33,201 nucleotides of DNA from a virus, in IMG/VR virus record IMGVR_UViG_3300035701_000163, positions 1 to 33,201 of that record; one strand, written 5' to 3'. Position 1 is the stretch's first letter, and every line of letters begins with the position of its first letter. Positions 1-33,201 of this stretch are shown here, one piece after another. Both the position numbers and the translations under genes were made by a program. The notes beneath the pieces were generated by a model. The model worked only from the letters and a program-made list of their open reading frames with translations. It was not told the DNA's origin and searched no databases.

Positions 1-1670
1 TAGGTGATCCTACGATACCTTATGAGTTCCAAACTGCTGCAAAGGATCTTCATAACCTTCCGGCTACGTTACCTGAAGAGGTTGCAAAGAGTGCTAAGCA
101 ACTTACAGATAGTATGCTTACAGAAAACATTAAAAGAATGCCTGGGGTAGTGTTACATGGCAAACCTGAAGTTGTCCTACAGGAACTTAAAGCCTCTTTA
201 AAAGAGGGTGGGTTAAGTCCTAGTGCACAGCATATTATTGAAAGTAAGATTAAAGCTATTCAAGGTAGTGAGTACCTCCCCTCAACTTGGGATCCTTTTG
301 TAGTTAAAGGTAGGTCTCTTTATGTACAGAGGGATGTTGAGTTAGAGCTTAAAGCAATGAAGGAGATACCTGAGATTGCTAACAAAGCTTTTAATAAATA
401 CTTTATGGGTCCTTGGAAGATTGCTAAGGTTATGATGCGCCCTGCAGCATGGGGGAGGAATATACTTACTAACTTAGCACAGAATCATTTAGGTGGTTTA
501 CCCTTTTATAGGCAGGATATGTATCTCAAGTCCTACCAAGGCATGAGAGGTTCTGAAGGGGTTAAAGTTGAAGGTAAGTCAGTAGGTAGTCACTGGAAGG
601 ATTGGAATAAAGCTACAGGTAGTGGTGGTACCTTTGCCATGAATGATGTAGTTCAACTTGGGGAAGGGATGAAGTATGGTAGTAATATGTGGGAGAGAGG
701 GTTAAGTGCATTTGATAAGATTGCAGCTCCTGCTAAAACAGTTTATAGCGCCCAAGAGCAGTTGTTTAAATTTGCTAAGTATCTTCATAATATTGAAGGT
801 GGGATGGGTCAGAAAGAAGCTGCATGGGATGCTATGAAATGGACATTTAACTATGGTGAGATTACCAGAGCTACTGCTAAAGTAAGGTCTTATGCAATGC
901 CCTTCTTTACTTGGCAAAGTAAAGTATTCCCACAGGTCTTAGAAGCAGTTGTTAAACATCCGGTTAAGTTCGCAGGTCTTGTAACACTTTACCATGGTAT
1001 GCAAAATGCTGCTATTGAAAGTGCTGGGATGACTGCAGGAGAGTTTGAAGTCTTTAAGACGAAGATGCCTGAATACCTTAATAATGGTTTAATGATGCCT
1101 ATGCCTTGGAGAGACTCTCAAGACAGGTTAAACTTCTTAGATCTCACTTACATTGTCCCTGGTTTTGGAGATGCTTATCAAATGTCTGGCCACCCAATGG
1201 CACAGATATTCCAACATCCTTTAGTCTCGATTGCTGGTGGGTTGCAGGCTAATAAAAAGTATAGCGGTGCTCCGATATGGTATGACTGGGAACCTGCTAC
1301 TACGAAGGCTGCTAAATGGATAGGGTATATATGGGAGCAACTTGTTCCTGCTCCAATGCCTGGAGGTACGGATTGGAGGAATATGTATCAAGCTTTTGTT
1401 GAAACACCTATGAGCGAGTTTGACCCCACTGTTAGAGATCTTAGTCGCTCACAGGCTCTTGCAGGTTCTATAGGTTTTAAGATAAATCCTGTTGATGTTG
1501 GTACTGCTATGCAATCCTCTGCAGCTCTTGAGAAGATGAAGTTAAGTGAGATACGTAGTAATCTTAGAAAGAAACTTCAAAGTGCTAGATCTCAGGATGA
1601 GAGACAAGCACTTGTGGATAAGTATTCTAAGTACCTTTTAGAGGAGCAAGGCGGTTCTTCCGAGGAGTAG
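1..1670 (+). CDS. C-terminal part of a large virion-associated protein (5' end outside window)
   Basis: The reading frame is open from base 3 to the TAG at 1668-1670, so at least 555 residues are visible and the true start lies to the left; the first internal ATG (114) has no convincing ribosome-binding site. The visible part is mostly helical, rich in Trp, Tyr and Met, with a hydrophobic stretch around the segment FFTWQSKVFPQVLEAVVKHP and a Pro/Gly-rich part after it. This style resembles the C-terminal associated domains of large phage 'polyvalent' or internal virion proteins injected with DNA; that is an impression from composition and size, not a proven match. It lies on the late strand and ends tail-to-tail with the leftward unit, overlapping it by 44 bp. 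Being partial, it would fit the end of the late operon of a circularly permuted genome. Confidence 0.6.
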   Translation, partial: GDPTIPYEFQTAAKDLHNLPATLPEEVAKSAKQLTDSMLTENIKRMPGVVLHGKPEVVLQELKASLKEGGLSPSAQHIIESKIKAIQGSEYLPSTWDPFVVKGRSLYVQRDVELELKAMKEIPEIANKAFNKYFMGPWKIAKVMMRPAAWGRNILTNLAQNHLGGLPFYRQDMYLKSYQGMRGSEGVKVEGKSVGSHWKDWNKATGSGGTFAMNDVVQLGEGMKYGSNMWERGLSAFDKIAAPAKTVYSAQEQLFKFAKYLHNIEGGMGQKEAAWDAMKWTFNYGEITRATAKVRSYAMPFFTWQSKVFPQVLEAVVKHPVKFAGLVTLYHGMQNAAIESAGMTAGEFEVFKTKMPEYLNNGLMMPMPWRDSQDRLNFLDLTYIVPGFGDAYQMSGHPMAQIFQHPLVSIAGGLQANKKYSGAPIWYDWEPATTKAAKWIGYIWEQLVPAPMPGGTDWRNMYQAFVETPMSEFDPTVRDLSRSQALAGSIGFKINPVDVGTAMQSSAALEKMKLSEIRSNLRKKLQSARSQDERQALVDKYSKYLLEEQGGSSEE

Positions 1671-2016
1671 TTTTCACTTTAAAGTATCTCTTTTCCCTGC
1701 CGCATTTACTTTCAAAGTTCTTAGTAAGGTTGTATAAAGTAAACTGTGAGCAGTTATACTTCTTCATTAACTCTTTTGTACTTAAAGTCTTATACTCCTC
1801 TTCGGTTATTAAGATATGTTTTCCAGTGTAATGCCCACCTTGTTCTTTTATCTTTAGGTTGTACTTCTTAAAGTACTTTCTTATAGTTACATCTGTAGTA
1901 CCTAGTGCTTTAGCTAACTTAGTAGTACTTGCACCTGATAAGTAAAGGTTGTGTAAATCCTTTACTGCTTTCTCTTCATCATCTTCTTCAAATATATCCA
2001 TAAGAATTAAAGTCAT
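1627..2016 (-). CDS. Helix-turn-helix protein (putative regulator)
   Basis: 129 residues, the last gene of the leftward unit. Two HTH-like stretches are visible: residues about 23-48 (LYLSGASTTKLAKALGTTDV then TIRKYFKK) and about 72-95 (EEYKTLSTKELMKKYNCSQF followed by TLYNLTK). Each has the pattern of a resolvase/homeodomain-like DNA-binding helix pair, so the protein probably binds DNA; the target is unknown. A GGAG ribosome-binding site lies before the ATG, which overlaps the stop of the upstream helicase-like gene by 4 bp (ATGA), so the two are probably translationally coupled. Its 3' end overlaps the opposite-strand virion gene by 44 bp. The acidic N-terminus (EEDDEEK) and basic C-terminus are notable. 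It could be an early-to-late regulator or a homing-type HTH protein. Confidence 0.6.
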   Translation of the reverse strand: MTLILMDIFEEDDEEKAVKDLHNLYLSGASTTKLAKALGTTDVTIRKYFKKYNLKIKEQGGHYTGKHILITEEEYKTLSTKELMKKYNCSQFTLYNLTKNFESKCGREKRYFKVKTTPRKNRLAPLKGT

Positions 2017-3236
2017 ATCTTCTCCTTCATTTTTAAAACTGGATGTCCTGGTTTGCCTACATTCTCAACAACCCTAGCCATTTTTAAAACTCTGATAGCT
2101 TCATAGAACTGTGCCTCACCTAAGTGTAACCCACGGTAAACTCTTTTCATTAAATCCTCCTCAGACATCTCTCCAAATTGCTTTAAAAGATCTTGAATGT
2201 CTTGAACTAAGGACATTCTTGGGTTTGTAGTTAACCTCTCAATCCTTGGATCGGTTTCTATCATTAAAGTATTAACTATTTGTTGGGCAAGTTTAAAGTC
2301 CTCTTGATTGATATGCATCTTATCTTCACTTAAAGCTAATAGCATACTTATCCTTAAGATCTGCTCTGCCTCACGTTCTTGGTAGGCATCCTTCTGAACA
2401 TCTCCACTAGGTTTTAAGTTTTCATAATACTCTTTATAGTAAGATGCACATTCTTTAGTCCAACCTATCTCTCCCTGCAGACCTTGCTTCTCTCTCAAAC
2501 CTCTTACGATCTCATCCCAACCTTTAGATATAGTCTTCTTAGGGAATGCTCTTCTTTTAAAGTAATTAGCAGGCATTTCACATAAGACAAATCTAGACAT
2601 GAACCCACCTGTGAAGGAATCTTCAGGTAGCATCTTCTGAAGCCAATCTGGAGTTGAGCCACCTAAGATTGAAATGCAGATGTTTTTAAGTGTATTCCTC
2701 CCACGCATAATAGTCTCAACAGCCCATTCCTCCCTAAAGTCATAAAGGTCAGTTATGAGACTGACTAGTCCCGCGTTGTACTGAGCTTTTCCAAAGAAGA
2801 CACTTAACTCAGGAGCTTTGATAATACCAGTAGCATCCCTCGGGCCTATTTGTATCTTTTCTTTAGTACTTAAAGGTTCACTTAAAGCCTTTACAAGTGA
2901 CTCTGGGGTTAGTTTATCTGCTAAGATACGAACCTCAGGACAAGCCTGGTAGAGGCAATTAAGAGCGGCGTTTATAGTAGAAGTTTTATGCCCCCTACCA
3001 GGTGGTGCGAGGAGGATTACCCAGATGTTTGGAAACAGTTTAGGTAGAAGTTCTTCACTGCCGCGGTAGATCCATACCTTGTTGTTTATAGTAGCACCTA
3101 AGACACTGCATGCTGAGAAGAACTTAAACCTAATACAGGCTTCAAGGTCTTTCATGAAAGAGACATACTCACCTAACCAACCTGTAGTCGGGAGTATCTC
3201 TTGTAAAGGATCATAGTCAATTAGGTTATCTTTCAT
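2013..3236 (-). CDS. DUF3987-like primase/helicase-type ATPase
   Basis: 407 residues. A P-loop-like segment at residues 77-86 reads LAPPGRGHKT, a Walker A variant with His where the usual Gly before Lys-Thr stands. Further on, an SILGGSTPDWL segment followed by GGFMSRFVLCE resembles the sensor-like part of DUF3987/YfjI-type RecA-fold ATPases that serve as helicase or primase-helicase in phages. No primase (TOPRIM or AEP) domain is visible. It sits directly after queC (4-bp ATGA overlap) and before the HTH gene, in the same unit as the DNA polymerase, which fits a replication role. The C-terminal 60 residues look like a winged-helix segment (EEDLMKRVYRGLHLGEAQFY). The fold assignment is moderately sure; the helicase activity is inference. 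Confidence 0.6.
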   Translation of the reverse strand: MKDNLIDYDPLQEILPTTGWLGEYVSFMKDLEACIRFKFFSACSVLGATINNKVWIYRGSEELLPKLFPNIWVILLAPPGRGHKTSTINAALNCLYQACPEVRILADKLTPESLVKALSEPLSTKEKIQIGPRDATGIIKAPELSVFFGKAQYNAGLVSLITDLYDFREEWAVETIMRGRNTLKNICISILGGSTPDWLQKMLPEDSFTGGFMSRFVLCEMPANYFKRRAFPKKTISKGWDEIVRGLREKQGLQGEIGWTKECASYYKEYYENLKPSGDVQKDAYQEREAEQILRISMLLALSEDKMHINQEDFKLAQQIVNTLMIETDPRIERLTTNPRMSLVQDIQDLLKQFGEMSEEDLMKRVYRGLHLGEAQFYEAIRVLKMARVVENVGKPGHPVLKMKEKI

Positions 3237-3922
3237 TCTTTCTCCGTTAAGTCAAATTCATTATAAGCTCTTAGCATTAATGGATCTTGCAAACCAGCTT
3301 CTTTAAAACCTTTAGCTCTTAAGATACATGCTGGGCAGGTTCCACAAGGGGGATACTCTCCTAAGTAACAGGTATGGGTTAAACTCAAAGCTTCAACTGC
3401 ATGAGGGGATTCCCATATAAGGTGGATACTCTGCGCTTTGGTTAGGTACATTAATGGTGTTAGGATTTCTAAATCATAATTCATACCATCTGATAATACA
3501 GCCCCAAGTGTTGAGATCACACCCCTACGGCAGTCTGGATACCCAGAATAATCAGTTTGGCACATTCCAGCTATGATAGTAGTTATATTTTTAGTATAAG
3601 CATACATAGCTGCTATAGTTAAGAATAATAAATTCCTACCTGGGAGGAAAGATGCAGGTAGGTCTGTGTTTAAAGGATGCTCCTTACTTTCAGTTTTAGT
3701 TAACAAACTTGAGACTGAAATGTCTTTAATAAATGGAATCTTTAAAAGTATTCTATCTACTTCTAAAAGTTTAGCTATCCTTTCACCTGCCTCAAGTTCT
3801 AAGTTATGGATCTGGTCGTAATCAAAAGAGATACATTCAACCTTTTTGTAATACGACTTAGCCCAAAGTAAGCATGAAGTTGAATCTTGCCCACCACTGA
3901 ATAATACTAAAGCTCTTGTCAT
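3233..3922 (-). CDS. queC: 7-cyano-7-deazaguanine (preQ0) synthase QueC
   Basis: 229 residues, normal length for the family. QueC converts 7-carboxy-7-deazaguanine to preQ0 with ATP and ammonia. The PP-loop ATP-binding motif SGGQDS is at residues 9-14, the family segment FLPGRNL at about 92-98, and DYSGYPDCR at 124-132. Four zinc-binding cysteines are seen at 185, 193, 196 and 199 (HTCY, then CGTCPAC), so the protein looks intact. It follows the polymerase gene with a 4-bp overlap; a GGAGG site lies inside the polymerase 3' end about 10 bp before the ATG. It is separated from queE, folE and queD by the polymerase and the DpdA-like gene but is in the same transcription unit, so all should be expressed together. 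Confidence 0.96.
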   Translation of the reverse strand: MTRALVLFSGGQDSTSCLLWAKSYYKKVECISFDYDQIHNLELEAGERIAKLLEVDRILLKIPFIKDISVSSLLTKTESKEHPLNTDLPASFLPGRNLLFLTIAAMYAYTKNITTIIAGMCQTDYSGYPDCRRGVISTLGAVLSDGMNYDLEILTPLMYLTKAQSIHLIWESPHAVEALSLTHTCYLGEYPPCGTCPACILRAKGFKEAGLQDPLMLRAYNEFDLTEKE

Positions 3923-6132
3923 AACTTCATTACCTCCATTTCATACCAATTCTCTCCTGTTTTAATCTCAACAGGAAAGGAGTTATTAACCTCGGGAATG
4001 TAACTTTCCATTACCTCTTTTAACTTCCTAGCGTTTTTTACTACATCCTTCTTACTTGAATGGATTACTATTTCATCATGTACCTGCAGTCTTAAATCTA
4101 ACTTAGCTTCATAGTAGCATTTATTTAACTGGGTTAAAGTTACATCTGAAGCAGTACTTTGTACTGGTGCATTTAATGCTTGTGGGTAACTTGTTATATA
4201 ACGACGTCTACCAAATGGAGTATCTGTATACCCTCTTTTAGTAAAGTCCTCTCTACGGTCTGAAAAGTATTGGTTTAAACCTGCTACATCTAAATAGATA
4301 TTTTGCCATGTCTTTGCAGTATCTACTGGAACACTATGGGTTATGGCAATAGTTCTCGCACTTAACCCATACCCAGTTCCAAATACTAATGACTTAGCTA
4401 TCATTCTATGTTTTTCCTGTAATCTTTCTGGGAGATAAGGTCTCACAGCTGCATCGACTAACCCATGTATGTCTTGCCCACTTTTTAAAATCTCTAAAAG
4501 AGGTGGGCATGGACCTAAAAGGGCTACAACCCAAAGTTCTAATTGTTTAAAATCTCCGGAGATTAAGATATCATCTGAAGTATCCGGGGTGTAAATAACT
4601 CTAAAGGGTTTAGGGACATTCTGTAAATTAGGATTTTCCGATGATAAACGACCTGTACCTGTGCCTTCGATGTTGTATTGGGTATGTATCCTATTGTTGA
4701 TTAAACGTTCATAAACACCTTTTAAGAACGTTCCTGCACCCTTCGTGAGGTCACGATAGTCAAGAATTTGTTGTATTAGTTCTGACTCTGTATGTCCCCT
4801 TTTTATTAAACTCTCAAGTTCAGTACGGTCAGTTTTATCTATCTTAAAGTAATGCTTTACCTGCAAAGGTGAGGCAGGGTTTAAGTTATACTTCTCACTT
4901 AACTCTTTTGAAATGCTTTCTGCAACTGGGATTGCCTGGGCGTACATTAAAGCTAATCTATTAACATCTACATTAACCCCCTTAACTTCCATAGAGTTAA
5001 TAGCTTCTATAAGAGGAACTAAGAGAGTTCTTTGTAACTCTTTTTGCCTTAAGGTTAAGAGTTGATTCTGGGCTTCCATTACCTGATAAGTAGTAACATT
5101 ATCCCAACAGCAGAATTCAAGCATCTTATCCTTACTCATTGAAGAGACATCCTTCATCTCCTTCTTAGTAGGTTTATATGGCTGTATCTGAGTGTAGGTT
5201 GCTCTTAAGTGGTCAAGGTTCTTAGGCATATCAGAGTTTAAGATCTGCTCAGCAAGTCGGGTGTCAAATACCATACCTTGTACTTTAATCCCCATTGACA
5301 CATCTAAGACCTTACAGTCATAAGATCCATTCTGTGCTACTTTTGGTATCTTAGGATCTTCTAACCACTCTTTAACTAACTCAATACGGTTATCATTCTC
5401 GATGAAGTAAACAGCCATTGCTGAGTCCTTCTCTTTGGAGAAGCCTATACCTAAGACCTTTGCAGTAAAAGGATCTAAGCCCGTAGTCTCAATATCAAAG
5501 GAGGTTACTGAAGTCCACGCAGGGTAGAGGTATAGTTTAAGATCTTCATAACTAGGATCTAGGGTAAAGTCATACTCCTCCCTCTTCGGTACGCCATTTA
5601 GGAAAAACTTATGCACTAGGTTTAAATCATTAACAGCTACATTAACCCACTGCCTTTGCCTCATAACAAAAGAAGGGTGGAGGAGACACAAAACCTGGCA
5701 CTCATGTTGATATACATCTAACAAGGGATGAAACGACCCACGGAGGGACATAGGCCCTTCATACCCTGTAAGGGCGTACATGGCAGGCCCTCCAAAGGCT
5801 AGTATCAATTGAGGCTTAAGGTCTTGTATCTCCTCAAAAAGATGACGGAAGCAACATTTAACCTCATGTGAGGTAGGTGCACGGTCATTACCACGACCAT
5901 CATCTGGGGGTTTACATTGAACAAGGTTAGTCTGTGGTAATTGGTTTTTATAAAGACCTGATTGCTTCATCAAGGAGTAAAGCATCTTGCCTGCACCTCC
6001 AGTGAAGGGAATTCCAGTTATAACTTCAACCTTACCTGGAGCTTGACCCACTAAGAGACAGGGGTATTGAAAGGAGGTAGGGAGGAATATCTTTACAGTA
6101 GTTCTATCTAAAGTGCACTCTTCGCAGTTCAT
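3919..6132 (-). CDS. Uracil-DNA glycosylase-like domain fused to family A DNA polymerase
   Basis: 737 residues from the ATG at 6132, chosen because a GAGG site lies 9 bp upstream; the ATG at 6141 has no room for one. Residues 1-180 resemble family 4/5 uracil-DNA glycosylase: GQAPG at 29-33, PFTGGAG at 42-48, HPS at 152-154, and cysteines 3, 6, 73 and 93 placed as in the family's iron-sulfur cluster. A 3'-5' exonuclease follows with DIE (213-215), an NGSYD motif and a final YxxxD-like CCWDNVTTY. The polymerase part has motif A GDFKQLEL (about 526-533), motif B RMIAKSLVFGTGYG (about 576-589) and motif C HDE (685-687), so it should be active. Motif A has Lys for the usual Ser and Trp after ELE for the usual Arg. 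It is the phage replicase; the glycosylase may scan for uracil or be only structural. Confidence 0.93.
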   Translation of the reverse strand: MNCEECTLDRTTVKIFLPTSFQYPCLLVGQAPGKVEVITGIPFTGGAGKMLYSLMKQSGLYKNQLPQTNLVQCKPPDDGRGNDRAPTSHEVKCCFRHLFEEIQDLKPQLILAFGGPAMYALTGYEGPMSLRGSFHPLLDVYQHECQVLCLLHPSFVMRQRQWVNVAVNDLNLVHKFFLNGVPKREEYDFTLDPSYEDLKLYLYPAWTSVTSFDIETTGLDPFTAKVLGIGFSKEKDSAMAVYFIENDNRIELVKEWLEDPKIPKVAQNGSYDCKVLDVSMGIKVQGMVFDTRLAEQILNSDMPKNLDHLRATYTQIQPYKPTKKEMKDVSSMSKDKMLEFCCWDNVTTYQVMEAQNQLLTLRQKELQRTLLVPLIEAINSMEVKGVNVDVNRLALMYAQAIPVAESISKELSEKYNLNPASPLQVKHYFKIDKTDRTELESLIKRGHTESELIQQILDYRDLTKGAGTFLKGVYERLINNRIHTQYNIEGTGTGRLSSENPNLQNVPKPFRVIYTPDTSDDILISGDFKQLELWVVALLGPCPPLLEILKSGQDIHGLVDAAVRPYLPERLQEKHRMIAKSLVFGTGYGLSARTIAITHSVPVDTAKTWQNIYLDVAGLNQYFSDRREDFTKRGYTDTPFGRRRYITSYPQALNAPVQSTASDVTLTQLNKCYYEAKLDLRLQVHDEIVIHSSKKDVVKNARKLKEVMESYIPEVNNSFPVEIKTGENWYEMEVMKL

Positions 6133-6149
6133 CTTTATCATCCTCTTTT

Positions 6150-6317
6150 TTAACTTTTTAATGCTGTTGTAATCTTTTCTGCTTCCCCGTAAAGATGCTG
6201 TGCCCTCTCATTTAAGAGGCGGCAATAGCAAGCCATTGCCATTGAAGCAACTGCTTCTTTTAAAATCCCTTCCTGCTCGATAATTGTATCAATCTCTTCT
6301 TGGGTGTAATCTGGCAT
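6150..6317 (-). CDS. Small hypothetical protein, 55 aa
   Basis: A short gene starting MPDYTQEEIDTIIEQEG. An AAGGA site lies in the 3' end of the upstream gene, whose stop is 1 bp before this ATG. The product is acidic at the N-terminus and helical throughout, with two cysteines in a CYC motif near residue 31 and no membrane segment. It lies immediately before the polymerase gene, 17 bp from that start. No family was recognised. The tight coupling on both sides and the good ribosome-binding site are the evidence that it is real. Confidence 0.6.
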   Translation of the reverse strand: MPDYTQEEIDTIIEQEGILKEAVASMAMACYCRLLNERAQHLYGEAEKITTALKS

Positions 6318-6318
6318 T

Positions 6319-6618
6319 TTACTTCTGTCCTTCCTGCAGTACGATTACTGCTGCTGATAGATAAACTACTGCATCAAGAAGTTCATTTATAGCTCCTTCT
6401 CGATCCAACCGACGGGTTTCTTTAATCTTCTTCCTTGCTTGAAAAAGTGCAGGGGAGATGGAATCAAAGATTCTTAACTCTTGGCAGATATCCTGCTGCT
6501 CGAACGGGAGGTCATCTGCATGCCGCTCCTTACCTTTACCTTTTGCTGCTCTGTTAAAAGCTTGATCCAAAACAAAACTTAAACTGTCATACGGTTCCTT
6601 TTGCATCTGAGCTGTCAT
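6319..6618 (-). CDS. Hypothetical helical protein, 99 aa
   Basis: The start at 6618 (MTAQMQKEPYDS) was chosen over an in-frame ATG at 6672 because a perfect AAGGAGG lies 6 bp upstream of it. The product is all-helical; the C-terminal part ELLDAVVYLSAAVIVLQ is faintly like the last helix of MazG-type NTP pyrophosphohydrolases, but the metal-binding ExxE/ExxD pattern is not clear, so no function is assigned. It overlaps the 3' end of the DpdA-like gene by 32 bp, a deep overlap suggesting coupled translation, and sits between the nucleic-acid-modification genes and the polymerase. Confidence 0.65.
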   Translation of the reverse strand: MTAQMQKEPYDSLSFVLDQAFNRAAKGKGKERHADDLPFEQQDICQELRIFDSISPALFQARKKIKETRRLDREGAINELLDAVVYLSAAVIVLQEGQK

Positions 6619-7348
6619 TACTTTCCTCCTTTTGGTTTGCTTTAAAGATAATATTAATATTATCCTTAGCAAGTTTTATTTGTTTTTTGCTTAACCTCAG
6701 GTCAAAGAATTCGGGGATAGTATCAATATGATAACACCTCTCTTTAACCCACTCTTTTATACTTATACCTTTAACTGCTAGTTTTATAGGCATTGAAGTA
6801 TCACAGGATTTTGCCTGGTACTTAACAGGTTCATTTAAAGTGTTAAGACCTAGGAAGTGACTACCTCTAAGATATCTTTTAGTTTCTTTAGTGTAACCGT
6901 AACCGTAACCTTCTAAAGAAGGTTGACCTGTGTACTTAGGACGGAATTCATAAGGAATAGCTATGTTAAGAATCCCTTCTCTTTCAAAAGTTAAGAAGTG
7001 CATTGGGTTGCGGGCTATTAAGAATAATTTACTTGGGTTTATCTTAGAAGCCATTTGGTTAAAGATAGTTAAGTACTTAACTTCTGTCCAAGTATCATCA
7101 TCTGGGCAGATTACATAATCAGCATTTATCTCCTCTGAGATGCTTAGCATGTCCTTAACTGGAGTTGCAACCTTTAACTCATTATAGGAGTTATCTAAGG
7201 TTATCTTTAGACCTGAGTCTTTCATATCTCTTAAGTACTTTAAGTACCTCTTATCCCTGCAGAGAAAGGATAAAGCAAAGATATAATCCTGCTCCTCATT
7301 AAAGTCATTTAAGTTATCAAGTGGTACTTCAAATGAAAATCCGTTCAT
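6587..7348 (-). CDS. dpdA: DpdA-like (TGT-family) DNA 7-deazaguanine transglycosylase
   Basis: 253 residues. DpdA enzymes are relatives of tRNA-guanine transglycosylase that swap guanine in DNA for a preQ base. Seen here: LDN at 51-53, the strand-plus-acidic motif YVICPDDD at 78-85, a Gly/Tyr-rich loop near 147-152, HFLGL at 164-168 and KSCDTSMP at 180-187. D183, in a D-x-x-x-P setting, matches the place of the TGT nucleophile (FDCVxPTR in bacterial TGT). The protein is shorter than tRNA TGTs (about 370 aa) and lacks their C-terminal zinc site. It lies 14 bp from queF, inside the preQ gene cluster, with GGGAGGG 6 bp before its ATG. The TIM-barrel reading is from motifs and context; tRNA rather than DNA as substrate is not excluded. 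Confidence 0.75.
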   Translation of the reverse strand: MNGFSFEVPLDNLNDFNEEQDYIFALSFLCRDKRYLKYLRDMKDSGLKITLDNSYNELKVATPVKDMLSISEEINADYVICPDDDTWTEVKYLTIFNQMASKINPSKLFLIARNPMHFLTFEREGILNIAIPYEFRPKYTGQPSLEGYGYGYTKETKRYLRGSHFLGLNTLNEPVKYQAKSCDTSMPIKLAVKGISIKEWVKERCYHIDTIPEFFDLRLSKKQIKLAKDNINIIFKANQKEESNDSSDAKGTV

Positions 7349-7362
7349 GTGTAACCCTCCCT

Positions 7363-7734
7363 TTATGCATAAGCCGTTGAGTGTATTTTTATTCCACCCC
7401 TTGAGGCAGATTCTACTTCTACTTCTACTTTAACCTTTAAGATATTACAAAGGTCTTTTGCTATCATAGCTGATAAAGTTTCTGTGAAAGTTCCATACAT
7501 TCTAAATGAGCCTAAGTAGAGTTTTAAACTTTTAGATTCCACACAAACTTTCTCAGGTGTGTAATTTATCTTCACAGTGTGGTAATCAGGTTGGTGTGTA
7601 AGAGGACATAAAGAGGTTACCTCACTTACCTCTAAGTAAACATACTTTACATATGGAGGTTTAAGGAAGGTATCTAATATCTTCCAATCTGGAGCTTTAA
7701 AGTTAAATTCTTTCTTTGCTTTAAGATGTTTCAT
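7363..7734 (-). CDS. queF: QueF-like preQ0 reductase (T-fold)
   Basis: 123 residues, shorter than the roughly 165-aa single-domain bacterial QueF. QueF reduces the nitrile of preQ0 to the amine of preQ1 with NADPH. Visible are EVTSLCPLTHQPDY (nucleophile C43, acid D50), the QueF signature VESKSLK at 65-71 (E66), SFRMYGTFTE at 76-85 and SRGGIKI at 111-117. The residue before E85 is Thr84, where bacterial QueF has His (FHE), an odd change in an otherwise conserved site. The signature motif argues against the archaeal QueF-L amidinotransferase, which by my recollection lacks it. It starts 1 bp after queE, with GGAG in the queE 3' end. It implies that preQ1, not preQ0, is the end base. Confidence 0.9.
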   Translation of the reverse strand: MKHLKAKKEFNFKAPDWKILDTFLKPPYVKYVYLEVSEVTSLCPLTHQPDYHTVKINYTPEKVCVESKSLKLYLGSFRMYGTFTETLSAMIAKDLCNILKVKVEVEVESASRGGIKIHSTAYA

Positions 7735-7735
7735 T

Positions 7736-8299
7736 TTACCTTTCTCCTATTAGTTTATGTACCTGAATACTTAATCTAACTCCAGGATGTTTTTTAACAT
7801 ACTTTATTGCTCTATCTGTGTAGATTTGATAAGTACTTAAAGGCTGTAAAGATACTCGAGGATGTCTTTTACGAAAAAAATCTACCCTCTCCTCCCACCC
7901 CTCAGGTCCACAGAGTACCTTTATTTCTGAGGCCCTTAAGATGTTAAGATTTATATCTATCTCTTTAGGTGAGATGCAAATATAATCAAAATTAAAGCCT
8001 TCAGGTAGAGGTAGGGTTCCATTAGTTTCAAGATGCTTGTAGAAAAAACCTAAAAGGTTAAGAAGTTTACTTAAGTCTTGTAGTAGGGGTTCTCCTCCAG
8101 TTATACAAACGTGCTGAGAAGGATTTTTACACACTTCTTTCATAATATCTTCTTCAGCCATTAGGGTGTACTCTTGATGCTTTGTATCACAAAAGGCGCA
8201 GTTTAAGTTGCATCCACTTAAACGAATGAAAGTCATAGCCCTACCTGTGTGCAGGCCCTCCCCTTGGATTGAGTAAAAAATCTCATTAACCTTTAACAT
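7736..8299 (-). CDS. queE: 7-carboxy-7-deazaguanine synthase QueE (radical SAM)
   Basis: 187 residues, slightly short for the family. QueE rearranges 6-carboxytetrahydropterin to 7-carboxy-7-deazaguanine with S-adenosylmethionine and a 4Fe-4S cluster. The N-terminal substrate motif FYSIQGEG is at 8-15, the cluster motif CNLNCAFC gives cysteines 30, 34 and 37, and the SAM-contact motif TGGEP is at 67-71; ETNGT and a KVLCGP segment follow. Everything needed for activity is present. An AAAGGAGAAGG site precedes the ATG, and the leader carries a 13-bp hairpin. It lies between folE/queD and queF in the leftward unit. Confidence 0.96.
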   Translation of the reverse strand: MLKVNEIFYSIQGEGLHTGRAMTFIRLSGCNLNCAFCDTKHQEYTLMAEEDIMKEVCKNPSQHVCITGGEPLLQDLSKLLNLLGFFYKHLETNGTLPLPEGFNFDYICISPKEIDINLNILRASEIKVLCGPEGWEERVDFFRKRHPRVSLQPLSTYQIYTDRAIKYVKKHPGVRLSIQVHKLIGER

Positions 8300-8321
8300 A
8301 CCTTCTCCTTTATTTAAAATA

Positions 8322-8364
8322 GGTACTACGGGTGTTGGAGGACAAATCTTTCACCCGTAGTACC
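8322..8364 (-). promoter_or_regulatory. 13-bp perfect hairpin in the queE leader
   Basis: The arms GGTACTACGGGTG (8322-8334) and CACCCGTAGTACC (8352-8364) pair perfectly around a 17-nt loop. On the transcribed (minus) strand the hairpin ends 22 nt before the queE ATG and the loop carries UCCUCC, complementary to part of the queE ribosome-binding site. The downstream run is AU-rich but not a U-tract and the loop is large, so a simple terminator is less likely than an RNA processing or translation-control element. A similar hairpin lies at 11317-11360. Confidence 0.55.
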
Positions 8365-8370
8365 AGAACC

Positions 8371-8388
8371 TTAACCCTAAAGGGTTAA
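8371..8388. repeat. Short palindrome at the folE stop codon
   Basis: TTAACCCT (8371-8378) and AGGGTTAA (8381-8388) form an 8-bp inverted repeat with a 2-bp centre, spanning the folE stop. With so small a loop it is more likely a protein-binding palindrome, or one arm of a larger structure with the neighbouring hairpin, than a terminator. Confidence 0.4.
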
Positions 8389-8918
8389 AGTGATAAGAAC
8401 TCCTCCCGGCAACTTTGTTCTTTTAAAAAGCACCCACGCATGCCAGTTGAGACTGCAGTGGTGTTCTCACTCTGCACTCCTCTCATCCTCATGCAAAGAT
8501 GCTCACCTATAACTACACAACCACAACCCTTTGGTTTTACCCCTTCTTCAAGTTCTTTTAAAATCAAAGCTGGGATATCCTCCTGCAGGGGTAATAAAGA
8601 CATAACCCAATCTGCTAACCTTGCTAGTTTACTTAGACCTAAAACCCTCTCTTCTGGGATGTAACCTATTTTAAAGGTGTACTTCACAGGCAGGAGGTGA
8701 TGTGGGCAAAGAGACCAAGCTACATAATCTTTAATTAAAATCATACTTGAAGTATCTCTTAAAGGGAAAGTAGTCATTACTGGTTTAAGTCTAAAGATAA
8801 GGTCTTCAAGAGTTTGTGTAAAACGCCTGGGTGTGTCTTCAAAGTTCTCTCCTGTTAAACAGTAACCGTTAAGAAGTTCTTCTATTAATTTTTGTGCTGG
8901 GGGAGTTATGATGCCCAT
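8385..8918 (-). CDS. folE: GTP cyclohydrolase I FolE
   Basis: 177 residues from the ATG at 8918, which has AAGGAGG 9 bp upstream; an in-frame TTG at 8927 directly abuts that site and is too close. FolE opens GTP to dihydroneopterin triphosphate, the entry step of preQ synthesis. The zinc and active-site motifs are clear: CPHHLLP (71-77; usually CEHHLLP, so Glu to Pro next to the zinc Cys), GLSKLAR at about 94-100, and GEHLCMRMRGV (138-148, with H140 and C142), then STGMRG. The Glu-to-Pro change is the only oddity. It overlaps the queD 3' end by 13 bp and is followed by an 85-bp gap holding two inverted repeats before queE. A phage copy presumably boosts preQ0 supply beyond the host pathway. 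Confidence 0.95.
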   Translation of the reverse strand: MGIITPPAQKLIEELLNGYCLTGENFEDTPRRFTQTLEDLIFRLKPVMTTFPLRDTSSMILIKDYVAWSLCPHHLLPVKYTFKIGYIPEERVLGLSKLARLADWVMSLLPLQEDIPALILKELEEGVKPKGCGCVVIGEHLCMRMRGVQSENTTAVSTGMRGCFLKEQSCREEFLSL

Positions 8919-9259
8919 CTGGCCCAACCTCCTTTGCCTTCTTGTAGTTGTAGTTGATACAGCTTAACTTCTTTGGGGAGAAGATTATTAATCATCTGTG
9001 CTAGTAAGGATATTAAGCCTTCACAAGTAGGAGTGTGCATCCAGTTGTCATTTAACATCCCGTGGTCAAATTTTATCACTACCTGATTTACTATATCTCC
9101 TAGCAGATGAAGGTCCATGACCATATTAGTACCTGAATCAATCTCACCTTCTACTTCTACATCCAAAGTGTAGGTATGCCCGTGTAGGTTCTTACACTTA
9201 CCTTTATGATGTGGTAAGTAGTGCGCCGCGTCAAAGTAAAATCTCTTTCCTATTATCAT
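8906..9259 (-). CDS. queD: 6-carboxy-5,6,7,8-tetrahydropterin synthase QueD
   Basis: 117 residues, the usual length. QueD turns dihydroneopterin triphosphate into 6-carboxytetrahydropterin. Zinc ligands H13 (FDAAH), H26 and H28 (LHGH) and the catalytic C22 (GKC) are all present, with DH at 65-66, PTCE at 77-80 and a late Glu (E107) as expected for the T-fold pterin site. AAGGAGG lies 5 bp before the ATG and overlaps the end of the upstream 57-aa gene. It is the first enzyme gene of the preQ cluster to be transcribed. Confidence 0.95.
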   Translation of the reverse strand: MIIGKRFYFDAAHYLPHHKGKCKNLHGHTYTLDVEVEGEIDSGTNMVMDLHLLGDIVNQVVIKFDHGMLNDNWMHTPTCEGLISLLAQMINNLLPKEVKLYQLQLQEGKGGWARWAS

Positions 9260-9433
9260 TTAATCCTCCTTATGTCTTAGTTTTTTAAGATACTTTTTGT
9301 AAGCTTTATTTGTCTTCAAACCTAGCTTTAACCTTGCCTCTTTACTTTCTTGGCGTGCAGTTGAAGAAGCCTGTTCAAAGGTTTCAATGGGTATTAACCT
9401 ACGTTTGAAAGTTCCCGCTAAAGGATCATTCAT
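9260..9433 (-). CDS. Small basic hypothetical protein, 57 aa
   Basis: It begins MNDPLAGTFKRRLIPIETFE and ends in a strongly basic helix rich in Lys (KAYKKYLKKLRHKED). The ATG is 1 bp after the stop of the upstream gene, an AAAGGAA site lies before it, and its last codons contain the queD ribosome-binding site, so the gene is embedded in the operon. No family was recognised; the basic helix would suit nucleic-acid binding, which is only a guess. It is not a domain split from queD. Confidence 0.6.
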   Translation of the reverse strand: MNDPLAGTFKRRLIPIETFEQASSTARQESKEARLKLGLKTNKAYKKYLKKLRHKED

Positions 9434-9434
9434 T

Positions 9435-9749
9435 TTAATTCATTCCTTTCTTTGGGTCAAAACCACCTGCAGGTACTACTTCAAGTGAGGAAGTACTACG
9501 GATGTATTGACTTAAAAGTTCTTTATTCGTAACTGTGTAACTTAGATTAATGTCTTTCTCTTTGAAAAAGATAAACTCCGGTTCACCTATGTAAGAGAGA
9601 AGAGTCATCCTAACTATGTTCTTGTCCTTCTGTTGTTCTATTGAAACTACTCTTGGGTCTTTAAGTGTGGTGCCTTCTTCATCCTGGTCGGAGTACTTCC
9701 CAACTGCAATTTGTCCTGAGTAAAGTATAACACAAAATACTTCTTCCAT
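9435..9749 (-). CDS. Hypothetical beta-rich protein, 104 aa
   Basis: The N-terminal 70 residues show alternating strands with Gly turns (VILYSGQIAVGKYSDQDEEG, then a valine-rich strand and GEPEFIFF), a pattern like small Sm-like or SH3-like beta barrels; no motif makes this certain. The C-terminus is Ser/Thr-rich and ends GGFDPKKGMN. The leader carries AACCCAAAGGAGG, also seen before the DUF669-like gene at 11844. It lies just upstream of the preQ cluster in the same unit. Function unknown. Confidence 0.6.
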   Translation of the reverse strand: MEEVFCVILYSGQIAVGKYSDQDEEGTTLKDPRVVSIEQQKDKNIVRMTLLSYIGEPEFIFFKEKDINLSYTVTNKELLSQYIRSTSSLEVVPAGGFDPKKGMN

Positions 9750-9766
9750 CTTTTTCCTCCTTTGGG

Positions 9767-9892
9767 TTAAATTGTTTTAAACGTGTTAAAGATATACCAT
9801 AAAATAATGACTAAAATACCTGATACTGCTCCGAAGAGGTAGATTGTTAAAAGGAATATAAACTCCTGAGGGGAACATTTAACTTCTAGCAT
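9767..9892 (-). CDS. Small single-span membrane protein, 41 aa
   Basis: It begins MLEVKCSPQEF and has one hydrophobic span from about residue 11 to 36 (FIFLLTIYLFGAVSGILVII), then a short tail. TAGGAGG lies 4 bp before the ATG. The topology suggests an inner-membrane peptide. It is the first phage-like gene downstream of the cassette-like block; the 67-bp gap before it (9893-9959) shows no clear element. A role in superinfection exclusion or host takeover would be a guess. Confidence 0.5.
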   Translation of the reverse strand: MLEVKCSPQEFIFLLTIYLFGAVSGILVIILWYIFNTFKTI

Positions 9893-9959
9893 GGAGCCTC
9901 CTATGGTTAGAAATTAACTTTTAATCCTATATTGTAGTTGTTATTTGATTTTTCACAAT

Positions 9960-10136
9960 CTATTCCTTTCCTCTAAAAATTCCTTTTTCTTCCATAACCT
10001 TTTTATAACAATTTACTGCATCCTCTGTTGCTTTTCTTGCTTCTTCAATAGTGCTTCCTTGCGACCAAATATTCAATATAGGTTCATGCCCTACATAAAT
10101 ATTTAAACCTGTATCGTATTTTATATTTACTTTCAT
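9960..10136 (-). CDS. HicB-like antitoxin-family protein (no HicA partner seen)
   Basis: 58 residues from the ATG at 10136, chosen because AAGGAG lies 7 bp upstream; an in-frame ATG at 10160 falls in the attC-like junction. The body (GLNIYVGHEPILNIWSQGST, then a helix rich in Glu/Ala) has the HicB partial RNase H-like pattern: a beta hairpin with a buried W, the S-Q-G-x-T-x-x-E-A turn, then a long helix. No DNA-binding tail and no HicA toxin gene are seen nearby. Orphan HicB genes are known from integron cassettes and mobile DNA, and this one follows an attC-like site, so it may be a captured cassette gene. Confidence 0.7.
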   Translation of the reverse strand: MKVNIKYDTGLNIYVGHEPILNIWSQGSTIEEARKATEDAVNCYKKVMEEKGIFRGKE

Positions 10137-10150
10137 AATAATCTCCTTAT

Positions 10151-10197
10151 AGATAACCAATCAATCCAGCCTATCGCTACGCTCGCCGCCGTTGGGC
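10151..10197 (-). mobile_element. attC-like junction B (weak)
   Basis: On the minus strand the site begins 1 base after the stop of the 89-aa gene with GCCCAAC (R''-like, 10191-10197) and ends with GTTATCT (R'-like, 10151-10157) just before the HicB gene's ribosome-binding site. It contains GGCTGGATTG, also present in junction A. The two halves do not pair well internally, so it may be a decayed or chimeric attC, or another repeat type. Confidence 0.4.
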
Positions 10198-10198
10198 A

Positions 10199-10468
10199 TT
10201 ACAATTCTGCTCTTCTTACCGCACTTGAAATCGTCTGAATTTTGCCTTCAATCTTCTGTAAATGAACTCTTAAATCTGAAAAATAAGGTGGAAATTCTCT
10301 TTCAGGAGCAGAAAGACTATTTGCCGCTGTAGGTGTATTAATCATTACTTTTTCAAATTTAGTATAAACTTCATCCGTTACTTTGCTAATTTCATCTGAT
10401 AACCTTATCACCAACTCTCTAATTTCTTCTGCTGCCGTTTGCTTAACTTGTACTCCTGCGTCATTCAT
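10199..10468 (-). CDS. Hypothetical coiled-coil protein, 89 aa
   Basis: Starts MNDAGVQVKQTAAEEIRELV with AAAAAGGAGATTACC before the ATG. Residues about 12-45 and 65-88 look like amphipathic helices, separated by a Pro/Ser-rich linker (APEREFPPYF). No family was recognised. It is bounded on both sides by attC-like sequence: junction A 28 bp upstream of its start and junction B immediately after its stop, giving a unit of about 345 bp, the size of a typical gene cassette. In integron cassettes the recombination site likewise follows or overlaps the stop codon. Confidence 0.6.
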   Translation of the reverse strand: MNDAGVQVKQTAAEEIRELVIRLSDEISKVTDEVYTKFEKVMINTPTAANSLSAPEREFPPYFSDLRVHLQKIEGKIQTISSAVRRAEL

Positions 10469-10495
10469 GGTAATCTCCTTTTTGTTTAATTGTTA

Positions 10496-10547
10496 GCCCA
10501 ACAAGGGCAATCCAGCCGATGCGCTCCGGTTGATTTCTGCGTTATGT
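10496..10547 (-). mobile_element. attC-like recombination site A (integron cassette type)
   Basis: On the minus strand it runs from ACATAAC (R''-like, containing the stop codon of the RNA ligase gene, 10541-10547) to GTTGGGC (R', exact GTTRRRY match, 10496-10502). Between them AATCAACCG can pair with CGGCTGGATT with one mismatch and a bulged C, around a loop GAGCGCAT, as the folded bottom strand of an attC does. Length 52 bp, near the short end for attC. Recognition is by eye. Confidence 0.5.
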
Positions 10548-11081
10548 CTGCATACACTTCGGCACTTCGTCCTTTTCGATTGTCTTTTTAAAGAGGTATC
10601 CGCCAGCGGTGTGAAATATTACAATACCTTCCGGCTTCATAAATCCTTGCACGGCATGACTTCCGTTTTTTTGCAAGTCGGCAAGGCAACTCTGCACCGT
10701 ATTTGTGTCAAACATTCCACGGAATAAAGTTGGCACAACATTGCAACATGCTGGCCGTTCTTCATCCCACCGATGAACATTAAAAAGGGAGAACCGTTTT
10801 TCGCCTTTTTGCAATCCATATCCTCGTTGAATACCACTTCCCCACCATTCGCCAAAATGCCTACCTGCGCCGAGTTTCATCAGATCATCTTTATTATCGT
10901 ATGCCCATCTTGCAAATCCGTGGTTGTCCTGTTCTGGCGTAATCCACCTAGTCCGTGAACCGACAAGGAATTCTCCGGCTTCACCAATGTAAATACAGCC
11001 GTTAGTTCCATCAATTTTTTCCGTGATGACACATTCTCTTGATAGTCTTACTATTTTTGCGAACTCAATAAATTCCATCAT
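10542..11081 (-). CDS. RNA ligase family protein (small nucleotidyltransferase)
   Basis: 179 residues. Covalent nucleotidyltransferase motifs are in order: KIDGTNG at 22-28 (K22 would take AMP), GEWWGSGIQ at 77-85, EGIVIF at 151-156 and FKKT at 164-167. The family (RNA ligase, T4 Rnl2/DRB0094-like) seals RNA nicks; this one is short, with no C-terminal domain, like many phage stand-alone ligases. GAGGAGAGA lies before the ATG. Its stop codon falls inside attC-like site A, and by hand its G+C is about 43-45% over four sequence lines, a little above neighbours (35-42%), so it may be acquired. A tRNA-repair role against anticodon nucleases is plausible but unproven. Confidence 0.85.
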   Translation of the reverse strand: MMEFIEFAKIVRLSRECVITEKIDGTNGCIYIGEAGEFLVGSRTRWITPEQDNHGFARWAYDNKDDLMKLGAGRHFGEWWGSGIQRGYGLQKGEKRFSLFNVHRWDEERPACCNVVPTLFRGMFDTNTVQSCLADLQKNGSHAVQGFMKPEGIVIFHTAGGYLFKKTIEKDEVPKCMQT

Positions 11082-11097
11082 TCTCTCCTCTTACAGG

Positions 11098-11289
11098 TTA
11101 AACTTCCTTCAACTCTCTATTCCTTACATCCTTTTTAAACTCTGAGGTAAGAGCTTTTGGTAATAACTCAAGTATCTTTTCAAGAGCTCTTACTGCATAG
11201 TTTAAAGCTGAGGCCTCACTCTTTGCATGGCGGTAGAAGGTATGTATCTGGCCTTTGTAGTTTAATTTAACTTCATATCTTTTTAACAT
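11098..11289 (-). CDS. Small hypothetical protein, 63 aa
   Basis: Starts MLKRYEVKLNYKGQIHTFYR: two strands followed by a helix (SEASALNYAVRALEKILELL) and a basic tail, a small beta-beta-alpha layout common in phage early proteins. AGGAGG lies 10 bp before the ATG. The leader carries a hairpin (11317-11360) whose loop contains CCUCCU, the exact complement of this gene's AGGAGG. The next gene downstream is the RNA ligase after a 16-bp gap. No function recognised. Confidence 0.55.
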   Translation of the reverse strand: MLKRYEVKLNYKGQIHTFYRHAKSEASALNYAVRALEKILELLPKALTSEFKKDVRNRELKEV

Positions 11290-11316
11290 AACTCTTTATC
11301 CTCCTGTTTAAATAGA

Positions 11317-11360
11317 TAGTACTGGGCCCCCGCAAACGAGAAGGAGGTTATCCAGTACTA
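11317..11360 (-). promoter_or_regulatory. Leader hairpin with loop complementary to the ribosome-binding site
   Basis: Arms TAGTACTGG (11317-11325) and CCAGTACTA (11352-11360) pair perfectly (9 bp) around a 26-nt loop. On the minus strand the loop reads ATAACCTCCTTCTCG and onward; CCUCCU is the exact complement of AGGAGG of the following gene, about 20 nt downstream. The hairpin is followed by an AU-rich TATTTAAA stretch, as is the 8322-8364 hairpin. Confidence 0.45.
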
Positions 11361-11391
11361 CCTATGCTCCCGGCGAAGAGAGACTTTAGTG

Positions 11392-11844
11392 TTACCGGCG
11401 GATCTTTTGTCCACCTACAGACTTGCCTTTAATAGGAGTTGCTTTCTTAACCTTTGTCCTCTCGTCACCTTGTGAGGTATCTGTTTCAACAAGGAGATTC
11501 CATCTAGAACCAACAAGACCTTCTTTTAACATATTAAGCATCTCCTCCTCGTCAAACTCCCCTTGAGGAAGTCTTTCTCCTGTAGCGCCTTTGAAGTAAT
11601 CATTTAGTTTCCAGATTGCCTGGGCCTGTAAAGACACAGTCTCTATGATAGTCTCTCCAACACAACTTTGGAAGTCTTTATCCCTCGGACCTGTATACTC
11701 ACTCTGAGTTACGAACTTAATCGTAGCCTTTGGTTTCTTCTCCTTTGACTCTCCTAGATAGATATCCTGGATTTGTGTCTCGTAGGTGTCAACTGGAAGA
11801 ACTCTTAACGAACTGCCAACGTTTTCTGGTATTACAAATTTCAT
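11392..11844 (-). CDS. DUF669-like protein, possible ssDNA-binding protein
   Basis: 150 residues. Strands at both ends (MKFVIPENVGSSLRVLPVDT; then KATIKFV) and a central SLQAQAIWKLNDYFKGAT helix match the layout of DUF669 phage proteins, often found beside Sak4-like ATPases and PD-(D/E)XK nucleases and believed to bind single-stranded DNA. The basic C-terminus (KGKSVGGQKIRR) is unlike the acidic tail of bacterial SSB. AAAAAGGAGG with the leader AACAATTTAACCC precedes the ATG. The three neighbours (ATPase, nuclease, this protein) read as a recombination/replication-repair set. Confidence 0.65.
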   Translation of the reverse strand: MKFVIPENVGSSLRVLPVDTYETQIQDIYLGESKEKKPKATIKFVTQSEYTGPRDKDFQSCVGETIIETVSLQAQAIWKLNDYFKGATGERLPQGEFDEEEMLNMLKEGLVGSRWNLLVETDTSQGDERTKVKKATPIKGKSVGGQKIRR

Positions 11845-11874
11845 ACTTTACTACCTCCTTTTTGGGTTAAATTG

Positions 11875-12675
11875 TTATCCTTTCGGTTTGTTGTAGAATT
11901 CCGTCCTCCTTTCATAAAACGCTTCTCTTGTTGCTATTGAGTCATGCTTGCAAAGAGGAAGGAAATCACACTCACGGTTGAAGTAATGACATTCCATACT
12001 TGGATAGAACCTTTCACTTAGGATTCCATCTGCCACTCCATTAAGACAATCTGTAGTACGTTGGATTAAACTCCTTTCTGCAAGTATCATAGCCCTTTCA
12101 TACTGAGGTACTTTAGTCTTTACTATTAGATCATAAATAGTCCCAGTGATAGGTTCAGGCATAACCTCTTGCATTACTAGGTAGGAGATACCTGCTTGAA
12201 GGCCCGACTTCAATCCACTTAGGTATGCAGAGTCAATCCTTGCAGTTGTTTTATACTCCCCTCTCCAGAGTCGTGACTCCTGATCCCTTAGGAGGGTGTC
12301 TAAGCGGGTGTAGAGAGTAAAGCCTTTCATCTCACACTCAAGATGGACTTCAGTACTTTCAATCTTAAATGCAGAATCTTTAAACTTCTCTTTATGACCT
12401 AAGTAGTAGGTAAAAGCGTCATAGGCTATATCAGTACTCTCTTCGATAGTATTATCAGGATAAGCTTTTTGAACCTCATCTGCAAGTTGATTCACATACT
12501 CCTTCGTTAAAGTGCCTTCAGCATCCTTCTGCAGGAAGATATGTGTAAAGTCACCTACCTGCAGAGCTTTTGATCTTTTCTGTAAAACTACATCCTCTTT
12601 GTATTGCCACCAATAGGCCTTTGGGCAATGTAAGTAGGTCTTAACCCTCGAGGTACTTAACCTTAGTTTAGTCAT
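11875..12675 (-). CDS. Cas4/RecB-like PD-(D/E)XK exonuclease with Fe-S cysteines
   Basis: 266 residues. N-terminal YLHCPKAYWW places C17; C229, C236 and C242 are near the end (ECHYF, ECDFLPLC), the Cas4/AddB arrangement for an iron-sulfur cluster. The nuclease core reads GDFTH (motif I, H45), RLD at 124-126, GEYK at 139-142 (E140, K142) and a Q-motif LQAGISYLVM (Q160). All catalytic residues are present, so it should be active on DNA ends, giving single strands for the neighbouring Sak4-like ATPase and DUF669-like protein. It overlaps the upstream ATPase gene by 4 bp (ATGA). It is not a CRISPR gene here: no cas1, cas2 or array is present. Confidence 0.9.
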   Translation of the reverse strand: MTKLRLSTSRVKTYLHCPKAYWWQYKEDVVLQKRSKALQVGDFTHIFLQKDAEGTLTKEYVNQLADEVQKAYPDNTIEESTDIAYDAFTYYLGHKEKFKDSAFKIESTEVHLECEMKGFTLYTRLDTLLRDQESRLWRGEYKTTARIDSAYLSGLKSGLQAGISYLVMQEVMPEPITGTIYDLIVKTKVPQYERAMILAERSLIQRTTDCLNGVADGILSERFYPSMECHYFNRECDFLPLCKHDSIATREAFYERRTEFYNKPKG

Positions 12676-13457
12676 CTTTTCTCCTTTTTAAATGAAGGTG
12701 CTTGCTCACCGTTGAAGATTATGCTAAAATCTGAACTTACATAAGTGTCAAGATCTCGTGAAGAACGAGCTTGAATTACATCACCCACAGGTTTTGTCTC
12801 GACTACGAAGGTTACGTTACCTGACTTATCTGCCTGAGTAAAGCAGTAATACATCTCCGAAACGTAAGACCCAACTTTACCTCTAAACTGTCCAGAGACA
12901 AGAGGAAGGGTTTTAATCTTACCTGTAGTTTCATCCCTCTCTACCATGTCATGGAAGGTTATAATACAATGTGGGTAGATTGAAGGAGTTAAGCCGAAGA
13001 AGGAGTCAAAGAACTCTTCAAAGTTACTTAACTGCGTAGCCCATTCTGTAAATTCAAACTTCTCCTTACCAGAGGTGTAAAGTATCATCCTAGTAAGGTG
13101 CTCAGTTACACGTGAGAAAGAGTCTATTACCGGTACAACTCTTATATGATCCTCAGGTGGATCTGTCTCAAGGGAGGATACAAAATCAGCAAGTTCAAGA
13201 TACCCTTGCGGTTGTTTAATTGGTTTTGCTCCTTTATTCCCAGCTAGGATCTTACTCCTTAAAGAGGTGTCACTTAACTTTCCTTGAGGGGTTATGACTT
13301 CAATCTCTTTACTTTCGATTAAAGGCATTAAGTTATACATTCCATTTATCTTCCTGTCCATATCGAAGAATAAAGGTCTGTATCCCAGTTTGGTTAAACT
13401 TGCCGCTAAGGTAGTTTTACCACTACCTGGTGGGCCGTAAAGTACTATTGAGCTCAT
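12672..13457 (-). CDS. AAA_24/Sak4-like ATPase, putative recombinase
   Basis: 261 residues. Walker A GPPGSGKTT at 8-16, FFDMDRK after strand 2, and Walker B VVPVIDS at 107-113 followed by FSRVTEHL; ITFHD near the middle is a sensor-like segment. This is the RecA-core phage ATPase type (AAA_24) that includes Sak4 single-strand-annealing proteins. No helicase insertions or winged helix are seen. AAGGAG lies before the ATG, and its end overlaps the nuclease gene, so ATPase, nuclease and DUF669-like protein are probably made together for recombination or replication restart. Confidence 0.8.
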   Translation of the reverse strand: MSSIVLYGPPGSGKTTLAASLTKLGYRPLFFDMDRKINGMYNLMPLIESKEIEVITPQGKLSDTSLRSKILAGNKGAKPIKQPQGYLELADFVSSLETDPPEDHIRVVPVIDSFSRVTEHLTRMILYTSGKEKFEFTEWATQLSNFEEFFDSFFGLTPSIYPHCIITFHDMVERDETTGKIKTLPLVSGQFRGKVGSYVSEMYYCFTQADKSGNVTFVVETKPVGDVIQARSSRDLDTYVSSDFSIIFNGEQAPSFKKEKR

Positions 13458-13468
13458 ACCTGTTCTCC

Positions 13469-13858
13469 TTAAAGTGGTTTCTTTGTTAAGATAGTGAACC
13501 CTTTACATAAGGCGATTTTGAAGGGTATCTTCTCAGTAATCTTATCCTCTACATGAGCTCCTAATCCCTTCCTATACTTAATAGGTAGGATAACAAAATG
13601 GTCGTTCCAAGACCTTAGTAACTTACGTGCCTCTTCTAAGTCTAAGAAGAAGCAGAATCCCTGGAAGGGGTTGTCCGGCGCCTGGGCCCAGACAATCCTT
13701 TTACGGACTGGATATGTTCTGTTGCCTGCTATACATATAGAAGATAAACCAGGTCTATGTCCGGCCCTCCATTCACCTACTTCTAAAGATGTAAATACCT
13801 TATACCCTCTCCCAGTCTCCTTAATAGGAGTTGAGTCAGGATGAAGTTGGTTACACAT
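13469..13858 (-). CDS. Hypothetical protein, 129 aa
   Basis: Mixed strands with many aromatics and basic residues; starts MCNQLHPDSTPIKETGRGYK. A run YPVRKRIVWAQAPDNPFQGF and a C-terminal IPFKIALCKGFTILTKK look like beta strands. Three cysteines are scattered and do not form a zinc motif. GAGG lies before the ATG. It starts 1 bp after the previous gene and ends 11 bp before the ATPase gene. No family recognised. Confidence 0.6.
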   Translation of the reverse strand: MCNQLHPDSTPIKETGRGYKVFTSLEVGEWRAGHRPGLSSICIAGNRTYPVRKRIVWAQAPDNPFQGFCFFLDLEEARKLLRSWNDHFVILPIKYRKGLGAHVEDKITEKIPFKIALCKGFTILTKKPL

Positions 13859-13859
13859 A

Positions 13860-14093
13860 TTACTTTTCCTCTTTTTCTTTGTGGTATTTCAAATAGACTT
13901 TAAACCAATAATCATGCCCCTCAGGAGTTTCGCTCCAGATAAATGCTCCGCAAACAAACCCATTAAAGATAAAATCTCTCTCTCCGGCTGGCCAATTCCT
14001 ACACCTGCCCAAGTTTTTAAGAAACTTCTTAAGTATTATAGGATGCCATCTTAGATACTTCTTTGCTAGTTGTTCCTTAGTATATTCTTTCAT
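13860..14093 (-). CDS. Small basic hypothetical protein, 77 aa
   Basis: Starts MKEYTKEQLAKKYLRWHPII and carries a lysine-rich first half, a central GRCRNWPAGERDFIFNGFVC with two cysteines, and a charged C-terminal helix. TAGGAGG in the 3' end of the upstream membrane-protein gene serves its ATG, which lies 1 bp after that stop. No function recognised. Confidence 0.55.
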   Translation of the reverse strand: MKEYTKEQLAKKYLRWHPIILKKFLKNLGRCRNWPAGERDFIFNGFVCGAFIWSETPEGHDYWFKVYLKYHKEKEEK

Positions 14094-14094
14094 C

Positions 14095-14271
14095 TTATCC
14101 TCCTAAAGACATTATTTGACAAAAAGCAAATCCGAAAGCAAAGAAGAATAATCCTACTGCTGAGAGTAGCATTACGATTAAATACCTCGGTCCTGTGATT
14201 TCTACAAACTTCTCATCCATGAGTCCTACATATTTAGGTTTGATCCTCTGTAATACTGATATTACTTTCAT
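14095..14271 (-). CDS. Small membrane protein, 58 aa
   Basis: Starts MKVISVLQRIKPKYVGLMDE from the ATG at 14271, chosen because AAGGAGG lies 9 bp upstream; an ATG at 14220 would give a 41-aa version without a clear site. One hydrophobic span (YLIVMLLSAVGLFFFAFGFA) covers about residues 30-50. The start lies 38 bp inside the 3' end of the upstream gene. With the 41-aa peptide at 9767-9892 this is the second single-span peptide in the early unit; lysis genes lie elsewhere, so holin is unlikely. Confidence 0.55.
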   Translation of the reverse strand: MKVISVLQRIKPKYVGLMDEKFVEITGPRYLIVMLLSAVGLFFFAFGFAFCQIMSLGG

Positions 14272-14719
14272 CCTTTAAGTCCTCCTTTTCTTTGTTTAAA
14301 AGTAAAAGTCTATTACCCTTTAGTATAAGATCTTCCATTGTCTGATAACTAGTGTTAAAGAGTATCTTAAAACCTACTTCTTTATCTAAAGTAGCGCAGT
14401 AGATATTCCCCCCACCGTGTTTTGAGGAAGTTAAACCCATTAGGTAGAACCCCTCACCGATGGCATCAATCCAATTTATCCTATACTCCTCATCTTCATG
14501 TTGTATAAACCTATTACCTTCATACCCAGGTTCGAGTACGTAACTCACTTCTCCACCCCCTTTTAAAAAGGCATTAAGATAATTAAGACCTTTAATCTCC
14601 TCATGTGTCCATACCTTTAAACTAAAATGACACTTAAGGTAATCTTTAGCAATTAAAGACCCCTCTTTAGCTAAGGTAAAGATACGGTTTAGCATTTCTT
14701 TTCTTTCCTGAACCAGCAT
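14234..14719 (-). CDS. Hypothetical protein, 161 aa
   Basis: A helical N-terminus (MLVQERKEMLNRIFTLAKEG) is followed by a mixed alpha/beta part with Gly-rich turns (KGGGEVSYV, SSKHGGGNIY) and an acidic C-terminal tail. GGGAGAAAG lies before the ATG, whose A is shared with the stop of the upstream gene (TAATG). No motif or family recognised. The 3' end carries the ribosome-binding site of the small membrane protein gene. Confidence 0.6.
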   Translation of the reverse strand: MLVQERKEMLNRIFTLAKEGSLIAKDYLKCHFSLKVWTHEEIKGLNYLNAFLKGGGEVSYVLEPGYEGNRFIQHEDEEYRINWIDAIGEGFYLMGLTSSKHGGGNIYCATLDKEVGFKILFNTSYQTMEDLILKGNRLLLLNKEKEDLKDESNISITEDQT

Positions 14720-15243
14720 TACTTTCTCCCTTCTAAGGTTAGGATACGCTCTTCGTGGTTCTTTAAAGCATTCTCAACATCTCTCGGAGAGAAGGGTTTG
14801 ATCCTTTTTAAATCCTTCTTAGGTTCTTTTAATAAAGTGAAAAGGTATCTAAGTAGTTCGATCCTCTGCTCTAGGATTGTAGCATCATCAATGTTTTTGT
14901 TAGACTTAAACAGAGTTATCAAAGCCTGTTTATCCTCATTCAATCCATTAGAGTAACCGCTGTGGAAAAGGAGACAGGTACGACTTAAGTTCGAGTAATA
15001 ATTCGACTCTTGAGGTACTTGAGCTATTAACAGGTTTGAAGGAAAGTCCTTAGGTACTAAACCTACCTGCGAGTGGGTGTAAGCACACTTACGGTAGAAC
15101 TGTCCACGAGGCATTTTTGGATACAAGTCTATAAAAGGTTTTAACCTACGGTTTAGGTTAAATTGCTGAGAGAGAAGAGTATCTTTAAGTTCCTTTTCAT
15201 ACTCTTTTTCTTTTTCATTAATAGTTAAAACTGAGTTTGTCAT
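14719..15243 (-). CDS. Hypothetical charged helical protein, 174 aa
   Basis: Highly charged; long N-terminal helix (NEKEKEYEKELKDTLLSQQF), a middle with several aromatics (YPKMPRGQFYRKCAYTHS), and a C-terminal coiled-coil-like stretch (ENALKNHEERILTLEGRK). It overlaps its upstream neighbour by 4 bp (ATGA) and the next gene by 1 bp, so it is part of a coupled run of small early genes. No family recognised. Confidence 0.6.
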   Translation of the reverse strand: MTNSVLTINEKEKEYEKELKDTLLSQQFNLNRRLKPFIDLYPKMPRGQFYRKCAYTHSQVGLVPKDFPSNLLIAQVPQESNYYSNLSRTCLLFHSGYSNGLNEDKQALITLFKSNKNIDDATILEQRIELLRYLFTLLKEPKKDLKRIKPFSPRDVENALKNHEERILTLEGRK

Positions 15244-15497
15244 TCTTTCTTCTCACTTTCTTCCTGTTGTGGATCTTCCTGAGGGAAAAGATCAACCTGA
15301 GTGATTAAAGCATCCTTCTTTGGGATGTTAAACATTATTATTAACATCTTTGGGATGACTTCATCCTTATGGAAGTAAACACCACCTTTTACCCCACCTT
15401 CATCGTAAGTGAAGTGTAAGAGCTTACCATCTGACTTCTTATCAAAATCTGCTGTAACCGCTAGTTTTAACGTTTCATCTTGTTTAAATGTCTTCAT
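15240..15497 (-). CDS. Small acidic hypothetical protein, 85 aa
   Basis: Strand-rich N-terminal two thirds (KLAVTADF, LLHFTYDEGG, GGVYFHKDEV) and a Glu/Gln-rich acidic tail (EDPQQEESEKKE). An acidic tail of this kind is seen in DNA mimics and some single-strand binding proteins, but nothing else supports either. AAAGGAGG lies before the ATG. It overlaps the next gene by 4 bp. Confidence 0.55.
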   Translation of the reverse strand: MKTFKQDETLKLAVTADFDKKSDGKLLHFTYDEGGVKGGVYFHKDEVIPKMLIIMFNIPKKDALITQVDLFPQEDPQQEESEKKE

Positions 15498-15514
15498 CGT
15501 GTTAAGTCCTCCTT

Positions 15515-15817
15515 TTATTTATTTAAATCCATTAAGAAACCATTTCTCATATCTGTTAAAAAGTCAATGAGTTTACTCAACTGGTCATAAGGTGTTGTTT
15601 CAACTTTAATCCACTTACCACCTTCTTCATGATACCTTTGACCCAGACCTACACCAACACCACATCCAAATTGAATGTGACAAGGTGGACACATAATACC
15701 CCAATAACCTTTCTTTGTCTTACCATCGACGAAGTACTTACCAATCCCCCTGTTGCAGAATTCACATCTTTTTGGCGGTATTCCAAACCATTGTTTTGAT
15801 TCTTGTTCTTTTGGCAT
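15515..15817 (-). CDS. Zinc-ribbon protein, 100 aa
   Basis: Two CxxC pairs (CEFC at about 18-21 and CPPC at about 43-46) form a likely zinc ribbon; then FGCGVGVGLGQRYHEEGGKW, a Gly-rich loop. Small zinc-ribbon proteins of this kind are common in phage early regions and may bind nucleic acid or host proteins. AAGGAGG precedes the ATG. It is the first gene after the terminator at 15886-15927, so it depends on read-through or on a promoter not clearly visible in the 140-bp gap. Confidence 0.65.
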   Translation of the reverse strand: MPKEQESKQWFGIPPKRCEFCNRGIGKYFVDGKTKKGYWGIMCPPCHIQFGCGVGVGLGQRYHEEGGKWIKVETTPYDQLSKLIDFLTDMRNGFLMDLNK

Positions 15818-15843
15818 AAAAAGTCCTCCTTGTTTTAATTAAA

Positions 15844-15888
15844 TTTTTTTAATACCTCTTATCTTAACAATAAAAGGTATTAAAAAAA
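15844..15888 (-). promoter_or_regulatory. 14-bp hairpin overlapping the terminator T-run
   Basis: TTTTTTTAATACCT (15844-15857) and AGGTATTAAAAAAA (15875-15888) pair perfectly around a 17-nt loop. The right arm shares the T-run of the neighbouring terminator. In read-through transcripts it would sit at the front of the leader of the zinc-ribbon gene and may protect it or act as a second stop for plus-strand transcription. Confidence 0.45.
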
Positions 15889-15927
15889 TCCATCAGGCCT
15901 TTGTGGGCTCATCAACCTGATGGATTT
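15886..15927 (-). terminator. Intrinsic terminator of the leftward transcript
   Basis: AAATCCATCAGG and CCTGATGGATTT (15886-15897 and 15916-15927) form a 12-bp stem. On the minus strand it is followed by seven T (stem end included), the classic arrangement, 33 bp after the stop of the 98-aa gene. It should limit transcription from the promoter at 16390-16418 into the early operon unless antiterminated. Confidence 0.75.
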
Positions 15928-15959
15928 GCTTAATCAGCTATTTAAGTTAAAAGTTTAAC

Positions 15960-16256
15960 TTACTTTAATTTAAGATATGCATCTATCTCTGCTTCCGTCA
16001 CGGTGATATTTGCTTTCTTTGCCTTCTCCATCATAAGGCGATTCTTCACAGTTAGGCGAGTGTTATATGCCTGATACTTCTTCTTCTGCTCAGGAGTCAT
16101 ATCTGCAACCTTAACACCAGTAGAACCTTTTAACTCACCGGTTTTAATTCTTTCCTTTGTGAGGCGGTTCTTTGCAAGCAATTCCAACGCCTCCTGTAGA
16201 TCCTTCTCCGTAGCCTTCTTAGGATCTATTTTAAACTTATCCAATGTTAATGCCAT
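15960..16256 (-). CDS. Lysine-rich hypothetical protein, 98 aa (paralogue of 17058-17216)
   Basis: Starts MALTLDKFKIDPKKATEKDL; helical and very basic. Its C-terminus (MMEKAKKANITVTEAEIDAY) matches that of the 52-aa protein encoded at 17058-17216 (MQKAKAKGITVTEVEVDAY), so the two are paralogues, the longer one with about 50 extra N-terminal residues. Both genes have similar promoters and both are followed by their own terminator. AAAGGAG lies 8 bp before the ATG. The first protein made from the leftward promoter, next to the origin-like region, is a candidate DNA-binding or host-takeover factor, but the sequence does not show which. Confidence 0.65.
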   Translation of the reverse strand: MALTLDKFKIDPKKATEKDLQEALELLAKNRLTKERIKTGELKGSTGVKVADMTPEQKKKYQAYNTRLTVKNRLMMEKAKKANITVTEAEIDAYLKLK

Positions 16257-16298
16257 TTTACCTTACTCCTTTCTTTGATTTATTTAATTTAGTTGCAA

Positions 16299-16340
16299 CT
16301 AGGTTACTATATAAACTTTAATGTATTGCCCATAATACAC
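16299..16340 (-). CDS. Possible 13-aa leader peptide
   Basis: AAGGAGG (16348-16354) is followed after 7 nt by GTG and 12 further codons, then TAG, encoding MYYGQYIKVYIVT. Four of 13 residues are Tyr. It lies between the leftward promoter and the 98-aa gene and would explain an otherwise idle strong ribosome-binding site. An alternative ATG start in another frame would give only 8 codons. Confidence 0.35.
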   Translation of the reverse strand: MYYGQYIKVYIVT

Positions 16341-16389
16341 CAAAGGACCTCCTTTTTATTTAAATTAAAGTAATAGATTGATTATAGGT

Positions 16390-16418
16390 ATTATAATGTA
16401 TTTATGTGATTAAATCAA
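16390..16418 (-). promoter_or_regulatory. Leftward sigma70-like promoter
   Basis: On the minus strand TTGATT (16413-16418), 17 bp, TATAAT (16390-16395). It would start transcription near 16383, in front of the possible leader peptide and the 98-aa gene. The sequence around and after the -10 box (CATTATAAT, then ATAATCAAT) is repeated at the 17265-17292 promoter. Confidence 0.7.
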
Positions 16419-16568
16419 GCGTTAATTTCATTAATGAATTCAATATGTTATGGGTATCACATTAAAACACGAATGAATTCAACACGTTACAACACAAATT
16501 AAAAACACTAAAAACAAATTAAAAACAAAAAACCCCTAACCTATTGATATAACTAAAAGAAAATATCA

Positions 16569-16806
16569 TTTTAATCGTTTTAATCATTATTCCCCTACCT
16601 ACTACATCTCTTAATCATTTACTTAAAATAAGTTTTTATTTCTTTCTTTCTTTCTTTCTTTCTTAATTAATTAATTAATTAATTTATTTATTTAATTTAT
16701 TTATTTATATATTAAAGAGAAATATATATATATATATATATAACTTATGATGAATAAATGATGGGAAAGGTAGTAGGTATGTCGATAATGATTAAAATGA
16801 TTAAAA
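16569..16806. other. Origin-like region: imperfect inverted repeat around simple-sequence AT tract
   Basis: Arms of 37 bp (16569-16605 and 16770-16806) are inverted copies with 32 of 37 bases identical; the inner 10 bp TACCTACTAC/GTAGTAGGTA are perfect. The 164 bp between them are nearly all simple repeats: TTTC (about 16642-16662), TTAA (about 16663-16684), TTTA (about 16684-16708), then AT (about 16722-16742). This is a good DNA-unwinding element. With gene-free surroundings, divergent promoters and iteron-like motifs it is a candidate replication origin. The stretch 16807-17018 holds no gene; it has small palindromes at 16921-16936 and 16934-16948. Confidence 0.5.
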
Positions 16807-17018
16807 CAAAAAGGTTTCGTTTTAAAATCAATAAGTTACGTCATTTTCGTTTTTAATTTGTTTTAACCCGTTTTAAATACCGCTGCAACCTGTTGATTTC
16901 ACTACAGTTAAAACACAAAAATTCTAACCATAGAATATCATTGATATTTTAATTAACTATAAACAACCAAAGAAAGAAAGCACTAAAGCACTAAAGTAAT
17001 AAGAAAAATAAATAAAAA

Positions 17019-17052
17019 TAAGGCGTTTAGTTATGTAAACCTAAACGCCTTA
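17019..17052 (-). terminator. Terminator after the 52-aa gene
   Basis: TAAGGCGTTTAG (17019-17030) and CTAAACGCCTTA (17041-17052) form a perfect 12-bp stem with a 10-nt loop, 5 bp after the stop of the 52-aa gene. The minus-strand continuation is T-rich (TTTTTATTTATTTTTC). Confidence 0.7.
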
Positions 17053-17057
17053 AGTTA

Positions 17058-17216
17058 TTACGATTTCTTTGCAAGATAAGCATCCACTTCTACTTCCGTT
17101 ACTGTAATACCCTTTGCCTTTGCTTTTTGCATTATCAACGCCTGCTTTGCCCAATACCTCTTCTCCTTCTCCTTTGCTTTCTTATATAATGCAATAATCT
17201 CAACATCTGTCTTCAT
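17058..17216 (-). CDS. Small lysine-rich protein, 52 aa (paralogue of 15960-16256)
   Basis: Starts MKTDVEIIALYKKAKEKEKR with TAGGAGG 9 bp before the ATG. Its last 25 residues share the pattern M-x-K-A-K-x-x-x-I-T-V-T-E-x-E-x-D-A-Y-L with the 98-aa protein at 15960-16256. It has its own promoter (17265-17292) and terminator (17019-17052), so it is a one-gene transcript between the origin-like core and the octamer array. Highly basic and helical; DNA binding is plausible but not shown. Confidence 0.6.
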   Translation of the reverse strand: MKTDVEIIALYKKAKEKEKRYWAKQALIMQKAKAKGITVTEVEVDAYLAKKS

Positions 17217-17246
17217 AAATAAAATCCTCCTAATTGTTTATATAAC

Positions 17247-17260
17247 CATAATTGATTATG
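17247..17260. promoter_or_regulatory. Operator-like palindrome at the 52-aa gene promoter
   Basis: CATAAT-TG-ATTATG is a perfect 6-bp inverted repeat with a 2-bp centre, placed just at or after the expected transcription start of the promoter at 17265-17292. A related but less symmetric ATAATCAAT follows the 16390-16418 promoter. Confidence 0.4.
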
Positions 17261-17264
17261 ATAC

Positions 17265-17292
17265 ATTATAACATAAATGGATTTAATTACAA
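17265..17292 (-). promoter_or_regulatory. Promoter of the 52-aa gene
   Basis: On the minus strand TTGTAA (17287-17292), 16 bp, TATAAT (17265-17270); transcription would start near 17258, about 40 bp before the ATG. It resembles the promoter at 16390-16418 in the -10 region and in the following ATAATCAAT. Confidence 0.65.
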
Positions 17293-17331
17293 CCATTATT
17301 AAATTAAATGAATTCAACAGGTTACCACCAT

Positions 17332-17607
17332 CAGTATATTACAATCAGTATATCACAATCAGTATATCACAATCAGGATATCAGTATATCAGTATATTAC
17401 AATCAGTAAATCAGTAAATCAGTAAATCAGTAAATCAGGCTTTCAGGATATCAGGATATCAGGATATCAGTATATCAGGCTTTCAGTATATCAGTATATC
17501 AAGTATATCAAGTATATCAGGATATCAGGATATCAGTATATCAGTATATCAGGCTTTTACAATCAGGATATCAGGATATTACAATCAGGCTTTCAGGATT
17601 TTACAAT
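17332..17607 (+). repeat. Array of 29 direct octamer repeats with hexamer spacers
   Basis: From 17332 the sequence parses completely into octamers: CAGTATAT (10), CAGGATAT (8), CAGTAAAT (4), CAGGCTTT (4), a 9-mer CAAGTATAT (2) and CAGGATTT (1), with the hexamer YACAAT inserted seven times. All units point the same way. Units run in blocks (four CAGTAAAT in a row at 17404-17435; three CAGGATAT at 17444-17467). Minus-strand TGA in nearly every unit and plus-strand TAA in the CAGTAAAT units argue against a repeat protein. It ends about 110 bp before the terS promoter. A packaging, partition or replication-control site is possible; none is shown. Confidence 0.75.
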
Positions 17608-17669
17608 CCCAAAATCCGAGGAAGGTGTAGTGAGGACGACTTACTTTAAAAAATCTCATTTTTTTAACT

Positions 17670-17696
17670 CATTTGTTTATTTATGATAAGTAAATG
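17670..17696. promoter_or_regulatory. Imperfect palindrome upstream of the terS promoter
   Basis: CATTTGTTTAT (17670-17680) and ATAAGTAAATG (17686-17696) form an inverted repeat (9 of 11 matching), centred about 72 bp upstream of the expected start. It could be an activator or repressor site. The rest of 17608-17719 shows nothing further that I can support. Confidence 0.35.
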
Positions 17697-17719
17697 TTTA
17701 AACCTTTAAATAACTTTGG

Positions 17720-17748
17720 TTGGTTATTTGTTCATTTTACATTATAAT
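17720..17748 (+). promoter_or_regulatory. Rightward promoter of terS and the late unit (leaderless)
   Basis: TTGGTT (17720-17725), 17 bp, TATAAT (17743-17748). The expected start, 7 bp after the -10 box, falls on the A of the terS ATG (17755). Confidence 0.65.
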
Positions 17749-17754
17749 TGCATC

Positions 17755-18204
17755 ATGCCAAACTCTATTTTAGTATCAGATACAGGTCAGGGGGTTTATC
17801 AAGTTAAGAGGAAGAGGGATAAAGTTAGACCTGTAAGTGCAAGATGGAAGTTTGTTCTCTCTTTACACTTAAGTGGGGCTAAGGCAGAGGAGATAAGAAG
17901 TATAACTGGGTATAGTTTAGTTTCTATTAGTAAGATATTAAACCACCCAGGGGTTGTCTTTTTAAGACAGCAGATAATGAGTGATTTGGATAAAGAGTTT
18001 GAGGCACAGTACCGTAAGGTTGTAGCTGCAGTTGACTCCTCTTTAGAACCAGGTAAACCGGATGTGATTAAACTCCAAGGGGCTAAGCTATGGGGGGATT
18101 ATCATAAGAAGTTTCAAAAGGTAGAGGTTAATCAAACTTTAAATGTAACCGCAGAGGATGTTGTCTTTCAGATAATGAATGGCACTTTTAAAGAAGAGGT
18201 TTAG
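17755..18204 (+). CDS. terS: Terminase small subunit
   Basis: 149 residues from the ATG at 17755 (MPNSILVSDTGQGVYQVKRK). A TTG at 17716 in the same frame would read through the promoter and is rejected. Residues about 33-65 form a helix-turn-helix (SGAKAEEIRSITGYSLVSIS), then a basic helix and a C-terminal strand, the usual layout of TerS, which recognises the packaging site and recruits TerL. Its position directly before a 79-aa gene and terL supports this. No Shine-Dalgarno site precedes the ATG, and the promoter places the transcript start at the ATG, so the message looks leaderless. It lies next to the octamer array, a possible packaging site. Confidence 0.7.
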   Translation: MPNSILVSDTGQGVYQVKRKRDKVRPVSARWKFVLSLHLSGAKAEEIRSITGYSLVSISKILNHPGVVFLRQQIMSDLDKEFEAQYRKVVAAVDSSLEPGKPDVIKLQGAKLWGDYHKKFQKVEVNQTLNVTAEDVVFQIMNGTFKEEV

Positions 18205-18208
18205 ATAA

Positions 18209-18448
18209 ATGGCAGATACCAGGCCTGATGATCCTTATGTAGAACAGGAACTAAAAGCAGGTAGAGGTACTAGATTCGTAGCAAGTGCAAGGGTTAAAGC
18301 TTATCTTAAAGAGAAGGGCTTTTTAAACTGTGAGATAAGTTCAGGTGGGGATATAACATATAAAGATGGGAAGGGTAATACGAAAACCCGCTCGAGAAAG
18401 TTCAACCCAACTTGGATAAGAGAAAGTGCCTACGATGCAGGGGAGTAA
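18209..18448 (+). CDS. Small hypothetical protein, 79 aa
   Basis: Starts MADTRPDDPYVEQELKAGRG; strands with many charged residues (ISSGGDITYKDGKGNTKTRS). GAGG lies before the ATG. It sits between terS and terL, 4 bp after the first and 5 bp before the second, and its end carries the terL ribosome-binding site. It may be a packaging accessory protein; no family recognised. Confidence 0.6.
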   Translation: MADTRPDDPYVEQELKAGRGTRFVASARVKAYLKEKGFLNCEISSGGDITYKDGKGNTKTRSRKFNPTWIRESAYDAGE

Positions 18449-18453
18449 AGAAG

Positions 18454-20019
18454 ATGCTAAGCCGCGAAGCTAAGGTAATGCAAGCTCTCTTTTACATTCA
18501 GGATAAACAAGGTCTTACTGTTCCTTTTCTTTTAAACCCATCTCAGTTAGCATATGATAGTGTCAAGACTAAGAAGGATCTAATCCCAAAAGCTAGACAA
18601 AAGGGCTTCTCTACTTATAAAGTAGGAGAGTCAGTTGCTAAGTGTCTTGGTGTGCAAGGTACTCGTGCGGTTCTAATCTCTCACGAAGCAAGTGCAACAC
18701 AAAGACTCTTAGATCGCGCTCAGTTCATCTTAAAACACATTAAAGGTCCACAACCCATTTTAGGTCGTAACTCCCGTAATGAGTTATACTTCCCTAAAAC
18801 CGAGTCAACTTACTACATCGGAACTGCTGGTGCAAAGGCCTTTGGACGTGGGGATACGATCACTGATCTTCATATCTCAGAGTATGCTTGGTGGGAAGGT
18901 GAAGGGTCAAAGCACGTTGCAGGTTTAATGCAGGCCGTTCCAATGGGTGGTAATATCTCTATCGAATCAACAGGTAGGGGTCAGGGGAATGACTTTTATT
19001 ATATGGTTCAACATGCTGAGGAGCTGGGGTATAAGGTCTTTTTTAGATCATGGTGGGAAGATCCTGAGTACTCACTTAAAGCACCTAAAGAGTGGTTTCC
19101 GTATAAGCATGAAGAGTTCTTTGAGAAACTTAGAACCCAACATACACAGTTAACTGAAGATCAACTCTTTTGGTATTACAACAAGTTACTTGAATTCAGA
19201 GGAGACACTCACCTCTTACAACAAGAGTATCCCTCAACTTTACAGGAGTGCTTCCAAGCTACAGGGCATTCAGTTTATAAAGATGTTCCTTATCTTGAGA
19301 ACCCAAAGTATGAAAAAGTTATTTATGAGAATTACAGAGTCTCCTTCTTACAAGGCCACCCCGTTTCAGGATACACTTACATCCTAGGTGGAGACCCTTC
19401 TGGAGGAACTCTAAACGACGATGCTGCCATTGAAGTCCTGTGTCTCGAGACCCTTGAAGAGGTATGTAGCTTCAACTCTAACTCAATAGACCCAGTAGCC
19501 TTTGCCTACTTAATGATAAAGCTAGGATTACGCTTTAACACTGCTTACCTCATCCCCGAGGCAAATAACCACGGAGCAGCGGTTATCCCCATCTTAAGAA
19601 AAGAATACCCCACACAGAAGATCTACAAACGTAACTTAACAGTTAGTAAAACCAATCGCATCCCTTATGGCTTTATAAACAATGAGACCTCAAAACGTGA
19701 AGCTATTGGAGCATCACTTGAATGTATCGAACTGGGTTTAAAGATCTATAACCTCGATACGAAGATAGAACTCGAGAGTATCCAAGAACTCGAAGATAAA
19801 ATCGGAGCGAAGAAAGATAACCTTTGGATGGCACTTTGTTTCGCTTGTATAGGAGTTAAGAAGTACTATCGCCATAAGAAGGACTTAAATCCCATTATAG
19901 TTAAAAAACCACAGTTCGACGGTAAGTTTGTAATAAGTTTTGAAGACATCTTTAACAAGGGTTTGAAAGAAGGACCGTTCTCATACATGAAAGAGAAGCA
20001 ATTACAAGTAAGGAGGTAA
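18454..20019 (+). CDS. terL: Terminase large subunit
   Basis: 521 residues from the ATG at 18454; GGGGAG lies upstream, and an ATG at 18412 would overlap the previous gene. TerL pumps DNA into the head and cuts it. ATPase: ARQKGFST at 47-54 (a Walker A variant of the R-Q-x-G-x-S/T type), and DLHISE at 138-143 (Walker B with E143). Nuclease (RNase H-like): LGGDPSGG with D314, a segment IPEANNHG further on, and DNLWMALCFA near the C-terminus. Both activities look intact. Length is normal. It follows the 79-aa gene and precedes the lysis genes, an order seen in several podovirus-like phages. Confidence 0.92.
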   Translation: MLSREAKVMQALFYIQDKQGLTVPFLLNPSQLAYDSVKTKKDLIPKARQKGFSTYKVGESVAKCLGVQGTRAVLISHEASATQRLLDRAQFILKHIKGPQPILGRNSRNELYFPKTESTYYIGTAGAKAFGRGDTITDLHISEYAWWEGEGSKHVAGLMQAVPMGGNISIESTGRGQGNDFYYMVQHAEELGYKVFFRSWWEDPEYSLKAPKEWFPYKHEEFFEKLRTQHTQLTEDQLFWYYNKLLEFRGDTHLLQQEYPSTLQECFQATGHSVYKDVPYLENPKYEKVIYENYRVSFLQGHPVSGYTYILGGDPSGGTLNDDAAIEVLCLETLEEVCSFNSNSIDPVAFAYLMIKLGLRFNTAYLIPEANNHGAAVIPILRKEYPTQKIYKRNLTVSKTNRIPYGFINNETSKREAIGASLECIELGLKIYNLDTKIELESIQELEDKIGAKKDNLWMALCFACIGVKKYYRHKKDLNPIIVKKPQFDGKFVISFEDIFNKGLKEGPFSYMKEKQLQVRR

Positions 20020-20022
20020 GCA

Positions 20023-20373
20023 GTGTTACTTAAAACGAAGAGGGAATCTGATTATGAAACTAGCAAAGGGTACAAACAAAGGGGTATCTCCTTAACAGCT
20101 TGTATGACTGTCTTCTTAACAGTACTCTTAGGACTGTGTGGATGGCTTTTAAACAACGCTTACACTCAGGTTAAAGTAGATACCGCGGGTAAAGTAGACA
20201 CCTCAACCTTTACTGAGACACAGAAGAATAATGCTAAAGAGCATGAAGTCTTTAAAGAAGATATTAAAGTAATGAAGAGTGACATACATGACATTTATAT
20301 GGTCCTAGTAAAAGGAGAACCCCCAAGTAAGGTAATAAAAGCAAGAGAGAAGAATGGAGGTAAGAAGAAATAA
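20023..20373 (+). CDS. Membrane protein with one span and a coiled coil (lysis accessory, XhlA-like)
   Basis: 116 residues from a GTG start 7 bp after GGAGG. A single hydrophobic span lies at about 22-45 (GISLTACMTVFLTVLLGLCG); the rest is a charged coiled coil (QKNNAKEHEVFKEDIKVMKS) ending in a basic tail. This layout is that of XhlA-like or spanin-like lysis accessory proteins, and the next genes encode holin and lysozyme. Family membership is inference from topology and place. Confidence 0.55.
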   Translation: MLLKTKRESDYETSKGYKQRGISLTACMTVFLTVLLGLCGWLLNNAYTQVKVDTAGKVDTSTFTETQKNNAKEHEVFKEDIKVMKSDIHDIYMVLVKGEPPSKVIKAREKNGGKKK

Positions 20374-20374
20374 T

Positions 20375-20806
20375 ATGTTTACTTTAATCTCAGCACTATT
20401 AGGTTTCCTCGGGGGTCTCGCTCCAGAGTTAATAAAGTTCCTTAAGGATAAACAGGATAAAAAGCATGAACTTAATGTAATGGATAAGCAAGCTGCTATC
20501 CAGTCACAGCTTCACACTGAGAGGCTAGAAGAGATTAACATTCAAGGTGATATCTCAGAAGCAGTTGCTCTTTATAAAAGTGCTGAGACTAAACTCACTG
20601 GGTATAAGTTACTCGATGGGTTGATTGAACTTTATAACTCAGGAGTACGTCCTACTATTACCTATCTTGTAATTGCACTTTACGCAAGTGAGAAGCTAGA
20701 CTTAACTAAATACGACTACACTGAGTTTGACCAAAGTACCTTAATGCTCATCCTAGGATATTGGTTTGGGCAAAGAAGTGCACAAAAGTTCTTTGGTAAG
20801 AAGTAA
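20375..20806 (+). CDS. Holin, three-span type
   Basis: 143 residues from MFTLISALLGFLGGLAPELI at 20375; GGAGGT lies 13-14 bp upstream, longer than usual, and the in-frame ATG at 20354 has no site. Hydrophobic stretches at about 1-20, 95-110 and 123-136 (TITYLVIALYAS; LMLILGYWFG), with charged helices between, resemble the 3TM holin family named for gene-transfer-agent release. It opens the membrane for the lysozyme encoded next; its stop overlaps that gene's ATG (TAATG). Confidence 0.65.
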   Translation: MFTLISALLGFLGGLAPELIKFLKDKQDKKHELNVMDKQAAIQSQLHTERLEEINIQGDISEAVALYKSAETKLTGYKLLDGLIELYNSGVRPTITYLVIALYASEKLDLTKYDYTEFDQSTLMLILGYWFGQRSAQKFFGKK

Positions 20807-21240
20807 TGATTACGGTTAATAAGAATACTTTAGATTTAATTAAAAACTTTGAGGGTTTTATAAATCACTCTTACTTAGATGCTGTAGGCCTTCCTACTAT
20901 AGGCATAGGTCATTTAATCTTAAAGGGTGAGGAGTTTCCTGATACCATAACCAGAGAGGAAGCTGAAGACCTTCTACAAAAGGATTTACAAAAAGCAATT
21001 AATGGTGTCTTGAGGTTAATTACAGTATCCCTTAGTGATAATCAATTCGGAGCTTTAGTCTCCTTTGCCTTTAACTGTGGTAATGGTGCCTTACAGAGGA
21101 GTACCTTAAGGCAAAAGGTAAATCGTTATGAACTTGATGAAGTTCCTTTAGAACTGTTAAAATGGTGCCGCGCGGGAGGTAAGGTCCTAAAAGGCCTTGT
21201 AAAGAGAAGGACAGCAGAAGGTCTGTTGTTTCTAAGTTAA
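20806..21240 (+). CDS. Endolysin, T4-type lysozyme (GH24)
   Basis: 144 residues. The muramidase active-site triad is visible with the T4 lysozyme spacing: E16 (KNFEGF), D25 (YLDAVG) and T31 (LPTIGIGH). The rest (FGALVSFAFNCGNGALQRST; RRTAEGLLFLS) follows the family. It cuts the glycan of peptidoglycan. No signal peptide or SAR segment is seen at the N-terminus, so release should depend on the adjacent holin. Confidence 0.94.
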   Translation: MITVNKNTLDLIKNFEGFINHSYLDAVGLPTIGIGHLILKGEEFPDTITREEAEDLLQKDLQKAINGVLRLITVSLSDNQFGALVSFAFNCGNGALQRSTLRQKVNRYELDEVPLELLKWCRAGGKVLKGLVKRRTAEGLLFLS

Positions 21241-21265
21241 CTTTAAAAAGAAAGCGAGAAATAAA

Positions 21266-22303
21266 ATGGCAAGTATTTTAATCTTAAGTAATACGTATGA
21301 AGGAAGCCTTCTAGGTTTGAGATTAAGTCAAGAAGGACATATCTGCAAGATGTATACAAAAGACCCAGGATTGAAAGTTGTATTAAAAAGTTTGAAGCAC
21401 CTTACATTAATACAAGACCCAACCCGCCTCTTAGAGCAGTTTGACCTCGTGATACAGGTAGGTGCAGGTCTAGGTGAACTTTCAGAAGAGTGTAAGGATA
21501 AAGGTAAAACCGTACTAGGTGGAACCTTTAATGATAGGTTAGAAGAAGATGAAAGTTACTCAAATTCAGTTGTGAGTATGTTATTAAAAAACCCTTTAAA
21601 GGTTCCAGACACACCACCTCTTCCTATCTCCATTACAGGATGGTTTAACCAGGAGGAGTTCACTCTGTTTAATTATTCTTTTAACTATACTAAGTTCCTG
21701 GAACATGACCGTGGGGTTGATAAGAACTCGGGTTCTGTTGTTTGGATAGGTAAGGATAGAGATAAACTTATCTTTGAGACACTTCTTAAATTAACTCCTC
21801 TACTGCAGAAGGTAAAGTACCTAGGACCTATAACAATGAATGTAATCTGCTTTCAAGAGGAGAAGATCTTCTTAAGTTTCAATACTTTCATAACTCCTAC
21901 CTTCTTCCCTTACCTAGAGTTATTAAAATGCAGCACTTGGGACCTTTTATGGAAATGTACTCAACTTAAACAGGAAGTAAGTACAAGAGAGCAGGACGTA
22001 GCACTCTCCGTGGTTTTAAGCCTTCCACCTTATCCTTATAACTTTAACTTAGAGATAAGAGAGACTGAAAGCTACTTAAACGTCCCTGAACCTGCAAAGA
22101 GTCATACCCACCTCCTTCCAGAGGCTTATGGATTCATCGGTTGCATTACTTCAAGAGGTGAAGGGTCAAACGAAGCACGTCGTCGCTTATACAGAACTAT
22201 AAACAACATAGTATTAAACCAAACTGTACAGTACCGCTCAGATATAGGTTATGGAGTTGAAGAAAGGATAAACCAACTTAAAAAGTGGGAGTGGTTAAGT
22301 TAA
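21266..22303 (+). CDS. PurD-like ATP-grasp protein, probably divergent
   Basis: 345 residues. The N-terminus (ILILSNTYEGSLLGLRLSQE) is a Rossmann-like strand-turn-helix as in glycinamide ribonucleotide synthetase. EHDRGVDKNSGSVVW (146-160), YLGPITMNVI (185-194) and the end YRSDIG (323-328) plus RINQLKKWEWL match PurD landmarks. Where PurD has FN-x-R-F-G-D-P-E, this protein has FNTFITPTFF, so the metal-binding GDPE is lost and activity as a ligase is doubtful. It sits between lysozyme and portal-side genes, an odd place for a purine enzyme, and may be a structural or DNA-modification protein reusing the fold. Confidence 0.6.
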   Translation: MASILILSNTYEGSLLGLRLSQEGHICKMYTKDPGLKVVLKSLKHLTLIQDPTRLLEQFDLVIQVGAGLGELSEECKDKGKTVLGGTFNDRLEEDESYSNSVVSMLLKNPLKVPDTPPLPISITGWFNQEEFTLFNYSFNYTKFLEHDRGVDKNSGSVVWIGKDRDKLIFETLLKLTPLLQKVKYLGPITMNVICFQEEKIFLSFNTFITPTFFPYLELLKCSTWDLLWKCTQLKQEVSTREQDVALSVVLSLPPYPYNFNLEIRETESYLNVPEPAKSHTHLLPEAYGFIGCITSRGEGSNEARRRLYRTINNIVLNQTVQYRSDIGYGVEERINQLKKWEWLS

Positions 22304-23440
22304 ATGCCTAATTTAAGAAGTCTTAAAAGTGTTAAAGGTGTCTCTCAAGAAGTCCTCGAGAGGTTATTTAAAGCTTTAAGTAAAGAAAGCGAACCTCTTT
22401 TAAGAACAGATAAAGCTGTTAATAGATTAGTTGAGGAAGGATTTACTTCAGAGAGGAAAAACTTAGGCTATGGAGGTCTTGGTGATACTTGGGGTGAAGC
22501 TACAGGTCTACATTACGCAGATACTCCTGAGGACCTAGCTAAGTTAATAACCGGTGGGAGGAGAAGTGTAGGATATACACCTAATGTACAGGCCTACCCA
22601 CTTCCAGGAACTAGAGGTAAGAAGTTTTCCCCACAAGAGTGGCAAGGTAACATGGGTAAAACCTCAAGTGAGATTAATAAAACCTTAAGTAAAGATTATG
22701 ACTTTATAAAGTATCCTGATTTAACCTCGGATCAACCTAGCATTTACCAGACAGTGCAGTTGAATCCTAATAAATCCGTAGCTAAGATAAATACAGGTAA
22801 AGAGAGTATATACAAGATCTTAGGCCTTGCAGGTGCTTTAGGAGTAGGGGAGGGAGTAATGAATACAGATGAAGCAAATGCAATGCCTATAGGCAAGCTT
22901 TTAAAAGCAGGTACTAAACCTGCACTTAAAGCCTTTGAAGGAGCTGTAAGTTCTGCAGCTAAACCTCTCATAGGTAAGACCTTAGAAGGTACTACTTTAA
23001 AAGGAATGCAGCTTGAGGGTAAGGCAGTTCATAACGTGACTAAAGGTTCAGGTGAGTGGAGAAACATAATCTTTAATGATGGATCCTCCTTACCAGTTAC
23101 TAAGGATTACTTAAATGACCTTATGAGAGAAGTCGGTACCCAAAGGAAGATGATTGAACTTAATTCAAAGGACCCCACGGGCCAGTTGCAACAAGCACTT
23201 AAAAGTCTCGAGTATCACAAAGCAAGACAACTACCAGTGTCTAAAGGTTATGCTATAAAAAAGAGGGTAGAGCACAGAAGTAGAGTTAGTGAGTTACTAA
23301 ACTCCCCCACAGAGGATGTAGTAGTAGTCTTCGAGAAGGGTGGTAGTGCGCCATTAACTATGCCGCGGAAGTATGCAGAGATTCTCGAGCGTGAGGGTAA
23401 AGTAAGAATTGATAGGACTAAGACAGGAGTGATAGAATAA
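22304..23440 (+). CDS. Hypothetical virion-associated protein, 378 aa
   Basis: The N-terminal third is polar with a GYGGLGDTWGEATGLHYADT stretch, then a hydrophobic Gly/Ala-rich segment (IYKILGLAGALGVGEGVMNT, about 168-187), then a charged C-terminal half with KARQLP and RKYAEILEREGKV. The hydrophobic patch after a soluble region is typical of internal or injected phage proteins. It abuts the ATP-grasp gene and shares its stop with the portal ATG (TAATG). No enzyme motif seen. Confidence 0.5.
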   Translation: MPNLRSLKSVKGVSQEVLERLFKALSKESEPLLRTDKAVNRLVEEGFTSERKNLGYGGLGDTWGEATGLHYADTPEDLAKLITGGRRSVGYTPNVQAYPLPGTRGKKFSPQEWQGNMGKTSSEINKTLSKDYDFIKYPDLTSDQPSIYQTVQLNPNKSVAKINTGKESIYKILGLAGALGVGEGVMNTDEANAMPIGKLLKAGTKPALKAFEGAVSSAAKPLIGKTLEGTTLKGMQLEGKAVHNVTKGSGEWRNIIFNDGSSLPVTKDYLNDLMREVGTQRKMIELNSKDPTGQLQQALKSLEYHKARQLPVSKGYAIKKRVEHRSRVSELLNSPTEDVVVVFEKGGSAPLTMPRKYAEILEREGKVRIDRTKTGVIE

Positions 23441-25203
23441 TGAAAGAGAAAAAGCAAAGTGAGGATACTAAGACCTTTATAACCTACTGGAACAATGAGG
23501 TTACAGCAGGTGAAAAGTATATGAAGAAATACTCCACTCAGGATAAATGGAAGGATTGGCGCGCCCAGTATAGAGGTGACTGGCCTCCCGAACTTGTACC
23601 AGTTAATCGTACCTTCTCCTATGGAAGGACTATGATCCCCCGTGTTTACTTTAGATCACCAAGGGTTAGTATAACTGCAACTAGGCCCGAGTTTATCCAA
23701 CACGCTAGAGTTGTAGAAGCTGTAGATAACTGGCTTATCCAAGAGCTTAAGTTAAAACGAACTTTAAAGAAAGCAATCCTTCATGCTTATCACTGTGGCA
23801 CTGCTCCTATTAAACTAGGATATGACTCTGAGTACGGTTACCTCCCAGAGCAGGCAGTCTCAGGTGACTCAAGCACTGCTACTCAATTAAGTAGGACTGA
23901 GAAGCGTACTATAGAATACAATACTAACATTAAACCTGGCCTCCCATGGGCACTTCCAGCAATGCCTGAGGATGTCATAATCCCATGGGGGTATTCTGAC
24001 TCAGACAATCTCCCCTGGGTTGCACATAAGATCCTCCGTCCACTAGATGACATTAAACAGGATCAGAAGTATAAAGACACAAAAGACTTAAAAGGTACTA
24101 AACGTGCTTCTAAAGAGCAAGGGTTGAAGAGTCCTTTTAGTTCCGAGAAGGATATTCAATACGGAGAGTTGATTGAGATAAGAGATTACCAAACACATGA
24201 AATCATAGTAATCTGTGAGGATACCCTTCTTCTTAAGAGTGAGGACGTTTTACAAGTAGGTGGCCTTCCTTGGGAGTTTCTAACCTTTAACGATGATCCT
24301 GAATACTTCTGGGGCATTCCAGATTGCTACATCCTAGCTCCTCAACAGCAAGAACTTAATGATGTAAAGACACAACAAAGCAAACACCGTAAGATAGCTC
24401 TTTTAAAGTTCTTGTATCAAAAAGGTGCTGTAACTGAAGAGGAGATGAATAAGTTCCTCTCAGGTACTGTAGGTCCTGCAGTTGCCATTGACACTGAAAA
24501 CTTAGCAACTTCAATAATAGCCCTGCAGCCACATATGCCCCAAGACTTATGGAAAGAGGCACAAATGATCCTAAATGATATGGATCAGAGTATGGGTTAC
24601 TCAGTAAATCAAACAGGCGGGTATAACCCCAAGGGAGGTAATGTCTCTGCAACAGAAACCTCTGAGATAGCTCAAGGAGTTGATCTTCGAGTAGATGAGC
24701 GTAAAGATATAATGAGTGATTTACTCATAAGTATTGTAAAAAAGTGGAATGCTATAATCTTCAACTTATGGGATGAAACTAAAGTAATCGAAATAGCCGG
24801 GCCTAATGGAGATTCTGAATGGGTAGAGTACACTGGCTCACAGATTAAATGTGAGTATAAGTTAAAGATCGATCCGGACTCCGGATTCCCAATTACTGGT
24901 AATGCAAAGCGGCAACTGGCAGATGGACTCTTTAAAACCTATGGAGGTGATCCTCTTATCGACCAGATGAAGTTGAGAAAGTATCACTTAGATAAGTATG
25001 AAAACATCTCCCCAGGGATTATGGATGTACTTACAGATCCAAGTATGAAACCTGATGATCCAAATGCCCTCTTAGCAGCAGGAAGACAGCCTTCCCCAAT
25101 GGGTGCAGGGAGTCAAACAGGCTCGGGTGCCTCCCCAGGTACAAACCGTGGCGGAGGAGCTAAACCTCTAAACTTCGAGCAATTCGCTAAAGGAGGGAAG
25201 TAA
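23440..25203 (+). CDS. Portal protein
   Basis: 587 residues. The N-terminal part (WKDWRAQYRGDWPPELVPVN; IPRVYFRSPRVSI) and the central FGIPD-type segment seen as EYFWGIPDCYILAPQQQELN, then MNKFLSGTVGPAVAI, are characteristic of phage portal proteins, in which the helical stem follows the portal wing. The C-terminal tail is Gly/Ser-rich (QTGSGASPGTNRGGGAKP). The portal forms the twelve-fold vertex through which DNA enters. Its stop shares a base with the FmdB-like gene. Position before scaffold and capsid genes supports the call. Confidence 0.85.
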   Translation: MKEKKQSEDTKTFITYWNNEVTAGEKYMKKYSTQDKWKDWRAQYRGDWPPELVPVNRTFSYGRTMIPRVYFRSPRVSITATRPEFIQHARVVEAVDNWLIQELKLKRTLKKAILHAYHCGTAPIKLGYDSEYGYLPEQAVSGDSSTATQLSRTEKRTIEYNTNIKPGLPWALPAMPEDVIIPWGYSDSDNLPWVAHKILRPLDDIKQDQKYKDTKDLKGTKRASKEQGLKSPFSSEKDIQYGELIEIRDYQTHEIIVICEDTLLLKSEDVLQVGGLPWEFLTFNDDPEYFWGIPDCYILAPQQQELNDVKTQQSKHRKIALLKFLYQKGAVTEEEMNKFLSGTVGPAVAIDTENLATSIIALQPHMPQDLWKEAQMILNDMDQSMGYSVNQTGGYNPKGGNVSATETSEIAQGVDLRVDERKDIMSDLLISIVKKWNAIIFNLWDETKVIEIAGPNGDSEWVEYTGSQIKCEYKLKIDPDSGFPITGNAKRQLADGLFKTYGGDPLIDQMKLRKYHLDKYENISPGIMDVLTDPSMKPDDPNALLAAGRQPSPMGAGSQTGSGASPGTNRGGGAKPLNFEQFAKGGK

Positions 25204-25466
25204 TGCCTCTTTATGACTTTGAATGTCTAACTTGTGGTGAGGTATTTGAAAACTTTTGTTGTTTAAATGAATTAGAATCCCTTACAATAAAACAAAAATG
25301 TCCCCATTGTAAAGGTAAAGTTAAACGCCTAATCGGAGGGATGAAGAAGGATTGGTTTCAAGTTCATATTAATGAGGATTTTGATGGTACACCTATTGAA
25401 GTTACAAGTAAGAGGCACTTAAAAGAATTATGCAAGAAGCACGGAGTAACGAGCAGAGCTCTTTAA
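25203..25466 (+). CDS. FmdB-type zinc-ribbon protein, 87 aa
   Basis: Starts MPLYDFECLTCGEVFENFCC, the usual FmdB/CxxC-CxxC start, followed by CPHCKGKVKRLIGG; C8, C11 and C33, C36 make the zinc ribbon. Such genes are often beside phage portals and capsid genes; function is unknown. TAATG links it to the portal gene, and its end overlaps the next small gene by 37 bp. Confidence 0.85.
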   Translation: MPLYDFECLTCGEVFENFCCLNELESLTIKQKCPHCKGKVKRLIGGMKKDWFQVHINEDFDGTPIEVTSKRHLKELCKKHGVTSRAL

Positions 25467-25648
25467 AGTTATATTATGTAAGCAAGGATTACATAGTACA
25501 AGATGGTACTATAGGTCCTATACTTTATAAAAGGAATGGGGGTGGTTCACCTGAGCAGGTTGAGATAATCTTAAAGATGTGTGGGATGAGGATAAAGTCT
25601 AAAGAAAGTGAACATAAATACAACCTTGAGGTGCAGCGAGATGCCTAG
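25430..25648 (+). CDS. Small hypothetical protein, 72 aa
   Basis: Starts MQEARSNEQSSLKLYYVSKD; a short N-terminal tail, strands, and a helix with MCGMR. An AGAGG lies 14 bp upstream of the ATG, which is distant. It begins inside the end of the FmdB-like gene and its stop falls inside the next gene's start. Real presence rests on the clean fit in the operon; no family recognised. Confidence 0.4.
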   Translation: MQEARSNEQSSLKLYYVSKDYIVQDGTIGPILYKRNGGGSPEQVEIILKMCGMRIKSKESEHKYNLEVQRDA

Positions 25649-25862
25649 AAGAGCAACAATACAAGACCCTGAACCAATAACTATAATTACTATAAAGTTA
25701 TTTAAACCAATAAATGATTTACCTTTAACTCATAAACCTTTAATCACCTTTGAAGGGGAAGTAATACCAATGAAGCAAACGCAAATGATAGAGTTCTTTC
25801 TACGGAAAGAGTTAAGACACTACAAACTTAAATTAGCGAAAGAAGGAAAGGAAGGAGAATAG
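25641..25862 (+). CDS. Small hypothetical protein, 73 aa
   Basis: The ATG at 25641 (MPRRATIQDPEPITIITIKL) has GAGGTG about 8 bp upstream and overlaps the stop of the previous gene; an ATG at 25608 has none. Strand-rich N-terminus, then a basic helix (FFLRKELRHYKLKLAKEG). It is directly before the scaffold gene. No family recognised. Confidence 0.55.
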   Translation: MPRRATIQDPEPITIITIKLFKPINDLPLTHKPLITFEGEVIPMKQTQMIEFFLRKELRHYKLKLAKEGKEGE

Positions 25863-25867
25863 CGATT

Positions 25868-26581
25868 ATGCCCACACCAGAAGAAATAGCAGCACAGGAA
25901 GCGGCAGATAAGAAGGCAGCGGATGCAGCTGCAGCATTAGTAAATAAAGGTAAAGCTAAACCTGAAGAAGAGGATGTAGTTAAACTGCAACCTGCAGCTT
26001 ATAACGCCCTCTTAGACCGTCTTGATGAACTTGAAGGTCTTGCTTTAAGTAAAGGTACGCCTAAAAACTTAGATGACCTTGCAAATGAAGGTACTAAAAA
26101 AGGTGAGAGAAAGCCACTTTCAGAAGATGATTTAAACGAGATGAAACCCAAAGAGATTATAAATCTCGTTGTTCAGCATATAAACGAAACTCAGATAAAT
26201 CCCCTTCTAGTTAAACTAGAAGAGATGACAGTAAAGCAAGAGATACGCGAGCTAACTAGAGATGGTAAGAATAAAGACTTCTTTGAGTTAAAAGAAGAGA
26301 TCTATCAAGTAGCAAGTAGAAATCCACAACTTAGCCTCGAAGAGGCTTTAATCCTAGCGCGACAGAAGAAAGGATACTCACCCGATGGGAAGAAACCTGA
26401 AGGTGATGAGGATGATCCTTCTAAGAAGAAAGATCTATTAAGGAGCCTGCCGTCCAGGCGAGTCATTGGGGGAGAAAAACCGGGAGCGTCTCGTTCATCT
26501 GCAAGCGATACAGAACCAGAAACGAGAAAAGATGCTATCCACCTAGCCCTCGCAGACATGAAAAAGGCAGGGAAACTTTAG
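25868..26581 (+). CDS. Capsid scaffolding protein
   Basis: 237 residues, highly charged, Ala/Lys/Glu-rich, with an extended N-terminus (EEIAAQEAADKKAADAAAAL), coiled-coil helices in the middle and a basic, Ser-rich C-terminus (SLPSRRVIGGEKPGASRSSA then MKKAGKL). Scaffolds are defined by this composition and place rather than by sequence; this one lies directly before the capsid gene after the portal cluster. It would guide assembly of the procapsid and leave before maturation. Confidence 0.75.
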   Translation: MPTPEEIAAQEAADKKAADAAAALVNKGKAKPEEEDVVKLQPAAYNALLDRLDELEGLALSKGTPKNLDDLANEGTKKGERKPLSEDDLNEMKPKEIINLVVQHINETQINPLLVKLEEMTVKQEIRELTRDGKNKDFFELKEEIYQVASRNPQLSLEEALILARQKKGYSPDGKKPEGDEDDPSKKKDLLRSLPSRRVIGGEKPGASRSSASDTEPETRKDAIHLALADMKKAGKL

Positions 26582-26588
26582 CTGTTTA

Positions 26589-26606
26589 TCTCTCCCGTAA
26601 GAGAGA
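26589..26606 (+). other. Short hairpin between scaffold and capsid genes
   Basis: TCTCTC (26589-26594) and GAGAGA (26601-26606) flank the loop CCGTAA. The stem is short with no T-run, so it is probably a weak processing or stability element, not a terminator. Confidence 0.35.
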
Positions 26607-26628
26607 AATAACTTAGGAGGTAATTAAA

Positions 26629-27603
26629 ATGGCTGATGATTCCCAAACTTGGAGTCAAACTATTGACACCATGTTCACTTCAACCTGGAGTTACAGAAAG
26701 AAGAAAGCAACGGAGCAGGCATTCCTGAAAACGCCTTTAATCTTCTGGTTCAGGAAGAAAGAACGTATCGAAAATATAAGTGGTCACACCAGAATTGAAA
26801 TCCCTTTAGAGTATGGTTCAAATGATACAGTAAGATGGATTTCAAAAGGTGATACCGTACCTATCACAGATGCTGAATACATCACTATGGCTTATGAGAA
26901 TTGGAAATACGTAAGTGTTTCAATTCCAAGATTCTTTGAAGATGACCAGAAGAATCGTGGTGAAGCTAAGATGATCTCAATGATAGATACTAAACTAGGA
27001 GCTGCTGAGCGTGCCTTAAATGAGGAGTTCGAGGCAGTTCTACACTCTGATGGTTCAGGTGCAAAAGAACCTAATGGCCTTCAGAACTTAATAGCTACAG
27101 ATCCAACTACAGGTACCCTTCACGGTATCGACCGATCCGCTTACTCGTGGTTCAGAAATCAGCAAAAGACCTCATCTGGTTCCTCAGCGCTTTACTTAAT
27201 CTCAGATATGCGAACTGCTTTAAACAACTGTTTGAGATACGCAGGAACTGAACTCAATGACATCATCATTATGACCACTCAGAGTATCTTTGAGTACTAT
27301 GAAGATGAATGCTTTGAGATCAAGACGTTGAGTAATACAATGCTTGCTGACGCAGGTTTTGACACTGTAAACTTCCGAGGTCGGCCAATCATCTGGGGCC
27401 CGAGTGCCACAGCTGGAAATATGTACTTCATTAATCCAAGTTACATCAAGATGGTATGTGATGAAACTTATTGGATGGATATGACAGATTGGAAGACCAT
27501 TCCAAATCAACCTAATGACAAAGTTGCCCAGATTGTCTGCGTATTTAACACTATATGCTCACGCCCAATCTCGCAGAATGTCTTGACAGGTATAACCGAA
27601 TAG
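26629..27603 (+). CDS. Major capsid protein
   Basis: 324 residues with TTAGGAGG before the ATG. The layout fits the HK97-like capsid fold: an N-terminal arm, a segment TRIEIPLEYGSNDTVRWISK (E-loop/P-domain-like), a spine helix (AERALNEEFEAVLHSDG), then an A-domain strand set with RPIIWGPSATAGNMYFINPS and MDMTDWKTIPNQPNDKVAQI. The placement after the scaffold and the best ribosome-binding site of the operon support a highly expressed capsid. An exact family was not identified by eye. Confidence 0.85.
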   Translation: MADDSQTWSQTIDTMFTSTWSYRKKKATEQAFLKTPLIFWFRKKERIENISGHTRIEIPLEYGSNDTVRWISKGDTVPITDAEYITMAYENWKYVSVSIPRFFEDDQKNRGEAKMISMIDTKLGAAERALNEEFEAVLHSDGSGAKEPNGLQNLIATDPTTGTLHGIDRSAYSWFRNQQKTSSGSSALYLISDMRTALNNCLRYAGTELNDIIIMTTQSIFEYYEDECFEIKTLSNTMLADAGFDTVNFRGRPIIWGPSATAGNMYFINPSYIKMVCDETYWMDMTDWKTIPNQPNDKVAQIVCVFNTICSRPISQNVLTGITE

Positions 27604-27633
27604 CGCGATTCCAGCACTTAAGGAGGTGCAAAG

Positions 27634-28371
27634 ATGAGTTCAACATATACAGAACAGCCTAACTTTATCTTCAACCAAGGACTCTTTGAGCAGAGTTCTA
27701 CACAGAAGCATAGGATAGGTACGATTAGAGAGTTAGCAGATGGCAGGAAGTACGCCTATGCTAAAGCAGGCGCTACTCTAGTTTCAGGTCAGGTAAATCA
27801 AGCGGCAGTGCCTGACACTTATGCCCCAAACTGTGCTATCCAGGCGGTTGCAAGTATAGGTGATAAGCATATCCACATCACTTACGGAGCAGGCGCACGT
27901 GCAACTGCGAATTACTTTCGTGATGGCTACCTTGCAATAACTATGCCTGCATACGGAGTAGGATTGATGTATAAGATCCGGGGCCATGTTGCAATGACCA
28001 GCGGGTTAGCAGTTCAGGTAGATCTTTACGATACAGTACTTGAAGCACTTGCAGTTACAAGTAAATGCACTTTAACTAAACACCCCCAGGATTCAGTAAT
28101 TCAAGGTGTTATTACCTCACACACTGGTGTAACAACTGGAGTCAATCCAATTGACGTAGCAGATACTTACTACTTCTGGAATCAAGTTAAAGGCGTATGC
28201 AACTGCCTTTGCAACGGAACCTGGGTAGTAAGTGATGCCTTAACCCCTGGTGGTGTAGCTGGCGCGATTATGCCTTGGGCTACAACCTCACAACCTATCG
28301 TAGCACATGCTATGGTAGTACCGACGGATACATATGGTGGCCTTTGCCAGCTGTGTATCCCCGGCTATTAG
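27634..28371 (+). CDS. Probable capsid decoration or minor head protein, 245 aa
   Basis: Beta-rich, Thr/Ala/Gly-rich; ends with cysteine-rich VCNCLCNGTWVVSDALTP and a Gly-rich tail. AAGGAGG lies 6 bp upstream of the ATG. It directly follows the capsid gene, where decoration or head-fibre proteins usually are. It and the next gene are similar in style but not clearly homologous. Virion location is inference from context. Confidence 0.5.
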   Translation: MSSTYTEQPNFIFNQGLFEQSSTQKHRIGTIRELADGRKYAYAKAGATLVSGQVNQAAVPDTYAPNCAIQAVASIGDKHIHITYGAGARATANYFRDGYLAITMPAYGVGLMYKIRGHVAMTSGLAVQVDLYDTVLEALAVTSKCTLTKHPQDSVIQGVITSHTGVTTGVNPIDVADTYYFWNQVKGVCNCLCNGTWVVSDALTPGGVAGAIMPWATTSQPIVAHAMVVPTDTYGGLCQLCIPGY

Positions 28372-28382
28372 GAGGTGACGAA

Positions 28383-29030
28383 ATGAGTGCTAATCCTAAT
28401 GAAATAACCGTTCAGTTGGGAGTAGTCCCAGGTGAAGTAAAAAGAGCAGATAGTTCAGTCCCACAGTTTATTCGTGGAGGTAAGACTGGAGAGATGATGG
28501 TCTCTCTGACTCATGGGAAGTACTACGAGGCTGCATTACGTGGTAAGTTACATTACAGCTATGCAGCTGCAATAGCAATGAGTGCATCTGCTACCTCAGC
28601 CGTTGGAAATATTATCTGGAATCCACCCGGAAGCGGTATAAATGCAGTTTTAGCTAGATGGGACTTCGCTAATGTAGTCACTGATACTAATGCCTTGGAA
28701 TTACTTCTGGGGTATTCAGTTCAAGCTACAGTTCCTGGTTCCGTTACAGCTGCAGTTACCGGGCCGTGTCTCCTCGGTGCAGTAGGTACTCCTACAAGTC
28801 TATGTAAAGCATACTCAGTAGCTACTATCACAACTGCAGCTACAGCGATAGCTTCACTTGCTTATATCTACGCAGCTATTGATACTGTAGGTCAGGGACA
28901 GATTCAAGGAGACTTCGACGGTAGTATTATTATACCCCCAGGATATTTAATTCACTTAATGTGTGCAGTAGCAGCTGGTACAGCAGGTACGTATTCAACT
29001 CTGTACTGGGAAGAAGTTCCTATTATTTAA
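28383..29030 (+). CDS. Structural protein, 215 aa, beta-rich
   Basis: The ATG at 28383 (MSANPNEITVQLGVVPGEVK) has TTAGGAGGTG before it; an ATG at 28275 lies inside the previous gene and is rejected. Many Ala/Gly/Thr and a barrel-like strand pattern (ARWDFANVVTDTNALELLLG) follow. Hairpin 29052-29071 ends its transcript segment. A decoration or collar protein is likely; no family recognised. Confidence 0.5.
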   Translation: MSANPNEITVQLGVVPGEVKRADSSVPQFIRGGKTGEMMVSLTHGKYYEAALRGKLHYSYAAAIAMSASATSAVGNIIWNPPGSGINAVLARWDFANVVTDTNALELLLGYSVQATVPGSVTAAVTGPCLLGAVGTPTSLCKAYSVATITTAATAIASLAYIYAAIDTVGQGQIQGDFDGSIIIPPGYLIHLMCAVAAGTAGTYSTLYWEEVPII

Positions 29031-29051
29031 CTTAACCCTTTGCAAAAGTAG

Positions 29052-29071
29052 GGGGTCTTTAATTAGGCCCC
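29052..29071 (+). terminator. Hairpin after the structural gene
   Basis: GGGGTCT (29052-29058) pairs with AGGCCCC (29065-29071, one G-U pair) around TTAATT. Only a weak T-run follows, so it may be a partial terminator lowering expression downstream. Confidence 0.5.
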
Positions 29072-29093
29072 TTATAACTAAGGAGGATTTAAA

Positions 29094-30113
29094 ATGCAAA
29101 TTAAACAAAGACATTTACATCCAACACTTTTAAATTGGATAGCTAACACTCTTCAACTAGGTCCTGATGTAGGCTTAGTACATTACCTTGTTGCTAATAA
29201 AACCACAGATTTGTTTTATTTACAATTAGTAAAGAAAGGCTATCCTAATGATTTAATCTACACCAGCTATGCAGCTGCTTATGCAGCTATGACCGCAGGA
29301 CAGAATGATACTCTATTAGTCTTCCCCGGTACATATACTTTAACAGCTAATGTAAGTTTAACTAAATCTTACACCCACGTTTTAGGTACTGTTAATAATA
29401 TACTAGGAGATCCTACTCAGGGCGGATGTGCAATAACTGCAACTGCAGAGGTAGTAACTACTTCTTTTGATATTACTGGAGATTACTGTAAGTTTGTTAA
29501 TCTTAAAGTAAGTAACATAGGTGCCTTTGCAACTAGTGTAGCTGCGGTACATCTTGCGGGAGCTGGTGCGTGGTTCAATAACTGTAACATAGTAGGTATT
29601 TGGGATGCTGCTCAAATTGCCTCCGCTAATCCATATTCACTCGGTATTGGTAAAGGAGGGTATTTCCCACTCTTTGAGAACTGTGTAATTGGAACTAATG
29701 TAGGTGCGACTAGAACACAAGCTAATAGTTCCCATTTAAAATTCACAGGAACTGGGGCTGGTAGTTATATGCCAGATAATGGTATCTTTAGGAGATGTAT
29801 CTTTAACTCAAGTTCAAATACAGCAACTACACCAATGATTAGGATGGTAATAAACAGTATTGATAGAATATGGCTTTATGATGAGTGCGTGTTCTATAAC
29901 TTTGCTGCAGCAACAGGTACTGCTGTAAACCAGGTATTTGATGATGAAGATACATACTACACCCATCAATCAGTTTTAAAGAGATGCACAGCTGTTGGAT
30001 TTACTGAATGGCAGACAGCTGATATTGGTTTTGGTTCAGTACAAAGTGATATGCCTATTACTGGGACAGCTGGAGGTTTAGCTAAACAACCTACTGGAAC
30101 AGTTGGTAATTAA
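29094..30113 (+). CDS. Right-handed beta-helix virion protein
   Basis: 339 residues with AAGGAGG before the ATG. Repeating strand-turn units with Gly, Asn and Val/Ile (LLVFPGTYTLTANVSLTKSY; FDITGDYCKFVNLKVSNIGA; WFNNCNIVGIWDAA; FENCVIG; FRRCIFNSSS; LYDECVFYNF; LKRCTAVGF), with a Cys recurring at similar turn positions, indicate a right-handed beta-helix as in pectate-lyase-like phage proteins. It may be a head fibre or appendage that contacts the host surface. No catalytic residues are assigned. Confidence 0.65.
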   Translation: MQIKQRHLHPTLLNWIANTLQLGPDVGLVHYLVANKTTDLFYLQLVKKGYPNDLIYTSYAAAYAAMTAGQNDTLLVFPGTYTLTANVSLTKSYTHVLGTVNNILGDPTQGGCAITATAEVVTTSFDITGDYCKFVNLKVSNIGAFATSVAAVHLAGAGAWFNNCNIVGIWDAAQIASANPYSLGIGKGGYFPLFENCVIGTNVGATRTQANSSHLKFTGTGAGSYMPDNGIFRRCIFNSSSNTATTPMIRMVINSIDRIWLYDECVFYNFAAATGTAVNQVFDDEDTYYTHQSVLKRCTAVGFTEWQTADIGFGSVQSDMPITGTAGGLAKQPTGTVGN

Positions 30114-30125
30114 CCTTTAACCAGG

Positions 30126-30149
30126 GGGAGGCGTAAAAACCTCCCTTTT
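30126..30149 (+). terminator. Terminator after the beta-helix gene
   Basis: GGGAGG (30126-30131) and CCTCCC (30140-30145) pair around CGTAAAAA and are followed by TTTT. The stem can be extended by G-T pairs. This would reduce transcription into the adaptor genes; full termination is uncertain. Confidence 0.6.
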
Positions 30150-30167
30150 ACAAAGAGGTGCAGTAAA

Positions 30168-30335
30168 ATGCCACTACAAGAAGGAAGTTCTAAAAAGGCC
30201 TTTAGTCAAAATGTAGATGAGTTAGTTTCAAGTTGGAAGAAGACTAAGAAGATAGGAACCTCAAATCCACAAGGTGTAAACAAAGCAAGGAAGCAAGCAC
30301 TTGCTATTGCTTTTGATAAGAAAAGAGGGAATTAA
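30168..30335 (+). CDS. Small basic phage protein, DUF6496-like, 55 aa
   Basis: Starts MPLQEGSSKKAFSQNVDELV and ends RKQALAIAFDKKRGN. The pattern (MPL-x-x-G-x-S near the N-terminus, a basic helix and KQALAIAF) matches the small phage proteins often annotated DUF6496. AGAGGTG lies before the ATG, and the next gene starts right after the stop. Function unknown; probably made with the head-tail genes. Confidence 0.6.
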   Translation: MPLQEGSSKKAFSQNVDELVSSWKKTKKIGTSNPQGVNKARKQALAIAFDKKRGN

Positions 30336-30971
30336 ATGGCCTCACAGTTTTCAGTACTATACACAGATGTAGCTCGTTCTATCGGAAGGTATGACTCAGA
30401 TGGTACTATAGACACCGATGGACTTGCTATTTCTAAAAGAGGTGTCAACTTTGGCATGCTCTTAGCAGCACTTTTATTTGACCCTACTGAACTTAAAACT
30501 ATAGGCAACTTAACCATAGGTGCAAGTGCAAGTTCAGTAGTAACTACAACATTAACTCTCTTACGGCTTATTAATTCAATATACAACACTACTGGTTCTA
30601 GGACAGTACATCCAATCCCAGAAGAGAAGTTTAACTTAATACTACCTACTGGTTTAACCTACGTAGAGTATTACTACAGACACGGAACTACGATTTACAC
30701 AAACTCTCCAGTAGCAAGTAACACCTTAAGTGTAAAGTACACTAAGTATCCAGCAGAACTTGTAAATGCTGAGGATGTGTTAGAATTCTCCCAGCATGAC
30801 TCGGTAATAGTAGCAGCTGCGACTAGCTATGCTTTTGCCACTTTAGAAGAGACTGACTCCCAGGCAGTTTGGGATAAAGTCCTAGCGACATTTGCAACTC
30901 CTTACTCGTTAAATGCGAAGCAATTGCATGAGTTTAAGGAGGCAATGAAATCCAGTGGCTATTCAGTTTAG
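30336..30971 (+). CDS. Head-tail adaptor-like protein, 211 aa
   Basis: Starts MASQFSVLYTDVARSIGRYD. A long helical N-terminal half, a strand pair (YVEYYYRHGTTIYTNSPVAS) and a C-terminal part with EFSQHDSVIVAAATSYAFAT resemble phage connector/adaptor proteins, which form the ring under the portal. Its place between the DUF6496-like gene and the next adaptor-like protein supports this. The next gene begins 17 bp before its end. Confidence 0.5.
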   Translation: MASQFSVLYTDVARSIGRYDSDGTIDTDGLAISKRGVNFGMLLAALLFDPTELKTIGNLTIGASASSVVTTTLTLLRLINSIYNTTGSRTVHPIPEEKFNLILPTGLTYVEYYYRHGTTIYTNSPVASNTLSVKYTKYPAELVNAEDVLEFSQHDSVIVAAATSYAFATLEETDSQAVWDKVLATFATPYSLNAKQLHEFKEAMKSSGYSV

Positions 30972-31656
30972 TGAAATTATCCGTAGGGTTTACATAGGTT
31001 TTCCAAGAACAGATGGTGAAGCCCACTTAGCTATAAAGCAGGCTATTAATGATTCCCTTCAAGCTATTGCTACACTTGAGGAAGCATCTTCCCTTTTAAG
31101 TACTAATACAACCTCTGCGAGTACTGCAGATGGTACTAAATCCTACCACCTTACTTCAGGTTTAAACTTAACTAGACCTAAGGATATTTATTCCATCCGC
31201 CTTGAGGATACTTCAAACTCTAGGAAATTGATTTACGTGCCGCATCAAGAACTTGATGCTGTAATACCCTACCCAGAAACTCATTCTGAGGATAAACCTA
31301 AATGGTATACTACCTTTGGAGATTATGTTGAATTCTTTCCAATTCCTGATGCAATTTATAACTTATGGATAAGGTACTCACAATGGCCTGTAGCTTTAAG
31401 TGAAGACACAGATGTAAGCCCGTATGGAACTGAGTGGGATCATGCTATAGTCTTCCTTGCGAAGGATCTTGCAAATGCCTACTTAAATGGAGAGTATGTA
31501 AGTGCCTCATCGAGAGCAGGAGAGTATGTTAAGTTAAACATAAAAGAGGGTAAGACTAAACCGGATCATATCTTAGTAGCTCGGCCATTTAACTCTAGTG
31601 GTGAGCAAGTAGGCTTTAATGAACCATGGAAAGATCCATTTATGAAAAGGAGTTAA
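30955..31656 (+). CDS. Head-tail adaptor-like protein, 233 aa
   Basis: GTG start at 30955 (MAIQFSEIIRRVYIGFPRTD) with AAGGAGG about 12 bp upstream, inside the end of the previous gene. A long helix (EAHLAIKQAINDSLQAIATL), then strand-rich parts with KPKWYTTFGDYVEFFPIPD, and a DHAIVFLAKDLANAYLNGEY helix match the layout of podovirus adaptor proteins. The two adaptor-like proteins probably stack below the portal. The GTG start was kept because no nearby in-frame ATG exists. Confidence 0.5.
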   Translation: MAIQFSEIIRRVYIGFPRTDGEAHLAIKQAINDSLQAIATLEEASSLLSTNTTSASTADGTKSYHLTSGLNLTRPKDIYSIRLEDTSNSRKLIYVPHQELDAVIPYPETHSEDKPKWYTTFGDYVEFFPIPDAIYNLWIRYSQWPVALSEDTDVSPYGTEWDHAIVFLAKDLANAYLNGEYVSASSRAGEYVKLNIKEGKTKPDHILVARPFNSSGEQVGFNEPWKDPFMKRS

Positions 31657-31659
31657 AAG

Positions 31660-32604
31660 ATGGCAAATACAGATACTTGGAATGTAGCATTTGAAGCAGT
31701 ACCTGCAGATACGGATGACATCTCTGGAGGTGCGGATAAGATAAGAGATCTTAAATTAGCTGTAAGAGAGAGGATGAGTAAGGATCATTACTTTCTTATA
31801 GGTGGGACAGATGCAGATCATGGGGAGCATAATAAAGTTACTTTAAGAGTGCAGAGTGCTAAACCTACTGCAGAGGGGAGTAAAGGTTATCTTTATGCTA
31901 AGGATGTAGATGCAAAAGGAGAACTCTTTTATGAGGATGAGGATGGAGATGAGATTCAACTTACTGCAGCTGGTGTTTTAAAAGAGACAGCAAATCCAGT
32001 AAAGGCAACTAATGAGGATATAGATACTGGAACAGATGATGCTAAGTTTGCCACAGCTTTATCCTTAGCAGGTTCAAAGAATGTCCCACATGTTGTACCA
32101 AGTACTGCTGGTAAGGTAATGGTAAGTGATGGCACGGATTGGACAAGTGCCTTTAAAGGAGTCCTTCAAGTTGTTAATTACTCAAGTGGTGCTTACTTTG
32201 CAGGTAGTGTTGAGATTCCAATAGATAATACTATCCCACAGAATACAGAAGGTAGTGAATGGGCTACATTAGCAATTACACCAAAGAGTGCTACTAGTAA
32301 ATTAATCATAGATGTAAATCTACAAGTTGCTGTTTATATGTATGGAAGTATGGCAGTAGCAGCTTTATTTCAAGATTTAACTGCTGATGCTTTAAGTGCT
32401 GCAAGTGCAAGTAGATCTTGGGGTGGGCAAGGTTGTACAGTTATAAGAATGAAACACTTTATGGTTTCAGGTACTACAAGCTTAACTACATTTAAAGTAA
32501 GGGTAGGTAATCTTACTTATGTAAATGGTGATACTACTACAGCAGCGAGGATATTTGGCGGAGTTAATATCTCTTCAATAACTATAACTGAGATTGCATT
32601 ATAG
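31660..32604 (+). CDS. Putative fibre or receptor-binding protein, 314 aa
   Basis: AAAGGAG precedes the ATG. N-terminus MANTDTWNVAFEAVPADTDD and ISGGADKIRDLKLAVRERM look like an attachment domain; the middle is Gly/Ala/Thr repetitive (EGSKGYLYAKDVDAKGELFY), and the C-terminal 150 residues form a Ser/Thr-rich strand set (SGAYFAGSVEIPIDNTIPQN), as in a jelly-roll fibre head. Candidate tail fibre. No enzyme motif is seen. Confidence 0.5.
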   Translation: MANTDTWNVAFEAVPADTDDISGGADKIRDLKLAVRERMSKDHYFLIGGTDADHGEHNKVTLRVQSAKPTAEGSKGYLYAKDVDAKGELFYEDEDGDEIQLTAAGVLKETANPVKATNEDIDTGTDDAKFATALSLAGSKNVPHVVPSTAGKVMVSDGTDWTSAFKGVLQVVNYSSGAYFAGSVEIPIDNTIPQNTEGSEWATLAITPKSATSKLIIDVNLQVAVYMYGSMAVAALFQDLTADALSAASASRSWGGQGCTVIRMKHFMVSGTTSLTTFKVRVGNLTYVNGDTTTAARIFGGVNISSITITEIAL

Positions 32605-32612
32605 GTTAAAAG

Positions 32613-32867
32613 ATGCCAGTAGATCCTATTAAAGAAGATAAAAGCACTGAAGTTAAACTCGAAGAACTCATTCGTTTCTGTAATGAGCTTGAAGTTAGAC
32701 TTAAGTTGTATGAGGATTTCTTTAACATAATCCCAGGAGATTACCCCGCTAATACCCTCCTTGGGATTAAGACAAGTGAAGGTAAGGTTTACCCATACAC
32801 CTTAGCACAACTCTCAGCAGCTTTAAGTACTAATGATTATCTTGTAACTCAGGTCTTTGGAGGTTAA
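32613..32867 (+). CDS. Small hypothetical protein, 84 aa
   Basis: Starts MPVDPIKEDKSTEVKLEELI, a charged helix, then YPANTLLGIKTSEGKVYPYT and a final strand. It lies between the fibre-like gene and the next structural gene, and its stop is followed directly by the next ATG (TAAATG). Ribosome-binding site is weak. No family recognised; may be a fibre chaperone or connector. Confidence 0.5.
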   Translation: MPVDPIKEDKSTEVKLEELIRFCNELEVRLKLYEDFFNIIPGDYPANTLLGIKTSEGKVYPYTLAQLSAALSTNDYLVTQVFGG

Positions 32868-33201
32868 ATGGCTACAGCTGTTAAAAGAAAACTATCAGGT
32901 TCTACAGATGGTAAGGCTATAAAGGTTGTAGAAGTTGCCACTCCTGGAACCTTAATCCACACAGCAGTTGCAGGTACTACCGCAGGTACCTTTGATGAGA
33001 TCTGGTTGTGGGCTTATAACAGTAGCACTGCTGCTATTACCTTAACTCTTGAATTTGGTGGAGCTGTAGTACCGGATCAGAATATAATAATATCCATACC
33101 TTACAAAAGTGGATTGATTCCATTAATCCCTGGGTTGATACTGCAGAATGGAATGGTAGTTAAAGCTTTTGCAAGTGAAGCTAATTTAATTACTATAATA
33201 G
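32868..33201 (+). CDS. Structural protein (3' end outside window)
   Basis: Starts MATAVKRKLSGSTDGKAIKV with no strong ribosome-binding site but directly after the previous stop. The frame is open to the window edge, giving 111 visible residues. Strand-rich (GTLIHTAVAGTTAGTFDEIW; AITLTLEFGGAVV) with Gly turns, a beta-sandwich style common in phage structural proteins near fibres. Partial; identity not known. Confidence 0.6.
   Translation, partial: MATAVKRKLSGSTDGKAIKVVEVATPGTLIHTAVAGTTAGTFDEIWLWAYNSSTAAITLTLEFGGAVVPDQNIIISIPYKSGLIPLIPGLILQNGMVVKAFASEANLITII

Follow-up and report, generated by a model that had tools for sequence, protein, structure and literature searches.

A preQ1-type base in DNA is a known disguise against bacterial restriction enzymes, and the order of the pathway from FolE to QueF is also understood from queuosine synthesis. 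In this pathway the steps from FolE to QueC lead to preQ0, QueF leads on to preQ1, and DpdA inserts the base (PMC6884629). For Streptococcus phage Dp-1, LC-MS of virion DNA detected dPreQ1 and no dG+, and the authors allow that preQ0 is reduced either as the free base or on the DNA (Hutinet et al., 2019, PMC6884629). The set of six functions is not new, as it is also found in the phages Funsized, Mufasa8, R26L, Pan1, phi3ST:2 and Dp-1.

Here, a window of 33,201 nucleotides, i.e. the whole stretch of DNA that was analyzed (IMG/VR record IMGVR_UViG_3300035701_000163), was compared with these systems. FolE, QueD, QueE, QueC, QueF and DpdA are encoded in both Dp-1 and the window, whereby dPreQ1 was measured in Dp-1 and is predicted for the window. 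Dp-1 differs by a longer, classical DpdA (PHROG 887), by an additional protein annotated as QueT and by an uninterrupted arrangement of its genes as a single block. Mycobacterium phage Funsized and Arthrobacter phage Mufasa8 harbor the six functions in one cluster, but with a DpdA of the classical type and in another gene order. Flavobacterium phage immuto encodes one of the closest annotated relatives of the DpdA-like protein (25% identity), accompanied by QueD, QueE, FolE and QueF. Unlike the window, immuto has a longer QueF, a MazG-type protein, a PurN-like formyltransferase adjoining DpdA and no QueC in the stretch shown.

To assess frequency, viral contigs were scanned with a QueF alignment, and 80 of 313 related places were kept and analyzed with function profiles built in this analysis. 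All six functions were detected within the fetched stretch of 42 of the 80 contigs, 34 of them with a classical and eight with a short DpdA, the window being the ninth with a short one. This gene set is frequent, and less unusual than an earlier note on this DNA had implied. Single-sequence queries with DpdA, the polymerase and QueF yielded no relatives in the viral contigs, and alignments were needed. At one locus (L043, 3005-6109), QueF, a Vut_1-type transporter (PF02592, a family including YhhQ) and a short DpdA were found with no QueC, QueD or QueE in the stretch, which looks like salvage of an imported precursor. L044, L051 and L057 are similar in gene content, the transporter having been checked in L043 only.

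Organization of the gene cluster

The earlier note had placed six genes for a preQ1-type DNA modification within positions 3233-9259, and all six were located there on the minus strand (Table 1). Their order on this strand is QueD-FolE-QueE-QueF-DpdA, followed by a small ORF, a fusion of uracil-DNA glycosylase (UDG) and DNA polymerase I, and then QueC. The set is thus a broken block, in which the small ORF and the polymerase fusion separate DpdA from QueC. Several pairs of neighboring genes overlap, and purine-rich sequences resembling ribosome binding sites precede the que genes and DpdA.

Table 1. Features of the modification gene cluster in the window.
Feature	Position	Strand	Evidence
QueC, 7-cyano-7-deazaguanine synthase, 229 aa	3233..3922	-	PF06508 E 1.3e-62; TIGR00364 202 bits vs cut-off 150
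UDG-exonuclease-DNA polymerase I fusion (replication, not base synthesis)	3919..6141	-	PF03167, PF01612, PF00476
Small conserved phage protein, function not assigned	6319..6618 (end approximate)	-	PHROG 13898
Short DpdA-type DNA-guanine transglycosylase (predicted), 253 aa	6587..7348	-	Family profile vs TGTs and 7ui4; hhalign to phage DpdAs
QueF, unimodular 7-cyano-7-deazaguanine reductase, 123 aa	7363..7734	-	TIGR03139 93.2 bits vs cut-off 86.9; PDB 4f8b E 7e-17
QueE	7736..8299	-	TIGR04508 E 5e-29; PHROG QueE-like E 9e-33; CxxxCxxC and TGGEP
FolE, GTP cyclohydrolase I, 180 aa	8385..8927	-	PF01227 E 8.5e-37; CPHH and HLCMRMRG motifs
QueD, 6-carboxytetrahydropterin synthase, 117 aa	8906..9259	-	PF01242 E 2e-28; TIGR03367 91.4 bits vs cut-off 89.25

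As judged from matches to Pfam, PHROG and NCBIfam models together with their motifs, FolE, QueD, QueE, QueC and QueF are clear members of their families. The motifs of QueC (SGGQDS, C-x7-CGxCxxC), FolE (CPHH, HxCMxxRG) and QueD (C-x3-HGH) are intact. QueE matched TIGR04508, its best QueE model, with E 5e-29, yet stayed under the curated cut-off of that model; both QueE and FolE score under the NCBIfam equivalog cut-offs and over the Pfam cut-offs for their domains.

The small ORF between DpdA and the polymerase fusion occupies the slot that holds a formyltransferase in a related record (L037). A role as tailoring enzyme was weighed and rejected: homologues were found in 185 phage records, none of which was seen annotated for base modification, and the ORF is probably outside the modification pathway. 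The polymerase fusion starts with a family 4 uracil-DNA glycosylase domain, and BLAST matches to other phage polymerases reach into this domain.

A search of the window for a preQ1 riboswitch or other RNA found none, and matches resembling promoters or terminators did not exceed the chance level. An array of 8-base repeats (ATCAGTAT-like) is located at 17342-17600 within a 1.4 kb non-coding divergent region and could be a replication origin or a regulatory array. The early module also encodes a short RNA-ligase-like protein of 179 aa (10542-11081).

A probable short DpdA-type transglycosylase

As a single sequence, the DpdA-like protein had no significant match in Pfam, PHROG or NCBIfam. BLAST against phage genomes detected five records at approximately 25% identity; these are immuto phages, in which the protein is annotated as a DNA guanine transglycosylase, and Chryseobacterium phage MA9V-3. 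FolE is encoded close to the DpdA relatives of immuto, MA9V-3, Youna2, BSP7, phiST and Ahp1, mostly together with QueD and QueE; the relatives of Youna2, BSP7 and phiST are clustered with all three, and that of Ahp1 has FolE nearby. No que gene was found within 6 kb of the relative in a Campylobacter phage.

As a check on the DpdA assignment, the earlier note had proposed a search against DpdA and TGT profiles. A profile of 20 family members was used for hmmsearch against the PDB, in which guanine transglycosylases came first, led by the Thermotoga TGT 2ash (E 8e-4) and the DNA-guanine transglycosylase 7ui4 (E 0.0018). The 13 best matches were all guanine transglycosylases, with TGTs alone down to E 0.22, and the first unrelated chain followed at E 0.72. 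With hhalign, the short-DpdA profile aligned at E 1.5e-6 with 12 classical phage DpdAs, among them the 9g and Dp-1 proteins, and at E 7e-5 with a larger, more divergent set. Conserved positions of the short and classical proteins pair up, LDNS with DSGA and S/CxDT/S with SxDS. D52 and D183 are invariant in the 20 members and correspond in the alignment to D58 and D217 of the Dp-1 enzyme; from what is known of TGTs, we take this aspartate pair to be catalytic. The CxCxxC motif of tRNA TGTs is missing in short as well as classical phage DpdAs and is therefore no useful criterion here.

Structure prediction from the single sequence reached a pLDDT of 31, and the model used was alignment-based (mean pLDDT 60). 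VIA-align of this model ranked archaeosine TGT first (Z 11.4, 222 residues aligned), with unrelated barrels up to Z 10.2; the top 42 rows were TGTs, and generic TIM barrels followed about one Z unit behind. The matches listed by Foldseek against the PDB were generic TIM barrels, and TGTs came first once the candidates were re-aligned. The earlier note had named membership of an unrelated TIM-barrel family as the outcome that would speak against a DpdA; TGTs ranked best by the family profile and, with a lead of about one Z unit, by structure. Taken together, these comparisons argue that the DpdA-like protein is a remote homologue of guanine transglycosylases. Relatives of the short DpdAs may reportedly be included in a group termed DpdA3.

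In the BFVD, the DpdA model weakly matched R4THZ2 (E 0.035), an uncharacterised protein of 387 residues from Haloarcula californiae tailed virus 1, which may represent the transglycosylase in these viruses.

QueF and the predicted modification of the phage DNA

QueF matched the NCBIfam QueF-II equivalog (preQ(1) synthase) with E 5e-19, over the curated cut-off. Its motifs SLCPxTxQPD and ESKSLKLY are intact, the latter presumably binding NADPH, and alignments with bacterial and phage QueFs show Cys43, Asp50, ESKSLKLY and Glu85 to be conserved. In one of these alignments the B. subtilis row was entered by hand, and it matches the PDB alignment over the stretch shown. The histidine that commonly precedes the conserved glutamate in the QueF family is Thr84 in the window and a cysteine in Funsized, whereas R26L, Pan1 and Dp-1 have histidine. 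Catalysis of the window QueF could be altered by this exchange beside the conserved glutamate, although the protein clears the curated family model despite Thr84.

In type, the window QueF corresponds to the bacterial reductases. Phage QueF and the archaeosine-type amidinotransferase QueF-L are hard to distinguish by sequence (Hutinet et al., 2019, PMC6884629), and if the protein were a QueF-L the DNA would carry dG+. We regard this as highly improbable, since the NCBIfam preQ1 synthase model is matched over its cut-off, the closest solved structures are bacterial QueFs and ESKSLKLY is intact. Moreover, the Dp-1 homologue is 47% identical over 85%, and Dp-1 carries dPreQ1 and no dG+ (PMC6884629).

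Since the five synthesis genes are clear and the DpdA-like protein matches TGTs and DpdAs, dPreQ1 is the best prediction for the modified nucleoside. In the proposed route, FolE, QueD, QueE and QueC would convert GTP to preQ0, and QueF would reduce preQ0 to preQ1 with NADPH, either on the free base or on the DNA, as with Dp-1. The DpdA-type transglycosylase would then exchange guanine in the phage DNA for preQ1 rather than preQ0, giving dPreQ1 as the final form, which would confer resistance to restriction enzymes of the host. We consider it likely that the phage makes preQ1 from GTP and that DpdA inserts it into DNA, with dPreQ1 and restriction resistance as the outcome. The preference for dPreQ1 over dPreQ0 in the earlier note is backed by the gene content, namely QueF, and by the Dp-1 precedent (PMC6884629).

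Variation of the last steps within the lineage

The window belongs to a lineage defined by relatives of its terminase, portal, capsid, primase and polymerase; the records reach 59 kb, and ten of them were examined. In most members the modification genes are flanked by recombination genes (Sak4, PDDEXK nuclease) on one side and by the polymerase on the other, and in the window, L037 and L041 QueC is located between the polymerase and the primase. The IMG/VR records L037, L036 and L041 share the lineage, the DpdA subtype (34-42% identity) and the UDG-polymerase and primase neighbors with the window, and their QueFs are 48-52% identical to its own. L036 and L037 differ from it by an added formyltransferase, and some genes are ordered differently than in the window.

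DpdA was present in eight of the ten records. QueC and QueF were either both present (six records: the window, G015, G016, G017, G004 and G018) or, with DpdA kept, both absent (G005 and G006); they always occurred or were missing together, though in several members they are located in two different gaps. DpdA is missing from G011 and G012, and the polymerase of G011 comes almost directly after the recombination genes. Because DpdA, the polymerase, the primase and the flanks are all inside the G005 and G006 records, the absence of QueC and QueF is not explained by truncation of the contigs.

Without QueC and QueF, the pathway is expected to end at 7-carboxy-7-deazaguanine in G005 and G006. A base of this type has reportedly been found in phage DNA. 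These two records also bear on whether the window genes serve as auxiliary metabolic genes for the queuosine pathway of host tRNA, the phage DNA being unmodified. FolE, QueD, QueE, QueC and QueF double as queuosine genes, and such a role was proposed for phages without DpdA (PMC6884629). In the window, however, a DpdA-type transglycosylase that aligns with DNA-acting phage DpdAs is encoded beside QueF, and its orthologue is kept in the relatives lacking QueC and QueF, which are themselves unable to supply preQ1 for tRNA. We therefore give the tRNA role very little credence and retain the modification of phage DNA.

The lineage further differs in genes that could act on preQ1. A formyltransferase-like gene adjoins DpdA in only two of the six records with QueC and QueF (G015 and G016). 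In L036 (5806-6306) and L037 (8118-8672) it directly follows DpdA, an arrangement resembling that of immuto phages. In G004 (the same record as L038; L205), four additional genes lie between QueE and DpdA (L038 6688-9591), encoding a class I methyltransferase, PIG-L-like and SDR-like proteins and a second radical SAM protein of the QueE-like kind, which suggests a further modified preQ1.

With a formyltransferase in two relatives and a methyltransferase and other enzymes in one, the final base of the window may be other than plain dPreQ1. Several related records measure 41-59 kb, so that the 33 kb record of the window is probably incomplete, and the remainder of the genome could hold another tailoring gene. 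The final base would then be an elaborated, e.g. formylated or methylated, preQ1, made by an enzyme from the missing part of the genome or from an unrecognised ORF. L036 and L037, with a Formyl_trans_N protein adjoining DpdA, and the enzymes of G004 between QueE and DpdA speak for this, but the window has no formyltransferase match, and L041, a record of 47 kb, combines QueF and DpdA without a formyltransferase. We consider an elaborated base an unlikely alternative to dPreQ1.

Among the late genes, an ORF at 21266-22303 encodes a PurD-like protein. Genes of this kind are present across the lineage between the terminase/lysis and portal genes. Compared with the full-length relative in L021 (3349-4620) the window copy is shortened and apparently degenerate. 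It was evaluated as an enzyme adding an amino acid to preQ1 and discarded: about 75 middle residues are missing relative to L021, the C-terminal acidic motif is altered, and the gene sits in the structural module.

In a 39 kb contig of a Candidatus Syntrophoarchaeum metagenome bin (L206), a capsid protein 66% identical to that of the window was found together with portal and tail relatives. No DpdA match was found in this genome. The contig may point to the host or reflect an error of binning.

Phylogenetic comparison

Tree comparisons involved long branches, small sets and several tests, with groups named once the trees had been viewed. The DpdA tree groups the proteins of G005 and G006 with modest support (90/83 in the wider set and 71/75 in the small set), and the polymerase and primase data reject a grouping of these two (p-AU 9e-5 and 2e-4). 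Conversely, the DpdA data marginally reject the polymerase groupings (p-AU 0.026 and 0.021). As a lead only, this suggests that DpdA was exchanged together with the end of the pathway.

Implications

The gene contents can be read tentatively, at somewhat less than an even chance for the reading as a whole, as an exchangeable 7-deazaguanine end product within one uncultivated phage lineage, with DpdA changing along with the product. Under this reading, DpdA with QueC and QueF would yield preQ1, and an added formyltransferase formyl-preQ1. QueC and QueF together with the methyltransferase, the SDR-like and PIG-L-like proteins and the second radical SAM protein would yield another preQ1 derivative, and DpdA without QueC or QueF 7-carboxy-7-deazaguanine. 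The replication backbone would be common to all. If this is true, the base specificity of DpdA could be read from related enzymes.

The window adds an independent phage lineage that pairs the full preQ1 pathway with a short DpdA. Since the short DpdA was missed by single-sequence scans of Pfam, PHROG and NCBIfam, such systems are probably undercounted. The more interesting part lies in the differing versions of the last steps among the relatives: as these phages differ at the last steps and share the rest, the base specificity of DpdA would be directly testable by swapping orthologues.
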